From: Cercospora beticola
Lineage: Eukaryota > Ascomycota > Dothideomycetes > Mycosphaerellales > Mycosphaerellaceae
DNA: 64,000 nucleotides
Reading direction: 5' to 3'
Assembly (NCBI RefSeq): GCF_033473495.1
Contig: NC_088940.1
Span: forward strand, 868,001 to 932,000
Below are positions 1 to 64,000 of this stretch, piece after piece (the first letter of the stretch is position 1; each line of letters begins with the position of its first letter). The translations under genes were made by a program, and so were the position numbers. Under the pieces are notes generated by a model, which saw nothing but the letters and a program-made list of their open reading frames with translations, did no database searches and was not told the DNA's origin.

Positions 1-370
1 CTGTCCAGTTGACGCTGTCGGGGTCGGCACACGGATTGTATGATGACTTTGGCGATTCGTATGGAGGGTTCGGGCCCAAGTCGTCTCGCAGTGGAGGAGT
101 CGAAGGCCGAGGATAATAGTAGCTGTAAGGATCGTAGTACTGTGGATAATAGTATGAATTCGAGTATTGATATGGGCCTTGATAAGGCCATCCACTCGTA
201 TCATAGTAGTATGAAGGGTAACCTGTCCATGCTTGCTGTCGCTTCGAAAGTCGCTTGCCAAATCCCGTACTCAGCCCCCGCGCTGCAGCGACAACGTCCG
301 GACGAGTGGAAAAGTCATATTTTGGCAGGGCGTGAACCACCAGTAAGCTGGATAGCCAGAGCCAAAGCAT
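1..370 (-). CDS. Secreted Tyr/Pro-rich protein with Lys-Arg processing sites (partial, C-terminus off the left edge)
   Basis: An open frame on the minus strand runs from ATG at 370-368 to the window edge without a stop (123 codons seen). The first ~14 residues (MLWLWLSSLLVVHA) form a clear signal peptide. Residues ~37-45 contain two dibasic sites, FGKR and LSKR, of the kind cut by the Kex2 protease in the Golgi. The region that follows is strongly enriched in Tyr, Pro, Gln and Ser, with YYY and YYP clusters, and ends in a less biased stretch with one Cys. This is the layout of a secreted pro-protein (signal peptide, short pro-region, mature repeat-like part): a cell-wall or effector-type protein, or a precursor of processed peptides. 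I recognise no family. Reading frame and signal peptide are direct observations; secretion and processing are inference. Confidence 0.72.
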   Translation of the reverse strand, partial: MLWLWLSSLLVVHALPKYDFSTRPDVVAAARGLSTGFGKRLSKRQQAWTGYPSYYYDTSGWPYQGPYQYSNSYYYPQYYDPYSYYYPRPSTPPLRDDLGPNPPYESPKSSYNPCADPDSVNWT

Positions 371-1836
371 ACTGAACGGCCTGCGAGCGAGAGGTAAGAA
401 GTGAAGATGACCGCCTTTCCTTCGCGGTCATGATCAGGTATAGGATAGCAGATGACATGCGGAGCCCTAAGCATGAGCTCATGAACTCGTTATCCCGTTC
501 ATTTGCTGTCCCGCTCATTTACTTCCGACCCAGGGTGCGCAGACAACGCGAAGTCTAACTTTTCGGGAGCGATGCTGCTGTTAGGGAAACGCGCACTTGC
601 AGCTTGGGACAGGTAAAAAGGTTTTCGTATTCAGCAAGATCCTGGTGCATGGCACGGAAAGTACAACGCATAGTCCGGTGCCTCCAATGGGTCGTCTTGC
701 ATTCACCAGAAATAGTTTGGGCAGACGTAGAGTTTGAACTAGTCCCAAATGGTGTACCTTGTCACCCGTCGTGTCGCTCGGACACAGTCGACGGGAAGGA
801 CCGAAGAGTTGGCTTCCATCACTCGATACCAGGTAGAATCGTCGGAGTCGCACTCCGAATAATACTGCAGTAACATGTGCCAAGCCTGGAGGAAGAGATG
901 TGCAACGCTACAGCGGACGGTGCAAGTCACAACTTGGTCAGCGATCTTGTCAATGAATTGAGCCATCAGAGGAGCAGGGCAGTCAAACGCAACGATTTCA
1001 CTCTGTACGAGGGTTTCCTGCTTCACTGGTCGCGGAAGTGGTAGTTCTTACCAAGCGTTGTTGAAGAGCAGTGCAAATAGATAGACGAGCCTGTAGTCAG
1101 ACGTGAACGTTCTCGAAAGAACTGTAGCCCGAGGTCGACGTTCTCGAAGAGCTTTTCTGCCATAAGCGTAGGTCTCTATCGCCGCGTTGCCAGAGAGCTC
1201 CGTGACTTGTCGTCGTTTATGTCGTATCAGAGAATAGCCGATTGCGACTGGGGCCGTGGAGCTTCCAGAAGGTCAACGACGAATGATGACTGCCGGAGTA
1301 CAAGCGAATGTAATCTGGCCGAAGGAGGAGTCTGGACCCAGAGTGAGTGTAGCGCCGTGTATTCTGGCAGCGAAGAAGACAGAGATAGTCCTTGGCGTTG
1401 GAACACATCATCTCTTCGTTCCTTTGCACGCGGCCGCGTTACTATTTGGAGTCGGAACGAGCGCTCGTCCGAATGAAGTGTCGGTAACATGCTAGCCGTG
1501 TGAAGTCGACGCTGGAATGTCCTGGGGAGGCGTATATCTTGTTGGAGTATGGACATTAATTGGGGAACGGATTGCTCCGGATGCTGTTGTCGACATCTCA
1601 GAGGTCAGCAGCAGCAGGATGGTACCTAACACGCACTCACAAACGTCGATACATGTGGAAAGTGGACCATCGATCGCTACATCCGGAAGGTGGACGACCG
1701 CTGCGTTAGGGCACATATTTAATGGTCTTGCAGTGGCCGAGATGCGAGACCCGACTGAAGACCATCGAAAGCTCCTGTCGTCGAGACTATCTGGTACTGC
1801 CATCCGCTGTTCGACCTTTGCGATCTCTTTACGACC
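371..1836. other. Intergenic, no supported gene
   Basis: Several short open frames exist on both strands (the longest about 110-120 codons, overlapping one another at 1227-1876), but none has a recognisable motif, signal peptide or plausible splice partner. I see nothing supportable here; it should hold the promoters of the minus-strand secreted protein (start 370) and the plus-strand secreted protein (start 1837). Confidence 0.5.
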
Positions 1837-2724
1837 ATGCGTCTCCATGAATACCTCCTGTTGGGCGTGTCAGTAGCCATGTGTGTCGACGCTCGTGTCC
1901 TCATAACCGAGCAAGTCGATGCTGTCATCGCCGAGGACGTCGATGCTCTCATGGCTCAGGATGGCAGCGCCTTGAACGAAGTGTCATTCGATCCAACCGA
2001 TGCCATGGAACGTCGACTCTATTCCCGAAGCTTGCCTCCATGCAAGGAATTGTATGGCGAATCGTTCGAGACCAATGCCACGGCTCAGGTGATTGCGAAC
2101 GCAAGATACAGTCTTTCGCATACTGTCAAGTACCCAAGCATTGGTTGGAAACATCAAATTTGTAACCATTGGCAAGTGCTTTGCATGTCGTAAGTCAAGC
2201 CATATAAGCTTTCTATTAAAGACATTAGCAGCAGCTGACAAGTCACGTCCAGTCTTGCGGGAGGCATCGACTGGGACGGTAACTCAGGCCAGATTGGCAC
2301 CATTATGGGACACTGGCATGGAGAAGACGGCTGTGAGTAGTCCTTTATCCCAAGTACTTTCCAAGTTCGTATCCAAGCACATGCACTGACCTTGTTTATC
2401 CCAGCCGAGCTCCTGGCAGTGCATTACTGGCACAACGAATTGGGCTTCACAGGCAGGAACGCCGGTGCCAAGATATATCCAGCCCACGGCTGTATATTCA
2501 TCTGTGTGAAGGGCTACATGAATGCCAAGGTCATGTACTCTGGATACAGAGACCGCCAAGGAAATCAAAGAGGTGTGATAGGGAATGACACGGCGCGCAC
2601 AGGACTTGACCCGAAAGGGAACCCCAGAGATCCAGACTGGTGGGATGGGCCTTGCAGGTGTTACGGTAACCAGCGTTGGGATATATTCGGCAGTGATATT
2701 GCGTTTGAGTGGAGGAAGGGCTAG
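1837..2724 (+). CDS. Secreted Cys-containing protein of unknown function, three exons
   Basis: Exons 1837-2189, 2247ish-2331 and 2404-2724. The first intron starts GTAAGT at 2190 and ends ...CGTCCAG; the second starts GTGAGT and ends ...TATCCCAG; both joins keep frame. The product is about 250 aa. Residues 1-19 (MRLHEYLLLGVSVAMCVDA) are a signal peptide. The mature part has an acidic N-terminal stretch, a CKELYGESFE segment, a Gly/Trp/His-rich middle exon (DWDGNSG, GHWHGEDG) and a C-terminal part with paired cysteines (HGCIFIC, GPCRCY) and several Trp residues. Seven to eight mature cysteines suggest disulphides. I recognise no family; a secreted effector-like or extracellular protein is the likely class. 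Signal peptide and splice phases are seen directly; role is unknown. Confidence 0.7.
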
Positions 2725-3219
2725 CATAGTGAGAGGAAGGCGTTCCGAAGAGAGGGCAAGGAGACTTGCGGGGTGGCTCATAGCAACTCGTGGTTCATAA
2801 TTGACGCCGTATACGACACGACACATCTAGATAGTAAGAGTGCTGATATAGTCGGCATTGATGGAGATAAGCTCTTTTCTCCATCTGGGCAGATGTCAAT
2901 GTCAACTGCGGCCAGTTGCTTTCGACCGAGGACACCGATAGACTCCAGGATGGTGTAAGCAGAGTGAATGCGCGATCTTCGGGCGATGCGATATGTCTAG
3001 CTCTATTCGATGGGTGGCAAAGGTGGATGGAGATATCGGGAGTGGAGGGCGAAGTGAAGTGGGAGGGAAAGGAAGCGATGTGGGGCAGATGCCAAGCATA
3101 TCGACTCGAATCTAACCACGTTGATGAAGCGGCAGCACACGGCCACCCACGCTGGAGGCTCGACACTTCACTTACAACCGCCGAAACGAGCTGATGATAG
3201 CCGGTCAACGCCTCCCGAC
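2725..3219. other. Intergenic, SRP72 upstream region
   Basis: No supported gene. An in-frame ATG at 3121 would extend SRP72 by 33 residues, but that extension does not look like the family N-terminus. Confidence 0.45.
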
Positions 3220-5142
3220 ATGTCCCTCGCCTCCCTCGCTTCCTCGCTGAAGCAATCCACTATCCGCGACGATGACGAAATTCTGCGAGCCGCCGATGCG
3301 GCATTGAAATCGTCCAAGAACGATCTCGAGGCGCAACATGTGAAGGTTGTGGCATTGCTGAAACTGGACCGTTATACCGATGCCATTGCCGCTCTCAACG
3401 CTGGAGGCGAGCAGCTCAAGGAACGAGCAGGTCTGGAACATGCATATGCTCTGTATAAATCCGGGAATCCAGCGGCGGCAGCGGACCTGGCTGCAAAGGC
3501 ACAGTCGCGTGGGTACACACATGTCGAGGCACAGTCGCGGTACCGGACAGAGGACTTTGCGCGAGCTGCACAGCTGTACAAGCAATTGGCAGGAGACCTA
3601 GGCGATGATGCCGAAGCAGACTTGCGCATTAACAGTGGGGCGGTGGACGCACAACTAGAGTGGTCTGGGAGAGGGGAACTGGTAGGAAAGAAGAAGCCGG
3701 AGAGAGAAGATCTGGAAGCATTCGAAACGGCATACAACGCAGCATGTGGGAGCATAGCACGAGGAGAGCTGGGCCAAGGCGAGGTGCTGCTCAAACGTGC
3801 AGCTGATCTTTGTGCAAGTCTGGAAGACCTGAGCGAAGAGGAACGAGAAGCAGAATTGTTGCCAATCCGAGTACAGAGGGTTTACGTGCTCTCCCGGCTG
3901 GGAAGAGAGAAGGAAGCAGAGGAATTGGCTCAGAGTCTGGACGTCAAATCCATCAGCGATGCTGTGACGCGTCACGTTGCACAGGTCAACAGCACTGCCG
4001 CAACTTCAACGCCTTCACCATACATCGCGGAGCGACTAGTCAGCAAAGACCTCGATTCCTTCAAACCGGACTACCCTTTCCACTTTCAGACCTCGATACT
4101 GCAACGGAACCGGCATGCGATCGCTTTACAAGCATTGAAATATGACGGAACCGCCGAGTCCACAGCAGAGACGCTAAAGAAACAGTCTCTGCCGAGTACA
4201 GACGCATATGTCGCATCTCTCTCAGTGGCGAATGCTGCTGCCCATGCCAAGGGGAAAATCGGGAAAGACGCACTTAAGCTCGTGTTGCCCGTGCTTGAGA
4301 GACGACCGCATGACATCGGGCTTGCTCTCACTATTGCTCAACTCTACACATTGGGCGGGAACCCTGCCGCTGCCATTTCACTGCTGGAGAACTTTACCAA
4401 AGGACTCAGCGAAAACGATGGTGCACGGTTCGCTCCTGGGCTTGTCGCGACTAAGGTCAGCCTGTACCGCAGTCAAGGTCGCAAAGGAAATGCTCGAGCG
4501 GAGCTTACCCAAGCTGCTCTACATCATAGACAAAAAGCGCAGCAAAGACCGACCGGCGTCACTCATCTACTCAAAGCCGCTGGCAAGGCATCTTTGGAAA
4601 CAGAGAGCTCTGATAGCTTGAAATTGGCGAAGGACATCTTTGAAGACTTACACGCAGCCGACCCCAGCGATCGCTATGCCGCAGCAGGCCTACTAGCAGC
4701 GTCACCAGAAACAGCTTCGGAACAAGACCTTGCTTCGTTGACACCTGTACAGCGTCTGGTCAGCTCAATCGACGTTGACGCGCTCGAAAATGCAGGCGTA
4801 GCACAACTTCCATCTGCCGCTCCCACGACACGTAAAAGACCTGCAGAGGACTCGAAACCGAAGAAAGCCAAGAAGTTGCGCAAGTCGCGATTACCCAAAG
4901 ACTATGATCCGAACAAGAAATCAGATCCGGAGCGATGGCTGCCTCTCCGTGATCGCAGCACGTACCGACCCAAGGGAAAGAAGGCCAAAGCGAGACAAGC
5001 GCTGTTCTCACAAGGAGCTGTTGCGAACGAAAGTGAGGGTAGCCGGCCCGCGACACCTGGCGGAGAAGTAGTCCAGCAAAAACAAAAGCAAGGCGGCGGA
5101 GGAGCAAATAAGAAGAAAAAGGGCAAAGGTGGCAAATGGTAG
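3220..5142 (+). CDS. SRP72: Signal recognition particle subunit SRP72
   Basis: Single-exon protein of 640 aa from ATG 3220 (MSLASLASSLKQ). SRP72 is a core SRP protein that with SRP68 binds 7S RNA and helps target ribosome-nascent chain complexes to the ER. Visible features: an N-terminal helical TPR array (DLEAQHVKVVALLKLDRY, followed by repeated Ala-rich helix pairs such as AYALYKSGNPAAAADLA and EDFARAAQLYKQLAGD), a central TPR part, and the C-terminal RNA-binding SRP72 motif DPERWLPLRDRSTYRP followed by a Lys-rich tail (KKKKGKGGKW). I preferred 3220 over the in-frame upstream ATG at 3121 because the family begins close to the MSLASL helix. Family assignment is firm; start is inferred. Confidence 0.93.
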   Translation: MSLASLASSLKQSTIRDDDEILRAADAALKSSKNDLEAQHVKVVALLKLDRYTDAIAALNAGGEQLKERAGLEHAYALYKSGNPAAAADLAAKAQSRGYTHVEAQSRYRTEDFARAAQLYKQLAGDLGDDAEADLRINSGAVDAQLEWSGRGELVGKKKPEREDLEAFETAYNAACGSIARGELGQGEVLLKRAADLCASLEDLSEEEREAELLPIRVQRVYVLSRLGREKEAEELAQSLDVKSISDAVTRHVAQVNSTAATSTPSPYIAERLVSKDLDSFKPDYPFHFQTSILQRNRHAIALQALKYDGTAESTAETLKKQSLPSTDAYVASLSVANAAAHAKGKIGKDALKLVLPVLERRPHDIGLALTIAQLYTLGGNPAAAISLLENFTKGLSENDGARFAPGLVATKVSLYRSQGRKGNARAELTQAALHHRQKAQQRPTGVTHLLKAAGKASLETESSDSLKLAKDIFEDLHAADPSDRYAAAGLLAASPETASEQDLASLTPVQRLVSSIDVDALENAGVAQLPSAAPTTRKRPAEDSKPKKAKKLRKSRLPKDYDPNKKSDPERWLPLRDRSTYRPKGKKAKARQALFSQGAVANESEGSRPATPGGEVVQQKQKQGGGGANKKKKGKGGKW

Positions 5143-5314
5143 CCCACTGATGCCCGTGCGCATGCACAATATGGTAAACACAGATAGCTTCTTGTGCATA
5201 TGGCAATATTTGACCTGCCAGCCTAGCCCAGCCCAGCTCAGCTCGAACTGAACGAAACGCCCAGTCCCGAACAACACACGCAAAGAGCGTGTTCAGTGCT
5301 GCTGAATCTCCAGG

Positions 5315-6614
5315 TTATAGTCCCTGTCTGTCACCGTATCTTGTCATTCTCTCCTTTGGCAAAGTTCCATCATGAACCTGTCGCCTCAACTCTTTGCATT
5401 CATCGGTTTGCATGCAATTCACAGGCCCTTCTTGTCTACGCTTCGCAATCTCTGCCGCTCCGCGAGCTGTTGCAAAGGTGTATGTGTTTGTCCAATGTCC
5501 ATCAGCAAGAGTGGCGTCGTCAACTTCATTCAGCGAAAAAAGGACTTCCTCTTCTACCATATCATGTAGCGCTTCCCTCAGCGCGACTCTGAGTCCTGAT
5601 GTATTAGCTGAAGGCCCAGAGAGTACAAGCTCATCAATATCTATCCTCCTCTTGGTCGATGAGACCATTTCGCGGATCCTCTCGCCGATGGCTTTCCAGT
5701 AAATCTCATCTGCTTTCTCCTCTTGATATCCCAAATTTAAATCCACGAACGATCCTTCAACAGTGATGGTCGACTGGCCGTCTTTGAAATCTATGATCGT
5801 CCCACTGAAACTCTCGATTCCCAAATCCACATGTAAGATATTCTTCGAGGGAAAATACCACTCTTCTTCCTCGCATCTGTATGAATCGAGATAGTTCTTA
5901 CAAAGACCTTTTCCATATCCTCGATATGCGGCTGACGCTGCGGGAAGGTGAGCTTTCTCGAATACGGAGGGGCTTCTCATCATGAGGTTTTCGAGTTTCA
6001 AGTAGTCGAATATGTCATTCGTCTCCGCTTCTGCAAACTTCAAGTGGTCTGGGACACTTAGTATCCCACTGTTGATGGGGTACTTGCCATCAACCGAGGC
6101 TTCAGTGGCTTCTCGCAGTGCTGATAGCATGGAAGCAAGTATTGCAGTGTCTGGAGTCGCCGGAAGACCAACAAGCTTATTGATGTGCCGCTTTAGAAGC
6201 CACCAGAACAAAGCCCATGTTTCTGACCATGTGTTGGTATATTCAGTCGGCGTGCGAGGTTTGGGATCGGTCACGAAACGATACATGACCTCTTTGTATG
6301 CGGAGTCGCCTTTTATCAGGGCTATCGACTGGTATGTGCCATTGTGATGCCTAACGACGGCAGTCCTGGGACATTGTCAGTGGATGTTCGCGTGATGCGG
6401 GATAGCGATGGCAAATTTACCCGTGGCCCATTTCGAGGGCAAATCCGATGCCTGGAGCTTGCAGTTCTTCAATAGTTGGACATCGTTCGCATCTTGGAAG
6501 CGGGCATATGCGATAATAGTCTTGTTGTGGCGGCTGTAAGGACTTTTTGTCGCTTCTTGCTGTGCTGACAATCGCCAAGACGGCGAGTATCAACAGTATG
6601 AACTGCGATGGCAT
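5315..6614 (-). CDS. Signal-peptide protein with degenerate Hsp70/actin-like ATPase fold
   Basis: Two exons, 6614-6421 and 6365-5315, joined over a 55-nt intron (GTAAAT...CCCAG); 414 aa. Residues 1-20 (MPSQFILLILAVLAIVSTAR) form a signal peptide, so the protein should enter the ER lumen or be secreted. Downstream, segments line up with the landmarks of the Hsp70 nucleotide-binding domain: a GIGFALEMGHG phosphate-1-like element, SVPDHLKFAEAE at the place of the VPAYF segment, ASAAYRGYGKG at the place of the AAALAYG segment, ILHVDLGIESFSG as phosphate-2, and IDELVLSGPSANTSGLR at the adenosine-binding loop. Key glycines and the catalytic residues are altered, so ATPase activity is doubtful, and no substrate-binding domain follows. 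Two Cys pairs near the N-terminus fit an oxidising compartment. Fold assignment is inference from motif order; function is unknown. Confidence 0.72.
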
Positions 6615-6953
6615 TCTGGTCGTCATCAGATGGCGAACTCTTATCTTCTCACTGGTTTTTGGGTGATCATGCACAATGAGAAGACATATGTTCTTTGCGG
6701 CACAGGAGGAAGGATGCGAGTTAGCGCCGCCAAGAGGCTGTGCCTCCAAGGCGGCAGTGGATCAGCTGTGAAGGGTTTCATCGAAGGTCTGTAACAGAGC
6801 TGCATATTAGAGCGTATCAAGCAGTCCGAAAATTGCAAAGGGTTCTCAAGAGCGGTATTCATTGATTCTGAAAGCTTGCATGGGACGAGATCCCGAAGGG
6901 GCTCTACAGCGTTCACCTATTGCACATGCACGCTCCACTCCATGTCTGCTCAC

Positions 6954-9900
6954 CTAGACCTTCACCTTCATCAAGTCGCACGTACTAACCGCAGTGAGCT
7001 TCTGCACTTGCCCACCTAATTGCTTCTTGTCACACGCTCGATAATTCTCCTGTACCAAGAAGTTAGCCAAGCGCTCGATATAGAAGAACAACATGTCGCT
7101 ACAGCATAATGTCTCTTTCAGACCCAAACTCACTGTGACCTTCGGTTCAACCTTCACCCTCCCACCCGAAACCCCATTCGTCACAACCCCCCAAACCGCA
7201 AACGACAGATCCTGATTCCGATTCAAAGCACTTAACTTGGTCGTACTCCTCGGAATCAACGTAAAAGCCACCCTCGGCGGATCAATCTTCTGCGCCACAT
7301 GAACATTCCACTTCATATTATTCAACATACTCCCTCCTGGCCCATCATACCTAGCCATCAAATGCTTAGCATCATTACCCAGCAGAAACTCCACTTCGAT
7401 ACTGAAAATTTGTAACTTGTGCATTGTATCCTGGGGGATACGAGTGGGAGGTACAATACGGATGATGAGGTCGAGAGGGACGTTGAAGAGTTTGTGATTG
7501 GGAGGGTAGATTGGTACGTTATTTGTGGTGTTCGGAGCAGGATTCTTGGTGTAGCCGAGGACGAAGGCATCGCAGAGCCATTGGCTTAGAATGGGACTGC
7601 GGAGTTGAGCTGCGACGCCGTCTGTTTTCTCGGATTCGGGAAATTTGAAGTTGGCTTGGTCGTAGTCGCTCGGCATTCGTGTTGGGCGTTTGGACGGTGG
7701 GCCGGGAAGAGGTGGTGGTGCGACGATTTCGCTGGGTTCTAAGGGTGATTTGGGTTTGGGCCGAGGATCCTCGGGAGGTTCTGGTGCGGGAACAATTCTC
7801 CAAGTCGTTGTGTCGCTGTCAGCATCTGGCGCGAGCCGAATCTGGCGAGGTGTTTTGGTTGTATCAGGAGGTGCAGGTCTCTTGTCATCCGCTGCGGCTT
7901 CCGGAAGCTTGATGTTCATGACAGATATGAAAGAGTTGAGTATCACGGCAGTGACTGCAGATGACGGGACGTCGTCCTCGAAGTATTTGCTTTTCCCTTC
8001 TGCGTTGTTTGGTCGCTCCATTTGACTGTTCAATATATCAATACACGACTGAGCAAATGCAGGGAAGATCAGCATATTCGTCTTGTAGTCGAAGATCCTT
8101 TTCTGTTTCACAAAATCGACAGTGACTTCGTCGGCATTCTTCTGGAGCACAGGTCCGGCCGGTTTCCACTTGATGATTCCAACAGAAGTGTAGATCTCCT
8201 CACCATCGCCTAAATCCGAAGGATCCTTAGTATACACAGTACGATACTGCATCTGAACATAATCAGTAGTCGTACTCGTGCCAAGGCGAAAGCATTGCTG
8301 ATGAGGCGGCTGACAGATGGTGATATCTCTCCGCCTTGATCCATCTCCTTGATCTTTATTCCAGTGATTTTGACCAGGAGATCTGTCAAACAGACACAAT
8401 AGCGTGTCCTTCTCCAAACAATCAAGCCGAACAGTTTCCATTCTGTTTCCACCCATTTCCTCAGATGTTGGCCAAGGTGCATGAACCTCCAGATTCGGGA
8501 ACGTTTTGACGACTGCTGACCGTAAGAAAAATCCAAAAGTAGGAATCTGGGGCGTGTAATTCATGTTCCCTGTTCCCAGTGGAGCTGCAAAGTATCGATT
8601 GAGCTGTCTCTTGAACGCCTGCCGGACTGTATCGTCTTCTTGATCGAGATGATTGCCGATGCTCAGTGCACCATCGATGAAAGCGTCGAACCAGTTCGTG
8701 TCGATGTAGAAGAAGCGAATCGAGTCTTGCGGCAGATGACTTGGGTCGCTGGTCATGTAGTGTGCTGGGATGTTGTGTAGGCTAAGCTTGTCCAGTATCC
8801 AAGATTGTACCACCTGCCAATCAGGCGAGGAAGGAACATTGATCTCGTTGAAAGGTATGAAGACCTCGACTCCATCGTCCGTGGATGTAGTTGCGAGGGT
8901 AGCTGCAGGTATGGCCGCAGCGGCTATTCTGGTTGCCTCGTTCACAACCATATGCTGCAGAACAACATTTGCTTTTGCGGCTGCTTTAAGATCTCGGTCG
9001 GGAGGGAGGGGCTTGCCATCGTCGGAGGACACCCTCTCAATCACAACCTGAGGCTGAGGATTGACGAGCTTGTTCACTCTATTAGCCGTAGGTAGAGCAT
9101 TACCACCGGCATTGACATCTCCAATCGCAGACAAGGCGTCTATGCTCTTCGCCATTGTCGCAAGTGTCTGTGTTTTACTCTTCACATTCCCAGCGCCAGC
9201 AATCTGCTTCTTGGTCTCTCTGGTCGCAGTAGTTATAACTGCACTCCGCAACCGCACAAGAGATGCTGTAAAAGCTTGATCCGCGATGCCCAACGTACGT
9301 CCAAGCTGCCATGCTGCAGAGTATGTGATATCCATGATCCCAAGCTTGGGATCGAGGACCTGATAATCTGTTGAGAAATTGGATTGCAAAGGCCACCAGC
9401 CACCATCTTTCCGCGTTTGGATTGGTGGCACGAAAGTAGGCGAAAGTGGTCCACGGTACAGAGAGACTGTTTCTTCGCCAGTTTGCAGCAAGTATCGTTG
9501 TAGAGAATAGCCATCGAAGAGTCTAGCAGCAAGGCGGTAGTTCAGGGATGACTTCTGAGCTTCCGACGCATCGTCAAGGGTCTTCGCAATACTTTGTTTC
9601 GCAGCATTAATTTTCGGCATTTGTAGACCTGCAGCTTTTGCGATTGCGTTGTCTGGAGCTCGTAGCCAGCATTCAGCACCGTCCTGAATCGTGTGGCCAA
9701 TTCCACGCATGGTATCGACGAAGTTGACTGTGTCGGGGGGTAAACAAAGATAAGTCCAAGAGTGAAGAGAGATCATTGCAACCCATTTCGTTTGCGGTAA
9801 AGAGGTATCCAGAGGTAGGGTGAGGTTCTCTTCGATATCCATGATGGAGACCAGATGGACGATCACAGGCTTAGGAGCCGTAATATTGAGCGGTCCAGTG

Positions 9901-10988
9901 CGATGAGCGTGAACCACAGAGTACAACCCTTTGTCGGGTAGATCAAGACCAGCCATAGCAATCTGATTTACATTCCTGACATGCGATAAGTACTTGTACC
10001 GCGATAGATCCGGCTTTGTCGTAGTCCCAGGTGGGATCGATGGGCTATCACTCCCATCAGCGTTATAGCTGCAGACATGACTCTCAAATATGTCGCGCTT
10101 GACAAACACGACATTAACCTGTTCCTCTCGATCTATGTGCTCGATCGTATCGGAGTCCTGATGCGGAATAATCACTTTCGAAGGTCCTGATGTCTTCCAG
10201 CTCGGCCAGCCACCCATTTCCAGATACTCACCCATCGTCAATTTGACAGCGAACGTCGCCTTGTCTTGCTCACGGCCGTCGGGTGGAGGGCTACTGTGCG
10301 AAGGGATCTGCACAACGTCCGGAAAGAGACCGCCTTTACTCACTCCCTTCAACTCTGCATCTGACAACTTAATCTCGTCTTCAGCAAAAGTCCACAGAGC
10401 GACCCAAGGAACTTTGCTGCGAGAGCGCGTAGTCGTATCATGGTCAACCTTACTGTCAGCCTCGTCCTGGCTCGGAGACCCTTCATTCTCCCACGGAAAT
10501 TGTGGATCTTCAAATACCATATGCGGCAAAACATTGTTGTGATCCGCAAGCCCTTGAGGCGGATAAGTCTGATGGATAATGCCTGGTGGGAGATTCCATC
10601 GTGGTACGTTGACGTTGAACTGCTGTGTAGAGACAGGATTCGCGGTCTGTGTTGCAGTGAATTTGTCTTTGTCGTCCTTGGGCACTTTTGGGGCAGAGGG
10701 AAAGTCTGGATGATTTAATTTGTGGTCGACTTTGATCTCATATCTGCCACCCTGAAGACCTCTGCGAACTTGTCAGCAGGAATTCGCCTTGAAGTGACCG
10801 ATGCCATACGGTTCGTAGTACGAATACAACTGCGCATATCCAGGATCGAGCTCTTTGATAACATCAGGATCAACGATCTCAATGGGTGAGAAAGCAGGCA
10901 CTGGCGCCTGTCCTTGTTGATTTCTCTTGAAGTGCCTGAAGACTCTTGCTCTGGGCTTCGTAGTCGCTGCCATCGTTTTGGCATCCAA
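6954..10988 (-). CDS. Giant protein A of the central locus, 1328 aa, unknown function
   Basis: Exon 1 10988-10810 and exon 2 10761-6954, joined over a 48-nt intron (GTATGG...TTCGCAG with a CTGAC branch site); total length is divisible by three. Exon 1 ends in YSYYEP and exon 2 continues GLQGGRYEIKVDHK. No signal peptide or obvious membrane segment. Conserved-looking blocks: NVPRWNLPPGIIHQTYPPQG, VPWVALWTFAEDE, an ITYSAAWQLGRTLGIADQAF block after LYRGPLSPTFVPP, a Pro-rich linker at about residues 1060-1105, and a C-terminal beta-rich part (VEPKVTVSLGLKET). The YSAAWQLGR/YRGP style of block resembles large uncharacterised bacterial proteins as I remember them; this is unverified. It neighbours giant genes B and C, which share its size, lack of targeting signals and intron style. 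The splice donor is not certain: nearby alternatives exist. No function is assigned. Confidence 0.82.
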
Positions 10989-11360
10989 GTCGGAGTGAAG
11001 GTTTGCTCATGCTATCCGTGAGGTTCACCCACACGGAAACATTGGTCTGCAGGTGTCCCTTGCCCACCCATGTGTTGGCACGCGGGTGCGAAGCGAGCGA
11101 CCTTCGGTGGTCTAGGTCTCACAATAGCTTTCAATAGCTAGCGCCATGTATGCACGCAGCTGAGATGCATGTGCATATCGTGGCGTAGCTGAAACAGCTT
11201 CCATGCAAGCCACCTCCGGCCACTACGAGCTCCACAGAAAAGTCAATTAGCGTAGTGGTGTGAGCTGTCCGACATTACCAGTACTCTTGGATGTCTGTCG
11301 AGGGTCGTAGATCGATTCAACTTATCATCGTCACCGTTGAAGCATTCGACAGAAGCAATC
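10989..11360. promoter_or_regulatory. Divergent intergenic region between giant gene A and the four-pass membrane protein
   Basis: A 372-bp gap separates the start of gene A (minus) from the start of the membrane protein (plus), so it must contain both promoters. No recognisable element stands out; several short minus-strand frames overlap it but carry no motif. Confidence 0.4.
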
Positions 11361-12396
11361 ATGGTAATCAGAAAGACGAGGATATCGAGCATTCTGCTAA
11401 CCCTGCTCGTACCCGTCATTTTGATCTGCGCCTTCTCTCTTTCCATAGCCGGCACCGCTGGAAAGAATTGGGCGCAGAGGATTGAAACTGACTTTGACAC
11501 CGGACAATGCATGGGTATGTCCGCCCCATGAATTGCGAGTATCGCTGTGCAAAAGCTCATCCCACGCAGGTATCAACCACAGAGGCCCATTCCAATACTG
11601 CGTTCTCAATCTGAAGAACGTCTCCTCCACCACAACCACTGACGAGAGCGCCACGCCAACGCCAACAGACAGTAGTGATGAGACCGCTGCAGAAGAAACT
11701 CCCACAGAAGGCGAAGAAACGACAAGCACCGAATCAGCAACCGAGAGCAGCACACCGACACCAGTGTGTCCTTTACCTCAAGCCGAATCGCGCTACGAGC
11801 AATTCTGCAACAGCACAACGCGCCCCGGCGGAGCATGCTCAGTCCGCGGTGTAGCCTCCCTCGCAACCCTAGGCCGCAACAGCGCAACAGGGGACTCCTC
11901 AACCTTCTGCCAGCAGCTCAAAATCTCGGGCTCTCTGCTGCTCGCCGGGTGTGCTCTGATCGGAATTGGCATGCTCGCATCTTTGATCCTCAGCGGTATA
12001 ACCTTACTCCAGATCTTCGGCAGATACAAGGCACCAGACGACACCTCTTCGCCTTCATTGGGTGCGGTGGCTGTCTTTACTAGCATCATCACGGGGTTGG
12101 GTTTCCTTGCAATGCTGTTTGGTACTGTGGTCGGCGCGAACGTTCTTGTCAATTTGCAGTTTCCTGCAGGCGATTGGTATACATCTGGGGACCTTGTCAA
12201 CAGCACTGCGGTAGGGCCTTGGATGCTTGGGAAGTCCGTCTCGCTTGCCACAGCGGGATGGGTATTGGCGGCTGTGGGTGCGAGTCTCGTGGGCAAGATC
12301 TGGTCAAGCCCTACTGCTCATTATCGTCGAGTCGGTCAGGATGATGTTGGTGCAGAGGTTGTGAGGCCCAGAGGCAAGCACGATCGTGAGGAATAG
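11361..12396 (+). CDS. Four-transmembrane membrane protein, SUR7/PalI-like topology
   Basis: Exons 11361-11514 and 11570-12396 with a 55-nt intron (GTATGT...CACGCAG); 326 aa. Start chosen at MVIRKTRISS, the first ATG before the first hydrophobic segment. Membrane segments by eye: residues ~9-32, ~164-190, ~205-230 and ~265-290. Between the first two lies a long extracellular-type loop rich in Ser/Thr/Glu (a probable O-glycosylated stalk) followed by six Cys, including CPLPQ, EQFC, GGACSV and TFCQQL. The arrangement (N-terminal helix, large Cys-containing loop, three more helices, short basic tail) resembles the fungal SUR7/PalI claudin-like group, but I do not see the diagnostic motif clearly. 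It sits inside the giant-gene locus, divergent from A and convergent with B (64 bp between the stops), so it could be functionally linked or a bystander. Confidence 0.8.
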
Positions 12397-12460
12397 TTCG
12401 ATGAGAATGTATTTGACCGAATTCATGAATCAAATTGCCTCGCTTGCTTGTAATCAGCTA

Positions 12461-15400
12461 TCATATTTTGCCATCCGAGATCGGCTTTTTCAGCTGCAGA
12501 AATCCTTCTATTGCAGTGTACGGGCCGCGCTCGAACCTTGGTCTGTTGTCCAGCGATGCGATGGGGAAGGGATTCCAATGTTGCGATTTCGGTTGTCTTG
12601 CTGTCGCAGAGGCAGGTTCGCTGTCATCAGGTGCCACAGCGTAGGGCTGCAGCCAATTCCAATTTGCAGAAGCGAGTGCTGGCAAAGGAATACCGCTGAA
12701 TAGAGCAGCTTGCGCTTGAGCCAAAGGATCGGACGTGTTTATTGGGGCAGCAGCAGCCGATTGTGCGATCTCGAGCAAATTTGATCCTGTGCTCAGATTG
12801 TTCTTCTCATCGTATCGCTTCTGTAGATCGGGTGTCGTTATGATGAGCGGACCCATGCGGAAGAAGGCTGTCATGCGCTGTAGAGCAGATTGTAAGGTCC
12901 AAGGCGGCAATTGCAGTGTCGTAATTGGCAGGATGCCAGAATACGCGTGGATCTTTGCAAATGGGTCAAGAAGTGCTCCAAACATTGACACCTGGTTGTA
13001 GTGGTCCACCATGAGTTTGCTGATCTCAATTCCCACTGTGTTCGGGTCTCTTTCGTCGAGGCGATACGACCTGGACGAGAGATGGTAGGGCGTCAGCTCA
13101 ATATACTGGTCACGATCAAGTGCGGTTGTGTTCTTGCCCGCAGGATAGTAGGTGATCATGGTGGTGAGATCAAGCTCTTGCCCTGGCGCTGTTTTCGCGT
13201 CGCCGATCTGCTTGAACAAACAGACCAGGCCGTCATATGCTCGATCACGGTCGCCAATCTTGACAGTAAAGTTATAGCTCTTGGCGCCTCTCTTCACAGA
13301 CGTCAGTGGAATATCCGGAGGTGCATTGCTGAGCGTTGACTGATTCTTCAGTGGTGGACTGGCCAGCTCAAGAGCAAATCCAATGTTCGTGAGCGCTAAA
13401 GGCCGCCCGACGATGGCATTGAGATACTCTGCGTATTGGTTGGGTGTGTGAGGAAGCGCTGCCAGTGCCTTGTTGACCATACCGAAGAAAGAGCGCAGAT
13501 AATCAGGGCGTGAAAGCTGCTTCATGAGCGCATCTAGTTGCGGGTAGCCTTGCGAGCGGAAAACTTTTGGATCTGTCGGCTTCGCTCTTACGTCCGAGGG
13601 AGGCTCAAAAGGTTGCCATTCGATGCTCTGAGATGCCTTGTTCGGCCCACCCAGGCGCACCTCGCGATAGAATTGCCCGTCTGGCAAGAAGATCTGAACG
13701 CCGTTCTCTGCGTAATTGAGCACTACGAATCCCCAAAGTGGATCATCCCACTCGTTGGCTGTACGCCACATCTTCAGCGATTGATCGAAAAGCATGAAGT
13801 TGCCGTTAAGCCTTGCATCCTGATTGATGGTGGGTGGATATTGAGCATATTGACAACCTGCCGGGTCTTCTGTAATCACGTTCTCCCGATTGATATCACC
13901 GCCAAGGTCTTGAGGATGGAAGTACTCGCTGAGGTTGGGGTACAAGGGCGGTATATTATTCGCTGGCCGCGGATCGATCGCAGAAATTGCTTGTCCAAAT
14001 TTGTCGATGATACTGTCCGCGTCGTCAGCTAAATCACTCAGAACTTGTTCACGTCACTCACTTCAGCTTCGTAAATCGAAATTGTCCATGAGTCACTGGC
14101 TTCATGGGAGCCACGCCAGCTTCAAACCGCACGAAATCAGAAAAGGGCGTCTTGTCGAGCTCAGAGCCCATCAATGTAATGGCCTCGGTATTGAGATTCA
14201 CCTCAGGCCTCTCTGCGGCTTTGAGAGAGGTCAAGTTGGTTGGAGATCCCGGGTCTCGAACAGTCGGTTTGATATGAGTACCTTGCAGCTTGGTGGTAAG
14301 GTGGTCCATGAATCCCGTCATAGGCGCACTCAAGAGCTGAATCTGCTCGACCTTGCTGAGGAAATCCGGAACCGGGTCAAAAGTCACGGCTCCCGTTTGT
14401 GGATCGAGTTTTGGCTTCAAGCTATCTGGTAGCATGTCCGGATTAGTGGACGATAGCAACTGTTCAACACTGACACGGAGCGAGAAGCCTGGTTGTGGAA
14501 GGATGAGGACTCGGCCATCAACCTCACGCTCATCTCGAACACGAGTCGACCCGGATCTGACGAGTTCTGCCACTGTTCGATCCGGCTTGATACCATAGCG
14601 CACACGGGGGTTCTCGTTCGGTTTGAAAGGAATCTTGACTTGGTTGAAATCCCAAGCATCCCATGGAATATGGCAGTAGCTTATCTCCCACTCCAGGAAG
14701 AGTGGAAACCATGCTTGTGTGTTGTTCCACTGATCACGGCTGTCGTGATAGTGAGGCAAGACGACATCTGTCGAAGCTTTCCCTCTGACAGTAGATGGAA
14801 TCTCCTTAACACCGGAGCTATCACTAGGTCGCAAATTGAAAAATTCTCGAATTAACGAAGCTGCTGCGTCTTGAAGTTCTCTATTGGCGACGCCTTGTTT
14901 GTTGATGAAGCAAGGTAGGACGTTGTTATTGATGACATCGCCTAGACCGCCCCAGCCGGCTGGTGTCTGAGGAGGCAGACTGGGAACCTGCACTTGTGAT
15001 GCAAATCGGGTCGGCAGAAGTGATAGCCAGTCTACTGGCCACGGGTTCGAGAGGCCAGGAACTAACAAGCAAGGATCTCTTTGAGTGTAGAACCGCTTGC
15101 GAGCGCCGCGCTCAACGATGTATGATGGCTTGCTAGAATCGGATCCAGGTCGAACAAACGGCTTCAAGTATGTCTCAATAACGCTCCCAAGGCTTTCGAC
15201 TCGTGCTTTCATGGATTTGACAATCTTTGTTTGAGCATCAACGAGCTCTGCGGGTTTCTTTGATTGGTCGGCTGGGCTTTCTCGAATTGTGGTCCTGGTA
15301 TCCTGCCAGGATTTGTCGCTCACGTACTTCCACCACAACGCAAACAAGTTCCACTGCTCACTCTGCATCTCACGCTTTGCCGAGTCTAATGCAGCCTGGA

Positions 15401-17008
15401 CATCGTTGAGTCTGGCTAAAGACTGCTTCTGTGATGACGTAGGCTCGAACAATTGCTGCGTGCGTGTCGGGAGTGCGGTCGAGCCTGTGTTGGAAGGGGT
15501 GGCAGCAGAAAAGTTCCAGAAAGATCCGCTATCTTGATATGGCTCGAAGTTGTTTGCACTCAACATATCTTGCGCTTCTTGCTGTGAGTCAATGTCGTCT
15601 TCCTGTTTCAAAAGCAGTGTTTCCAAATGCCGCAAATCGGACTCTGTTTTATCGAGAGCAGTATCTCGGGCACCACCTTGCTTCAGAGAGTCATTGTAAG
15701 CACGTACATATGATAGTACGCTATCCAAAGGCGTCGTGCCAACTGTGACCGGATGTGATTTTGGGTTGGCGAACTTCTTGGCTGCATGAGCAGATGGTAA
15801 GGTAAGTGTATTGTTGTCCTGGCTGCTGTAATTGACTGTGTACATGGCCCCATGACAAAGAACTCTGCCGCTAGAGGGCCTGTTCAGGAAGTCGTCACTC
15901 TTGGCGACTGGCATTGAGAGGAAGTTGTTGCTCAGTAGTTCTGACATGGTCACGGATCGAGGGTTGGTAAGAAAGTCTTGATTTTCTTCGCCATGCCAAC
16001 CTACGCGGATGGAGGTCACGTCAGCAAAATGAATGCGGTCATAACAGGTCGACTTCTGGTGACCGGTGACTTACCAAGAACATAATAGCTTGCAGTCGCC
16101 TTTGTGAGATAATCTCGTTTCCCATCTTGCACGTACTCGAAATTGTCAAGTATGCTAAAGACATTGGGACAGTGCGGCGCATAGTCAGCAAAGAGAGGAT
16201 TCGCCGTGTTGAGCGTGCCCAGTGGCACGAAGCGCTGTGCATCTGGCGCGCTTTCCTTCCATGAGCCGGGCGTCAGAAGTGTCTTCTGGCCAATGTAAAT
16301 TTCGGCTTGTGCTTCGATGGAGCCAGCGTCGCCCTTCAAATAAGGCGCACATTCGACCTCAACGTCGACATTACGATCAAAATCCTGCACGTTGCGGACT
16401 CTGTTGGACTCTACAATCCAGGCAGTGATGTCCCTAATCCGGCCTGCAGGCTCGGCTCCTGGGTGTAGTCTTCGAATCACAAGCCACCGATCGGGCGCAG
16501 TCTTGAAGACTGGTGCTGAGTCTGTTTGTGCAGAAGAGCCCGCCCCTGTCACCATTGTCAGAATGCATATATAAGTTCGGTGCAACGTATGCCGGTCGTC
16601 GAGCCCAGAAATCGAATTACCGCAGGGTGAAAGAGCGCAGGCAGCAGGGATGAAAGGAACACAATCGACGTACGATAGCATCGAGGCAACATCCAATGCA
16701 GATACACGCCTTGCCTTCGCTTCCTAGGCTCGCCAGTGCCCAGATCAGTCAATCTGGGATTAAGAGATGGTGGCGAAGCATGAGAGATGTCGTGGTATGG
16801 CAGGACATCATTCTGAATCACCGCGGCATCTAGGCGAAGGAAAGTGTAGTTTGGCTGGGAGATTGGTGCAACGCTTGCATTATCAGGAAAGCCCTTGCTG
16901 TGCCAGTGTCAGTCGCTGTCTACTGACTGAATTTTGGCGATCGTACCTCAACCCATTCAGCACGAAGGCATCGAGCTTGACTGGCACGTAAACCACTGGT
17001 TTTGCCAT
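12461..17008 (-). CDS. Giant protein B of the central locus, 1415 aa, unknown function
   Basis: Five exons: 17008-16947, 16897-16674, 16545-16075, 16000-14062 and 14012-12461 (introns of 49, 128, 74 and 49 nt; total 4248 nt, divisible by three). Two apparent separate frames (14062-16000 and 12461-14012) are one gene: splicing GTGAGT at 14061 to ...GGACAG gives ...FRFTKLNIIDKFGQ, reading smoothly. N-terminus MAKPVVYVPVKLDAFVLNG, then DVLPYHDISHASPPSLNPR and GVYLHWMLPRCYR; the middle holds coiled-coil-prone helices (~residues 350-480) and a Trp-rich block (AWFPLFLEWEISYCHIPWDAW); the C-terminal third has ILPITTLQLPPWTLQSAL. An in-frame TAG just upstream of ATG 17008 supports the start. No signal peptide or membrane segment is seen. 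I cannot name a domain. It is divergent from gene C and close to gene A, and the three probably act together (inference from shared size and clustering). Confidence 0.87.
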
Positions 17009-17426
17009 CTTCTCCTACTCTGAGCCCGTAGGTCCCAATGATTGATCCGAGACTCTTGAAGAGGACGTGTCGTCGCGCTTCCCAGCAGGCCTGCCACGAC
17101 CGCATCGCTGATTTCTGCCATGTCTGGCTCGCGTATGCAGCTTCAAAGTAACTGCTGGAGTCGAAATTTGGGCGTAGGCGAGCAATGCAGGGCGTGAGAC
17201 TGTCGGTGTTTCCGCGTGGGACACGCGAAGAGGCGTGTTTTGAGGCTGGCTGAGAGCTCTTAGCCATTGCCATGCCAAGACCCACAGCCACAGCAGCGAG
17301 CTCCTTTTGCTCGAAGTTTCGTCCATGGACATGGGTACTCCACATGCGGATATGCGTGGCAACAATAAGAGGCGCTCCAGCTGATGCAACACGTGGAATG
17401 GTGAAAGCCAATGCTGCATACTGCAT
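16920..17426 (-). other. Weak minus-strand open frame in the B/C divergent promoter
   Basis: An open frame continues without a stop from about 17594 down to 16920, with the first ATG at 17426. Its composition looks protein-like (VRHQMQYAALAFTIPRV, LAAVAVGLGMAMAK, FKSLGSIIGTYGLRV), and it overlaps the first exon of gene B in another frame. It lacks an upstream ATG and I find no convincing splice partner. It could be a small overlapping gene, the remnant of one, or chance. Confidence 0.2.
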
Positions 17427-17638
17427 CTGGTGGCGGACGCACTTGCTGCAGAGTGGAGCAAGGATGGTGTTCTGGGTAATGACCTCGACTGATGATGGAA
17501 GGTGCAGCGCGGACGAGATGGTGGCGGCAGCAACGTCGACCTGTCGTCTGGTGCTGGACCGCGTGGCGACCTCTCGTGAGGTATCCTCCCTCTAGCAATC
17601 GTAACTGATGGTCTGTGGGCGACAGCATAGAGACCAAA
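17009..17638. promoter_or_regulatory. Shared divergent promoter region of giant genes B and C
   Basis: The start codons of B (minus) and C (plus) are separated by 630 bp, an arrangement that would allow co-regulation. I see no unambiguous operator or core element. A long open frame on the minus strand occupies most of it (listed separately). Confidence 0.45.
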
Positions 17639-20600
17639 ATGGAGACGTCCAAGCCCAATGGCGATATAGGCCAGCAGCCGATGCAGATTGACCCCAAGAC
17701 AGAGCCCGAACAGCCCAAGAAGGAGGCAGAGACGCCGAAAGATCAAGACTCGAAGCCCAAGGCCAGGACTCCTGAACAGATCGCAGCACTCTCCAGTTTG
17801 ACTAACGCTCAGATCTACTCGGCCAACAGCAAGCTGAACCTATCCGTGGATGTCTATCATGTCAATGTTGAGGTAATTGGCTCATCAATGGTGTCATCAG
17901 GCTCGCGCTTATCATGAACAGGGAAAAGGAGATGCCGCAATTCATTTGCTCATCGTTCAGGATCGAGCGTTCTTGAAACCATTTGTCCTCCGGGCAGTCC
18001 TCATTGATGGTGGTACGGCTTCAGGCGCGGAGAGGATCAAAGCTGTCCTGAGAGACAAAATCGGGAAATTGTACGACTTTGATAGAACCCAAGGTGGCCG
18101 GACTGCCATTGGACAGCAGCTGGAATGGCCTCCCTTCGACAGCATGGTCGTCACGCATTGGGATGATGACCACTATTCTGGTGTCATGGAACTCGTGCAC
18201 GCTGATCTTTCGAACCAGTATGCCAGCATTGCTCGACCGGCACCAATTCCCAACGATGCCGCGGCAGATGTCAAGGCGTCACATGCTGCAGCAGAAAAGG
18301 CGTATCAAGACAAGATTGACAACCTCCGAACATCATATCTCTCACCCTTCATGAAGTACGCACTACCATCACAGGCTACGAACACAGCAGACCAGGGTTC
18401 CAATACAGGCAACAAAGGGAATGTTCAAGATAACAAAGGTATACTCACAACTTGACGGAATGTAAGATTTAGGGCAACGAGCGCTTACGTGGATTTCAGC
18501 AACACCGAATTCGCGGGCGGAGAGAGCATTGACGATACTGTACTGCCCATACTTCGGCAACAACAGAGTAAAGCAGTTCTCGCTGAGAATCCGGTAATTG
18601 AAGCTGAGCAATCATTGACAGGTCTGGGGAGGCAAATTCCCCTCGCAATGGTTCCAGACGTCCAAAGTACAAAAGTCTGGAGGTACGAACCCGGGGCCGG
18701 ACGAGAACGGAATTGGTGATGGCAGCAGCTTTCTCGCCCGGCGCGGCAGAGTATGGCCCTTCTACGACGATGGGCAAGGCACGAGGGCGAACGACGGTCC
18801 TAACCTTCCCACACGATTTCTCGACTGGAACATGAGGCCTGAAGGGGCAGGCAGAGGCGCGATAGACCCGACCGAATGGGCCAAGAAGATCTGCAAAATC
18901 CGTGCGGGAAATCAATACATCCTGGGCACTAATCTGTTCACCGGCTGGCGCCTGGCCGAGGTCCAATGCCATCAAGTCAAGAACCCGATGCAGCTAGCTC
19001 TAGCACACACATCCGCAGACAGCTTCAAAGAAGGGACCAACAAGGCTGATCCGATGCTCAATACAACCGCTGCCGCCGTTGTCAATGGTCTACCCAAACA
19101 TGAGCCAAACCAAGCTCAACCGGTGCTGCTTATTGTTGGAGCCAACGGTGACTATTGCGGCCAATCTTTGTCTAATGCATTAACTGCTGCAAGCGACACA
19201 GACATGAAGGACGAGGAACCAGCAAACGAACAAGAAGATGGCATCACTGATATGGACAGATTCTCGAACTGGGCTGCACAAGAACCCAAGGCTGACACAA
19301 CAGACAACTTGGCGAAAGCGCAAGTCCAAGACCTGCGTGGGCAGCCGAAAGACAAAGGTGCCAACATGATGATCCGTCCGAACGACAAGCCCATCGGTAC
19401 CTCGTTCTCCGATGTACAGCGGATCAGATAGGTCCTGACTATGCCAGCAGATCCTTTCAAATTTAGGATGAAAGTTGTTGATAAAGCCACCCCGATGGGT
19501 GGAAGCGAGATCACCAACGCAGCATCGGTAAACAATTCGTCACCCTTTACAAAGCTACATCACCAACAACTCGTAGATCATCACCTTGCTAGTGTGGACC
19601 GATGGACATATGTCACATTACTCCGCCGGTGATGCTCAGGTATGTGTGCCCACTGGTGCGCTGCAATCCAGACTAATATAGAGCAAGTGGGAAATCGAGA
19701 ACAAGATCGTTGCTTGGATTCAGGCTGGCCAGAATCCATTCCAATGCATTCGAGCCGTGAAGCTCTCGCATCATGGAGGTACGCACCAACGATAATGGAA
19801 CTCACCAATGAAACACCGTAACGCTGATCTGTTCTAGCCACCTACTCCACTCCTCTTGACCTGGTACACAAGTTCAGACCAAGAAGCATCATTGTCTCGG
19901 CCTCAGGCAGAGACTACGGTCATCCTGTATACGAGTTGCTTTTTTACTTGAATCGCTGGTTTAGGACTTCGAACCGTATCGTCCCGAGCGGAAACGCTCC
20001 TGGAAAGTGAGTTATCCAAAGGTCGTATACGCTATATCAGCTAAATAGGCATCAGATTGTTTCACTCTCTATCATATCCCTACTATCTGTAAGTGCAGCT
20101 GATAACTCGTCGAAATCCTCTGTTGCGCACGCTTACCTCTGCTGAACATTCAGTGCAAAGAGGGAAACGCAAAATGGAGCCGAGGATACTACCAAGACCA
20201 AATCTGGGGAAGCCGAAGGAGATGTAACGAACACTGGCGAGTCATCGCAGACGAAGGGCGCCGAAAATGGAGACGCAGAGACAACCCAGCAGACCGGAAC
20301 CAAGAAAGTGGAGACAATTCGCCAGGCCGTCGCGCCACAATATCGAGCCTTCGGGAAGAACAACTTCTTCCATGAGATGCTTGCAGAGAAAGTTACGGGC
20401 GTCAGGGCAGCTTACATAAAACGTCTCAGGCTCATCGAAGACCGACTGCCCCAGCAAAGCCGATCACTGGATGGATTTGCTGCTCTGGAGACAACCATTA
20501 AAGCGAAGGTGGCCGCCAAAGAATGGTTCCTGGTGGATGGCGAGATCAGCAAGCAGAACTTCACACTCAATACCGTGGAGAGTGGAATGCCTCTGATTGC

Positions 20601-23600
20601 ACCATGGGAGCCCAAGCTTTGCACAACTGTGGCAACGGTTGATACAGCACTTGGTACCTTACAGAGCGCAAAAGATGAACTGCAATACGTCAAAGTCCAT
20701 TGTCGTTCGTGGAGTACCGCTCGACGCGCCCAAGATTTAGATCAGCGGCTAGATGGATATACCAGTTTTCAAACATCCGAGGCTCCACTGATCCTGGCAT
20801 CGGACAGCTCAGCGGCATCACGTCCGGCTGGCAAGAAGAGAAAAGCAATCGATAAAAGTGCAACGCAAGAAGAAAGAAAAACGGCCGAATTCGAGCAGAT
20901 GCAAGCTGCTCTGGTCAAGAGAAGGCTAGTCCGTCCTCTCAGAAAGTCTGTGGAGGCAAGCTACAATGTTCAAATCAAAGTTGCCGCGCAGGAAATTGAG
21001 GAGATCAGACACGGGCCATCCAGGAAACGCAAAGGAGGTCAAGACACGAGTGACGATAAAAAGCGTCCGAAGCAGAAAGAGGAAGCGGCACTTGAGGAGG
21101 ATGGCGAGGCAGGAAGGGGTAAGTCATTGCAACTGTCTACACTGCCGCTACTCGTGCTAATCAGGATCAGACACCGACCTACGTGCATTTGTGCTCCCCC
21201 ACGCCACAGCTGCAACTGTACCCGACACCGCACTTTCGGCTACAGGCGACAGTCATGTACAGGCTTCAGTTGCTAGCGTGACAGTTGCGACAAATGCCGT
21301 GGAAAGCTCTGCAGTGGTTGGCGAACCTCCAAGTGAACCTGCTGCCGACGCAGACGAACCGGAGTCTTGGAACCTTGTCTCTATCTCCTTGGTCACAGAT
21401 ACCGACACCTCATCATGGAAAAATTTAGTGCCCATCTCAGCTGCCACCGGTGGTTACGAAGCTTTACTCGAATGGATCGTGGAGCCGGTCTTCACAGTCG
21501 ACGCTACGGGGAAGGCTGACTCCGCCAGTGGTTTCAGATCATCTCTATTCAGCGCGCTCGATATCGATGACGAAGCTTCGACACTCACAGCTTTGTTCGC
21601 CCCCGATAGCAAGATACAGGATGGTCTATGGACTGGTTTGAGCCTGAATTGTAAGCAAGCCGGGCATGATCTGGAGTTCTCAACGACATCCGCGAGCTCT
21701 TACTTTGGTACATCGTTCGAATACTTGCCTGATTACGAAGTGCCAGCTAGTGGGATAATACCACAACATCAGACACTGATTTTGGGACTCGCCAACAATC
21801 CGACAGAGAAATGGAACTTCACAAATCTGCTGACTTGGCTCGGCATTTTGAACGAATCAGGAACTACAGATGCTATATCTGATCTAGAAACTGCAATCGG
21901 CACTGGCGTAACTTTCGACCTCAAGCGAGGAGCGATCTGGTTCTGCTCTGCGGAAGATTTCGGCGTTGTTCAACGGATGGAGTGGCAATTGGACGCTCCA
22001 GCTATCAAGAAGTGGTTGGACAAAGGCTTCATGGAACTAGGATCAGAAATCACGCTCGAGGATCCGTTAATTACAGGCCGCAAGGTCACTCGATCTTCAG
22101 AGACTTCCTCTGGAACTCTGTTCATCGATGCGTACGAGTTCATGGTTGCACTCAAACTCAAGAGGCCTGTCGGCAATACTGTTCAAACACTGACCACGAA
22201 CATCCAAGTCGATCTTGGAAATGGAGGCATGGCGATTGCAATCAGTTTGCTTCCGTCTTCTGGCACCCTCGGCGATATGTTGGGCTGGATTGCTGGTCTG
22301 GTCGGAGCAGATGATCGTGGCGGTATAACCGATATCGTGAACTCCATTCCCGGACTGGATAAGCTACAGATGAAGAGAGTTACATTGAGAGCCTCGAAGC
22401 GCGGCGTAGAAAGCTTTTCTATCGACCTGGAATGGACCCCTGGATGGAAGACTACAGCTACCGCCACGGAGGAAGCAGTTGAGGTACCAGTTCTGGTAAG
22501 TTGATGTTATATTGATGCTTTTGTCGGGTCGTAGTGACCCATGCTGATGCTCAAATAGCTCTCGTACAAATGGACGAAAGCCATGAAGCCGGACCCGCAT
22601 TCGATCGTGGCCCAAGTCTGGTTCGAGCCTTCATTCGTACGAGATCCAGAAAGTGCTCCGACTGAACTTTCGCCTTTCTATGAGCCTTCGAAGGTTATAC
22701 GTCCAACATTACCGGCACCGTCAAGCGTGAGTCTGCAATCCCTCATGCCAGGCGATTATGCTCTTCCCAAAGAACTGGATCTCGAGATCGTGGAATTAGT
22801 CCTATCTTTGGAAGGCAAAAAAGTCTCGTTCTCTGGTATGCTGGTTGCAAGCGAACAAGAGGATGACGATGCCGCCGACGATGGTTTAGGCATTCGCCTC
22901 GAGCAAGTGACCGTCAGAGCGAGCTACGAGCGCGGAGATTCCCCGCCAGGTCCATCTACTGGCGCTGCGAAGCCCAAGGGCGAAGCTTCTTACGAGCTAT
23001 TCTTGGAAGGTGTCATCGATATCTCGGTGCCTAGCAATAATCTCAAGACTGACGAGGAGCCGGACGCGAACCAGACACTGCTTGTTTTGGGTATCGATCT
23101 TCAGGCAAAGGGGAAGAGTAAGCTCTGCCACCTTCATGGTTCTGTGGACAATCTCAATATGGGTGCACTCGGACGCTTCTTTCCTGCTGAGGATGAGGAA
23201 ATCATCACGGACATACTTGGCAATATTACCTTAGAGTCTCTAGACATCGACTACTTGTATGGAAGTAATGGTGCGGCAAGCGAATTTGACATTGGGGCGA
23301 TACTTCGTATCGGACCTTGCGAGCTGGAAGTTGACTTCCATCGCGACACGGAGTCTTGGCGTTTCGAAGCTTTACTGCAAGCAGCGGAAGGAACTGATGC
23401 CACTGTTGGTGCACTATTGGAGGATATCCTTGATGATGACACTGCTGCGTTTGACAGCGTGCCATCCTTCATCAAGGATATGTCGCTTTCTGGAGGAAAT
23501 GCGTACGTCTCATTGAAATTGGCTTCACTCGATGCGGCCTCAGTCACACCCGAGACTCCTCCTCCAGGTCCGAACGAGCTGAAGCCTGGAAAGAAGTACC

Positions 23601-26600
23601 TGGCGATGTACCTGACCATGCGGCTCCCAGTTCCTGGTGGAGCAGGCGTAGAGCTGTCCTTCATTCAACTCACTGAGAAGACAGTGGTGCCTGCAGGCCA
23701 ACCACGTCCTCTGCCTGCTCCTGGAGCGCTGCGCAACAAGACAAAACGCATCATCCGCGTGTCCGTGGTGGATTTGCCTTGGCATAAGATTCCTCAACCA
23801 CCTGTCGTGGGCAAGATCGAGCCACTTTTCGATGGACTGCACTTCCTTTGGGTACAAGATCCCGTTGAAAACAAAGGTATCACACGACAGGAGTTGGCAA
23901 TACTCGCCGAGGTCAGCGTTATTCAATTCAAGGAAACGGCCCGGCAGCCTAAACCAATCGACATTGTACTAACTGCAGGAATGCACTTCTGCATCGCAGA
24001 TGCGTCAAAACTGCTACTTGACTACGGCTTCAACAAGCCCAAAGACGTTACTCAAAGATCAAGAAATGTAGTCAGCAAATCCGACAAAGCTCCACTACCG
24101 ACTGGTGCTCCAGTGAATACTGGAAGTGGTGAGGGCACAGCTACTAGCGATCTGGCGAAGAAAGTTGGCCCAATCGCTGTTTCAAACGTGGGCATTCGGT
24201 TCGAAGATAATGTACTCTTGCTTTTCTTTGACATTGCTGCTCACCTGGGGCCAGTACAAGTCATGCTTCTAGGATTCGGCATCGGCGTGAACCTCAAAAC
24301 GCTCAACTTGCAATCGTTGGCATCCATCGAGCCACAATTTCAGCTCAAGGGGATGGGAATATCGTTCCAACAGCCACCTGTCGGCATTGCTGGTATGTTC
24401 AAGGATGCATCGACTTCCACTCAGCGTCTCTACATGGGTGGCGTTGCTGTCTCCTTCAAGCCGTATAGTTTCATGGCAGTTGGCGAGTATGGTGAGATTG
24501 CCCGGCCTGGTTCAGTTGGAGTGACAGATACGTACAAGACGTTGTTCATTTTCGCCAAACTGGAAGGACCTCTGATCGAGCTGGAGTTTGTGACCATCGG
24601 TGGCATCACCTTGGGCTTCGGATACAACTCGAACCTGCGATTTCCGACCATCGCACAGGTACCATCATTCCCATTCATCGCCAATACAGTCGGAGGCGAA
24701 AATTCAGATCCTTTGACTGTCATGAACCAGCTCGTCGGCCAAGCAGATTCCTATGTCAAGCCCCAAGAGGACTCCTTCTGGATAGCAGCTGGACTACAAG
24801 CTAAAGCCTTACAAGTGCTGGACGTATCAGCTGTGGTCATCCTCGAATTCAACCCATACGTCAACCTCGGAATCTTCGCAAAAGCCATTGCCCAAATGCC
24901 ACCTGCACCAACACCACGCATTGCCTGCTTCGTCTACGTCGAACTCGGAATCATGTGCACAGTCGATTTCCACGCAGGAGCTTTCCGTGTTGAAGCACAA
25001 CTCTCGCCGAACTCGTTCGTCATACATCCTAGCTGTCATCTCACAGGCGGCTTTGCTCTATGCTATTGGTTCGGATCTTCGCCGTACTCTGGAGATTTCG
25101 TTTTCACAGTCGGCGGCTACCATCCCATGTACAAACCCCCACCACATTATCCCGTGCCACCTCGACTCGGCATATCATGGCAAATGGGACCAGTTTCGAT
25201 TCGCGGTGAAGCATACTTCGCCATCACTCCACAGTGCTGCATGGGCGGCGGCAGACTAGAAGTCGTATTCAGCGCTGGTCTGCTATGCGCATACTTGACA
25301 GCTTACGCTGACTTCTTGATCGTGTACAATCCATTCTACTTCATGGGAGAGATGGGCGTATGCGTCGGCGTTCGGTTCACGATGGATATCCTCTTCGTCA
25401 CCATCCACATCTCCGTCGAGCTCAACGCACGGCTGCGCCTCAGAGGACCCGAGTTTGGTGGGTCTGCTTATGTGGACTTTTGGGTGTTTGGGTTTGAGAT
25501 TTCATTCGGTGCAGAGGCCAAACGACCAGGAAAGAAGACGCTGGATGAATTCGTGGAACTTTTGCTCCAAGTCCCGGATGCCGATTCTGTTGCTCGTACG
25601 GCCATTGCTGATGGACGAGCGACTACGGGGCAAATCGACAAGCTTCATGTGCTCTCGGTTGAAGAGGGCAGATATACTAACAAGGCTAAAGATGCCACAT
25701 CGGATCCTGGTGCAATTGTAAGTGTGGTTCTCGATTCTCTCTTCCCTTGGTCATCCCTTGAAAGTTGGCATCGCAAGTGTTTATCACTCATGAAAGGCAC
25801 ATGCTGATTCCTGTCAACCATGTGTAGTGGGAAGTAAAGCGAGCTGGTTTCCAATTTCGCGTACAGAGTCGGCTTCCATTGCAAACGATCACACAGCCAG
25901 CCGCCAGCGACACCGAACCAGATCTTGTGCTACTGGAGGAGAACCCATTCTACGCCAAACCGATGCAGCTGACCACACAGCTCGTCTCCACCATGACAGT
26001 CTCAATTGCAAAAATCGAAAAGAACGGCAACAATGAAGTGGCCACTTTCCTCCCTTTGCCAGTCATAAAGAGCACGCCGAAAGCACTATGGGATGAATGT
26101 AAATTCCACCCTCAAATCACACCAGATGTTGCAGCCGGAATACTGACCATTATGTTGCAGATAAACCCTCCACAGACCCAACATCCGGCCAAACCAAACC
26201 CTCCTCCCTCCTATCCAACACCGATCCAGCAACAATGGACCTCCTCATGGGTGCAACATTCTGTGCTCCATTCCCTTTCCGCTCCTACGACAAGATCCTC
26301 AAATACAACGTTCTGAGATCTTCAAGCTTAGACGTTTTCACTCTCGCAGATGTGGATGCCGCTGGCAAACCATTGCGTCCAACACTCCCATCAACCAATC
26401 AATTCGTCTCCGAACAATGGCGATCTGCGCAGCCAGTAGAAGGTGCGATGCAGTGGACTTTTGTGCAGAGTAAATGGAAGCAGGCAGTTGGGCAGAAAGT
26501 GGATGTTGCAGAAGGGGAGAAATCGGTGGGAGTCGTGGAAAGCGTTATTAGTACGTGGCAGGATGCTATGGGTTGGAACAATGTCGAAAATGGTCTGAAG

Positions 26601-26705
26601 AATGATTTGAAGGGTGATGGAGATGATGATCGGGATCAGGTGTTGCTGTGGAAGCAGTTTGATCATTTGTATATGGCTGCGCCGATGATTGGGGTTGGAG
26701 CATAG
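17639..26705 (+). CDS. Giant protein C: metallo-beta-lactamase-fold hydrolase fused to a DUF6603-like region, 2767 aa
   Basis: Fourteen exons: 17639-17872, 17922-18438, 18500-18567, 18622-19396, 19451-19527, 19577-19639, 19682-19778, 19838-20006, 20056-20088, 20154-21118, 21165-22495, 22559-25717, 25828-26098, 26161-26705; introns 42-110 nt, total 8304 nt, divisible by three. Residues ~1-78 are a polar, Lys/Glu-rich leader. Residues ~79-650 are a metallo-beta-lactamase fold of the ComEC/Rec2-like style: VLIDGG, the metal motif THWDDDHYSG (~157-165), LYCPYFGNN, YSAGD (Asp ~576) and KLSHHG (His ~608-609). All expected ligands are present, so it is probably an active metal hydrolase; substrate unknown. 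Residues ~700-1000 are a basic linker with nuclear-signal-like clusters (KKRK, RKRKGG). From ~1000 to the end is a long beta-rich region; ~1700-2450 (FVTIGGITLGFGY, FRVEAQLSPNSFVIHPS, FFMGEMGVCVG) matches my memory of DUF6603. A split into two genes is possible, but every frame joins. Confidence 0.88.
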
Positions 26706-26852
26706 TACATTGGATGTTTCGGGAGAGATCTCGTGTTAGATTTAGGATTGTTTTCACATTGTCACTTCCACGTGGGAACATTCTCCAGCTTGATCGATTC
26801 GTGATTCTAAATGTAGTGACGTTGCACGTGGTTTCGTTCTCCTGAGAGGAAT

Positions 26853-28466
26853 ATGGCCGTTGCTGCAGACATGGTCCACCAAATCAGACTTCAAACGGTC
26901 TCAACGGCGAGAACAATTTTATCTCTACCCCTCTCTGATACAGCCATGCTATCCCAAGCGCGCGCCTGCCACACTTATTGCACGCCTGTTTGTGCACAAT
27001 TTACAACTCAAACAATGGCTTTCCACTTCATCTATCGACAAACTTTCGCCACATTGCGCCGCCTTCGCCGAGCACTACACCCGTCACCATGCTCAACCAA
27101 CGGGAATGAGCCGCAATCACTACGATCCACAGCCTGGCTCGATGGACTTCGAGGACTCGCCGCTCTATCAGTCTTCATCCTGCACCACGAGGAATATGGG
27201 CACCACATGTCGAAATACATCATAATCGAAGATCCCTGGGGTCTCAATGGACAATACCACATTGCAACATTTCCATTCATCCGACTCATCTTCAGCGGCG
27301 GGATCTTTGCCGTTCCGATATTCTTCATTATATCAGGCTATGTCCTCGCACATAAGCCCCTGCAGCTAGTCCAGCAGCAGGATTTTAGCGTCCTTGCGAA
27401 GTCGACCGGTTCAAGTCTTTTTCGTCGATGGGGAAGACTTTTCTTGCCGGTCTATGTTTCGACGTTTATCTGGATGTCTAGTTGGTATGCTCTGGGATTC
27501 CGCAGTTTGGCGAAAGGATCGCCGGAGTTGCTGGATTCGTGGACGGCGGAATTGAGAAGGTGGTGGGATTTGCACAACGCTGGGGATATTACTGGATACA
27601 ATCCTCATTTGTGGACGATCCCGGAGGAGTTTTGGGGCTCGGTTTTCATATACTGCACGATCCTTGCGACGTCTCGTTTCTCGAAGGAAGCACGATTGGT
27701 AACAGAGGTAGCCATGTGCGCCTACCGTCTCTACCTCGCGAAGGTCGATGCGCTGTTCTTCGTAGGCCTCATCTTCTGCGACATCTCACTGCTTTCTGAA
27801 GCTAAGCAGCTGCCGAACCTGCTGAAGCGAGTCAGACCGCGTCACCAAGGCATGTGGTACATCTTCCTCGTGCTGGGATTGTACATGTCAGCGCTCGGGC
27901 ATGGCTTCGCGGGCGAGCCTCAACATTTCAGCGCGTATCCAGGCTGGTCGGCTCTGCACCTTCTCCTTCCACCGAACTACCCAGACTTCAAATTCTGGTA
28001 TCGCTTCTGGGGCTCGACTCTGGCAGTCACATCCATACCACAAATTTCGAGTTGCAAGCACATACTCGAGATGCGATTTCCACAGTATCTTGGCCGGGTA
28101 TCTTACAGCTTCTATCTTATCCACGGCCCTTTGCTTTGGAGTGTGGGAGTCCGAATGTATGCTGCGTGTGGGCTGGCAAGACGCTATCGCCAGATCAGGA
28201 CCTGTGACAACTGGATGAAGCTTCCCAATACTGGGCCGCTCGGAATGGAGGTCAGATGGCTCTTGCCAATGCTCTTCATGCTAATTTTGACATTGGCAGT
28301 GGCAGATCTTTTCACGCAGCTGGTGGACGAGCCGAGTATCAAGTTCGTCCAATGGGCTTTTTCTGAAGGGGTGGATGGGACACCGAAGAATGCTTATGCT
28401 CTGCAACAGGTCGATCCAGAGTCGACGCCGGAGGGCAATCCGTGCGATAACGTTCTCATCGTGTAG
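26853..28466 (+). CDS. Acyltransferase family 3 membrane protein
   Basis: Single exon, 537 aa from the first ATG; in-frame ATGs at 26943-ish and 27015 (MAFHFIYRQTF) are also possible starts. The core begins WLDGLRGLAALSVFILHHEE, the hallmark of the acyltransferase-3 family (PF01757), with the conserved Arg and His of the first membrane segment. Further hydrophobic helices follow (GIFAVPIFFIISGYVLA, RRWGRLFLPVYVSTFIW, ALFFVGLIFCDISLL and LGRVSYSFYLIHGPLLW near the C-terminus), about ten in all. These enzymes transfer acyl groups to extracellular or luminal sugars, lipids or secondary metabolites; the substrate here cannot be told. It starts about 150 bp after giant gene C on the same strand, so it may be a locus member or simply the next gene. 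Confidence 0.85.
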   Translation: MAVAADMVHQIRLQTVSTARTILSLPLSDTAMLSQARACHTYCTPVCAQFTTQTMAFHFIYRQTFATLRRLRRALHPSPCSTNGNEPQSLRSTAWLDGLRGLAALSVFILHHEEYGHHMSKYIIIEDPWGLNGQYHIATFPFIRLIFSGGIFAVPIFFIISGYVLAHKPLQLVQQQDFSVLAKSTGSSLFRRWGRLFLPVYVSTFIWMSSWYALGFRSLAKGSPELLDSWTAELRRWWDLHNAGDITGYNPHLWTIPEEFWGSVFIYCTILATSRFSKEARLVTEVAMCAYRLYLAKVDALFFVGLIFCDISLLSEAKQLPNLLKRVRPRHQGMWYIFLVLGLYMSALGHGFAGEPQHFSAYPGWSALHLLLPPNYPDFKFWYRFWGSTLAVTSIPQISSCKHILEMRFPQYLGRVSYSFYLIHGPLLWSVGVRMYAACGLARRYRQIRTCDNWMKLPNTGPLGMEVRWLLPMLFMLILTLAVADLFTQLVDEPSIKFVQWAFSEGVDGTPKNAYALQQVDPESTPEGNPCDNVLIV

Positions 28467-28540
28467 ACGCCCTTTGGTGGCGGCGAATCTTTCCCGCTGT
28501 TGTAGAAACGAGGTGAAGTGCGAGACTTGGGCATGGAACA

Positions 28541-28547
28541 TGAGTCA
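28541..28547 (+). promoter_or_regulatory. TGAGTCA site, probable CpcA/Gcn4 binding element
   Basis: Perfect match to TGASTCA, the palindromic site of the bZIP activator of cross-pathway amino-acid control (Gcn4 in yeast, CpcA/Cpc1 in moulds), 379 bp before the MET2 start codon. MET2 orthologues are plausible targets. Motif is seen; regulation is inferred. Confidence 0.5.
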
Positions 28548-28805
28548 GTTTCATATGAATGGGCGGACCGGGCTCCGTTCACGTTCCCGCCGCTCACCAA
28601 TGCCGATGACATTCTCCCTCTCTCTTCGCCTTGTGCCATTGCCGCCTCGAGTCTGCAATTTCGGCAGATGGAGGACGATTCCCATTGCTTCTGCCGGATC
28701 ATCAATACCTCGCCGCAAGTACATGTTTGTCGGTGTTGCCATTGGTGGTTTGTGCGATGGCGTCAGAAAGCTTCACAGCGTAGATCGGCAAAAGCGTGGG
28801 AAATT

Positions 28806-28812
28806 TGAGTCA
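28806..28812 (+). promoter_or_regulatory. Second TGAGTCA site upstream of MET2
   Basis: A second perfect TGAGTCA lies 114 bp before the MET2 start codon, a typical distance for a functional upstream activating site. Two exact copies in one short promoter strengthen the case for amino-acid starvation control. Confidence 0.55.
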
Positions 28813-28925
28813 ATGGAGTGATTCTTTCGCTGCCCGCCTACATCTTTCGTTGTCTCCCTCCCCTCCCTCTCGTCTTCTCTACACATCACGGCACAGCCTA
28901 TGCCATATACACCAGACCTTCAACG

Positions 28926-30571
28926 ATGACGACTGCCCCCAATGGATTGGTTCACGCCTCCGACCACAAGACGCACCAATTCAGTACATTCCACTTCTTA
29001 CGACCCCGCCTTCCACCTGCCTGACTGACTTCTGCTGTGTAGAGCGCATCAAGCCTGCTGACCAGACCGAAAATCCCTTTGTGAAACTGATCCCGAATCA
29101 AGACATCGCCATAATCCCGTCCTTTACCCTCGAATCCGGCGCAACGCTCCACAATGTCCCAGTCGCTTACAAAACCTACGGCAACCTCTCGCCCGAAGCC
29201 GACAATGCCATGGTCATCTGCCACGCCCTGACTGGCTCCGCCGATGTCCAAGATTGGTGGGGACCTCTTCTCGGAGGCCCGGGCCCAAATGGCGAGGAAA
29301 GCAGAGCCTTCGACATGTCTCGCTTCTTCATCGTCTGCTTCAATAGCTTGGGAAGTCCCTATGGAAGTGCTAGCCCGGTGACAGCGAAGAATGGCGTGAA
29401 AGAGGAAGGGCATTATGGCCCGGAGTTCCCGCTCACGACAATAAGAGATGATGTGAATCTGTTCAAAATTCTGCTCGATGACCTCGGCGTGAAGAAGATC
29501 GCGACAGTCATTGGAGGAAGTATGGGCGGAATGCTCGTGCTGGAATTTGCCTACTTTGGCAAAGACTATGTGAGGAGCATTATACCGATCGCGACATCTG
29601 CTCGATACAGTGCGTGGGGTATCAGCTGGGGTGAGGCGCAGAGGCAGAGTATTTACTCGGATCCGAAGTACGATGATGGTTACTATCAATTCGGCGATCC
29701 ACCAGCCAGTGGTCTCGGAGCTGCGAGAATGAGCGCACTTCTCACCTATCGCTCTCGCGATAGCTTTGAGAGCCGATTTGGCAGAAAGCACCCAGATCCC
29801 AGGCAAGCCAAAGGTGGCATCAATACCATGCAGCGACCAGGAACTCCAGTGAGAGACGAGGGAGGCGAAGAGCACTTCTACACCCACAACGAGGGACATC
29901 GGAACGCCGGAAGTCCAAGACAGCACCCGAGCAGACGACACTCCCGAGCACAGATTCCCGATGGCGACCTGACAGCAAGCGTTGATTCGCTCCAGCCACA
30001 GGAGCAGTTCGTGACAGTCCAAGATCCGCAATTCTCCGGCGACAAAGAGATCCCAGTCGAAGTAAAACCAAGCAGAAGAAAAGTGCCAACATACTATTCT
30101 GCTCAGTCCTACTTGCGGTACCAGGGCGAGAAATTCATCAAGCGATTCGATGCTAATTGCTACATCGCCATCACGAGAAAGCTCGACACGCACGATGTGG
30201 CTCGTGGCAGAACCGACACCACTGGCTCTCCCACCGAGGAAGAAGTTCGAGCTGCATTGGCTATGATTCAGCAGCCAACTCTTGTCCTTGGTATCCAGAG
30301 CGATGGCCTCTTCACCTACCAGGAGCAAGAGCAACTTGCTGCTGCTATTCCGAACGCAGAGCTCAAGAACATCGATAGTCCCGATGGGCATGATGCTTTC
30401 TTGCTGGAATTCAAGCAGGTCAATGGCTTTTTGAAGGAGTTTATGAAACGCGAATTGCCAGATATCATGGCACGAGAGCCTATCAACTGGCCACCGAAGG
30501 AAGAGGAGAAGGCAGAGGCAAAGGCTAGTGTATTTGGAGAAGCTGAGGCCGAGGATATCACGGCTTGGTAG
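28926..30571 (+). CDS. MET2: Homoserine O-acetyltransferase
   Basis: Exons 28926-28983 and 29043-30571, intron 59 nt (GTACAT...GTGTAG, CTGAC branch site); 528 aa. The enzyme makes O-acetyl-homoserine from homoserine and acetyl-CoA, the committed step of methionine synthesis. It is an alpha/beta-hydrolase: VAYKTYGNLSPEADNAMVICHALTG, the oxyanion segment and the nucleophile elbow GGSMGGM carrying the catalytic Ser, a conserved RSIIPIATSARYSAW segment, and near the C-terminus LGIQSDGLF and SPDGHDAFL supplying the Asp and His of the triad. A polar insert of roughly 110 residues (rich in Arg, Pro, Gln; after FGRKHPDPRQ) separates the two catalytic parts, as in other fungal MET2 proteins I know. 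A large antisense frame is a shadow. Two TGAGTCA sites lie upstream. Confidence 0.94.
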
Positions 30572-30748
30572 ACAAGCTTCACACGTTCCACGAGATGGGA
30601 GTGCTTTTCAAACGGAGATCTCCAACATAGAAAATTCATTCGATCCGCATTATGGTTTTGAAAGTCCAGTTTCCGCGCAAATGAGAGCGATATGAGGTTG
30701 CAAAAGTACCCCCGGTCTCGCCCATCAATTGCGCCAAGCCTTTTCGTT

Positions 30749-31432
30749 TCAACTCTCACTCCCCTCCCACTTCTGCTCATAAAGGCATCTCCCACATCTA
30801 AACCTCCCAACATCGAATTCCGTCTCAATCTCACACAAACAGTTCAAACACTCCACCACTTTCCCTTCCCTCTTCATTCTCTCAATCAACTCCCTACTCA
30901 ATCTATCCTCCCCGCCCATCTGCCCAGGGGCATTCCTGTCCGCCGGCGCCCCCAACTTTCCAACGTTGATGATCGTTATACGCGCTCCAACTCGGTTCCA
31001 ATCTGACTTCTTCGCATGACGTTCCAGATCTTGTTCGCCTTCAAGCTTCGCATCACAGTCGACATGCGGACAAAGAATTCGTGGCTGATATTGAGAGTCA
31101 ATAGAAGTAGTGATCCATTTTTGAAGGCATTTGATGCAGATGTTGATTTTGTGTTCGCAGCCGGCGGCGAGTGGTAGGTCGGGAAACCACCATTTGGAGA
31201 GGATTTCCCAACAGCTGGTGCATTCGAGCTTTTCGGATCGTGTTTCTGGCGGCATAGTTTGGAGAGTGTTGACGATGCTGGCGCTTGATAATGGCTGTGG
31301 GCGAGCAAACTCCTGGCTATGTAGATGGGAAGAACAGGGTTCTGGCCTCCGAATGGAATTTCTTGTGAGGATGCTTGATTTCTTCGTGGCCTTGTTTGTG
31401 AATATGCGCTGGTATTTGGCATTGTTCTGCAT
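30749..31432 (-). CDS. RING/RBR-like zinc-binding protein
   Basis: Single exon, 227 aa from ATG 31432; a more likely start is the in-frame ATG at 31255 (MPPETRSEKLEC), giving 168 aa. Just after it, C-x2-C (LECTSCWE), then GCEH, INICIKCLQKW and ILCPHVDCDAKL give a Cys/His spacing like the first RING of RBR-type ubiquitin ligases. A second group, CLNCLCEIE and RFRCGRCLYE, lies at the C-terminus. No IBR or second RING is seen, so it is a small stand-alone RING-like protein, of a kind common in fungi with unknown partners. The metal-binding pattern is seen; ligase activity is inference. Confidence 0.7.
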   Translation of the reverse strand: MQNNAKYQRIFTNKATKKSSILTRNSIRRPEPCSSHLHSQEFARPQPLSSASIVNTLQTMPPETRSEKLECTSCWEILSKWWFPDLPLAAGCEHKINICIKCLQKWITTSIDSQYQPRILCPHVDCDAKLEGEQDLERHAKKSDWNRVGARITIINVGKLGAPADRNAPGQMGGEDRLSRELIERMKREGKVVECLNCLCEIETEFDVGRFRCGRCLYEQKWEGSES

Positions 31433-31550
31433 GTTTCATACCTGTAAGTCTGCGACTGAGACATGTTTGCCACTTCCACGCCTTGTCTACATCGTGTGTA
31501 CTCTGTCTCAACGCCGGCACGGAGACTATACCATCATTGTGAATGATGTT

Positions 31551-32732
31551 CTAGTCGCTTTTCGCACCCAATTTCTCAGCAACGCCTACGCCCTCCCGGA
31601 CTGCCTTTGCCAGAGTTCCCTTCACGGCACCTTCTTCGATCACTGCCAGGGACTTGGCAGTACATCCTCCGGGACAGCTGCAGCCATCTCGAACCTGAGC
31701 CGGATGCGCTCCCTGGAGGACCAGTGTCCCAGCCGCAATCATAGCTTGTGCTGCCATTTCGTAGCTTTCTCTCATCGGGCTTCCGAGCTCAATCCCACCT
31801 TGTGCAATACCATCGATCAGAGTTGCCATCATGGCAGGAGTAGCCCCTGCGAGAACGGCCGCGATGTTCATTTGTGCTTCAGGAAGATATATGACTCGAC
31901 CGACTTGGCTGAAGATCCACTTGACAATGGCATCATGCTCAGGCGTGAGAAGCGGGTCTGAGGTTGCGACGACTGTGCAACTTTGTCTCACTGCTGCAGC
32001 TGCATTCGGTAGCGTCCTCACTATAGTACATTGCGAGGTTTCAGGTGCAGTAGTGTCGTGCAGTTGTTCTTGGACGTCCTTCACTGAAACTCCCGCAAGG
32101 ATGTGGATCAAGAGCTTGCCCGAAAGTGCTTCTTTCATTCCAGGCGCTTGCAGAATTGAAGCAGGCTTGTTTGGCGCGCACGCGAGAATCACAACATCTG
32201 CTTCCTTCGCTGCGCTGGTGTTGTCGTTCTGATAGATGGACAGCTTCTCGAATTGAGGATAATGACGAAGCTCCGATTTAATCTTCTGAGCTCCTTCAGG
32301 TCTTCGCACACTAGCAACAAATCTACTGGGAATGAGTTGTCGGTCGCTACTGCTTTGGTGAAGCTTGTTTTGTTCATTCAACGACTGGAAAATGCCGCTC
32401 AGAATTGCATTGCCCATGGTGCCGCAAGCGAGGACGCCCAAAGTGTAGCCATCGCCTTTGACGCTGCTGATCGTGTTTGACGAAGCCATTCGAGTGATCT
32501 TGCTTGCGGTGTATGCTCTTTTAAAGCTCTGATGAGTTCTCGGCGGATACCAGGTTTTCTCGCCAGCAATTTCGGCACGTGAGATTACTGTTGCGCTCGT
32601 GTATATGCCGGTGTTGAAGTACTGTAAGCCTCGTCTGCTCAGCGAACGTGAATGCTGTAACATGATGCGAGTTGTGAGGCAAGCACATTGAAGCTTGTGG
32701 CCGAATAGCTGTGGTAGACTATGGCGTTGCAT
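31551..32732 (-). CDS. Pyrroline-5-carboxylate reductase
   Basis: Single exon, 393 aa from ATG 32732, or 312 aa from the in-frame ATG 32489 (MASSNTISSVKG). The enzyme reduces P5C to proline with NAD(P)H, the last step of proline synthesis. Seen: the Rossmann motif LGVLACGTMGNAILSG, RFVASVRRPEGAQ, VVILACAPNKPASIL, the catalytic-domain segment IVRTLPNAAAAVRQS, and the C-terminal signature CSCPGGCTAKSLAVIEEG, a fungal variant of the usual SPGGTT motif. The 81-residue N-terminal extension is rich in Arg/Ser/Thr with almost no acidic residues, like a mitochondrial presequence; the two ATGs could give mitochondrial and cytosolic forms. That dual use is inference. Confidence 0.93.
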   Translation of the reverse strand: MQRHSLPQLFGHKLQCACLTTRIMLQHSRSLSRRGLQYFNTGIYTSATVISRAEIAGEKTWYPPRTHQSFKRAYTASKITRMASSNTISSVKGDGYTLGVLACGTMGNAILSGIFQSLNEQNKLHQSSSDRQLIPSRFVASVRRPEGAQKIKSELRHYPQFEKLSIYQNDNTSAAKEADVVILACAPNKPASILQAPGMKEALSGKLLIHILAGVSVKDVQEQLHDTTAPETSQCTIVRTLPNAAAAVRQSCTVVATSDPLLTPEHDAIVKWIFSQVGRVIYLPEAQMNIAAVLAGATPAMMATLIDGIAQGGIELGSPMRESYEMAAQAMIAAGTLVLQGAHPAQVRDGCSCPGGCTAKSLAVIEEGAVKGTLAKAVREGVGVAEKLGAKSD

Positions 32733-33802
32733 CTCGGCGATCGGTACCGATGTCCGTCATACTTGTCCCAGGATATTATCACTCATGCTTCTGACAACAT
32801 TGTAAATCTTCGAGATCATCTTATCAGCGGAGCCTGAACTGGAGCAGTTCGATCATAAGGTAATCTCAATTTTACGAAAGTCATGCAGAGTGAAGAGTGC
32901 GTTCCTCACAAGGGTTGAGCATAGGTCGTTGTCTCGAGTCCAAAAAGAGATATGAACCTCCAGTTGGCCTGATTTAACGCCGATCCTGATATCCAATGGC
33001 CACCGCATGTTGCAGATTTCTTAATTCACCCATAGCAGCGGATACTGCCAGATTCTCAAACGAGAGTCTCGGCCGCTCAGCAGCTGGACTGGCTGTGCAT
33101 CTCCAACGCCTGTTATGGCGGCACCCCGGTCCGTAAACCCTGTTCAAGAGTGCTCATAAGGTACTTTGTGAGTCCTGTCTGATCTCTGCGCTTTTGCTCT
33201 GCTGTAGTTGTAAGCAGACACTACCGACGCGACGCGGTGCACTCGGGTGCTCGTCTCGGATAGACTAGGACAGCCAAGTGCATCTAAAGGCATCGATACT
33301 GTACAGGCCATTTCATTTGCGCCGCAAGACACATAACACATGTCGATGTGTTCCGCAGATGGCGAGATGAGTGGTGTTTACACTGTACGAAGACAGGTGA
33401 TCCCAAGACGCGTCGTCGAGTGCCAAGATTTTGGCCATGACTTCCTCTCGCGACCGAAACCACAACACAACACTCTCAGACTATGAAAGTCATCGAACGC
33501 TCGTTCTAGACACTTCAACCATGCCATCCAGTACTCGCTTGAAGGCTGACGTTGTCCATTGAGCACTAGAAGCTACGCGATGAGACAAGCAAGAAGGCTG
33601 AGTTCTCTTATGAGTCGCAGAACATTGGCAAGGTGAGCTAAAGTGGAGAGAATGTTCCATTTCGTATTCATTTGTTTGTAAAGAGTGTTTGATGCTTTTT
33701 GAAAGTCGCTACTTGTATCACAGTCATCCGCCATGAGGTTGTTCGGACTTCTCAAGGACTTCGCAAGGCTCAACCTTTGGCATTATCACAGCTTCACAAG
33801 CC
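32733..33802. other. Intergenic, no supported gene
   Basis: About 1.07 kb with only short, motif-free open frames. I found no tRNA-like B box or repeat. It should contain the promoters of the P5C reductase (minus) and the following plus-strand gene. Confidence 0.5.
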
Positions 33803-34852
33803 ATGGATGATCCCGAAGTGAGCAAGGCATTCTTTAGAGCCTTCAGCAGCATTGATCACGGCCGCTCAGCACCAATTGAGCCGATTCCCCTCCAGGCACA
33901 AGACATCTTCCCAGGTATCGGAGAATCCTCCGCCGCTGGCGACAGCAGAGGTGAATATTTGCACATTTCTCAAGGTCAAGGAGGACTGTTCAAATTGCCT
34001 CTGCAATACACCAGTCTCACCGGAAAAGTGACCCAAGACATCAAGGCAGTTGGAACCACATGCTGCTACACCTGCGTCGGAGTCTATGTTCCTGTCAGCG
34101 ACACGCACTTCTTCGCGGCACATATTGATGCCCACAATTTTGAACGACCGAAGCTCGAGCTTATAGAACCGTGCATGGACGCTCTTTGGGTCCTGAATGA
34201 TGAAGAATCTGGGGGCAACCTGACTGAGCGCGTCAAAGATATGCTGCGCGAGGAATTCCGCGAGTTTTTCAGGAATCATCCAACATGTTCCGAGGGGAAC
34301 TTTCATGCACAGACGGAGAAGGCTGCGATCATCATTTGCCCAGATAATGTGATTCGAGGCGTGAAAATGACAGGCGCTTGGGTCATCGAAGCGATCTGCG
34401 AATTCTTTGGACTGCACTACAATGTCAACGAGGACTCACATGGCTTCATCAAGCCACTAGGCGATCGGATTCTGGTTCCCGGCGCAATGTACTTGAAGTG
34501 GCCGCGACAAGATTACAGCAAGCCGATGGCACCAGTGAATGCCAACGCTGATCAGACCAATGAAGACGGCATTTCAGATGAGGATGGCGAGGCAGACAAC
34601 GATGGAATGGCAGACAACGATGGCGAGGCAAATGATAATGGCAAGGCAAACAACGAGGCGAAAGACAAAAGGAAAGCAAAGGTGTACGACAATTGGTACG
34701 TCGACAGAACATTTAAACATGAGGAACCTCACGAACACAACATCTATTCTGTCCACGGCAGGCCATGGACGCTGAGATCAGAAGGCAAACAGTGGCTACG
34801 CATGAAGTCGTATGCGCAGTTGACGGAAATGCCTTTCAACGGGGTCGAATAG
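33803..34852 (+). CDS. Hypothetical protein with acidic Asp/Asn/Gly linker
   Basis: Single exon, 349 aa, starting MDDPEVSKAFF. The N-terminal 230 residues look like a globular domain: VGTTCCYTCVGVYVPVSDTH, FFAAHIDAH, LREEFREFFRNHP, AIIICPDNVIRGVKMTG, WVIEAICEFFGLHY. A low-complexity acidic stretch follows (~residues 255-290, repeats of DEDGEA, DNDGMA and DNDGEA type) and then a C-terminal Trp-containing segment (RPWTLRSEGKQWLRM). No signal peptide or membrane segment. I do not recognise the family. The clean start, codon pattern and domain-like composition support a real gene. Confidence 0.72.
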   Translation: MDDPEVSKAFFRAFSSIDHGRSAPIEPIPLQAQDIFPGIGESSAAGDSRGEYLHISQGQGGLFKLPLQYTSLTGKVTQDIKAVGTTCCYTCVGVYVPVSDTHFFAAHIDAHNFERPKLELIEPCMDALWVLNDEESGGNLTERVKDMLREEFREFFRNHPTCSEGNFHAQTEKAAIIICPDNVIRGVKMTGAWVIEAICEFFGLHYNVNEDSHGFIKPLGDRILVPGAMYLKWPRQDYSKPMAPVNANADQTNEDGISDEDGEADNDGMADNDGEANDNGKANNEAKDKRKAKVYDNWYVDRTFKHEEPHEHNIYSVHGRPWTLRSEGKQWLRMKSYAQLTEMPFNGVE

Positions 34853-35376
34853 TCTGCTTCCATGGCAAAGATGTGGATTCGGAATCTTTCGTTGCGCTGC
34901 GATCACTGGGAACAGTGCATTCACCGTCTGTTGATGGATGTCAGAACAGACTTCGGCATGCAAGTCTAGACAAGTTCATGTAGAGTCTGTCGATTTAAAG
35001 TCTGTTCTTTTCAAACATCCAACCTGAGATGCCTTCGTTAGACGAGCGGCCACAATAGTGGTAGATTGTCAATGGTCCCCATGATCCTCCCCCAATTCCC
35101 ACATCGCTCTAAGCCCAGCTCAACGCGGCCATGCTCTGACGCTCGATCAACGCAAGCTGTAGCACGCCTCGTATGACGTGCTCCTGGAACGTGTCTGTTC
35201 TTCGCGCCGGACACAGAGGTGGATTTCAGAGACACAAGGCGTAAGAAGCTGTGGAGAGTCCTCGTTGATGCTTGTGTGCATCTTCTCCTAGGCTTGCCTT
35301 TGCGCGTCCATGCGAGAGGTGAATCGTGACATTCGTTGCTCTTCAGGGCAAGATCGTGTTTTCCCGGAAACACTAC
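34853..35376. other. Intergenic, convergent 3' region
   Basis: Between two converging genes; presumably 3' UTRs. No motif or repeat seen, and the short frames on either strand have no features. Confidence 0.4.
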
Positions 35377-36715
<1,339 letters not shown>

Positions 36716-38011
36716 GATGGAGTCGTCACAGAATGGCTGCACTGCAAGCTTGCAGGTTGACCGTACTGTGGCTCAAGCGTGAATGGAAGAAGAACTGTCG
36801 ATGGGAATGTGTTACACTTTGCGAGATTTCGTACACTTATCTGTGGCATCTGCATTCTACTGATCTGCCTCGGTCGGGCTTCGTGATCACTTTCACGACA
36901 TGTGCATTTCTAATTGTGCACCGCTCGCTCAGCATAACAATTTTCCTCGGAGTCTGTCCGCAGCGCCGCACTTGATCTGATGCAGTTTAGTCGAGGAAAG
37001 GAGGTCCAATTTTTTCGGAGCAACCATTCGGCCGACGGAGAGGGTAGGGCTGTGATGCCGAGGTCGCCGGATCTTGCGTCGCCGAGATGGGACAGCGGCG
37101 GGCAGGCGATGGACGCAGTCGAATCGGTCCCATCGTTGGGAGCAAGTTCTAGACGATGCGACTCAGAGGTGTGGCCCGACTGCTATGTGTCTCGGAAGGA
37201 CCAGGAAAAGTGGTTGACGCCTCAGGCAACACCGAACTTCTTCGAGCGTTCTGGAACATCCCTTTCCACTTCTGTCACCTCCATGCAGTACAGTACCAGC
37301 CTTTTCATCTCTGTCGACCTCGCCCATCCAGTCTCTGCTTCAGCTTCGCACGCCTCCTTCGGAAGTCGCCCTATTCAGCGAGAGCCACGGCGTCACCTGC
37401 GTCCGCGGCCAGCTCGACGCTGAAAGAGGATGCAGGACGTTATATTGCCATCGGTCTTGGAGTCGTTGGCAAAGGAGTAGCAACTTCGCTTACTTGCGCA
37501 TTACGAACTGCAAAAACAAGAACGCGTTGCAACCTGGCCTGTGTCGACGACTCCAGGCAATAATATGCCAGTCCCAAGGCACGCGAACACTGGAAGGGAG
37601 GTACAAGTCAGCGAGCGAGATTGAGTGGCGTCTCGGCCTTCCCCATCTGTGCTGTTGCCCCTTACGTTCGTGGCATAGCGCCACGTGTCTGGCAAAGCTA
37701 TTGCTCTAGCGCCAACCAAACGGTCGACAGACGGGCTCTTACCGTAATGAGAAAGGGCTTCACGCTCGGGGCGCGCGCTCTCAGCGCAGTCTCGCGCGGC
37801 TAGACACGTTCTCACGGCTGTATACTTTCAAGGCGTCGACAAGCGTCGAGCCTTCGAATGAGGATATGCAATGTGCACGCGAGAGGCTGAAGTATGTACG
37901 CATGGGCCATGCGTTACCAGAATGCCATAAACGCCCGTCCAACTCTTCGTCGCGCAGTGGCACGACTCGTCACTCTCTACCTTCTCCCTCACGACAGCCT
38001 CATCCGCCAAC
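36716..38011. other. Intergenic, no supported gene
   Basis: About 1.3 kb. Two overlapping plus-strand frames of 135-147 codons (36980-37563) are Ser/Arg-rich and motif-free, and I do not accept them as genes. The last ~100 bp are the promoter of the secreted Cys-rich protein. Confidence 0.45.
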
Positions 38012-38675
38012 ATGTTGTTCAGCACAGTCCTGGTTGCCCTTCTCCCCATCGTCGGCGTTCTGGCGAACCCTGCCTCTAAGTCAGACAGCTGCCAGAGCGG
38101 ACCCATCAGCATTAACGGACGCCAATGCGTGCGTAGCTGCAACTACGAGTTCACAAGCGGCAGCTACAAGAACAACTATCAATCCTGCTACGACGACTGT
38201 GTCAAGGCCTGCGCCAAAGATTCGAAATGCCTGAGCGCCAAATGGAGCAAGAAGACCCACAAGTGCTACTATAACGCCAACCCATCTCCGTACTTCGAGA
38301 AGACGAGCAAAGGCCATGGTGTGAAGTGTGCCAAGTAAGACTTCCCAGACGTTCTAGAGTACATCAACCTTCGTTGCAGCGAGCTGACATTTGCTTAGGC
38401 CAGCTCCAAAGATTCCAACTTGCGACACTAACAGCCGCTCCTGCGATGGCGGCTGCTTCTGCGACTTCCGTGTTGGTGCGGAAGGTGGTGCATGCAACGC
38501 TTTTGCTGGTGACTGTTCTGGCCTGTCGAGCTGCAACTCAGACAAGGACTGCCCATCCGGTCGCGCCTGTGTCGATGTGGGATGCAACACTGGGTACAGC
38601 AAAGGCACGTGTTCTTCCTTCACCGAATGCCTGAACAACAAGGGACCACGTTTCTATCCTGGTTCGAGGCAATGA
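38012..38675 (+). CDS. Secreted Cys-rich protein (21 Cys), two exons
   Basis: Exons 38012-38334 and 38399-38675 with a 64-nt intron (GTAAGA...GCTTAG); 199 aa. Residues 1-18 (MLFSTVLVALLPIVGVLA) are a signal peptide. Exon 1 encodes a domain of about 90 residues with nine Cys, including SCNYEFTSG, SCYDDCVKAC and CLSAKW ... CYYN, a spacing reminiscent of PAN/Apple-type modules. Exon 2 encodes a second module with twelve Cys (CDTNSRSCDGGCFCDF, CNSDKDCPSGRAC, CNTGYSKGTC). The intron falls exactly between the two modules. No membrane anchor or catalytic motif. An extracellular disulphide-rich protein, effector-like or carbohydrate-binding; module names are inference. Confidence 0.83.
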
Positions 38676-38943
38676 GTGAAATTGGAAGTGCAACCAGCAG
38701 TTGGGAGTACGTGATTGGGATCGAGAAAGGGCGAGTGAGGCACAGTCTCATAGCAAGTCTCCGGCGACACAATGCGCTAAGCGTCTTGGTTGTTGCTAAA
38801 CATAGGCATGCATGCTGTGCCGCAATGGGTGGTTAAGATTGATTCAGTACATGATTCTTACGAAGTTATGAGACAAATGTCCAAGTGCATCGCAACTAGT
38901 CAGAGCATCGGTATTGTCAATATTTAACCAATTTTTAATCACC

Positions 38944-39826
38944 ATGAATGAACTCCGCAAGAAGGGCGTAGCCGAAGTTATCGCATGTCCAGATGCAAGC
39001 CGTTCCGGAGATGGCGCCTGGCTGCTCGACACAGCCATTCCGTTTGAGACCATGATACATGAAATGCTCGCTACAGAACCCTCACTTACCCCAGCGGCCT
39101 GTATGCAAGGACTAAGAGCAGTCTGGGACGAAAACTGGTACGCCCGTTTCGAGAGGTTTAGTGCTTACAACTCACCTTCATTCTGTCGAGATGCAACTCG
39201 TTCTACAACAGGCGAATGGATTCTTCCAGATCATGTTCCCGTAGAGACATTGATCCCGAGCATGAAGTCTCGAGACCCGTCGCTGACCACTGCCGAATGC
39301 TTTCAAAAGCTCAATGCCGCCTGGGACGACCCAGGTGAAGGGAAAGACTGGGCGGCTGCTCGTGAATCTCACAGTATCTCGATACATTTCTTCTTGGATC
39401 CTATCAAGACCAAGCAGGAACGGTCTGACAGGACGGAACGGGATGATCATGGCGACATCATAAGTCACCAGACTGGTGCGGACTACGCCGGGGCGTGGGG
39501 CATGACGATGAGGCAAAAGGCTGCTGCAGATAGGCTGAAAGAGGCGCATCCAGAACGGAAGTGGTCAGAGTGTTATGCAGAAGCTGGAGGCGTCTGGGGG
39601 TGGCGTGAGTATAACGTTTGCGAACCGTCACGCCATGGTACTAGAGCTGATGAGGTGGGCAGATTACAGGCGTGTAGAGGACGAAGGCGGAAGAACTGCT
39701 GAGGAAATGGTCGACCTGGATGGAGACCAGTCGATTTGTGCTGAGCATGATAGATGGCAGGCTCACTTGCAGCATATGTTGGCGCTTCGTCGCCAAGAAC
39801 CAGGTGTTGGCTCACCAAAGATATGA
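38944..39826 (+). CDS. Hypothetical protein with two internal ~48-residue repeats
   Basis: Exons 38944-39604 and 39645-39826; the 40-nt intron (GTGAGT...TACTAG) is short but keeps frame; 280 aa. Residues 15-62 and 81-128 are clearly related: each begins C-x-DA-x-RS, has GxW-L/I-L, a VPxET-like turn (IPFETMI / VPVETLI), PSLTPAAC / PSLTTAEC, and ends in AVWD / AAWD. A third, diverged copy of the last part (AHPERKWSEC...GGVWGW) lies near residue 200. The pattern looks like a small helical repeat domain. No signal peptide or membrane segment, and no recognised family. If the intron is not used, the protein would end after an Arg-rich tail at 39702. Confidence 0.65.
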
Positions 39827-40026
39827 CCAAGGAGAGGAAACAAAAGCATTGGCTTGATGCATTTGACGCTTGCAAAAGAGGTCGGAGATATGGGTTTCGT
39901 CGTCCACGGCTTTCTTCCAATAGATAGTCTGCCCCGTCATACTCCCTGGCTGGAGCAAATTAACTCGTGAAGGGCATAAGTCATGAAGTTACATTCCTGT
40001 CTTGTCGTAATGCTGTCCCGACAGGC

Positions 40027-40835
40027 TCATGGCCCTGCTTCTTCCTCCTCATCTCGCTGGAGCGCTGCTAGAGCTCCACTCGACACTTCTGCTTTTGTCC
40101 CCCGGGGTACATCTTTGATGATCCGGGCCGGGTTGCCAGCGACAACTTTATAGGGAGGAACATCCTGCGGTAACGAACATCAGCATGAGATTCAATGTTG
40201 ATGAATCGAAGCAAGAGAGAATCGATACCTTCGTCACGACACTACCAGCTCCAACCGTGCAACCCTGTCCGATGGTAACCCCTGGCAAGATGATCACATT
40301 CCCGCCGAGCCAACAATCTTCGCCAATGTTGATCTCGCCACCCAGCTCTGGTCCTTGAGTACCATTACGTACCTCAGGATCTAGAGGATGAGTGCCACTA
40401 TACAATGACACGTTGCTGGCGATCAAAGTTCTAGAGCCAATCCGGACTTTGCAGGTGTCCAGAATGGTACAATTGAAATTGATGAAAACATTCTTGCCGA
40501 GTTCGACATTCGTCCCATAATCAATTCGAACCGGCGGTTCAACCCAAGCATCGTTAGCGAAGAGTTCTTCGTCGTCTTCTTCCGTTTGTGCTTTGTCCGG
40601 GAGTGGAGACTTGTCGCCAACGATACTGGATGAGGTGAGCGAATGTTCTCGACATAGTGCCGTCGCTTACGGACTCTCGCCACAATTCTACTTGGCGTCT
40701 CCTTGTCACTTCCCCGGCATTATTGTATCGATTGCAAGCTTGGGTACATCGACGGCGGCCGTTGACCATTTCTGGTGTGAATGCATAGTAAAGCTCGCCT
40801 CGAAGCGCACGACTTTTGTTTTCTGACATGGTCAT
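40027..40835 (-). CDS. Maltose/galactoside O-acetyltransferase-like enzyme (left-handed beta-helix)
   Basis: Three exons: 40835-40675, 40625-40229, 40164-40027; 231 aa. Introns are 49 nt (donor GTCCGT, unusual) and 64 nt (GTATCG...CCGCAG). Start chosen at MTMSENKSRAL, before the conserved RGELYYAFTPEMVNGRRRC of the maltose-acetyltransferase N-terminal domain. Then RQVELWRD, YGTNVELGKNVFINFN, IASNVSLYSGTHPLDPE with the catalytic His in GTHP, [33 protein letters not shown] (hexapeptide coils) and VVAGNPARIIK. It acetylates a sugar or related hydroxyl using acetyl-CoA. The stronger consensus donor 4 nt downstream (GTAAGC) would break the frame, so the first splice needs confirmation. Confidence 0.88.
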
Positions 40836-41052
40836 TCTGACTGATATAACAACTCTGTCTGTGAATGTTTCAGACACAGATTGAGAAATGTATTGTCAAC
40901 ATGGCAGGCACAGCTGGAGCAAGTCCGATACATGGCAGCCGGGCCGGGTCTGCTGTGGCCGTGAAGCTTTCCGGCCCGACAGTCTCGCCGATACAGTCGC
41001 CATACTTGCCCGTTTCAGCTTAGATCAACTAACTTCCTGCAACAACAACACC

Positions 41053-42231
41053 ATGTCGCTCAAGTACGGCCTCAATGTGAAGAAGAAAGGCGCACCGCCT
41101 CCCAGGCGGACCCTCCTCGATGATGAAGATGGCGACGATGAACCTCAAAATTCTGGCCCAGCAGAAGTCGCTGTCGAGGAAATCAGCACCTTTGGCCGCA
41201 GCACGAAGCCAGCACCTCAATCAAAACCTGCTCCTGGTCTTTCGAAACCGCCGCCCAAGAATCCTCCAAAACGAATGAACGATGAAGATGATTCCCGACA
41301 AGACCTCTCTGCCTTGCGCGCCGCGCAAAACAAAGTCAAGGACGCCCAGGAAGCAGATGCCGCGATTTTCGACTATGATTCCTTCCACGATGCGAAGACT
41401 TCCGTGACGGAGGCTAAGAAAGCCGCGCAAAAGGAAGATGCAATTCTGCGAAAACCGAAGTACATCAACAATTTGCTAGAGTCTGCTTCGAGACGGAAGC
41501 AAGATCAGCAGATCGCGAAGGAGAAGCTATTGCAAAAAGAGCGAGAAGCTGAGGGAGATGAATTTGCGGATAAGGAGAAATTCGTGACAGGGGCATACAA
41601 GGCTCAACAGGAGGAGACAAGGAGGCTGGAAGAGGAAGAGAAGAAGAGGGCCGAAGAAGAGGCAAAGCGGAGGGGAAATAAGCTTGTGGGAGGGATGGCA
41701 GGCTTTTACCGCACGATGATGGATCAGAGTGAGAAGCAACATCAGGAAGCAGTGGAGGCCGCCGAGAAAGCGGAGAAAGAAGGTGTCAAGATTGGCGAAG
41801 GGGAGCGCAAGAAGACGGACGCTGAACTTGCTGAAGAGGCGAAGGCGGCAGGAAAGAATATCCATGTCAATGAGGAAGGTCAAATTACAGACAAGCGAGA
41901 GCTACTATCTGCTGGGTTGAATATTGTACCGTCTGGCAAAGGGTCCGATCGACGAGGGGCAGATCATTTGAAGAGTTCGAATCGTCCTGCGCAGTCGGCC
42001 TTCCCGTCAAGGAATAAGGATGCTCAGCAGGCCACGAGGGAGAGGCAGAGCAGGATGATGGAAGAGCAGATTGCTGAACGACAAAAGCGACAGCGTGAGG
42101 AAGAAGACGCTGAACGGGAAAAGCTGGAGAAGGCTGCAAAATCGACCAAGACTGCTGCGGACGTGAGCGATGCGAAGGCGAGATACCTGGCGCGGAAAGC
42201 AGCGAAGGAGAAGGAGAAGAGTGGTGTCTGA
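41053..42231 (+). CDS. NSRP1-like nuclear speckle splicing regulator (DUF2040)
   Basis: Single exon, 392 aa from ATG 41053 (MSLKYGLNVKKKG); the frame extends upstream to 40888, but family members start at MSLKYGLN. The DUF2040 core is plain: IFDYDSFHDAKT, RKPKYINNLLESASRRKQDQQIAKE, EGDEFADKEKFVTGAYKAQ, followed by a long Glu/Lys/Arg coiled coil and GGMAGFYRTMM. The C-terminal part is charged and disordered and ends ARYLARKAAKEKEKSG. The metazoan member (CCDC55/NSRP1) is a nuclear splicing regulator; a nuclear role in RNA processing is likely here too. It is divergent from the acetyltransferase gene, starts 217 bp apart. Confidence 0.88.
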   Translation: MSLKYGLNVKKKGAPPPRRTLLDDEDGDDEPQNSGPAEVAVEEISTFGRSTKPAPQSKPAPGLSKPPPKNPPKRMNDEDDSRQDLSALRAAQNKVKDAQEADAAIFDYDSFHDAKTSVTEAKKAAQKEDAILRKPKYINNLLESASRRKQDQQIAKEKLLQKEREAEGDEFADKEKFVTGAYKAQQEETRRLEEEEKKRAEEEAKRRGNKLVGGMAGFYRTMMDQSEKQHQEAVEAAEKAEKEGVKIGEGERKKTDAELAEEAKAAGKNIHVNEEGQITDKRELLSAGLNIVPSGKGSDRRGADHLKSSNRPAQSAFPSRNKDAQQATRERQSRMMEEQIAERQKRQREEEDAEREKLEKAAKSTKTAADVSDAKARYLARKAAKEKEKSGV

Positions 42232-42324
42232 AGAACGGTCTTGTGCGATCGCTGAACCTTGAGCGATCTCTGATACATGCGCTCGGCGGGGGCGCAGCAC
42301 CATGGTCCTTGCCTGGGTTGCGCA

Positions 42325-42691
42325 TGGCGACTATGTCACAGCCTTGAGCCAGCAGTTTTACTTCTGCGACTCACCCGAATTTTCTCGGGGGAAGGCACCT
42401 TCCATTTCGCCTCTCGAGTGCTGATATCGTGGAAGGTAAAGCTTCTCCTCTCGCCAGCCTCACAGCTTCGGCATTGACGAAAGTCTCGAGCAGCATTGCT
42501 ACTATGTCCTCTGGCAGCAACGATCGGGACGTCGGAAGTGCCCAATTCAGCGTCGGTCCCTACCCTGCACTCCTGAAGCTTGGAGACTGATCTCGCTCGA
42601 AGATTTGAAAAGGCATCCCTTCTTTTCGCAGGGCTTGAGCCATCATGAAGCCGCTGTTCCCAGCAACGGTGATCAGAAAAGGTTTGGCCAT
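42325..42691 (-). pseudogene. Decayed N-terminal fragment of a FAD-dependent monooxygenase
   Basis: From ATG 42691 the frame reads like the Rossmann start of a salicylate-hydroxylase-type flavoprotein monooxygenase: MAKPFLITVAG, MMAQALRKEGMPFQIFERD, SPSFRSAG. The dinucleotide motif GxGxxG has decayed to AGNSGF. A TAG at 42562-42560 sits where the family has Trp; beyond it LNWALPTSRSLLPEDIV continues in frame. The homologous reading then moves to another frame (DISTREAKWKVP, EKIRVSR) and later to a third (KLLAQGCDIV). At least one stop and two frameshifts, and only ~120 of the usual ~400+ residues remain. No complete copy is in the window. Family call is from motif order and memory. Confidence 0.72.
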
Positions 42692-43000
42692 GGCTCAAAC
42701 GAGGCAGGGACGAGAAGTTGCGAAGGAGTCGCGCCTTGGAGCCGCTTATGCATTGTTTCCGAAGAGCCTGCGTGAGGTAGCAGCCATGATGATTCACGTG
42801 TGCTGGCCCGTACGCATGAATGTTCATGCCTGCGTAATGACATAGCACAAAATCAGCCGCTATCGATATGCGTTGCCGCTCGCTCTGCAAAGGGTTACGT
42901 CCGACGCATATGACCAAGCTTTACGGCCATGTCGCCACAAGGACGGTAGTCTGTCCAAGTGCAAACTTCGGCCATGTTAAAATGAGTGCTTCAATGCCAC

Positions 43001-43722
43001 TCAATCAATCTCGTCCTCTATCTCAGCAGATTTCAAGCCACGCTTGAATGTTGTAAAGCCAGTGGGCAACCAGCGACGGTAATGGTATTTGAATACGGCC
43101 TTGCCATGAATCAATGCCAGGGGAATTGGTCCATAATGTCTGGAGTCGCGAGAGTGCGCAAGATTGTCGCCAGCCACCCAGCAATGCCCTTCCGGTACCT
43201 ACCATATGTTAATTTTCCTGAAACAATTGGCAATGGACATCGCTGTGCTCCTACCTGAATCATTGCATCGCTCTTGCCAGGTGTATCCATCAGTACGAAG
43301 TCACCTGGCATTCCCACCACCCTTTTGAGACCATACTCATCTTTGATAGGTATTTTGAAACTGACCAAGTCGCCTAGCTGAATGCCTCGTCCTCGCCTGT
43401 AATATCTACTAAGGCACACCAGATCACCGGTGTAGGCAAACGTCGGCAGCATAGACTGCCCGTGGCAGTTATCGATCACGTAGAAATAGTTCGTGAAGAC
43501 ATGGTAGCCGAGCAAGAATGCGGTGGCATACATCATGGAGGGTAGAGGGTTGACATTCCGCCAGTTGATTTTCGTCAGGTAGTCCCATGTTTTCACTAAT
43601 GGTGACTTGCTTTCGTTGCTGGGCTTCGCACGTGTGTTCCTGGATGATGTCGATGCAATGTTGCGCCAATGCCGCGCTATGGGCTGCGAGAGACCTCGCG
43701 ATGACAGACGAGAGAAAATCAT
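43001..43722 (-). CDS. IMP1: Mitochondrial inner membrane protease subunit 1
   Basis: Exons 43722-43255 and 43198-43001, intron 56 nt (GTAGGA...TGGTAG); 221 aa. A signal-peptidase-I family Ser/Lys protease that cleaves sorting signals of proteins exported to the mitochondrial intermembrane space. N-terminal ~45 residues are Arg/Ser-rich (presequence-like), then a membrane segment (MMYATAFLLGYHVF). Catalytic Ser90 lies in HGQSMLPTF and the general-base Lys133 in YGLKRVVGMPGD. Exon 2 supplies VPEGHCWVAGDNLAHSRDSRHYGPIP, the conserved box typical of the Imp1 rather than the Imp2 subunit. It shares a 231-bp divergent promoter with EBP2. Confidence 0.93.
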
Positions 43723-43953
43723 GGCTGATGAGCTGACATGTTGTATTCCCGCTCTGATCGTGAGTTGCGAGGGAGGACATACGCCGCGGGAGTCTGCACA
43801 TTCAACTTAGAGTTCGGTTCGGCAGCGGCTTCCGAGCACGCTAGCAGGGATTCGGCACGCAACCCAAAAGTTCTTGCTCGAGAAAGAAGCTGCACTGCTG
43901 CTTCGCACTACGATCCCACCTCGATATTCTCTTTCCATAAACGGTTCGACACA
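43723..43953. promoter_or_regulatory. Divergent promoter of IMP1 and EBP2
   Basis: Only 231 bp separate the two start codons. A GATGAG hexamer (PAC-like element common before ribosome-biogenesis genes) occurs just next to the IMP1 start at about 43724. One hexamer is weak evidence. Confidence 0.35.
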
Positions 43954-45304
43954 ATGGCGAAAGCACTCAAGTTGAAAGCTGCGCTCGACAGGCAAAAGGG
44001 TGTCGATCACAAACTCGAAAAGCAAAAGAAGAAGCAGAAAGAGGCAGAGAAGCGCAAGCGAGCGAAGCAGTCGAAAAACGATGCTGATGAAGGCGACGAG
44101 AATGAGGGAGATGAGGTTGACTTCTCTGCACTCGAGAATGTCCTTGCCGGCGCAGAGGTCATCGAAGTCGACGGCGAGGAAAAGGTGGACAAGAGACAGA
44201 AACCCAAGGCCGGCAATCGCAAAGAGCGAAGAGCCGCCATGCTTGCCGCCAAAGCAGCTGCCGAGGCAGAGGAGATAGCGAATGGCGGCAAGAAGGAGGA
44301 AGACGCAGAAGGTTGGGAGACCGACGAGAGCGAGGACGCGGAGGATGCAAATGGCGGCGTTGAGATCGGCCCACTGTCGGACGAATCTGAGTCGGAGTCT
44401 GAGATCGAGAACGACGCTGCTGAGGATGACGAAGACGACGAAGAGGACGAAGAGGATATCCCGCTATCAGATCTCGAATCACTGGCGTCCGAAGACAAGG
44501 AAGACGTTGTCCCACATCAGCGTTTGACCATCAACAACACGGCTGCTCTTGCACGATCATTAAAGTCAATCGCACTGCCTGCCGACCTGCCATTTTCTGC
44601 TGTCCAAGCGATCACTTCCGAGGAGCCTGTTCAGATCGCAGATGTCGAGGATGATCTAAACCGCGAGCTCGCCTTTTATCGACAATCACTCAACGCAGTC
44701 GCAGCCGCGCGCTCGAAGCTGAAGGCGGAAGGGGTACCGTTCAGCAGACCGACCGACTATTTCGCTGAGATGGTGAAGTCAGAGGAGCAGATGGGCAAGG
44801 TGCGAGCGAAATTGTTAGATACCGAAGCGAGGAAGAAGGCAAGTTCGGACGCGAGAAGGCAAAGGGATCTCAAGAAGTTCGGCAAGCAGGTACAGATTGC
44901 GAAGTTGCAGGAAAGGCAGAAGGAAAAAACGGCGACGTTGGACCGCATTCAGACTCTCAAGCGGAGTAAGTCAAAGTATCGCTATCTGCAGTTGTATTGT
45001 ATCGTGCTGACCCGTTACAGAACGCCAAGGCGCAGATCTCGCAGCCAACGAGGACGATCCATTCGACGTCGCGCTGGAAGACGCCGCCACTACTGCTGCA
45101 AAGGACAAGGCAGAGCGAAGAGCTAAGGGTGATGGACCAAACAGGAAACGTCAGAAGAAGAATGAGAAGTTCGGGTTTGGTGGCAAGAAGCGATTCTCTA
45201 AGAGCAACGATGCCAAATCGACCGCAGATGACAGCGGGTATTCAGTGAAGAAGATGAAGGCTGGTAGCAAGCGACCAGGCAAGAGCAAGCGTGCACGAAC
45301 ATAG
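43954..45304 (+). CDS. EBP2: rRNA-processing protein EBP2
   Basis: Exons 43954-44965 and 45021-45304, intron 55 nt (GTAAGT...TTACAG); 431 aa. A nucleolar protein needed for 27S pre-rRNA processing and 60S subunit assembly. Start MAKALKLKAALDRQ. The N-terminal half is a Lys-rich coiled coil followed by long Asp/Glu/Ser acidic tracts; the conserved core holds VEDDLNRELAFYRQSLNAV, GVPFSRPTDYFAEMVKSEEQM, and DLKKFGKQVQIAKLQERQKEK. Exon 2 encodes DDPFDVALED and the signature NEKFGFGGKKRFSKSND, ending KRPGKSKRAR. Gene order and motifs are clear. Confidence 0.94.
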
Positions 45305-45554
45305 TGTAATGTCAGAAGGCGGTGCAAAAATGTGCTTGTATGGGGATTTAGCGAGGCGTTCGGTACGTAAAAATGCACAGTCGATTGGAATTACGCCATG
45401 GTCTATGGCGTTCTGACTACCAGATCCACGTCGTCCCCCGATTTCTGCCTCAGTCGTCAAAAGCTCAGAAAGCGAACTGAGATTATCGACACGCCTCTCC
45501 AGTTCCTCCCCCGTCGGAGTCTCGCACTTGATAACATTCGAAGTTCAGATATGC

Positions 45555-46486
45555 CTAGGCGGCCTTGATGCACACCAGCTTGTGAGACTTCCAGTGCTTG
45601 GCCTGGCAATCCTTCGAGCAGTACTTCCTGTCCTTGCACTTGGAGCACACCAACAAAGCTCTGCCGGCATTGCTGTGGGTGGCCTGACAATCCGCAGCCC
45701 CACAGATCTCATGGTTGTCCTTCTCAAGCGCGTAGGCTGCCATGCGTGCTTCGATCTTGGCAACGAGGCGGCTGTGTGGCAGTCAGTGATCGGCACAATG
45801 AGTTCTGGCAATTCAACACAAGCATACCTGTCGTCAGGGCCCTTGAACATGCCGTGCGGCGCAGGCACATTCATACCACCACCACCAGAAAGGCTGTTGG
45901 CCGTCTCGAGCAACCCAGGAGAATCAAAGTACCATGGCTCGCCTTTGTAGCTGCCAGGTCCGTTCAGAGCGGCATCCATTTGAGTGAGCGCATCTGGCAT
46001 CAGACCGCATTTGGTGAACATCTTGCGCATGTTCTGAAGCGTGTTAGGAGAGAGCTTGCAACCCAGTGACATGGCGCCTATCAACAGTCAGCTTGTCATG
46101 GCGGTGACTTGACGGCTCTGTCGAGGTAGCACCTAGGGAAACTCACAAGCTCCGAGCAAAACGAATGCATAGCCAGAGTCCGGATACTCGTACTTTGGAC
46201 GCTTTCCGAAAGCTTTGGCTTCCCACTTGCTCAATGCACTATCGAGTGGTGACAAGCCAGTCGCAGCATCTGGGGTCTCGAGATGCTCTCAGACAACCTG
46301 GACGTCCGATGGGCAGTACAAGCTGTAGTAGGGTTCAGGAGCAGCATCTTCCGAATCCGACTCATTGTTGGTAGACTTGGCCTCCGCGTCACTTTGAAGC
46401 TTGTCAAGGCCACATTCGGCGCTCAGGTCGGCGACGATGTCGTAATCGTAATCGGACTGGAAGAGTCCATAGCCCCAGGCGCCCAT
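45555..46486 (-). CDS. MYND zinc-finger protein paralogue 1 with in-frame TGA at codon 66 (possible pseudogene)
   Basis: Exons 46486-46147, 46077-45828 and 45771-45555 (introns 69 and 56 nt; 807 nt in all). It begins MGAWGYGLFQSDYDYD, an N-terminus shared with paralogue 2 (46978). Codon 66 is TGA (46291-46289), with DVQVV before and EHLETPDAAT after; the flanks align with paralogue 2 (PDIVRQYLDN), so the stop lies inside conserved sequence, at a site where CGA (Arg) would differ by one C-to-T change. The rest is intact: GACAMSLGCKLSP, PWYFDSPG and a C-terminal MYND finger (CGAADCQ, VCSKCKDRKYCSKDCQ, HWKSHKLVC), a protein-interaction module. A poor GTGACG intron of about 105 nt could skip the stop but would remove the conserved segment. 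Confidence 0.68.
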
Positions 46487-46977
46487 CTTGGAAGGCAGTG
46501 ACGATGAAATGGAGATTGGTGAAACGGAAGACTCGGACGTGAAGTTCGAGAGTGAATCGAAGGTGAGTCACGGAAAGCAGCAAACGCGCAAGGTAGCCGC
46601 TCTTGCCTTCTTCGACCAGGCAGCACACGAAACTCGCGCGCGCACATTGCAAAAAGGACGTGTCGTGCGGCGCTTTGCATATTTTGCGCATACCTGCACA
46701 CCGCTGCGCTGACGCACACACAACCTTCAGGACAAAGCTGTGTTCGCAAACGCTTTGCCAGTTTGTCCACCTCCTTTCTGGGTTTTCTCAAACCCACTCC
46801 ACGGCCAGGAAGCTCACTCGAGTGCATCTCTACGAACATCGGAGCAATTGGTCGGGCGACCTTCGTCACTCTCATCTGCGCCCTTCGTAAGCTCAACACT
46901 GAGTCCTCACTCGCAACGAAGCTGCAGACTGAAATGAATACAGATTCCCTCAATTGCCACACACAGACGAAGCCATC
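46487..46977. promoter_or_regulatory. Head-to-head promoter region of the two MYND genes
   Basis: 491 bp separate the starts of the divergent paralogues. No clear element or inverted symmetry visible by eye; short frames here have no motif. Confidence 0.35.
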
Positions 46978-48222
46978 ATGGGCGGCTGGGGGTTGCAGCT
47001 CTTCTGCTGCGACATGGACCTGGACATGATTCGCAAGCTCACATACGACTGCGGTGTGAATGCCCTCGAAGCAGAGCACGGCAAAACTCCCAGTAATGCT
47101 TGCGCCCATCATTGGCACGCCATGCGCGACGCAGACCATAACATCATGGCGCATGAGGGATCACCGGAATCAAGGTCTATCCATGTTCGCCCCTATTCAA
47201 CGGACGGCGAGAAGAACATCAACTTCTCTCTTCTTGCTTCTTTGTGCACGCACCCGGACATTGTCCGCCAGTATCTCGACAACTCCGGCATCTTCACCGC
47301 GAAAATGACATCGTTCCGCCTAGAGGCAATGCAATCTCGTCCGGGCGTGCCAGGTGGCACGCAGGATCCATGGGGTCCGGCGTACAAGTTGTGCCTGTTC
47401 GGAGCCTGCGGCATGACCCTCGGCGTTAAGATATCGGACGGCGAACGCGACTCTATGCGGCAGTATTACAAGGACTGTGGCCTCGTGCGTGACGCAGTGA
47501 CCCAACTTGGTGCTGCGCTGGACAGAGACTCCGGCTACGTGGTAGGTTTATCCAGTTCTGCAGCTCAATGCACTTTCGGATGCCCAAGCTGACCGCTCAC
47601 AGAATGGTGTTCCATGGGACTTTGGTTCTGTTGCTCGCAATACTATCATTGCGAACGGAGGACCATCACAGGAAGACCTGATCTTCCCTGGCACTGGTCT
47701 GCTGGATACCTGGTAGGGCAACAAAGATCTCCGCGGCTTTATAACTCGATACTGATTCTCTTTAGGGCACCAGATCATGGCCGCTACGACGACAAGATGT
47801 GGGACATGCGAGATGCCGTTGTGAAAGCTGTCGCTCAAGGAGCTCGTCCGACTGTCGATGAGTGGACCACGACCTTTGCCAGCATGTTCTTCTGTCCCCT
47901 ACTCGAGCCGCGAACCAAGATCTCCTCCACGAAAGCCGATGCTCGAACCAACATGTGGCGCTACCAGGCAGTACGATTCGCAGCATTCTTCGCGCCCGAA
48001 AACCCACACAACAAGGCCTGTGGCACGTGCGGTGCAAGGACCAAGGCAGATGGTACGCCGCTGTCATCTTGTGGCGAGTGCAAGAAGCGCAAATACTGCT
48101 CCACTGCTTGTCAGGAGCAGGAGTGGGTGCTTCACAAGTGGCTTTGCTTGCTGATTGGGAAGATCGACGCATGGCCTTCGGAGTACGAGAGATACGAAAT
48201 GACGCTTCCCTCTCTTGCATAA
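46978..48222 (+). CDS. MYND zinc-finger protein paralogue 2
   Basis: Exons 46978-47541, 47603-47712 and 47766-48222 (introns 61 and 53 nt); 376 aa. Start MGGWGLQLFCCDMDLD parallels paralogue 1. The N-terminal ~330 residues form an uncharacterised domain with LFGACGMTLGVKISDGE, YYKDCGLVRDAVTQLGAAL and VPWDFGSVARNTI, each with a counterpart in paralogue 1. The C-terminal MYND finger is complete: C-x2-C (CGTCGARTK), C-x2-C (CGECKKRKYC), then CQEQEW and HKWLC. MYND domains mediate protein-protein contacts, often in transcriptional or cell-cycle regulators; no SET domain is present here. The role is unknown. This copy has no lesions. Confidence 0.86.
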
Positions 48223-48815
48223 AGGACCGATCAGTAGGATGTTGGCATCTTGATCACTTGCACGTGATAGCGGAGGCTGATACTCGAAATTGGTCTCCAT
48301 ACAGACACAGCTTGGCTATTGACCTCTTGCATACGACGACGGAGGCTCGATCCAAAGGTGGTCCGCACAGGACCATAGCTTAGATGAGTCAGTTTTACGA
48401 GCAGAAATTAAAACCTTTCAAAGGCCAAACGATGCCGGGCACTGTAAAGTATTAGGCCTCTTTCCACGTCATAGCTAGGCAGCAAGAAGCCTTTCGATCG
48501 ACCCGTGTCCAGAGTCCTACCTCGACTGTTATCCTCTTTGTGTTGGAAAAGCACATCGAACACCGTTGAAGATCTGATTCGTAGACTCATCCACGTATAC
48601 ATTGGGTCCAATGCACATGTCGTCGTTGACATTCACGGGTCTCACTTGGGAAAGTACAGGCGCCGGCCATGTTTCCCAGTTGCGATACCTGGATAGGCAG
48701 GCGAGACTGGCGTCCAATGTTAGAATACAACGCGTAGCCAACGCTTGAAACATTGAAAGGTTCGCTGTCATCGATGCTGTACAGAATGCTCTCAGAAATA
48801 CAAATGCTCGCTCTC
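48223..48815. other. Convergent intergenic region, no supported gene
   Basis: Lies between the ends of the MYND gene and the palmitoyltransferase gene; presumably 3' UTRs. Minus-strand frames of up to 96 codons near 48529-48841 have no motif. Confidence 0.4.
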
Positions 48816-50552
48816 TCAATCGTTCTTGTTCCGACTGCCACTTCTTCGAGCTCCTGCCTGGGAAGGGCCTAAAAGGTCCTCAGGAATATCATTCCAATTC
48901 TCAGTCCTCGTCGCCTGCTGCGGCTGCCGTCTCTGTGACTTCGAATCCTCGTCACTACTCGTATCATAATCCGTTACGCCATTATCATCTTGTTTCCTCC
49001 TATCAAGCGACTGCATCTGCATGCTGGGACTGCCGTTCCTCGGCGGCCCTGCCGTGGCGTTCCTAGCCTGATCCACAAACCCCTGACCAGGAGTCCATTT
49101 CGGCCGTGGCGGAGGCAGCCACGCTTGTTGGCTTGCCTCACGATTCCACATGGCGTCTTCTCGCATCCTCTGCTCGCGCTCTCGTGCGATTCGATCTTTG
49201 GCTTCCCAGAATGTGGGGCTGACTTCCCAGCTCCAGCCGTCGCCAGTGGTGTTCAGGAAAGGCAACGGCCACTTCCACGGAACAGGCCCCATGACATGCA
49301 GCAAGTTGCGTCTCCACCCAAGATCAAATGCATTGGGTAGGCGTTCTGAGTCCAGTTCGTCTTGATAGTTGTTGTATCGATCTCGCTCTCGTTGAGCTTC
49401 AAGTGAAGCATAGGATCTGTGCAAGCTCTGCTGTGCGGGCGACGAGCTGAGATTACCGCTTGCCGCAGGTGGGAGAGGGGATGGTGTTCGGGTGTTTGGG
49501 CCAGACTCTCCTTCCTCAGGGCGCAAAACGCCGGGTAGTGCGTTGGCGTGTATCTCCTTCAGGCGGTCAGTGAGAGGCTGGTGCTCCCCAGTCACGACTG
49601 CATTCGTAATGGGAGTCTCGTCTTGTGCCAGATTGTGCCGATTCGGGTCCTGAAATTGGCTTTCCATGCTCTTCTTCAGCGGACTCAAATATCTTGTCTT
49701 CTCCAGACTTTCGATGGTGGTCTGCCCAGACACAACCAAGTATATGTGCCAGCCCGTGAACCCAGACAAAACAAGGCCGATGATGCCACCTAGCACAGAC
49801 AAGAGAATCGTGTTGACAACGATCAAGCCCTCCATATTCTGCACGCGATCGTTGAACTCCTCCCACACCCACCACGCACTAACCGCGAAGCACGACCAGC
49901 AGAACAGGCTCGTGTATATTAGGAATAGCAGAAAGGCTTTGTAGTTCCTCAGCCCCACGCAAGTTGCCAGCCAGGGGCAATGATGGTCCATTTTCAGAAC
50001 ACATTGCCCGCATGTTGAGCAGTGATGCGTTCGATCTGGCTTGACGCATTGGCACTTCTTACAGAATCGTGGTTTGCCGGTGCTCTTCGCAGTCACGCTG
50101 TTGTGCATGCGCTCCCATTCCCCCGGAACCGGCTCCACTCCCTCCTCTTGTTGCCGCGCATAGTCGTTGTATTCATCATGAGAAGGCACACCCTGGTAGT
50201 CGCCCTTTCTGCCCCTCTTTCCGCCCTGCGCATCTAAAGGCGATCCGGGAGGTGTGAAGACGGCGATCGTATAGCTGACGTTGGCCAGAGCATACAGCAC
50301 TATTCCGAGCGCTGCTCGGAGATATGCGCCAAGATCGTCGCGGCCGATGAAGGAGACATGGCTCTCCACGTAGACCGCCCAGGTCGTGAGACCGTACACG
50401 AACACGAGAGGAAAGAAGGCGAAAGTGGTACAGCAGCAGCGTTCCAGTTTTCTCGCCCACGACTTCGTTCTTCGATGGAAGGGCGGCGAACGACGCGAAG
50501 AAGATGAAGGGTTGGCCAGCGTGGGCATGTCGGAGAATGAGGTTGATGTCAT
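48816..50552 (-). CDS. DHHC palmitoyltransferase, PFA3-like
   Basis: Single exon, 578 aa from ATG 50552 (MTSTSFSDM); the frame extends to an ATG at 50756, adding 68 residues of no clear feature. An integral membrane S-acyltransferase that palmitoylates Cys residues. Two N-terminal membrane segments ([41 protein letters not shown]), then the zinc-binding cysteine-rich domain [19 protein letters not shown] ... [21 protein letters not shown] with the catalytic DHHC, then two more membrane segments ([32 protein letters not shown]). The C-terminal half is disordered and carries [12 protein letters not shown] and [16 protein letters not shown], typical of fungal PFA3 (vacuolar membrane, Vac8 palmitoylation in yeast). 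Subtype is inference. Confidence 0.92.
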
Positions 50553-50883
50553 GTTTCTATCGCCAGAGTCGCGTCGCGTCGGCCATGGTGGTGTCGCGGT
50601 CGGTTCGTGACGTGAGTTGTTTGCCAGTCTGAGGGATAGAGCTCGCTGTTTACTGCCAGAAAACGGTCCAGGAGAAATGCAGAACAGAAATGTGGTAATG
50701 CCTTGATTAGCAACCAGGATCGACGTCGTGTCGCGTGGCGCTGCAGCCGACGCCAAGAATACTCCGAGCCTTTCACCTCACCTCCTCCTTGCTGCGCGTA
50801 GCATCGAGAACACGACGTGAACATTCGATTGTGGACCGACAATTCACACCTCGGCATCGGTAGTTCTACTTGCGATACTGAAA

Positions 50884-51186
50884 ATGTCATCCGATCTTTC
50901 AGCTAAGGTCGACAAACTCAACATCAACGCCGACTCCAGTGTAAGTCACAGAACACAGCCAAGCAGTTGTAGCTCTCTCTAACACACGCCACAGTCTGAA
51001 ACCAAACCTTCAGAGCTCGTCGCTGTCGTCGACGATCTGCTCAACCAGTTGAGTTCCAAGTTCAACAACGTCAGCACCGAAATGCTCGGCAAACTAGACG
51101 ATATGTCGAAACGCCTCGATGCACTGGAAGCCCAAATTCGTGCTGGAAACGCTGCCTCTGAAAGTGGTGCTGGAGATGAGAAGTAG
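50884..51186 (+). CDS. Heat shock factor-binding protein 1 homologue
   Basis: A tiny two-exon gene: 50884-50940 and 50995-51186, intron 54 nt (GTAAGT...GCCACAG); 82 aa. After a polar N-terminus, ELVAVVDDLLNQLSSKF followed by EMLGKLDDMSKRLDALEAQI is the heptad coiled coil characteristic of HSBP1, a small protein that in animals and plants binds heat shock factor and restrains its trimeric form. The protein ends in a short acidic tail. It is divergent from the palmitoyltransferase gene. The exons are too short to be found as simple long open frames. Confidence 0.9.
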
Positions 51187-51800
51187 TGCCGTGTTTCGTT
51201 TTTTGAACGAAAGCAAAACACGACAGGATGTGTGCAAGTCACGCTACCCTGCTGCAACCGTCGCACAGATGCTACTTTGGCAGGCCGAGGAATAAGCAGA
51301 GACATGAGAATCTGCCGATCATTGAGCCCCGCTGAGAGAGCCGATGAGAAAGGAACGACACAAGATACTTTCCTGGCCTAGTCCGGTGTGTGAAGACGCA
51401 AGCGTGCAGACTGCATTGGAAGAAGCAAGAAGCGTCGTGGCCAGCGCCAGGGAGCCTTGGAGAAAGGGCACGATCTGCGCGATGTGCATGGATGCTCGAT
51501 TCCATATATCCTCCAAAATTTTCTCCGAAATTGGCGAGCAGCATGGAAGTAGCCAGCACACGAAAGCAAGAATTCTTGATCATGGTCAATGAAAGAACTT
51601 GAAAATCGACGAGACAGGGAGTGCGCTTGCCGAGCGCGGAGTTGCAGCTATCTACAGAGATGGCTTAAACCTCAGCGAAGACTTGGAAGCAGAAAATTAT
51701 CATCAGGAATTCATCATACAGTCATATACAGTACCATTCCTGCCGTCCAGGCGCGATCATCCGGTCACGGCCTTGCGTCCAGCCAAGACAATATACACAA
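51187..51800. other. Convergent intergenic region, no supported gene
   Basis: Between the 3' ends of HSBP1 and the RFTS/AT-hook gene. Overlapping frames on both strands (up to ~124 codons) have no recognisable feature. Confidence 0.4.
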
Positions 51801-53606
51801 TCAATACTTTTGTCCGACGCCAATGTGCCCGCCAGGGTCAAATCGACTCCTCACGTTATCAGGCATACTCGGTGCCGGCGCATGACTGCCGGGAAAGCCC
51901 TCTGCTTTCGCTTGCATCTTCACCTTCTCCATCAATCTACCCACAGGTAGAGAAGGAGCTTCCACCTTCTTAACCATTTGCACTCTCATATCATCATCGT
52001 ACGCATGTAAAGCGTAGTGTTCACGGATCAGCCGCTGCGACTCAGGATGTGATGTAGCGTAGATCTTGTGCGTGCAGCCGTCGAGTGCACAGAGCCAAGT
52101 ATCCTCTTGCACAGGGTCTTCCACCTCTGCGACGTCGTTTAGTCGGAGCGGCAAGTCAATATCACCACCACTCGAGTCAGGTGAGGTGGGAATATCGATT
52201 CCTTCATCGTCATGCGGTCGAGAGTTCCGACGTTTTGGCTTTCTTCGTTGCAGGTCATCCAGATGGTCCTCGCTTTTTCGTTTCCCGGGTATAGGTGAGG
52301 ATGGAGGGTCAGGCTCGTCGTCTGAGTCTTCAGTTTGCTGCTTGGGCCCTTTGCCACCATTACGTGCCGCAGATTTACTAGCCTTGCTGGCGCGTGGCCG
52401 CAGCGAAGACTTGTTCTTCTGCTCTCTCGCTCGTATTTCCTCGTCGCTCTCCTCCTCTTTGGCAGGCGTTGCAAGGACGTCTGTCTCGACTGGCTCAGGA
52501 TGCCGCCGCGTATGTCTTCCAGGGCGGGTCTTTGGTGGTCCCATTGCCAGCGCAGGCTCATTGTCTTGCTGCACATCTTCCTGCGTATCTTCCTGCTCTG
52601 CTACTTCGGGAACTGCGTCGCTAGTCTCCGATGCGCTATCAGGAGTCGCCACTTGAGGTGTTGCGTTCTTTGCCGGTCTGCCGCGTTTTCGTCTGACTGG
52701 TGCCGTAGAAGTTCCTATTTCGGCGGACCCTTGTCGGGTCGTGCGTACTCTGCCCGTTTCAGCTTTAGTCTGAGGTGCCAGGTCCGCATCAACGGAGGTT
52801 TGCCTTGTTGAGCGTGTTTTGCTTTGCCGCGATGGTATATTCGAGCTCGCTCCTGGAGGATTCTTCCTGCTATGTCTGGTTTTCGATGCGGGAACTTTAT
52901 GCTCCACGGGTGTGTCTCGTCTTTTCCGTAACATGGCTACTGTGTCGGGAAATCGCTTATACAGGTGCTTGCAAAGAGGATATTTGGTCCAGGGCAGACC
53001 TTCTCTTCCAGCAAGCATTGAGCCGATGAGGAAGTCCTTGTGCTTGTATATCCGAGCGGAACCTTCCTCTACATCATCCACATCCAGCACGTCCCGGGCA
53101 TAGTTTTCGAAGATTTCCTGCGCGCTGTAATCCTTAAGCAGCGTTCTGTTCTTGCCTCGGCCCTCATAACGCTCGGTCTTGTATGCATCTGCAATGTAGT
53201 AGAGCACTTGCACCGCCTCGCACATCTCGTCGTATATCTTCTGGTATTTCTTGGCCGGATGCAGCCGGTGCCAACCTGCTTTTCCAGCTGCCCATATTGC
53301 GGAGTGACCATCATCCTCGCCGAATGCAAACTGTCGCACATCTTGCAATTCTACCCTCGCCCGCTTCGGTTCGGTCTTTGGTGTGCGTAGGTACAAGTCG
53401 TACTCGTCCTCATCGAGTGGCTCGAGCTCGCCAACGACAGTCACCGGGTGACCAGCTTCTGCTACTAGCAGACTGACGAGATCGCGTTCGTCGCCGATCG
53501 CATGAACGAAGGCTTTCGTCAAAGTGAACTCGTTCCAGTCGTCGCTGTCTTCCGCTGAGGGGTCGCGTGGGCGGAGCACCTCCACTTCGGGTATGGCTGG
53601 TGGCAT
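51801..53606 (-). CDS. RFTS-like (DNMT1 replication-foci domain) AT-hook protein
   Basis: Single exon, 601 aa, from MPPAIPEVEVLRP. The first ~230 residues resemble the replication-foci-targeting domain of DNMT1-type methyltransferases: DWNEFTLTKAFV, PVTVVGELEPLDEDEYDLYLRT, VELQDVRQFAFGEDD, AIWAAGKAGWHRLHPAKKY, and SMLAGREGLPWTKYPLCKHLYKRFP. A long disordered basic region follows with an AT-hook core RRKRGRPAKN at about residue 310. Near the C-terminus WLCALDGC ... HPESQRLIREHYALH looks like a single C2H2-type zinc site. No methyltransferase motifs occur, so it is not an enzyme of that kind; a chromatin-associated protein is likely. Domain call is from memory of the family; chromatin role is inference. 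Confidence 0.75.
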   Translation of the reverse strand: MPPAIPEVEVLRPRDPSAEDSDDWNEFTLTKAFVHAIGDERDLVSLLVAEAGHPVTVVGELEPLDEDEYDLYLRTPKTEPKRARVELQDVRQFAFGEDDGHSAIWAAGKAGWHRLHPAKKYQKIYDEMCEAVQVLYYIADAYKTERYEGRGKNRTLLKDYSAQEIFENYARDVLDVDDVEEGSARIYKHKDFLIGSMLAGREGLPWTKYPLCKHLYKRFPDTVAMLRKRRDTPVEHKVPASKTRHSRKNPPGASSNIPSRQSKTRSTRQTSVDADLAPQTKAETGRVRTTRQGSAEIGTSTAPVRRKRGRPAKNATPQVATPDSASETSDAVPEVAEQEDTQEDVQQDNEPALAMGPPKTRPGRHTRRHPEPVETDVLATPAKEEESDEEIRAREQKNKSSLRPRASKASKSAARNGGKGPKQQTEDSDDEPDPPSSPIPGKRKSEDHLDDLQRRKPKRRNSRPHDDEGIDIPTSPDSSGGDIDLPLRLNDVAEVEDPVQEDTWLCALDGCTHKIYATSHPESQRLIREHYALHAYDDDMRVQMVKKVEAPSLPVGRLMEKVKMQAKAEGFPGSHAPAPSMPDNVRSRFDPGGHIGVGQKY

Positions 53607-53952
53607 GGTCGTAGTCGGGGGAGGTCAATGATGCATCAGCAGAATTGCGGTGTGCATGCAATCATTGTCGAATAGTGATAGTGGTTCGTGCTCGGACACA
53701 GCGTGAAGGCAGACGTGAGTTGACCGGCACCTGGGCGCGCCTTCCTGGTCGCGACGTGCACGCTAAGATAAAGTTTAGCGGCTGCAGGGATCGGAGCCAG
53801 GTGCGCGGAGCTTGTGCTCGCGCTTTTCGACGGCCAACTCTGTCGGCGACATCAACGACACAAATCCCATGGGGGGTCGCCAATTACTCTTTCGCAGCCT
53901 CAAGCAAGCAATTCATCCCACAAACAAACCTGTACCAGGAATCGCCACCACC
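53607..53952. promoter_or_regulatory. Divergent promoter of the RFTS-like gene and PUS4
   Basis: 346 bp between start codons. No distinct element seen; a plus-strand frame covering 53645-54067 runs across the real PUS4 exon junction in other frames and is not a gene. Confidence 0.35.
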
Positions 53953-55347
53953 ATGTCGGGCCCCATTCTGGAAGGCGTTCTCGGTACGGTGTGGGTCCAA
54001 TCCATATCATGCTTCGTCTTTGCATTCTAATAATCACTCGCAGCCATCAACAAACCGCCCGGCATAAGCTCAGCTCAGGTCATCCGCGATGTACAGCAGC
54101 AGTTCAATCCCTCCAAACTATTTCGACCATGGCTCGATCGCGAGAGATCGAAGATCGAAAGCGAATCGCACAACCAAAGACAGAAACGCAAGGTGAAGGC
54201 GCGAAAGCTGAGAGATGTCAAGATGGGTCATGGAGGAACGTTGGACCCGATGGCGACTGGTGTGCTCATTCTCGGCATCGGCAGCGGAACGAAAGAACTA
54301 GGCCATTTCACGACGGAATGCACAAAAAGCTACGAGGCCGTAGTCTTGTTTGGCGCAGCGACAGATACCTACGATACAGAAGGCAAGATCGTTGGGCGAA
54401 AGGCATATGAACATGTTAGTCGAGAGAGGATCGAGCAAGCTCTCGCCAAGTTTAGAGGCAAGGGTATGCAGAAGCCTCCGATCTTCTCCGCACTTCGAGT
54501 TCAAGGAAAGAGGCTGTATGAGTATGCGAGAGAAGGCATACCACTACCGAAGGGCTTCGAAATTCAAGAGAGGCCTGTGGACGTCACTGAGCTGGAACTC
54601 ATGGAATGGTACCCGGGAGGCACGCATAGCTGGCATTGGCCTAGCCTCGAAGCAGAAAGCGCTGAAAAGGACCTCGCGAGACAGGCTTTGCCTGACCAGC
54701 TTGGCGGAACGAGTCCGAAGAGAGACGCGGCTGAAGAAGCAACTGGCGAAGCAGTGCTGAAGAGGAAGCGATCTGAATTGAACGAGGGCGAAGCGAGCAC
54801 CACAAACGGGTCACTATCGAAGCGATTGAAAGTCGATGAAGACGCGAGCAGTGACGTGTCAACACCTGACATCATGCCTGCCACAATCAAGCGACTGTCC
54901 ACGCAGGAGGGAGCGCAACCTGACACGGAAGTTGCTCAACCTCCCAAGGACGCAGAGCAGCCGGCGAGTTCAGACTCGAAAGCGGCTCTTGGGTTACAGA
55001 ATGAGGAAACGAACAATAAGTCAAAGCCTTGTCCGGCTCCGGCGTGTCGGTTGAAAATGACTGTCACTTCTGGCTTTTACGTCCGATCTCTTGTTCAAGA
55101 TCTCGGGGTAGCAGTAGGCTCGCTGGCATGCATGTCAAGCTTGGTGCGCACCAGACAGTCTGATTTCCAGCTCCCCACCAACGTCTTACAGTACGACGCA
55201 TTGCAGGCAGGCGAAGATGTTTGGGGTCCGAAGGTACAGGCGCTGCTCGAAGAATGGAACGAGAAGAAGAACGCGCGTGGCAGTAAGCCACAGGATGAGC
55301 GGACATCTTCCAAGGCTGCTGATGCACAGACTGGCGATGTCGAATGA
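53953..55347 (+). CDS. PUS4: tRNA pseudouridine-55 synthase (TruB/PUS4)
   Basis: Exons 53953-53983 and 54044-55347, intron 60 nt (GTACGG...CTCGCAG); 444 aa. The 10-codon first exon gives MSGPILEGVL, and the join makes LAINKPPGISSAQVIRD, the first TruB motif. The enzyme converts U55 of the T-loop of tRNAs to pseudouridine. Catalytic Asp78 lies in KMGHGGTLDPMATGVL; KSYEAVVLFGAATDTYDTEG, KPPIFSALRVQGKRLYEYAR, and the C-terminal SGFYVRSLVQDLG are the other family motifs. A disordered insert of about 170 residues rich in Glu, Ser and Lys (near KRKRSELNEGEA) separates the last two, as in fungal PUS4. Family is certain. Confidence 0.95.
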
Positions 55348-57833
55348 TATGACATACGGGATCTCGCACCAGGACAATTGGTGACCATGATTAGACTTCC
55401 GCCGGAAACTTGATTGATGATCTCAGTAATTCCCACAGTCCTAGTGGTCACGGTCTGGCCTGGTCTCAGCAATCCTGTTCTTGGACTCGAACTAAAACGC
55501 GTACACTGTGGCACTGCTTGTGTACACTCGATCGGACAGCTGCCGAGGCCACACCTTCGAAAAGGCGCCAATTAATTTTCCGGCGAAAGACTGCACGATG
55601 CCAGTAATGGAAAACTTCCGAGCAGTTGTACACACGGGCTCAATGGCTACGATATCACATCAGAAATGTCAAGTTCGAGATATCTGGCTGCTCTCATACA
55701 GCTAGCATCACGATGACTTTTGTTGGCATCGTGAGATGATATCCGATATCGTCCATTGCCGACCCGATGGACCTCTCCTCATCACGGCTTAGCTAGTGCT
55801 CACTGCGCGATGCACTGCGCGATGCAGGCGTCGAAACTGCTAGCATGCAGGACGCATAAATGTACTCCAGACATGATTCCAGGTCTTTCAAGCGCTGAAG
55901 TTGTTAATGCAACGCAGCTCGCCGCCCATGGTAGTCAGCAAGTGATTTCATCAGGCTCTTTTGCGGAGTCCCAAATTGCAAAATCGTTCTCGCGCGAGGG
56001 GACGACGACTATTGGCAGAAATTCCCCAGCATCGAGGTGATGGAGCTGACCTGCTATGGGACCTATTGTCCACTCATATCCACAGAGGTCCGAACTCACA
56101 ATTGTGGTTCTCAGCCACACATCAAGGCGTACTAGACCCGTTCCTGCTTTCTCTAGCAATCCTTCCGCTGCACAGGGTGCGTACATTTGACTCCACGATG
56201 CGTTACCGTCCCGCGCCGCGCACAAACGCGGCGATGCGACAGAACGATTGGTCGGACTTTCATCCGGTTCATCCTGGGGTTCAGATCACTCATGTGGCTC
56301 CAAGCAAGAGGCAAGCCCCTCCACTCCTATACCGCGGTGCCTATAATACGCGACGTGGTGGTTGGCGCTTAATGCCGGCATATTAAGACGCCCTAGAGCT
56401 ACGACTCGCCAGGCATCGAGATCGCCAGTCTCTTTTTTGACGGACGTGTGCGGTGCGTCTGCAGACCTCTTCGCGCTGCCACTGACATGTGAGCTTCAAC
56501 TCCGGGGCGGTGCTAGCGTTGTCAAATGATACCGTGACGACGGGAGAGTACGTAAGTCAGATCGTGAAGATCGATTTCGTTGCAGATGCCGTGCAGATGG
56601 CTTGCGTACGGCACTCTCATACGCTGCAGCTGATGGCTCAGAAGACAAATACGACCAGCTCGCTTCACGAACAGGGCAGTGATGTGCAATGCATTGAACA
56701 ATGCAAATCTTCCCGCAGCTTGCGTGGTTGTTGCCAAATTCTGGCGCCACAAATTGCTTTCGCTGATGTGATCCCTCCAGAACCCAACGACGCTGTTCAC
56801 ATTTCTCATGCGACTCACTCGTCCCGCAGCTCGATGTGCAGGACCCGGAAGACCACCTAACAAATTGTTCTCCGTCCATTAACTAGTGTGACCGACAATT
56901 TGGAGACACCGCCAGAGCGCAAGTATCCGATTTGATGCTGATTACGCTGCAGCGGGTCCCTAGTTGGCTGCGACGTGTTCACGAGCAGCTTTTCCTCCAT
57001 CTTCCGGCCTGTCGCAATCCCTCCCTGTAGGTCGGCAGTTACGACCTCTGGCAGCTCTTGACCGGCGTAGAGTTTATTAGCGAATTCCAACCAGGCCCCT
57101 ACAGCATCAGAATAACCGGTGGCGACGCGACGTTCCGCCGATGACAGTACAGCGCTACTACGCGATTGCATGAAGCTACAGGGCTGTCAAGTCTGGAAAC
57201 AATGGTGACAGAACGTGGTAGCGAGCCTTGAGCGAGACGTTCAAGGTGCAGTATTGACTACAAACCCTAGTTGTACACCCGATCATTTGGTTCGCCTCCC
57301 AACAAGGCGAGTGAGGCGCCAACATAGACGAGGGAGGCCGGCTAGTAGCAATGAGGATATTTGATAGCTGCTGGTCAACGCTCAACGAAATCGACCTCAC
57401 CGCAAGTTCGTCCTTTGCAGCGAACGACCCGACCAGTTGGAACCAAGTGTGTGTTGGTGCGTGACGCTGCCGGCATCACACAATGGTACGAAGACCAGTG
57501 GGCGCTTAAGACATATCAAACAAGGAGCATCTCGCACCAACCGAAGAGGAGCCGCAATAATAACGTAAATCACCCGGTTTCTCGAGGACGACGTCGACAA
57601 ACTCGACATCGATGGCAGAGGGAGACAAGCCCCTTTCTACAGGATGGCCGAATCGGACCTATCAATCAACAACTGCACTTCGCTCAGGTGCACATGGCGA
57701 GCTCAAGCGAAGTCGTCTACAATTCTGTAGGCTTACAACATGGGTTTGTGTGAGGGAGAAGACTTGCGCTCTGGTGACCCGACTGCAGCGAACAGAGAAG
57801 TCCTTGCGGTAAACCAATACCCTACGATCTCTG
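55348..57833. other. 2.5-kb gene-poor stretch
   Basis: No supported gene. Two minus-strand frames, 56857-57171 and 56496-56879, have partly protein-like stretches (YSDAVGAWLEFANKLYAGQELPEVV) but no motif and no joining that I can defend. It could hold a decayed gene. Confidence 0.4.
55801..55824 (+). repeat. Exact tandem duplication of a 12-bp unit
   Basis: CACTGCGCGATG occurs twice back to back. A two-copy microsatellite-like duplication with no evident role. Confidence 0.8.
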
Positions 57834-58932
57834 CTAACGAAGCATCCTCTCTGGCAGGATATTTGTTCGTTCTTCTTCGGTCAGCTCTACTCCCAAGAAG
57901 TCTTTCAACGCCGCCACTCGCTCCTCCTCAGTCTTGAGCTCTGCCAAAATCTCCCTCTTCCCGGCCACCGTCTTGCGTACGCTGTCGTTGAAAAGCGTGA
58001 CATCTCCGACAATGGCCTGACTTGCTTCGTCCAAGATCATCTTCGCACAAAGGACCGAGTAGGTGAAGAAGGAGCGTGGATTATGCGATGTGAAGAACGA
58101 CATCATCTCGTAGTCCTGCGGCAAGAACTCTGTCTCAGTGAAGCAGTAAATTGGCGTCCACACGTCCTCTCGACCAGGTTGATCAGGATGAAGACAGAAA
58201 TCATAGCACCACAATTTCTGCGCATCTTGCTCTCGGCTTGCGTAGTGTTCTGGTATGCTACGCTTTTGCAAGCGAATCTTTCTCGGTGGGATCGCTACTG
58301 CCTCGAATCCGTCCTGGAGCGGAAACACGATGTTGGGACCCATTGGCGGCGTACCCGCGTCTACTACATACCAAACTTCTTCGATTCGGACCAGGTTGAG
58401 CATATGGTTCCAGGCGTCATAGGTGTCGCCCTGTTTCTCCCTGATTTCCGCGTTTATGCTGTATGATCGACTGACACGGCCAGCACAATTCCGCACGTCG
58501 TAGCCTAAGCTCCGCAATACGGTTCCGAAGAAACCATTGTGTTCCATGCATCGCCTAGTCCATTGTCAATTTATGCTCAAGCAATTTCATTATGCCAACA
58601 TACCCTCCTCGGCCATGAGTCTCTCCTCGGACAACGAACTTTTCGTACAGAACATCCATATGCAAGGACACCTGTTTCTTCGCCGAATAATGAAGTTCTA
58701 AATTCTCAAACGGGATGTTCGAGACGTGGTATAGTTGCAGAGCTCTGAGCAGAGGAAGGCCATGCTCCTTTGTTGTTGCCAATGTCGGATCTGTTAGGAC
58801 TGGCGAGGACAGATAATTCTCAGGAAGCTTGATGCGTGAAAAGTAAGCTGTCAATTGCTCTTTACTGTATCGTGGACGATCTGCCGGGTCGATTGGTAGC
58901 TGCGTTAACAGCGTTGTGGCGTTGTGAGCCAT
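57834..58932 (-). CDS. Arylamine N-acetyltransferase
   Basis: Exons 58932-58604 and 58554-57834, intron 49 nt (GTATGT...GACTAG); 349 aa. The enzyme transfers acetyl or malonyl groups from CoA esters to aromatic amines. The splice junction creates THGRGGRCMEHNGFF, which holds the catalytic Cys112; the triad His lies in DAWNHMLNLV and the Asp in WYVVDAGTP. N-terminal SNIPFENLELHYSA is the conserved first block. The protein is longer than bacterial NATs (~280 aa), as fungal members are. Some fungal NATs detoxify plant 2-benzoxazolinone-derived aminophenols; whether this one does is unknown. Confidence 0.93.
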
Positions 58933-59179
58933 CTTGTCGGCTTCGAGAGATTCGGCGACACAGTCTGGTAGTTCAGACTACTATGCTGCGCTAGTGGGTA
59001 TAAAAAGCTTTGGCTGGTTAAACACTAACACTGCTAAATTGCATTTGATTATAGCACCTGGCAATGTTTATTTAAGCAACAAGCAGAGCACTTGAAGCTG
59101 CGAAGTGATCTTATCGTAGTACGAGGGGTAGGAGTGAGGGGTCCAAGCTGAATACCGTCTCGTCTCGTAAGCAGATTAT
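58933..59179. other. AT-rich intergenic region with a TATA-like site
   Basis: Short A/T-rich gap between two minus-strand genes. GTATAAAAAG on the plus strand near 59000 is TATA-like, but its orientation does not fit the flanking minus-strand genes in an obvious way. Confidence 0.3.
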
Positions 59180-60022
59180 TCAGCTTGGCGTCGCAACCGC
59201 GTACGAAACTTTCGTGTTCCCTTTCTGGCGCTTGATGTTTCTCACAGAAATCGTCCCAACGAAGCTGGTGTCAGGAACGTGAGTCCCTCCACACGGATAC
59301 GCACCAGCGCCCACGATATCGACAACTCGACAAGTGCCATCAGCTCCAGTCACGATCGGCATTCCTTCTGCTGTGATCACATTGTTGCTCGTCAACTCCT
59401 CTGGTTTGTACCAGTACAGTTTCACCGGCAAAGCCTGGTCCACAAAAGCGCTGGCCTGCGACTGAATCTCGTCTTTGTATTTTCCGTCAAGAAGACCTTT
59501 GAACTCAACAAAGCATGCATCGGGATAGTGAGAGGCCTTCAGTTCAGTGATGGGTAGCTCGTGCTTTGCTGCAAGCTGCCTGACAGCAAGTCCAATGATG
59601 TGGCCAGCTGTGTGTGTTCTGCTATGGGAGTCTCGTTTCTCACCATCAATCTGTTGTTCCACAATGTCGCCTTCGCGGGGTTGCTCAATCTCCCCGTTGG
59701 CATGGGCTAGATGTAGAACACTGCCGCCGCTGCCGTATCGCACGGATGTGACTTGCAGTTTCGACCCGTTGATAATCATGACACCGGTATCGCAAGGCTG
59801 GCCGCCACCTTGGACATAGAAAATGGTCTCCGTGGTCTCAATGACGTGGTATTGTGAAGAATCATCCCGGGAGTTTGTCGCGGCTTTGAAAATAGTTTTA
59901 TCTTCATCTGAGAGGTCTTCGTACTGCCGTATAGCTTTTAATCGCGTCAAGAGAGTTCTCGCGGACTCGTCAACTTGGTAGACGAGTCTCGTTGTGGGCT
60001 CAGCCGAACTCGCCATGACCAT
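59180..60022 (-). CDS. AlaX-type alanyl-tRNA editing protein
   Basis: Single exon, 280 aa. A free-standing relative of the AlaRS editing domain that hydrolyses mischarged Ser- or Gly-tRNA(Ala). Seen: YVQGGGQPCDTG (AlaX and AlaRS editing-domain entry motif), the zinc site H-x3-H in SRTHTAGHIIG (His137, His141), and the C-x3-H part in YPCGGTHVPD. Between them lies HYPDACFVEF. The N-terminal ~45 residues are an extension. No aminoacylation domain is present. Start MVMASSAEPTT; the ATG two codons later is equally possible. Confidence 0.92.
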   Translation of the reverse strand: MVMASSAEPTTRLVYQVDESARTLLTRLKAIRQYEDLSDEDKTIFKAATNSRDDSSQYHVIETTETIFYVQGGGQPCDTGVMIINGSKLQVTSVRYGSGGSVLHLAHANGEIEQPREGDIVEQQIDGEKRDSHSRTHTAGHIIGLAVRQLAAKHELPITELKASHYPDACFVEFKGLLDGKYKDEIQSQASAFVDQALPVKLYWYKPEELTSNNVITAEGMPIVTGADGTCRVVDIVGAGAYPCGGTHVPDTSFVGTISVRNIKRQKGNTKVSYAVATPS

Positions 60023-60340
60023 GAAGAGGGTATAGAGGATCCAAATTACACAGTGAATTGAGTATTAACGGACTGGTTGGAAAGGTTAATGAGGGCATCG
60101 AGAACAAGAAATGACCTGTCCTCTCAGAGAAGGCAGTGGCGATCTTCACGCTATCACGTGACAGCTGTCATTGAGCAGTCACCTATGATTGTAGAGTCTG
60201 ATGGAAGGGTAGATCAAGCATATAAGCACTGTATATTACGGCGCTATAGTGAGGAGCTGTATTATCGATATCTTGTTCTGTATCGTGGAGCTGTCCAGTT
60301 CAAAAGTCATATCTCGTGTCATTCTTGATCGTGATCATTT
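60023..60340. other. Intergenic, no supported gene
   Basis: Upstream of AlaX and downstream of the next minus-strand gene. Nothing recognisable. Confidence 0.4.
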
Positions 60341-61072
60341 TCATAACGACAAACTTCCGTGCGATACCACACTAAACATTGAATCGTTTCGTTCAACACG
60401 CTTCTTCGCCCAGCATCGACAAGGTCTAGAGCTGCAAACATCGCAGCGACTAGTGCACTCCACCAACGTAGGAGGCGTCGATGGTTTCTTCATAATAATT
60501 TGTTTCGCCTCGAGCTCCGGGATGCGTAAGGTAACGCTAGGTCTGCCAATATCTTCCTCCAAGAAGAGTGCTACTGGTGCGGAGCTTTTCGCGTCTTCTC
60601 GCTCCAGGATCTCGTCGGTGAGTATTTTCGTAGCGTCGCGGTCCTTCTCTGGCAAGGCATCGATCTCAGACAGCAACAGGCTCAAGATCTTTTGCGCCCG
60701 AATAAGGAGATCGATCGTGATGTTATCCTTGACTGTAAAAGTCGGAGAAAGTGACTGGTCCCTGCGAATGACGCCAATTTCACATTTTGCAAAGCGGATA
60801 AGCCAATCGATCCTCCATAGATCGCCCTCGATGCGCGGCTTCAAGTCGGTCACGTATAACCTACGCCGCTGCAGTCGCAGAGAGGGCCAGCTGGAATGCC
60901 AAATGGCATTGAGATGTACGACGTGCTGTAAAAGTACGCTGAGCGTCTGTGTATCGTGAGAGACAGCTCTACAGAATGCCTCGTTCGAGAACTCTAGGCC
61001 TTCGTGGTCGGCGTTGATCCACGTTAGGACCAAGCTGTAGGCACTCAGTGTCGACGACTCAGACTCCATCAT
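60341..61072 (-). CDS. Hypothetical protein, 243 aa
   Basis: Single exon starting MMESESSTLSAYSLVLTWIN. A helical, domain-like N-terminal part follows (NEAFCRAVSHDTQTLSVLLQHVVHLNAIW, in pieces; WRIDWLIRFAKCEIGVIRRD; IDLLIRAQKILSLLLSEIDAL), then an Ile/Leu/Pro segment, and a C-terminal CDVCSSRPCRCW cluster of five Cys that could bind a metal. The calponin-homology-like first helix pair is suggestive only. No signal peptide or membrane segment. I do not recognise the family; composition supports a real gene. Confidence 0.6.
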   Translation of the reverse strand: MMESESSTLSAYSLVLTWINADHEGLEFSNEAFCRAVSHDTQTLSVLLQHVVHLNAIWHSSWPSLRLQRRRLYVTDLKPRIEGDLWRIDWLIRFAKCEIGVIRRDQSLSPTFTVKDNITIDLLIRAQKILSLLLSEIDALPEKDRDATKILTDEILEREDAKSSAPVALFLEEDIGRPSVTLRIPELEAKQIIMKKPSTPPTLVECTSRCDVCSSRPCRCWAKKRVERNDSMFSVVSHGSLSL

Positions 61073-62368
61073 CCGTTGACAAGAAAATGCTGCGCGCGTG
61101 TCTTGGTGCCAGTCGAATTAGATGCGACTCCTCGTGGTGTTCCAGGATCTTGTACTGGCAGTCCGACAACTCGGTGTTGGCAAAATGATGGTAGGTTGTG
61201 AGATCCCCTCGTAGGTAGGTACGGACGACAAAGAGTGACTCTAGTTAATGGAAAAATCGGCTCAGGAACGCACGCAAGACCTGTAGTCCAAGAGTCTGTT
61301 CCAACTTGCAGTCATCTGTCTGCCCATGCGCGCAAGGCCGGCTTACATATACAGCTGGCATGGCCATGGTAAAGGGTCCAGCGAAGGGACCTTGGCGGCG
61401 GGCCAGAATATTGCGCCCAGGTGGCACTATCGTGACGCTCTGCCTGCGAAGAACAACGATTGGGATTAGTGGTTCGGAGTATTGCGCCTGGTTGTGCGTA
61501 ATTCAGCGATGGACAGGGTTGAGATCTGTGGAGAAACAGCTGGTGTGAGATTGGAAGGCATGTGTCTATGTTCCACTGGCTCACAGCGCTGTTTCAAGAG
61601 ACTCAGATGGCCCCCATCGCTGGGACAGCCAGACGCGTGAAGCTCGAGAGCTCAGTCATGCAAGCGCGGCTGGTGTGTAGTAGTCTCGAGCAGGCGTGAC
61701 CTCTTCAGACGCGTTCTAGAACTGTGGCTCGTGTGCGGGACCAACAGTCTCACGCCAGAGACCGAGTGGCTGTCTTGGGGCACTTGTACAACTCGGTCGA
61801 CTCGTACGAGTCGAAGCAGAAGGAATCTGTATCATTGTTGGCGAAGGGCTTGGCCTGCCCAAACGCAGGATCGTTCAAGCGTCAGCGAGGATGTTTCGAG
61901 CAAGCCATCACATGATACTCGTGGGCCTGAGCGACTCAAGAACCAACCCTATAACGCCACTACCAGCCCAGAGATGTCAAGAGATTAGCTAGAATAGCGT
62001 TTGTGACACACATATAAGTCGCGTCCGGTATAAGCCAAGAGCTGCCGGTAGATTGCTGCGAACCTTTTCAGCAGGCGCCGAGTCGTGTCCGTGGTGTCGT
62101 GTAGCAGCATTCTTGATGAGTGCATCGTCATGTGGTCGCACCGGACGAGCTTGTCACATATACGTCTTCCGTGGTTGCGCGTCAGTTCATCCTGGCGCGA
62201 GTCTGATTGATGAAAGAGGAAAGTGTGAAGTGTCGAGGACAACAACCACCAACCAGCGGATGCGCCTGCCAAGCCTCGGAGCGTGCCGTCCGCAGCTTCC
62301 CATCTGGAGTGAGCATCATCACCAGCTCCATCCATGCTGTCGGGTTTCATTAATGTCGACATTCGCGG
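61073..62368. other. Intergenic, no supported gene
   Basis: About 1.3 kb. A minus-strand frame of 259 codons (61985-62764) overlaps the DNAJC28-like gene antisense and is a shadow; other frames are short and motif-free. No repeat or tRNA recognised. Confidence 0.45.
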
Positions 62369-64000
62369 ATGCCACGAAGCTGTATGATCAATCGCGCATC
62401 TTGGCCCGTTCGCGCTCGTTACTTGCGAGTGCGCGTGCGTGCACCAGCATGGCACTTGCGACACAGCTCCAATGCACGTTCGCCACCCGCGCCTCAAGGT
62501 GGCGAACATGCCTCCAGCAGAAATACTGAGCATGGAGAAGAGAGCAAAGGTGCGATGACCCGGAAGCTGGAGCAACTTAGCGAAGAGTCCTTGACGACAG
62601 GCGGACGAAGTGCTCGAAAGTCTGTCGAGGAAATGGGCGGAGCTTCGAGCTTCAGTGAGGATTTGCGTCAGCAGCTCGAAGGCAAGATTGCTGCTGCTGA
62701 CTTCCGCAACGATTACGCTGGCGCCATATCGCAAGCAAATTTGCCAGCAAGCGCTCCTAAGCATGTACGTGAGAGCGCGGCTGCTGAGCCATGGACCGGG
62801 ACGGAGAGCATTGCAGATGCCAGCCTACGGATGCTCAATGATAGCACTCGGTCTATGCCACGCGGTGGTGGCCCTCCACGACAAGTTGATACGGGCCGAT
62901 CGAAGACCAAGTACAGTGATGGCGTACGTATTGCGAACGCTCGAGAAAAGGCGAACAAATATTCGAAAGACGACATGAACGGAATGACCGATGAGGAGCG
63001 CGAGAAGTTCCGTCAAGAAGTTCAGGCCCGCTTTTTACCCGGCGCTCGTCAGGTCGCCGCTTCAGTCCAGGGCATAGTCTCATTGGCAAACCAGAGAATT
63101 GAAGACGCGATCGCTCGAGGTCAATTCAAGAATATTCCTCGTGGTCAGAAGATAGAACGCGACCATAACGCTAGCTCACCGTTCATTGACACCACCACGT
63201 ATTTGATGAACAAGATGATCAAGAAGCAAGACATCGTGCCTCCCTGGATTGAGAAACAGCAGGAAGTCATAGCGACAGCCAATACATTTCGAAAGCGTCT
63301 GCGCTCAGACTGGCGGCGACATGTGTGCCGAGTTATTACTAGCCGTGGCGGTAGTCTTGAATCACATGTGAAGCTGGCTGAAGAATACGCATTCGCCGAA
63401 AGTCTCGAGAATCCATCGAAAGAGCAGATTGAAAAGATGAACGCCATCGACAGCCAGGGTCACCTGTCCCAAATCACCATCGCTGGAGAGCTCAAACCAG
63501 GAAATTCGGACGATGCGACGCAAATGGATGAAGAAATCAAATTGCTCGAGCAGACATTCAACGACGATGGCACTTTGAAGTCAACCGAGGAACAGGTCAA
63601 AATTCGTACACAGCACACTATGCTGTCCCAAGCGCCACCACCAGATGCACCGCGAAGACCTACTGGTAAGCCTCCCGATAACATGTGTGCGTTTGAAAAA
63701 CTAATCACCTTCCAGTTGCGCCCTTTCGAGACCCTCAATGGGAGAAGACCGAGTTGTCCTACCACAAGTTGGCAATCAAGCAGCTCAACGAGCTGACTCG
63801 ATCCTACAACCTCATGGCACCCAATCTCGCGAAAAAGCCCTATTTCTCACTGGAGCGAGAACTGCGTAACTGTTTCGCCGATGTAGCGCCTCAGGTCGCT
63901 GCCGCAATTCATGCCAGGGCGACAGCGCCTAAAGTCAAGGGCATAGAAGTGATCGGTCACAGACCTGGCTCAGTGCTCGACAAATTTGCAATGGACGGTG
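62369..64000 (+). CDS. DNAJC28-like conserved-domain protein (DUF1992), mitochondrial; 3' end off the right edge
   Basis: Exon 1 62369-63665, intron 50 nt (GTAAGC...CTTCCAG), exon 2 63716 to the window edge. The N-terminus (MPRSCMINRASWPVRARYLR and on) is Arg-rich and lacks acidic residues for ~45 positions, as in a mitochondrial presequence; then SKGAMTRKLEQLSEESL. The DnaJ-homologue-C28 domain is clear: RIEDAIARGQFKNIPRGQKI, ERDHNASSPFIDTTTYLMNK, QDIVPPWIEKQQEV. Exon 2 continues DPQWEKTELSYHKLAIKQLN and LTRSYNLMAPNLAKKP, the usual C-terminal half. There is no J domain despite the family name. Molecular role is not established as far as I know. Confidence 0.88.

Follow-up and report, generated by a model that had tools for sequence, protein, structure and literature searches.

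Proteins of the metallo-beta-lactamase (MBL) superfamily share a set of metal ligands that follow one another in a fixed order: HxDxDH (or HxHxDH), GD, HH and a terminal H. Several antiphage systems carry such an enzyme; in Lamassu, the MBL protein LmuA is partnered by the SMC-like protein LmuB. Passages in PMC12799240 describe the MBLs of Hachiman and AVAST as DNase proenzymes: a pair of insertions obstructs the active site, and cleavage of these by a partner protease yields the active form. The MBL domain of ComEC is presented in PMC8579336 as an Mn2+-dependent phosphodiesterase and nuclease.

The antiphage MBL nucleases (LmuA, Avs1a of AVAST type 1, the RT-associated MBL and HamM of Hachiman) are the nearest profile relatives of one half of a very long protein encoded in the 64-kb stretch of Cercospora beticola DNA analysed here (‘the window’), in which an MBL domain is fused to a region of DUF6603 type. 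The fusion shares with them the HxDxDH, GD and HHG motifs and, like HamM and Avs1a as portrayed in passages of PMC12799240, carries a long extra stretch inside the MBL fold; a further likeness lies in bacteria, where the MBL gene sits directly upstream of that for a large partner. In contrast to those systems, no protease, ATPase or RT was recognised among the scanned representatives of the genes beside DUF6603, the partners being DUF6603 and two further families that we call c1 and c2, and in the fungus the MBL is covalently fused. Among 13 flanking ORFs scanned, a part of those in the window, there was no Pfam match to the protease or STAND ATPase partners of Avs1a, and no SMC-like gene. The C-terminal MBL of ComEC is matched in PDB sequence searches by the profile of the fusion and by a bacterial MBL (locus L005), but the fusion has no matched channel part (19.3 bits under TIGR00361, cut-off 190 bits) and hundreds of extra residues within the fold.

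The fusion gene and its halves

The fusion gene spans 17639..26705 on the plus strand (14 exons, 2765 aa), with exons 1-5 at 17639-17872, 17922-18438, 18500-18567, 18622-19396 and 19451-19527; exons 6-10 at 19577-19639, 19688-19778, 19838-20006, 20056-20088 and 20154-21118; and exons 11-14 at 21165-22495, 22559-25717, 25828-26098 and 26161-26705. An ATG at 17639 opens a frame whose single stop is the terminal TAG ending at 26705, and all 13 introns (46-110 nt) are of GT-AG type. The model aligns with a C. kikuchii protein (P0121, 2765 aa) over residues 1-2765, with 0 gaps and 92.9% identity; several exon junctions were set using this relative, such that the two are not wholly independent, each junction being a GT-AG site present in the window itself. 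Chance cannot explain a gap-free match over the full length, and on sequence grounds we regard the existence of the MBL-DUF6603 fusion as close to certain. A previous, sequence-only reading of this DNA had joined 14 exons in frame into a single gene, which is borne out by the introns and by the relative; its single long fusion protein stands, its length of 2767 residues does not.

That two adjacent genes were wrongly joined into one model is extremely unlikely. With intron 8 retained, a TGA at 20008-20010 would close the frame just past exon 8; against this, the gap-free 2765-aa relative and 12 more records bear both halves, and the 33-nt exon 9 encodes a YPY[YW]L-like stretch, closing the MBL, that the aligned fungal fusions share in slightly varied form. 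Exons 8-11 are in frame, and the stop and new start near 20-21 kb by which the sequence-only reading would have recognised two genes are not seen in the sequence. A split into two genes was rejected on these grounds.

The MBL domain, of ComEC type, occupies 17846..20088 on the plus strand (approximately residues 70-676; limits set by eye from alignments), and its motifs, THWDDDH at residue 156, SAGD at 573, SHHG at 605 and GHP at 636, follow the superfamily order; the first three had already been picked out as those of a metal hydrolase. Across 13 aligned fusions H157, D159, D161, H162, H606, H607 and H637 (P0121 numbering) are invariant and G575 and D576 (same numbering) are conserved at 90% or more, with one fusion, P0125, lacking the GD motif as annotated. 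The spacing from HxDxDH to GD is 411 residues in the window protein and 153-442 in the 12 other fusions that have both motifs; in bacterial MBLs beside DUF6603 it is 103 (L005), 280 (L047) and 286 (L059), and a fourth (L071), whose motif reads HxHxDH, was excluded from the comparison.

Pfam Lactamase_B reaches 20.8 bits in exon 2 of the window, below its cut-off of 22.7, because the introns and the long insert break up the domain; among the four full-length relatives scanned, P0127 (31.1) and P0129 (23.4) pass, and P0121 (15.9) and P0125 (18.0) fail. In PADLOC, LmuA is the top family for the MBL of the three proteins scanned (4.3e-12, 1.6e-14 and 1.1e-11), followed by the RT-associated MBL and Avs1a; the LmuA match in P0121 (4.3e-12) spans part of the fold. 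The NCBIfam Avs1a model gives 43.1, 39.9 and 26.8 bits in three fusion proteins. With P0121 at 43.1 bits against a cut-off of 420 for Avs1a (NF041809), and likewise below that of ComEC_Rec2 (TIGR00361; values above), the MBL half resembles both families and by these cut-offs belongs to neither. The best PDB sequence-profile matches are 9ic4, a ‘Competence protein’ (2.6e-9), and then ComEC (1.2e-8).

A linker exon (20154..21118, plus strand) joins the halves and carries K/R-rich, NLS-like patches at residues ~902, 965 and 978, in keeping with the ‘basic linker’ of the sequence-only reading. Basic patches of this kind (4 of 5 K/R) occur in all 14 fusions, sitting in the linker in 12 of them by eye, vs 4 of 20 unfused proteins, a raw count uncorrected for kinship and protein length in which 1 of the 20 unfused rows comes from a plant-named record; such patches would fit nuclear targeting of the fusions. 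A hydropathy scan found no hydrophobic N-terminus in the fusion, which makes its export through a signal peptide unlikely.

The DUF6603-type region (21165..26705, plus strand; ~1770 aa) matches PF20248 at 1.1e-152 and 512 bits (509.6 in a second scan; cut-off 27) with a core at 24155-25645, the single match in the whole 36-Mb, 10-contig genome from which the window comes, and none of 14 control genomes has a match. An AlphaFold2 model of exon 12 (1053 aa, 72 sequences; mean pLDDT 79.2, pTM 0.59) consists predominantly of long strands with short turns between them. Most of the DUF6603 match falls within residues 531-990 of the model, where the pLDDT is at least 81 in 42 of 46 ten-residue blocks; over the final part of the match (residues 991-1029) values drop to 42-61. 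The sequence-only reading was right to see a DUF6603 protein joined to an MBL hydrolase, and its scaffold role for the C-terminus would be plausible. Searched against the PDB, the DUF6603 sequence profile had no match. Profile searches, which the sequence-only reading had proposed as a check on both halves, return a strong match for DUF6603 and LmuA-, Avs1a- and ComEC-type matches for the MBL.

That reading had also considered the architecture unusual for a fungus, a view that finds no support: 13 further fusions were present among 6409 candidate proteins, in a search confined to 0.55-1.75 times the length of the window protein. By record name, 12 of the 13 are fungal, from Cercospora (2), Septoria, Pseudocercospora, a Xylariales, an Aspergillus, a Naviculisporaceae, Fusarium (3), Lophiostoma and Dactylonectria, with record P0129 as the last; no entry bears the name of C. 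beticola, but since the database is clustered at 90% identity, the C. beticola fusion may itself sit in the P0121 cluster. All 13 carry a precomputed PF20248 annotation and the HxDxDH and HHG motifs. Many fungal DUF6603 proteins (~1400-1800 aa) have no MBL; they share the same region from the linker on, differ in the absence of the MBL half, and in several cases show hints of linkage to c1 (a contig of equal size or a near locus tag). The Pfam family, which the fusion matches over nearly its full length, is defined with no function and without the MBL fusion or the gene context described below. DUF6603/PF20248 is not mentioned in the open PMC literature (bioRxiv and most subscription papers fall outside this scope), in line with the earlier remark that no function had been described.

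A cassette shared by bacteria and fungi

Pattern matches to DUF6603 in prokaryotic genome contigs were confirmed in 8 of 39 cases, and PF20248 scored above cut-off in 13 of 345 genomes in one phylum sample and 11 of 346 in another; as these searches drew largely on the same genomes, the tallies are kept separate. Among 72,556 plasmid records 11 have a match, three of them being the same S. clavuligerus plasmid, and 5 of the 11 were read for context. We examined 36 prokaryotic loci with their flanks (L002, L003, L005-L009 and L045-L073), leaving out L004, a copy of L003, and G110, with a sub-threshold match of 19 bits. Recurring neighbour families (c-numbers) were obtained by clustering the ORFs of these loci, and their profiles were run on six frames with E up to 1e-4.

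In all 36 loci, a gene of the c1/c3 family directly follows DUF6603 on the same strand. Type A loci (22 of 36) have c1, and c2 is present in every one, on the upstream side in 4; type B loci (14 of 36) have c3, a remote relative of c1 (hhalign 97.9%, E 6e-13), with c4 in 11, while in the other 3 the place where c4 would lie is past the limit of the available sequence. The ORFs from which the profiles were made come from these same loci, 5 plasmid records excluded, and those 5 (including Paenibacillus and the archaeon Natrinema) all agree with the cassette order. The representatives of c1-c5 and c7 that were scanned have just two matches to Pfam families of known role: CBM_2 in the c1 of L003 (26.4 bits, barely over the cut-off of 24) and a sub-threshold Peptidase_S74 in the c5 of L005 (3e-4, 21.4 bits; cut-off 22), a protein that also has a phrog_1980 tail-fibre match (1.6e-9). 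Against the PDB the c1 profile gave chance-level matches only.

With a profile made from the MBL halves of the fungal fusions (E up to 1e-4), matches occur in 4 of the 36 loci (L005, L047 and L059 of Balneolaceae, and L071 of the S. clavuligerus plasmid), all of type A, each with the MBL directly upstream of DUF6603 on the same strand; the L005 pair of ORFs has an 11-nt overlap. The sequence-only reading had asked whether the halves are adjacent but separate in bacteria; in these four loci they are.

The sequence-only reading missed the partners of the fusion, just beside it on the minus strand. The c1 homologue (6957..10973, minus strand; 1323 aa) is CB0940_08236 of C. beticola, with 100% identity to P0137 over residues 1-1323; the bacterial c1 HMM matches its ORF at 6954-10772 (minus) with 9.6e-90 and 298 bits, the single c1 match in the genome. 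The c2 homologue, an ‘LHW’ protein of 1415 aa in 5 exons (12461..17008, minus strand), was found with the bacterial c2 HMM, and its five-exon model scores 1.4e-143 and 470 bits, having been chosen under that same HMM as the best scorer of 14 open combinations; independently of any splice model, the HMM matches four minus-strand ORFs at 12461-16908, with exon-wise scores of 177, 160 and 64.5 bits. Genes for c2 and the fusion are divergent, their start codons 630 bp apart. Profiles of c3, c4, c5 and c7 have no match in the window. Between c1 and c2 lies an ORF (11449-12396, plus strand) that by eye resembles a membrane protein, without a Pfam match.

Linkage appears to extend to other fungi. At least 15 of 120 listed c1 homologues have a longest contig exactly equal in size to that of a DUF6603 homologue (133 listed), with 9 of the contigs shorter than 160 kb, and c1 and DUF6603 bear near locus tags in Xylariales No.14919 (088590/088570), Naviculisporaceae PSN 640 (012446/012448) and A. 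tanneri (008797/008793). Taking membership to mean c1 and c2 linked to DUF6603, the fungal window belongs with the bacterial loci, and we consider the existence of a DUF6603-c1-c2 cassette close to certain. By gene content, the fusion is the MBL-carrying form of a conserved DUF6603, c1 and c2 cassette of bacteria and fungi, and a related form, with c3 and c4, was found by the same comparisons in bacteria and an archaeon. With c1 and c2 beside the fungal fusion as well as in bacterial operons, a bacterial operon would seem to persist as a fungal gene cluster. Phrase searches of the open PMC literature returned nothing on the cassette, and it is in this sense that we call it undescribed.

Origin and possible function

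A careful tree of DUF6603 was built on 48 rows, omitting every metagenomic row (19), the type-B group and long branches among the bacteria (13 of 29 rows), P0129 among the fused rows and 5 fungal rows without the fusion. Here the fungal rows form one clade relative to the bacterial (100/100), in which a fused group, P0131-P0133, branches first (other side 81/87, not strong) and 4 fused/unfused changes are required over 32 fungal rows. A quick tree of all 86 rows gives a fungal and metagenomic clade (99) and 3 such changes over 38 rows; among the rows counted as fungal, P0097 belongs to a record that bears the name of the tree Carpinus. For c1, we combined 22 bacterial rows with 46 of the 120 homologues listed; one row was too gappy, leaving 67. 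The careful tree, built on 48 of these after removal of 15 fungal rows and 4 long branches of bacteria, unites the 30 fungal rows in a single clade (100/100) that groups with L045 and L047 (98/92), the chytrid Spizellomyces branching first, followed by a basidiomycete and the ascomycetes (93/87). L047 is an MBL-bearing locus. The DUF6603 tree does not pick out L045 and L047 as nearest to fungi. Read most simply, the trees suggest that a bacterial operon was transferred once, long ago, and was then inherited for the most part vertically, with losses along the way and with the MBL either fused or lost; they are midpoint-rooted for drawing only, and are also compatible with transfer in the opposite direction. 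A phage origin was rejected, as DUF6603 has no match in 50,697 phage records and none of 43 pattern matches in viral contigs was confirmed; for a role in defence, this absence is neutral.

Synthesising these findings, we tentatively favour a model in which the MBL would be a restrained DNase on an all-beta DUF6603 scaffold, within an intracellular conflict or quality-control cassette; this reading stems from the resemblance of the MBL to antiphage nucleases and ComEC. The MBL would act as a metal-dependent nuclease of the ComEC/LmuA/Avs1a kind, with the long insert between HxDxDH and GD holding it inactive, as in the gated antiphage MBL nucleases, and the beta-rich DUF6603 region tethering it. 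Together with c1 and c2, DUF6603 may form a large intracellular assembly that positions or releases the nuclease, and the MBL would be an optional effector, which in fungi may have been fused and given NLS-like patches. An earlier suggestion that the hydrolase acts on a nucleotide substrate comes close to this nucleic-acid reading.

We place the nuclease model no higher than tentative because the c1-c5 and c7 representatives scanned showed no recognisable protease, ATPase or known sensor, whereas the published gated MBL nucleases depend on a protease, because the MBL is optional, and in view of the tail-fibre-type domains in genes of two bacterial cassettes, the hydrophobic N-terminal stretch of c2 and the acyltransferase and alpha/beta hydrolase genes that flank the fusion. 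A protease turned up only as a subtilase gene flanking two loci of type B, the type in which no MBL was found. MBLs were not found in 32 of the 36 prokaryotic loci and are missing from many fungal DUF6603 proteins, and so cannot provide the core function of the cassette. The same absence weighs against the suggestion in the sequence-only reading that the hydrolase processes or activates the attached DUF6603 region, an idea that the covalent fusion alone might favour; MBL-fold enzymes, moreover, hydrolyse phosphodiesters, esters and lactams rather than acting as proteases. Such processing in cis gained no backing from our analysis, and we consider it very improbable.

Two further accounts would move the cassette away from DNA. 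In a metabolic one, which we judge rather unlikely, the MBL would hydrolyse a small molecule, lipid or ester, and the DUF6603 strands would bind or transfer a hydrophobic ligand, as part of a catabolic or tailoring cluster. MBL folds do hydrolyse many substrates, an acyltransferase (26820-28463) and an alpha/beta hydrolase (28784-30568) adjoin the fusion, and the fungal DUF6603 core is hydrophobic (up to 1.84 over a 19-residue window); yet the closest profile families of the MBL act on DNA, the scanned c1-c5 and c7 representatives match no acyltransferase or hydrolase family (other neighbours being partly scanned), and two bacterial DUF6603 proteins are somewhat less hydrophobic (1.41 and 1.61). 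Less likely again is a surface or adhesive role, with DUF6603, c1, c2 and c5 assembling into something large and fibre-tipped outside the cell or on its surface, to which the MBL would be incidental. The tail-fibre matches in the c5 of L005, a Tail Collar domain (4.6e-10) encoded immediately upstream of the L055 DUF6603, the CBM_2 in the c1 of L003 and the hydrophobic N-terminal stretch of c2 proteins (up to 2.35 in L003 and 1.59 in the window) all speak for it, but the fusion lacks a hydrophobic N-terminus and has NLS-like patches, and the c5 profile is without a match in the fungal window.

Extending the favoured nuclease model, we speculate, as a doubtful proposition, that DUF6603, c1 and c2 could constitute an undescribed intracellular machine of bacteria and fungi, related to one in an archaeon, with swappable effectors in the slot upstream of DUF6603; early fungi would have acquired it once from bacteria as an entire operon and retained it as a gene cluster, and in some of them it would be a nucleus-directed, self-restrained DNase serving immunity or programmed cell death. 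Whichever account proves right, a set of very large proteins without functional annotation spans several bacterial phyla, has a relative in an archaeon and, in its three-gene version, is still linked in fungi; linkage over such distances usually reflects joint function, making the cassette a ready target, with a nuclease-like part that can be tested in vitro and partners that are now named. It may also represent another route by which bacterial conflict systems have entered eukaryotes.

Variation around prokaryotic DUF6603 genes

The gene slot upstream of DUF6603 varies among the loci. In L045 it holds a gene (458-2455) with a match to DUF4135 (9.3e-19), which we take to be a domain of lanthionine synthetases. 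The subtilase-type family, c14, lies beside DUF6603 at L049:11920-14241 and L051:11900-14224, and a scan of the L049 copy alone gave a Peptidase_S8 match (2.1e-43); a protease in this position would matter for proteolytic activation. On a Streptomyces plasmid (L070:1074-6130), a CATRA conflict-system gene and a CHAT-domain gene are annotated ~5-9 kb from DUF6603. One Streptomyces genome (L003, L057 and L058) has five DUF6603 copies, four of them mirrored near both chromosome ends. Finally, two loci (L048:2751-12422 and L061:3592-13293) encode DUF6603 proteins of more than 3200 aa, with ~2100 N-terminal residues that have no Pfam match at E up to 0.01.
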